Shown: in pieces, positions 1 through 6,463 of the stretch
Position numbering within the stretch: position 1 is the stretch's first letter
Layout: each line of letters starts with the position of its first letter
DNA from: Candidatus Delongbacteria bacterium
GTDB lineage: Bacteria > UBA4055
Direction: 5' to 3'
DNA: 6,463 nucleotides
Assembly: GCA_016937995.1 (NCBI GenBank)
Contig: JAFGVM010000090.1
Coordinates: forward strand, 1 to 6,463
Program-made: the position numbers and the translations under genes
The notes under the pieces: generated by a model
Told to the model about the DNA's origin: nothing
Databases searched by the model: none
The model's input: only the letters and a program-made list of their open reading frames with translations

Positions 1-91
1 TATAAAACTCCGTTTTTTTATTATTAATAAGGCAGTTGGAAAATAAATAAGTTATAAGCAAAAAACAATCTTAATTTTATGATTTTTAACG
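1..91 (-). terminator. Operon 3' end with weak, AT-rich terminator-like stems
   Basis: No gene is visible. In the minus-strand transcript AAAAATC (87-81) can pair with GATTGTTT (70-63) with one bulged G around a 10-base loop, running into six T (65-60); the stem is almost all A-U and weak. A second small stem, AAAAC and GTTTT around a 3-base loop (4-16), lies at the window edge. Read on the plus strand it is followed by more T, so it could serve a convergent transcript. Neither is a strong intrinsic terminator, but the position fits the operon end. Confidence 0.25.
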
Positions 92-991
92 CTAATAATC
101 AGGTGAGAGATCAGGTTTGTCTATTCCATATTTCAATTTCAGACTGTCCGTGTATGCTTTCAACTCTGCATCTTCACTGAATTTTACGGAAGTAATTTTT
201 TCAAACATATTTTTGAATCCGACCCCGTCTGCAGTTTTACTGATATCAAGCCTGCCGATTTGCTCCGCACTGCTGCCGTGGCTTAGATAAAGTCTTTTGC
301 CGAACCTGATCATTTCATTTTTCGTGTTTGTATTCGATATCATTATATCAATAGCTTTAACACTATTGAATATTTTTTTCTCAGCCGAACTTTCCAGATT
401 GGATATGACTATAAAAACATCTGCTTCAGCTTTGATCGAATCAGCCAGAATATTCAATTTTTCAAACGAGATATCAGAAATGCCTGAATCAGAGGAGTAT
501 TTTGAATATAACGGATCCGTTATTGACGTAACCGCTAGCGTCAGTCCGTTTCGTTGAAAGAGCTTATGATCTGGAACATCATCTACATTAAATGACGCAG
601 CAGTGTTTTTATCAAGTCTTCTGTAAAAACCTGTCTCGTTCCTTCCTGCAGCAATGTAATCATATCCCAGATCCCCGATTATCTCGAGAATTATCCTGTT
701 TTGTCTGTCTCCGAAATTATAGGAAAAAATATTACCTGTGCAAACATAGATGCTGTTCTTAAAATTAATGATGCTGTCTTTATAAAATGTGACGTGATTA
801 AGAATATTCCCTTCAGGTTCCTTTGGGCAACGGCAGCCTTCGATTATACCATTATAATTCCCGGTGTAGAATAGAGTCATATTTTTAGACGATGAACATC
901 CTGATATCAATATGATAAATGAAAGAAGCAGGATCAACCTGCTTCTTCCAAAATGACAAATATTACTTATTTTATTAATCAAAAAGCTCAT
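92..991 (-). CDS. Lipoprotein with degenerate UshA/5'-nucleotidase-like metallophosphatase fold
   Basis: About 299 residues. A long N-terminus (17-18 residues) and a hydrophobic core end in the lipobox ISGC, giving lipid Cys32. The rest follows the calcineurin-like phosphatase half of UshA: LFYTGNYNG (40-48), then CRCP (53-56) as in the lEPCGCP-type subgroup, VCTGNIF (83-89), YDYIAAGRNE (110-119), NGLTLAVTSITDP (148-160), ADVFIVISNLE (190-200), AIDIMISNTN (213-222), and a closing GRLDIS strand. The substrate-binding C-terminal domain of UshA is absent. At the metal-ligand positions Asp and His are replaced, mostly by Asn, so catalysis is unlikely. The ATG 991 start overlaps the pilQ stop by 17 bases. 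TTG 1000 is an alternative, 6 bases after GAGG, and TTG 1006 opens the frame. Context suggests an outer-membrane or periplasmic accessory of the secretin; function unknown. Confidence 0.82.
   Translation of the reverse strand: MSFLINKISNICHFGRSRLILLLSFIILISGCSSSKNMTLFYTGNYNGIIEGCRCPKEPEGNILNHVTFYKDSIINFKNSIYVCTGNIFSYNFGDRQNRIILEIIGDLGYDYIAAGRNETGFYRRLDKNTAASFNVDDVPDHKLFQRNGLTLAVTSITDPLYSKYSSDSGISDISFEKLNILADSIKAEADVFIVISNLESSAEKKIFNSVKAIDIMISNTNTKNEMIRFGKRLYLSHGSSAEQIGRLDISKTADGVGFKNMFEKITSVKFSEDAELKAYTDSLKLKYGIDKPDLSPDY
921..949 (-). repeat. 12-bp RNA hairpin in the lipoprotein signal-peptide codons
   Basis: In the minus-strand transcript GGAAGAAGCAGG (949-938) pairs with CCTGCTTCTTTC (932-921) around a 5-base loop TTGAT. 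There are eleven Watson-Crick pairs and one G-U. The stem begins 25 bases after the pilQ stop codon and encodes the GRSRLILLLS part of the signal peptide. The bases after it (ATTTATCATA) are not a U-run, so it is not a standard intrinsic terminator. It could slow translation, protect the upstream mRNA end, or attenuate. Confidence 0.7.
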
Positions 992-2339
992 CTTCGTCAA
1001 GAACAACCTCTCCGTCGATCATTATGTAAGGCGTTATCTCAATTATCAGATTAGTAGTTTTCTTCGTTTTAACCTGATGCTGGAAAATATATCCCAGGAA
1101 AGGAATATCTCCAAGAAGAGGAAGTTTGTTCACAGTGAATGTCTCGTCTTCAAGAAGCATACCGCCTATCCTGATTGTCTGTCCGTCACGAACCCTTACT
1201 GTTGTATCTGCCTTTCTTGTTTTGACCCATGGTATCTCTGAATTCGGTCCCACCCATCCGAAAATGGAAGATACTTCTGCTTCAAGTCTTACAGTTATGT
1301 CATTCTCTTCATTGATGATAGGTTTAACTTTAAGTTTAACACCTACTTCTTCTTTCTGAACTGACTGAGTTGAAGTTCCCTGGGTAACTGTTGTTATTGT
1401 ATAAGGAACAATATCGCCAATATGAACATAAGCCTCTTTGTTGTTCAAAGTAGCAATTTCAGGTTCAGCAAGCACAAGAGCATCATTATCTCTGTTCGCA
1501 AAATCAAGGCTCAAAATATATTCCTGACCGATCACTCTGTGCCATACTGTATTAAGTCCGCTGGAAGTTTCATGAAAAGGTGAATTATCCATAAAAGTTA
1601 CATCATCCGAATAATCACCCCCGATATTTCTTACTGGGAAAGATGTGTTATCATAAGTAAAAGTCCATCCGTCTGTATAGTTTCCAGACCAGGTCCCCCA
1701 ATCCTGATAAGCTCCTTCCCTCAAAGTAGTCGTGTAATTATTTATCTTTTCCCATTCAATTCCGTATCTTGCTGAAACATCGTTACCGACTTCTTTTATT
1801 CTTGCTTTAAATAAGACCTGCTGAAGTGGTCTGTCGATCCTGACAAGTACTTTTTCTATCTCCTTTGCCACCTTCGGACTAGCCTGATATATCAGTCTGT
1901 TGCCCAGTTCATCGATCTGAACCATTTTCGATATATCTGCGAGCATGGATTTAGCGGTCTTGGCATCTGCGTACTGAAGATCGAAAACAGAAGTGTTCAG
2001 ACCTATCTCTCTGTCTATCTTCTTTTGCGTAGCAACAATAATCGAGTTATCTATTATCTGATAACTAAGGTCTGTTGCCCTCACCACAAGATCCAAAGCA
2101 TCTTTAATAGGGATCTCGTTCAAAGTTAAAGTAACCTTTTTCCCGATCGTTTCTTCACTCTGTACAAGGTTAACACCGGCTCTCTCGGCAAGAGCATCCA
2201 GCACCTGGGCTACTGACTGATCCAGAGCAGTAAGTGAAATCGGAGTTTTGAAATTGTCCGATGTAGTGTCAAAGAGAAGCTGAGAGCTGAAGACAAGCCC
2301 TGTAAAGACGGTCGTTATCAATACCATAATCCTTTTCAT
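975..2339 (-). CDS. pilQ: Type IV pilus-type outer-membrane secretin PilQ
   Basis: Outer-membrane channel through which the pilus passes. A signal peptide (about 1-20) is followed by an N0/STN domain (about 33-104, LDALAERAGVNLV and the IPIKDALDLVV helix) and an N1 secretin_N domain (about 116-172, VFDLQYADAKTA, then VEKVL-like helix and RIDRPLQQVLFKARI). The secretin domain (about 173-440) has ARYGIEW (190-196), LAEPEIATLNNKEAYVHIGDIVPY (start 290), EEVGVKLKVKP (330-340), RVRDGQTIRIGG (382-393), NKLPLLGDIPFLGYIF (404-419) and the closing LIIEITPYIM (431-440). At 454 residues it is short: there are no AMIN domains and only two N domains. Residues 200-262 form an Asp/Trp/Tyr-rich variable segment. 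The last 12 residues are acidic (VLDEDELFD). The gene overlaps the lipoprotein gene downstream. Type II GspD is less likely because GspD normally has more N domains. Confidence 0.96.
   Translation of the reverse strand: MKRIMVLITTVFTGLVFSSQLLFDTTSDNFKTPISLTALDQSVAQVLDALAERAGVNLVQSEETIGKKVTLTLNEIPIKDALDLVVRATDLSYQIIDNSIIVATQKKIDREIGLNTSVFDLQYADAKTAKSMLADISKMVQIDELGNRLIYQASPKVAKEIEKVLVRIDRPLQQVLFKARIKEVGNDVSARYGIEWEKINNYTTTLREGAYQDWGTWSGNYTDGWTFTYDNTSFPVRNIGGDYSDDVTFMDNSPFHETSSGLNTVWHRVIGQEYILSLDFANRDNDALVLAEPEIATLNNKEAYVHIGDIVPYTITTVTQGTSTQSVQKEEVGVKLKVKPIINEENDITVRLEAEVSSIFGWVGPNSEIPWVKTRKADTTVRVRDGQTIRIGGMLLEDETFTVNKLPLLGDIPFLGYIFQHQVKTKKTTNLIIEITPYIMIDGEVVLDEDELFD
1007..1014 (-). promoter_or_regulatory. 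Purine-rich ribosome binding site inside the end of pilQ
   Basis: The stretch ending in GGAGAGG, within the last pilQ codons, lies 6 bases before TTG 1000 and 15 bases before ATG 991. Spacing favours the TTG and codon preference favours the ATG; both keep the same lipoprotein frame and lipobox. Translation of the lipoprotein is probably coupled to that of the secretin. Confidence 0.45.
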
Positions 2340-2347
2340 TTATACAC

Positions 2348-2353
2348 CCTCCT
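2348..2353 (-). promoter_or_regulatory. Consensus Shine-Dalgarno of the secretin gene
   Basis: AGGAGG followed by an 8-base spacer before ATG 2339. It is the best ribosome binding site in the window and lies in the longest gap between genes here (56 bases, 2340-2395). A higher translation rate would suit the secretin, which assembles as a 12-15-mer. I see no convincing promoter in the gap. Confidence 0.75.
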
Positions 2354-2395
2354 GAATAATTTAGTATTCTTATTTCAATAAAATAGCTTGGTTGA

Positions 2396-3091
2396 TTATC
2401 TTCCCGGCCTTGGTATTCTTCTGCCCGGCACATCACCTCCCTGAGGAGTATCCTGATTTTCCTGGCCTGAAGTAGCTTCCATAAGATTTCTTGCATAATA
2501 GTCTCCGTCAATGCCCGGTCGAAATCTTACGACCCTGTTCTTATCCTCAGTATTTACATAAACAGATCGTTCAGTTATTGATAATATGTCACCCAGATAC
2601 TCACTTCCGGTTCTGGTGTTGCCTGTTGACTGGTTGGTTCCTGAGACTACCTGTTTCTGTATCTTTTTTCCGATAGCAATCTTATCTCCAACCTTAAACT
2701 CCTGTGTTTTGCCGTTAATGCTGAATCTTGCCTTGCCGTCAAAAAAAAGTGAGAATGAAACTACATCCCTTGTATATAACTCAAGTTCGTTTGTATTTAT
2801 CCACGAATACTGTATCTGAGGAGTATTGTCAGTTTCATGTACAACATCGATCTTTTTTTTCTCAATAATCTTGAAATTGAATATATCTCTTATTTTTTGA
2901 GCTTCAGCTTTTGAAAATTTTGTTATTATAGTGTCAGTTATAAGCACGCTGTCCTTACTTAATTTATATATCTCAGAAATTCTTGAAGAATCAGTATCTT
3001 GTTTTATCGTAATCAAAAGGTATGCCATGATCAGAACACAGATTGAGGAGATTATTATTATAGATATTTGCTGCTTTGAAAAATTCTTCAT
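2396..3091 (-). CDS. pilP: PilP/GspC-like periplasmic linker, membrane-anchored
   Basis: A 231-residue protein in the pilP position between pilO and the secretin gene. An N-terminal membrane helix (about 9-28) is followed by a helical segment containing KIRDIFNF (66-73), reminiscent of the RDPF-type motif at the start of PilP proteins. A beta-rich domain (about 108-192) follows, with FSINGKTQEFKVGDKIAIG, a Gly/Ser/Thr loop, LGDILSITERSVYVN and VVRFRPG. This is the order of strands in the PilP/GspC homology-region fold that binds the secretin N0 domain. The tail (208-231) is rich in Gly, Pro and Arg and probably unstructured. There is no lipobox: PilP is usually a lipoprotein of about 175 residues, whereas this one is anchored by a helix as in GspC. 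AAGGTGG (3108-3102) precedes the start. Family assignment is by fold pattern and position, and is the weakest of the five pil calls. Confidence 0.7.
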   Translation of the reverse strand: MKNFSKQQISIIIISSICVLIMAYLLITIKQDTDSSRISEIYKLSKDSVLITDTIITKFSKAEAQKIRDIFNFKIIEKKKIDVVHETDNTPQIQYSWINTNELELYTRDVVSFSLFFDGKARFSINGKTQEFKVGDKIAIGKKIQKQVVSGTNQSTGNTRTGSEYLGDILSITERSVYVNTEDKNRVVRFRPGIDGDYYARNLMEATSGQENQDTPQGGDVPGRRIPRPGR

Positions 3092-3109
3092 TTAAAAATT
3101 CCCACCTTA

Positions 3110-3688
3110 TTATAAGAATTTCACGAATTCAAGTCGTATATCACACTGAATAGTACTTTTTACATTGAATTCATCAAAATCGTCTTTTTCTAATGTATCC
3201 ATATTTTTTGGTGCAGAAACCTTGTTTCTATTAATTCTTAACGCAGCAATATTTATCACATGATCACTTTTTTCAATTCTGTTAATAAAATCTCTCATCT
3301 GGTCGTAACCAGTCTCAAAACTCATTATTATAATAAAAGTTGCCGTTCCTGATTTTGGATCATTTATTTCATTCGGGTCCTGATTTATCCTATTTGCCTC
3401 ATAAGTAATCTTTGAGTCTTTCAGCATATTCTCTACAACGCCCAATAGCTCAACTATTATATCCCCGTATGAGCTTGATCCTCTCTTATTAATTTCATAT
3501 TTTGCCTTAATGTTTGAAATGTTGTTTTGAATAAATACATCCCTGTTGTATTTTTCCATTAGTATTTTATTCTCTGAAGAAACAGAAGCTGTTTCGTTTA
3601 TTGAATCTGCAAGGAAAAAAAATCTGTAAACTAAACCCAGCACTAACAGAATTACGGGCACTATGATATAAATAATGTTTTTCTGCAT
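3110..3688 (-). CDS. pilO: Type IV pilus alignment protein PilO
   Basis: Bitopic inner-membrane protein of 192 residues, matching PilO/GspM size and layout. One membrane helix (about 5-26) is followed by a helical linker (about 30-90) and a C-terminal ferredoxin-like domain. In that domain a strand (ATFIIIMSF, 116-124), a helix (YDQMRDFINRIEKS, 128-141), a strand (VINIAALRI, 144-152) and a final strand (IQCDIRLEFVKF, 180-191) reproduce the PilO pattern. PilO heterodimerises with PilN and contacts PilP in the periplasm. The start is only 2 bases after the pilN stop codon, and the AGG for pilO lies inside the last pilN codons, so the two are probably translationally coupled, as expected for heterodimer partners. 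Confidence 0.86.
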   Translation of the reverse strand: MQKNIIYIIVPVILLVLGLVYRFFFLADSINETASVSSENKILMEKYNRDVFIQNNISNIKAKYEINKRGSSSYGDIIVELLGVVENMLKDSKITYEANRINQDPNEINDPKSGTATFIIIMSFETGYDQMRDFINRIEKSDHVINIAALRINRNKVSAPKNMDTLEKDDFDEFNVKSTIQCDIRLEFVKFL

Positions 3689-3690
3689 TT

Positions 3691-4290
3691 CTATTTACCT
3701 TTTGCCAAGTTATTGACTCTATCTGGGATTTTCAGATTGAAAACAAAAGACCAATATGTGAACTCTTCAAACTGTTTTCTGATATCGGGTCCTTTAACTA
3801 ATGTCAGATTGTTTTTATCGCAAATTCCGTAGCTTATAAGTTTACCTTCCACTCTATCCTTGAAAGTAATTATCCAAGACATGAGTTGTGATTTAACATT
3901 AGAACTTCTTGAGATAAAAGTAATTTCAATAAAATTCTCTTCATACTGAAAATTGTTTAAAATAACTGTTGAATCCATTGAGGATTCGAATTCCTGAAAA
4001 ACATCAGAAATCTTTTTTCTTTTTGTCATGGAATTATACATATTCTGAGAAAGCCGGTAATTAAAATAATCTTTTGATCTAAGTTCCTTTATCCTGCTGT
4101 TAATCTCCTCATTTGCTTCTTTTGCAAGTCTGTTATCAGTGTTGACACTTAGACCAAACAGATATAACAACCCAAGAAGAAGAAGCATTACTGAGCTGAA
4201 GCATATAAACAGCAGCCTTATGAAGTTGTCTCTTTTCCTGGCTTCATACTTTTCCTGATTGATCTTGTTTAGAAAATTAAATTTGTACAT
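3691..4290 (-). CDS. pilN: Type IV pilus alignment protein PilN
   Basis: Bitopic inner-membrane protein of 199 residues, the usual PilN size. A short cytoplasmic N-terminus with FNFLNKI (4-10) sits where PilN proteins carry the INLLP-type PilM-binding peptide; the Leu-Leu-Pro core is replaced here by Phe-Leu-Asn. A basic stretch (14-20) and one membrane helix (about 24-46) follow. A charged coiled-coil-like segment (about 52-75) leads into a ferredoxin-like periplasmic domain (about 105-190) that in the family pairs with PilO. Overall identity to well-known PilN proteins looks low, so the call rests on topology, size and gene order as much as on sequence. It starts 20 bases after pilM, with GGA 5 bases before the ATG, and its last codons contain the pilO ribosome binding site. 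A GspL C-terminal-like piece of a type II system is the alternative. Confidence 0.85.
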   Translation of the reverse strand: MYKFNFLNKINQEKYEARKRDNFIRLLFICFSSVMLLLLGLLYLFGLSVNTDNRLAKEANEEINSRIKELRSKDYFNYRLSQNMYNSMTKRKKISDVFQEFESSMDSTVILNNFQYEENFIEITFISRSSNVKSQLMSWIITFKDRVEGKLISYGICDKNNLTLVKGPDIRKQFEEFTYWSFVFNLKIPDRVNNLAKGK

Positions 4291-4310
4291 TTTTATCCAT
4301 AATCCTGAAT

Positions 4311-5675
4311 TTATTCATATCTCAAAGCCAGACCGATAGCTACATATGCAACACTTTCTTTTTCCTTGGCATAATCCAAAACACTTGAATCACCCCTGAA
4401 GAATCCGGCAACATCAAGATTTTCGCAGGGTATATCAGTGTTCTTGTTGATGAACTGGGCGAATTTATTCATCTCCAGAGCCTTGCCTGTAATGTATATC
4501 TTTGAAGGAATTTTGTTCTGGTTCTGCTGCGCATAGTACTGAAAGGTCTTCTGAAGCTCTCTGAGCAGCTGCATCCTGACATACTTTTTTACTGAAAAAT
4601 GCTGATTCAGATTTTCTGTTGTTTCCTGTTCGAATGCACTGGTTATGTAATCGTAAAAATTCCTGTTCCTTATCATTTCTTCAGTTTCTGCAGGAGAAAT
4701 ATCTCTGTTTCTCTGAAGTGTTTTTTTGAAGACATTATAGGTAAAATCAATATTTCTGATGTAAAGCTCTTCACTGCCGCTTGGTATTATCATTATGTGA
4801 GAAAAGTCCATTCCTATGTCAATAACGCAGGATACTGTACCTTTCGGCGGTCTTACAGATTCATTATACAGGTTTACTATCGCTATTTTGTCAATATCAA
4901 GTATTTTACACTCCACTCCCGTAAGCGTTAACATTCCCTGAACAGAAAAGAACGTGCTCCCGTCAGAGACAGCTGCGAGGATATCATGATTCATTCCGTC
5001 AGAATTTAAAAGTATGTATTCATAACGGCTCATGACGTCAAAAGGGGATTTTACTATAGAAGGAAGTTCTTTCTCAATATTCTCCACGGGCGTATTCTGG
5101 ACATATAGCTGTTTAACAATAACGTTCGTACCGTTCAGCGACGTTACTATGAGAGGATCGTTTTTAGCGACGCCAGCCCTTACAAAAACTTTATCGATCG
5201 CATCGATCTGCTGCTCTTTTATTACCTGATCCGGATCTTTTTTATCCTTAAAAACGTTATCCTCTGTGATCTGTGGAGGCTCAATCGGGATGACCTGCAG
5301 ATTAGTAAGCCTGTAATTTATTCCGTCAAACTCAGTTTGAGCAAAGACCACATTATCTTTTGTTATATGAAGCGCATTAACCCTGCTTTTTTTTGCAGAT
5401 GCGGAAACAGAGGGACTTTTATCTGAACTGGTATCCTTTGAAGTCTTTTCGATTATTTTAAGGTCCTCTCCAATATCCGCAGGTCTCGAAGGCGGCACCT
5501 GTGCGTTGGGGACTTCAGAAAAAATATTTCTTCCTATGCTCTTTGGAGACGCGTCACTTTTCTTCGGTGTTTCCTGTGATTTTTTATCAGTCTTATTCTT
5601 AAAAAAATCAGACTGATTTTCTGCGAAAATGTTCCTTCCTATACTCTTTGATTCTCTGCTCGGATCGTTTGCCAT
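4311..5675 (-). CDS. pilM: Type IV pilus inner-membrane platform protein PilM, with long N-terminal tail
   Basis: Actin/FtsA-like cytoplasmic protein that binds the PilN N-terminus and couples the pilus motor to the alignment complex. The body (about 98-454) matches PilM length and order: RVNALHIT (98-105) sits where phosphate-1 belongs; SHS2-like region with PLIVTSLNGTNVIVKQLYV (174-192) and SPFD (210-213); VIDIGMDFS (284-292) as phosphate-2; YIRNIDF (305-311); YITGKALEM (394-402) at the adenosine motif; and the PilM-like end AIGLALR. Residues 1-97 are an extra Ser/Lys/Pro-rich, probably disordered extension carrying KSIGRNIFAE (10-19) and KSIGRNIFSE (45-54). The usual acidic residue of phosphate-1 (D/EIG) is HIT here, and the adenosine GGG is GKA, so ATP binding may be weakened or lost. 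The gene starts 22 bases after the ParA stop, with a weak GGGA upstream of ATG 5675. It could belong to a type II-like system, but the MNOPQ order favours a pilus. Confidence 0.9.
   Translation of the reverse strand: MANDPSRESKSIGRNIFAENQSDFFKNKTDKKSQETPKKSDASPKSIGRNIFSEVPNAQVPPSRPADIGEDLKIIEKTSKDTSSDKSPSVSASAKKSRVNALHITKDNVVFAQTEFDGINYRLTNLQVIPIEPPQITEDNVFKDKKDPDQVIKEQQIDAIDKVFVRAGVAKNDPLIVTSLNGTNVIVKQLYVQNTPVENIEKELPSIVKSPFDVMSRYEYILLNSDGMNHDILAAVSDGSTFFSVQGMLTLTGVECKILDIDKIAIVNLYNESVRPPKGTVSCVIDIGMDFSHIMIIPSGSEELYIRNIDFTYNVFKKTLQRNRDISPAETEEMIRNRNFYDYITSAFEQETTENLNQHFSVKKYVRMQLLRELQKTFQYYAQQNQNKIPSKIYITGKALEMNKFAQFINKNTDIPCENLDVAGFFRGDSSVLDYAKEKESVAYVAIGLALRYE
5514..5543 (-). repeat. PilM tail motif, copy 2 (KSIGRNIFSE)
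   Basis: Second copy, residues 45-54. Over the eight core codons it differs from copy 1 at four third positions (Ser AGC/AGT, Arg AGA/AGG, Asn AAT/AAC, Phe TTT/TTC), all synonymous. The protein motif is therefore kept although the DNA has drifted, which suggests a functional binding peptide. Confidence 0.85.
5619..5648 (-). repeat. PilM tail motif, copy 1 (KSIGRNIFAE)
   Basis: First copy of a ten-residue motif in the disordered PilM tail, residues 10-19. It is preceded by Ser and followed by an acidic residue. Copy 2 lies 35 residues further on. The eight-residue core KSIGRNIF is identical between copies. Confidence 0.85.
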
Positions 5676-5697
5676 AATTCTTTATCCCAAGAACTGA

Positions 5698-6432
5698 TTA
5701 TCTGCTGTCAACTTCATTTGCGAGCTTGAAATAATCTTGAGCGCCCCATGAATCCGGTGCATACTCAAATATAGTTTTCATAAAGCTCGGTGCTTCTTTA
5801 AGGCTGACATCTTCTCTGATGTAGGTGTTAAACAGTTTCTCTCTAAAGAAGTCCTTTAGAATCGCGACCGTTTCGAGAGATATCTTTCTTTTTTCGTTGT
5901 AGTAAACAGGCAGCACACCCAGAATATCAAGGTTTTTATTATACGATTTGCTGACGCTGTCAATCATGCCCAGGATCTGATTAGCTCCGATCTGAGAAAG
6001 AAAATCCATCGATATGGGTATAACTACTTCATCGCAGTAAGTCAGAACATTTACATTGATAAGATTAATAGACGGCGCACAGTCGACGATCACATAATCC
6101 ACACCTTCAAGATGTGAAAGATTCTTTTTGAGCTTATATTCCTTACCCCATGTCTTCGTCATTTTTACTTCTGTATCGACAAGATATTTACCGCCTGAAG
6201 TGATAACATGAAGTTTTTCCCGGACTTTGACTATTGATGCTCTCCTTTTAAGTAAAAGATCGCACAGAGTTTTTTCCGGATTGACGTTGAACACGATCCC
6301 GATCGTGTTTTGAGGATCGCTGTCAATAAGGAGAACACTTCTTCCCATCAACGCTAACCCGTGAGCAAGATTGATCGAAGTAGTGGTCTTTCCGGTGCCG
6401 CCCTTTGAAGATAAAATCGCAATTTTACGCAT
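5698..6432 (-). CDS. ParA/Soj-type partition ATPase heading a pilus operon
   Basis: P-loop ATPase of the ParA/MinD (SIMIBI) family, probably a nucleoid- or membrane-patterning ATPase. Counting from a TTG two codons upstream of the chosen ATG, the deviant Walker A KGGTGKTT is at 12-19 with the signature Lys12, the switch I-like DSDPQ at 39-43, and Walker B VIVDCAPS at 116-123. The C-terminal half has the usual Soj layout: a GVLPVYYNEKRKIS stretch, a REDVSLKEAPS block, and the ending SWGAQDYFKLANEV. At about 245 residues it is a normal-length Soj-like protein without an N-terminal DNA-binding domain. It has no obvious MinD-type C-terminal amphipathic helix. I chose ATG 6432 because an AGG (6442-6440) lies 7 bases upstream; the in-frame TTG at 6438 is almost on top of that AGG. 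No parB follows. Relatives such as FlhG and TadZ/CpaE place polar machines, so a role in positioning the pilus is inferred from context. Chromosome or plasmid partition is the alternative. Confidence 0.95.
   Translation of the reverse strand: MRKIAILSSKGGTGKTTTSINLAHGLALMGRSVLLIDSDPQNTIGIVFNVNPEKTLCDLLLKRRASIVKVREKLHVITSGGKYLVDTEVKMTKTWGKEYKLKKNLSHLEGVDYVIVDCAPSINLINVNVLTYCDEVVIPISMDFLSQIGANQILGMIDSVSKSYNKNLDILGVLPVYYNEKRKISLETVAILKDFFREKLFNTYIREDVSLKEAPSFMKTIFEYAPDSWGAQDYFKLANEVDSR
6290..6309. repeat. Interrupted palindrome, 9-bp arms, inside the ParA gene
   Basis: On the plus strand AACACGATC (6290-6298) and GATCGTGTT (6301-6309) are perfect inverted repeats separated by CC. The dyad lies at codons encoding the NTIGIVF stretch after the DSDPQ motif. 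Its form resembles an operator or partition site, but it is within coding sequence and no binding protein is identified. Confidence 0.5.
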
Positions 6433-6439
6433 AATCAAA

Positions 6440-6442
6440 CCT
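6440..6442 (-). promoter_or_regulatory. Ribosome binding site deciding the ParA start
   Basis: AGG on the minus strand, 7 bases before ATG 6432 and only 1 base before the alternative TTG 6438. This spacing favours the ATG. The site is short, so the call is modest. Confidence 0.5.
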
Positions 6443-6463
6443 GTAACTTAATGTTCTTAACCA

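Follow-up and report, generated by a model that had tools for sequence, protein, structure and literature searches.

A UshA-like protein without metal ligands, encoded beside pilQ in Candidatus Delongbacteria, retains a Cys-x-Cys motif

What does a protein built on the domain of a 5'-nucleotidase do beside a pilus secretin when the residues expected to hold its metals have been replaced? The question is raised by the gene at 92..991 (minus strand) of the window analysed here, which is one whole contig of 6463 bases (G000:C38) from a 2.75-Mb assembly, with its main genes all on the minus strand. In a scan of named genomes its relatives fall in Candidatus Delongbacteria, UBA4055 among them. The gene is annotated as encoding a putative UshA-like pseudoenzyme lipoprotein. 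Its frame is free of internal stops and comprises 299 codons from the ATG at 991 (92-991) or 304 codons from a TTG (92-1006), the in-frame TTG codons at 1006 and 1000 being possible alternative starts; residues of the protein are numbered from the ATG at 991 throughout. By inspection, the protein has a lipoprotein signal with its cysteine (LISG-C32-S), a trait of secretin pilotins, and the lipobox Cys32 (896..898, minus strand) is invariant among the pilQ-linked Cys-form copies compared. The product is predicted to be an outer-membrane-type lipoprotein, lipidated and placed at the outer membrane, with the sorting read from the serine at position +2, a proteobacterial rule of thumb.

The pil operon and the origin of the contig

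The cluster to which the gene belongs lies on the minus strand and is headed by a ParA/MinD-family ATPase gene (5698..6438), followed by a pilM-like gene (4311..5675), genes in the pilN (3691..4290) and pilO (3110..3688) positions, both assigned by order alone, a gene in the pilP position (2396..3091), likewise assigned by order and with no family match, and the gene for a pilQ-like secretin (975..2339), whose 3' end overlaps the focal gene by 17 nt. The pilus linkage claimed in the preliminary description extends to all 12 testable Delongbacteria genomes, those whose contig continues past pilQ, where a UshA-like gene adjoins pilQ downstream with frames overlapping or touching. The order parA-pilMNOPQ-UshA-like-gcvPB recurs in UBA4055, SZUA-455 (partly) and G007, and with one extra gene on a second contig of the same assembly (G000:C21); gcvPB is directly next to the UshA-like gene in the first three and separated from it by one gene in C21. 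This extra gene (L006:10567-11619) encodes 350 aa with weak LPP20/LipL46-like matches only, and is not at the corresponding place in UBA4055. A further 19 family loci, almost all of them outside the phylum, had nothing resembling pilQ or PilM in flanks of 1.5 kb; a general linkage to pilQ beyond Delongbacteria was therefore rejected, and the pilus linkage is regarded as lineage-specific. Our literature search found no paper joining a nucleotidase-like lipoprotein with pilQ.

Contig C21 carries a second pil cluster with a UshA-like gene, while pilQ is single in each of the other 12 Delongbacteria genomes examined. C38 aligns with UBA4055 end to end at the DNA level (83.5% identity, with PilQ 94% identical), and its GC3 of 0.37 matches that of UBA4055 (0.39) rather than that of C21 (0.27). 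These findings make it doubtful that the C38 gene and the C21 cluster are true paralogues within one genome. C38 most probably entered the assembly by mis-binning from a UBA4055-like species, with recent transfer as the alternative; the question leaves the focal gene itself unaffected. Divergence along the operon is uneven, the ParA-like proteins of C38 and UBA4055 (window 5698-6438 vs L052:548-1285) sharing 99.6% identity at a dS of 0.3, compared with a dS of 1.2 for pilQ, which may reflect either recombination or strong constraint on synonymous sites.

Loss of the metal site in a conserved fold

An AlphaFold2 model of the protein, built from a 5-sequence alignment (mean pLDDT 67, pTM 0.72), resembles the metallophosphatase domains of 5'-nucleotidases and SoxB over residues ~34–296, far above chance in Foldseek and VIA comparisons (VIA Z 21.4 to 3ivd and 20.9 to SoxB 2wdf; Foldseek E 4e-13). 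With best matches of this kind at Z ~21, structure prediction agrees with the UshA-like fold proposed earlier, and the domain fold characteristic of UshA and other 5'-nucleotidases is present in the predicted structure. The C-terminal nucleotidase domain is absent, as the protein stops at 299 aa just past the first domain with no second-domain Pfam match; Pfam Metallophos also gave no match in the protein.

Ligand positions were read from profile alignments, residue by residue, against 3ivd and against paralogues that are less decayed, using D41, H43, D84, N116, H117, H217, H252 and H/Q254 in E. coli UshA numbering. All eight positions of the dinuclear site (ligands D, H, D, N, H, H and H/Q, plus the catalytic His) are substituted. 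On the minus strand, N45-Y46-N47 (851..859) replaces the D-x-H ligands, with N45 at D41 and N47 at H43; N87 (731..733) replaces the bridging Asp, D84; R117-N118 (638..643) replaces the metal ligand Asn116 and the catalytic His117, respectively; N198 (398..400) replaces His217; and N220-T221-N222-T223 (323..334) replaces G-H-x-H/Q, placing Thr221 at H252 and Thr223 at H/Q254. The residues quoted in the preliminary description sit where it had placed them, and the ligand loss it reported is borne out for seven of seven metal ligands and the catalytic His. Its reading of GHxH as SNTN (219-222) was one residue early, since the residue six past D215 is His in UshA, SoxB and the paralogues, and the motif aligns instead to NTNT (220-223). 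The His ligands are lost in either register, but with the shift H252 is Thr, and the statement that most ligands became Asn holds for four of the seven plus the catalytic His, fewer than had been implied. From this alignment, the UshA/SoxB-like domain of the focal protein should no longer bind its metals and would not be a nucleotidase.

The bias towards Asn is less telling than its appearance. Finding at least five Asn in eight site positions has p ~1.4e-4 given the 7.9% Asn of the protein, a value that flatters the pattern because a single base change turns either Asp (GAY) or His (CAY) into Asn, and the substitutions are in part those neutral ones that mutation reaches most easily. Conservation and selection provide the stronger facts. 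N45, N87, N118 and N198 are invariant among eight orthologues with identity down to 37%, as are E51, C53, C55 and P56, and dN/dS against the UBA4055 and STF1_163 orthologues is 0.11–0.13 at dS 0.7–1.2. These four Asn and a dN/dS of ~0.13 indicate that the gene is not decaying, and the low dN/dS together with open-frame orthologues in eight genomes rules out random decay or a pseudogene, as had been argued from the frame and the substitution pattern. Taken together, the site columns exceed the rest of the protein in conservation by a modest margin only, with four of eight invariant versus 19% overall (hypergeometric p 0.047), a count unaffected by the register correction.

The Cys-x-Cys/Sec motif and its family

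Past the lost D-x-H strand end lies C53-R-C55-P (824..835, minus strand), whose second Cys aligns with the selenocysteine (Sec, TGA) of paralogues. By this alignment, the CxCP reads as the Cys form of the known Cys-x-Sec motif of the UshA-like (seleno)proteins, an identity overlooked when the motif was first pointed out. The focal protein is a remote homologue of this family (NF041198; 41.3 bits, cut-off 275, E 7e-11), and scores 18 bits against TIGR04486 (SoxB; cut-off 550). UshA-like (seleno)proteins have been on selenoprotein lists since at least 2008 (PMC2398784) and are recorded as CxU in selenoprotein surveys (PMC2398784, PMC13188914); our literature search found no function for them. 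The geometry of the CxCP loop (residues 47–61) is not given by the AlphaFold2 model because its pLDDT is <50.

Delongbacteria contain several kinds of these proteins. Kind A, which includes the focal protein, is pilQ-linked, of the Cys form and metal-free, and is found in eight genomes; kind B is pilQ-linked and of the Cys form and retains D84, H217 and H252 (G000:C21, G001 and G002); kind Sm is the Sec form, whose in-frame TGA falls exactly at Cys55 and which, in G000, has mltG as its downstream neighbour. Homologues of kinds A and B share the pilQ adjacency, and those of kind A share the metal-free site; the sister pilQ-linked kind B keeps three ligands. A Sec form also stands right after pilQ in the deep-branching G007 and G004, the G004 contig ending soon after the start of the gene (L028 / L066, G004:C56). 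The G007 copy (L018 / L065:6801-8030, G007:C83) has Sec, no metal ligands and four CxxCH haem motifs, which also occur in NF041198 relatives, and these motifs are a possible link between the pilus secretin and electron transfer. The tree groups A, B and the G007 copy in a single pilQ-linked clade (100/99) that excludes Sm and the members outside the phylum. As in G007, the ancestor probably stood beside pilQ and was a UshA-like protein with Sec and a haem tail; the focal lineage would then have lost Sec, haem tail and metals while retaining its scaffold and both cysteines.

A UshA-like gene in which a single in-frame TGA takes the place of the second CxCP cysteine (CGUP) was observed at L009:1453-2334 (G000:C63), L020, L034, L035, L036 and L037 and is conserved in most Delongbacteria; in four of six aligned copies the His ligands are replaced as well (by Asn, Ser or Gln) with Sec retained. 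L023 (G037:C36), from outside the phylum, encodes a Sec-containing UshA-like PCGU protein (EPCGU) that carries a four-haem tail. SelB scored above cut-off in 11 and tRNA-Sec was found in 10 of 13 Delongbacteria genomes. A SECIS check of the mltG-linked Sec copies gave a stem-loop with a GGUC-type loop past the TGA, with weak and mixed z-scores and an overlap with a conserved GGLAER peptide.

Across 25 family members, D84 is retained in 14, H217 in 10 and H252 in 9, with at least six changes between loss and retention of this triad on the tree, and D41 and H43 are each retained in 2 of 24 members of the CxC/U family, in agreement with the earlier suggestion that the CxCP subgroup already had weakened metal sites. 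In contrast, both C-x-C/U positions are retained in 24/24 rows covering them, although 'never lost' is valid within the CxC/U family only, since rows were collected by similarity as family members, and the hits L022 and L029, which have no CxC, were left out as being ordinary UshA proteins. Repeated change of the triad against an unbroken motif indicates that the family can do without the phosphatase centre but not without the Cys/Sec motif. As the only site feature never lost, the CxC/U motif, more than the Asn set, is likely to be the functional core on a dead-phosphatase scaffold, and the finding is slightly better than first described, because the CxCP, then mentioned in passing, is its most informative part. 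With the metal centre lost and the two-cysteine motif kept, the role of the focal protein is probably binding or redox chemistry rather than phosphate cutting.

Candidate roles and known systems

We favour, at about an even chance, a secretin-associated lipoprotein pseudoenzyme that acts through its scaffold and CxC pair with the PilQ-like secretin. After export, the protein would be lipidated at Cys32 and located at the inner face of the outer membrane, beside the PilQ-like secretin encoded just upstream. The old active-site cleft and the CxC pair (a disulfide/dithiol or a thiol-metal centre) would be the working parts, binding the secretin or pilus machine or maintaining its redox state, and the lipoprotein would thereby serve as a pilotin-like or gate-like accessory factor. 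VPS29, in which a metallophosphatase scaffold works independently of metals (PMC3101248), is a precedent for this reading. Contact with PilQ is what we infer here, and gene adjacency can also reflect operon history. The preliminary description had proposed binding to a ligand, peptidoglycan or the secretin, each of them a putative target.

It is possible, if somewhat unlikely, that the protein is a redox enzyme, or one that transfers electrons, and has the pil operon as its only tie to the pilus genes, with CxC/CxU as its active centre, electrons passing to the haem tail (in G007-like forms) or to another carrier (in Cys forms), and PilQ as either a neighbour or an electron route to the surface. 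Sec at the second Cys in relatives, the four CxxCH motifs of the pilQ-linked G007 copy and of NF041198 relatives, and an invariant Cys pair in a family listed as a CxU selenoprotein (PMC2398784, PMC13188914) all speak for such a role, whereas the haem tail is absent from the focal protein and from all Cys-form pilQ-linked copies, and in the 2008 survey UshA-like proteins were not placed with the families that have conserved Cys redox motifs (PMC2398784). More speculative, and on balance doubtful, is a fuller account in which the protein is a new kind of secretin partner, a dead metallophosphatase whose centre is a thiol (ancestrally a selenol) and which governs how the type IV pilus secretin is assembled or redox-gated, having descended from a haem-linked UshA-like selenoprotein at the same operon position.

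We consider it decidedly unlikely that the protein is a binding scaffold in the manner of VPS29, its dead cleft with conserved Asn binding a peptide, a glycan, a nucleotide-like ligand or PilQ and its CxC forming a structural disulfide. The four invariant Asn and the purifying selection are consistent with this role, and in VPS29 a metallophosphatase fold has been tested in the role of a metal-independent scaffold (PMC3101248), but a structural disulfide alone leaves Sec at the same place in relatives unexplained, and invariance extends to no more than half of the site columns (p 0.047). An enzyme still active through a different metal centre, made of the CxC pair and remaining polar residues, is very improbable, since, although Cys/Sec directly past the lost D41/H43 strand end could replace these ligands and kind B and some Sec copies retain D84/H217/H252, the focal clade has no Asp or His fixed across it at any ligand position.

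The UshA-like (seleno)protein family is already known, while its pilQ-linked metal-free branch and the repeated loss of metals against an invariant CxC/U appear undescribed in the literature searched. The Delongbacteria series, in which phosphatase metals are lost repeatedly and Cys-x-Cys/Sec stays, suggests that it is the thiol/selenol motif that does the work; the pil operon supplies one lineage of the family with a concrete candidate partner, and the protein would be a further case, from bacteria, of a metallophosphatase fold put to non-enzymatic use. With NF041198 the focal protein shares an N-terminal UshA-like domain, a Cys-x-Cys/Sec-Pro past the first strand (C53-R-C55-P ~ CGUP) and a weakened metal site, but it has Cys rather than Sec, lacks the multihaem C-terminal domain, has lost the last metal ligands and is a putative pilQ-adjacent lipoprotein. 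The domain fold is shared with UshA and c4898 (3ivd) over residues 34-293 at Z ~21, without the seven ligands, the catalytic His and the C-terminal substrate-binding domain, and equally with the SoxB thiosulfohydrolases (2wdf, 4uwq; Z ~21), whose substrate is a sulfur-carrier cysteine; relative to SoxB, the metal site is lost, the SoxYZ context is absent and the sequence match is weak. The secretin pilotins (PilF/PilW/Tgl, GspS and TadD) resemble the predicted lipoprotein in being of the outer-membrane type and encoded with a secretin, and the known ones have folds other than that of the focal protein. VPS29 is alike in its use of the fold as a rigid scaffold without catalysis (PMC3101248), but is a eukaryotic retromer subunit rather than a close relative, and retains vestigial metal binding.
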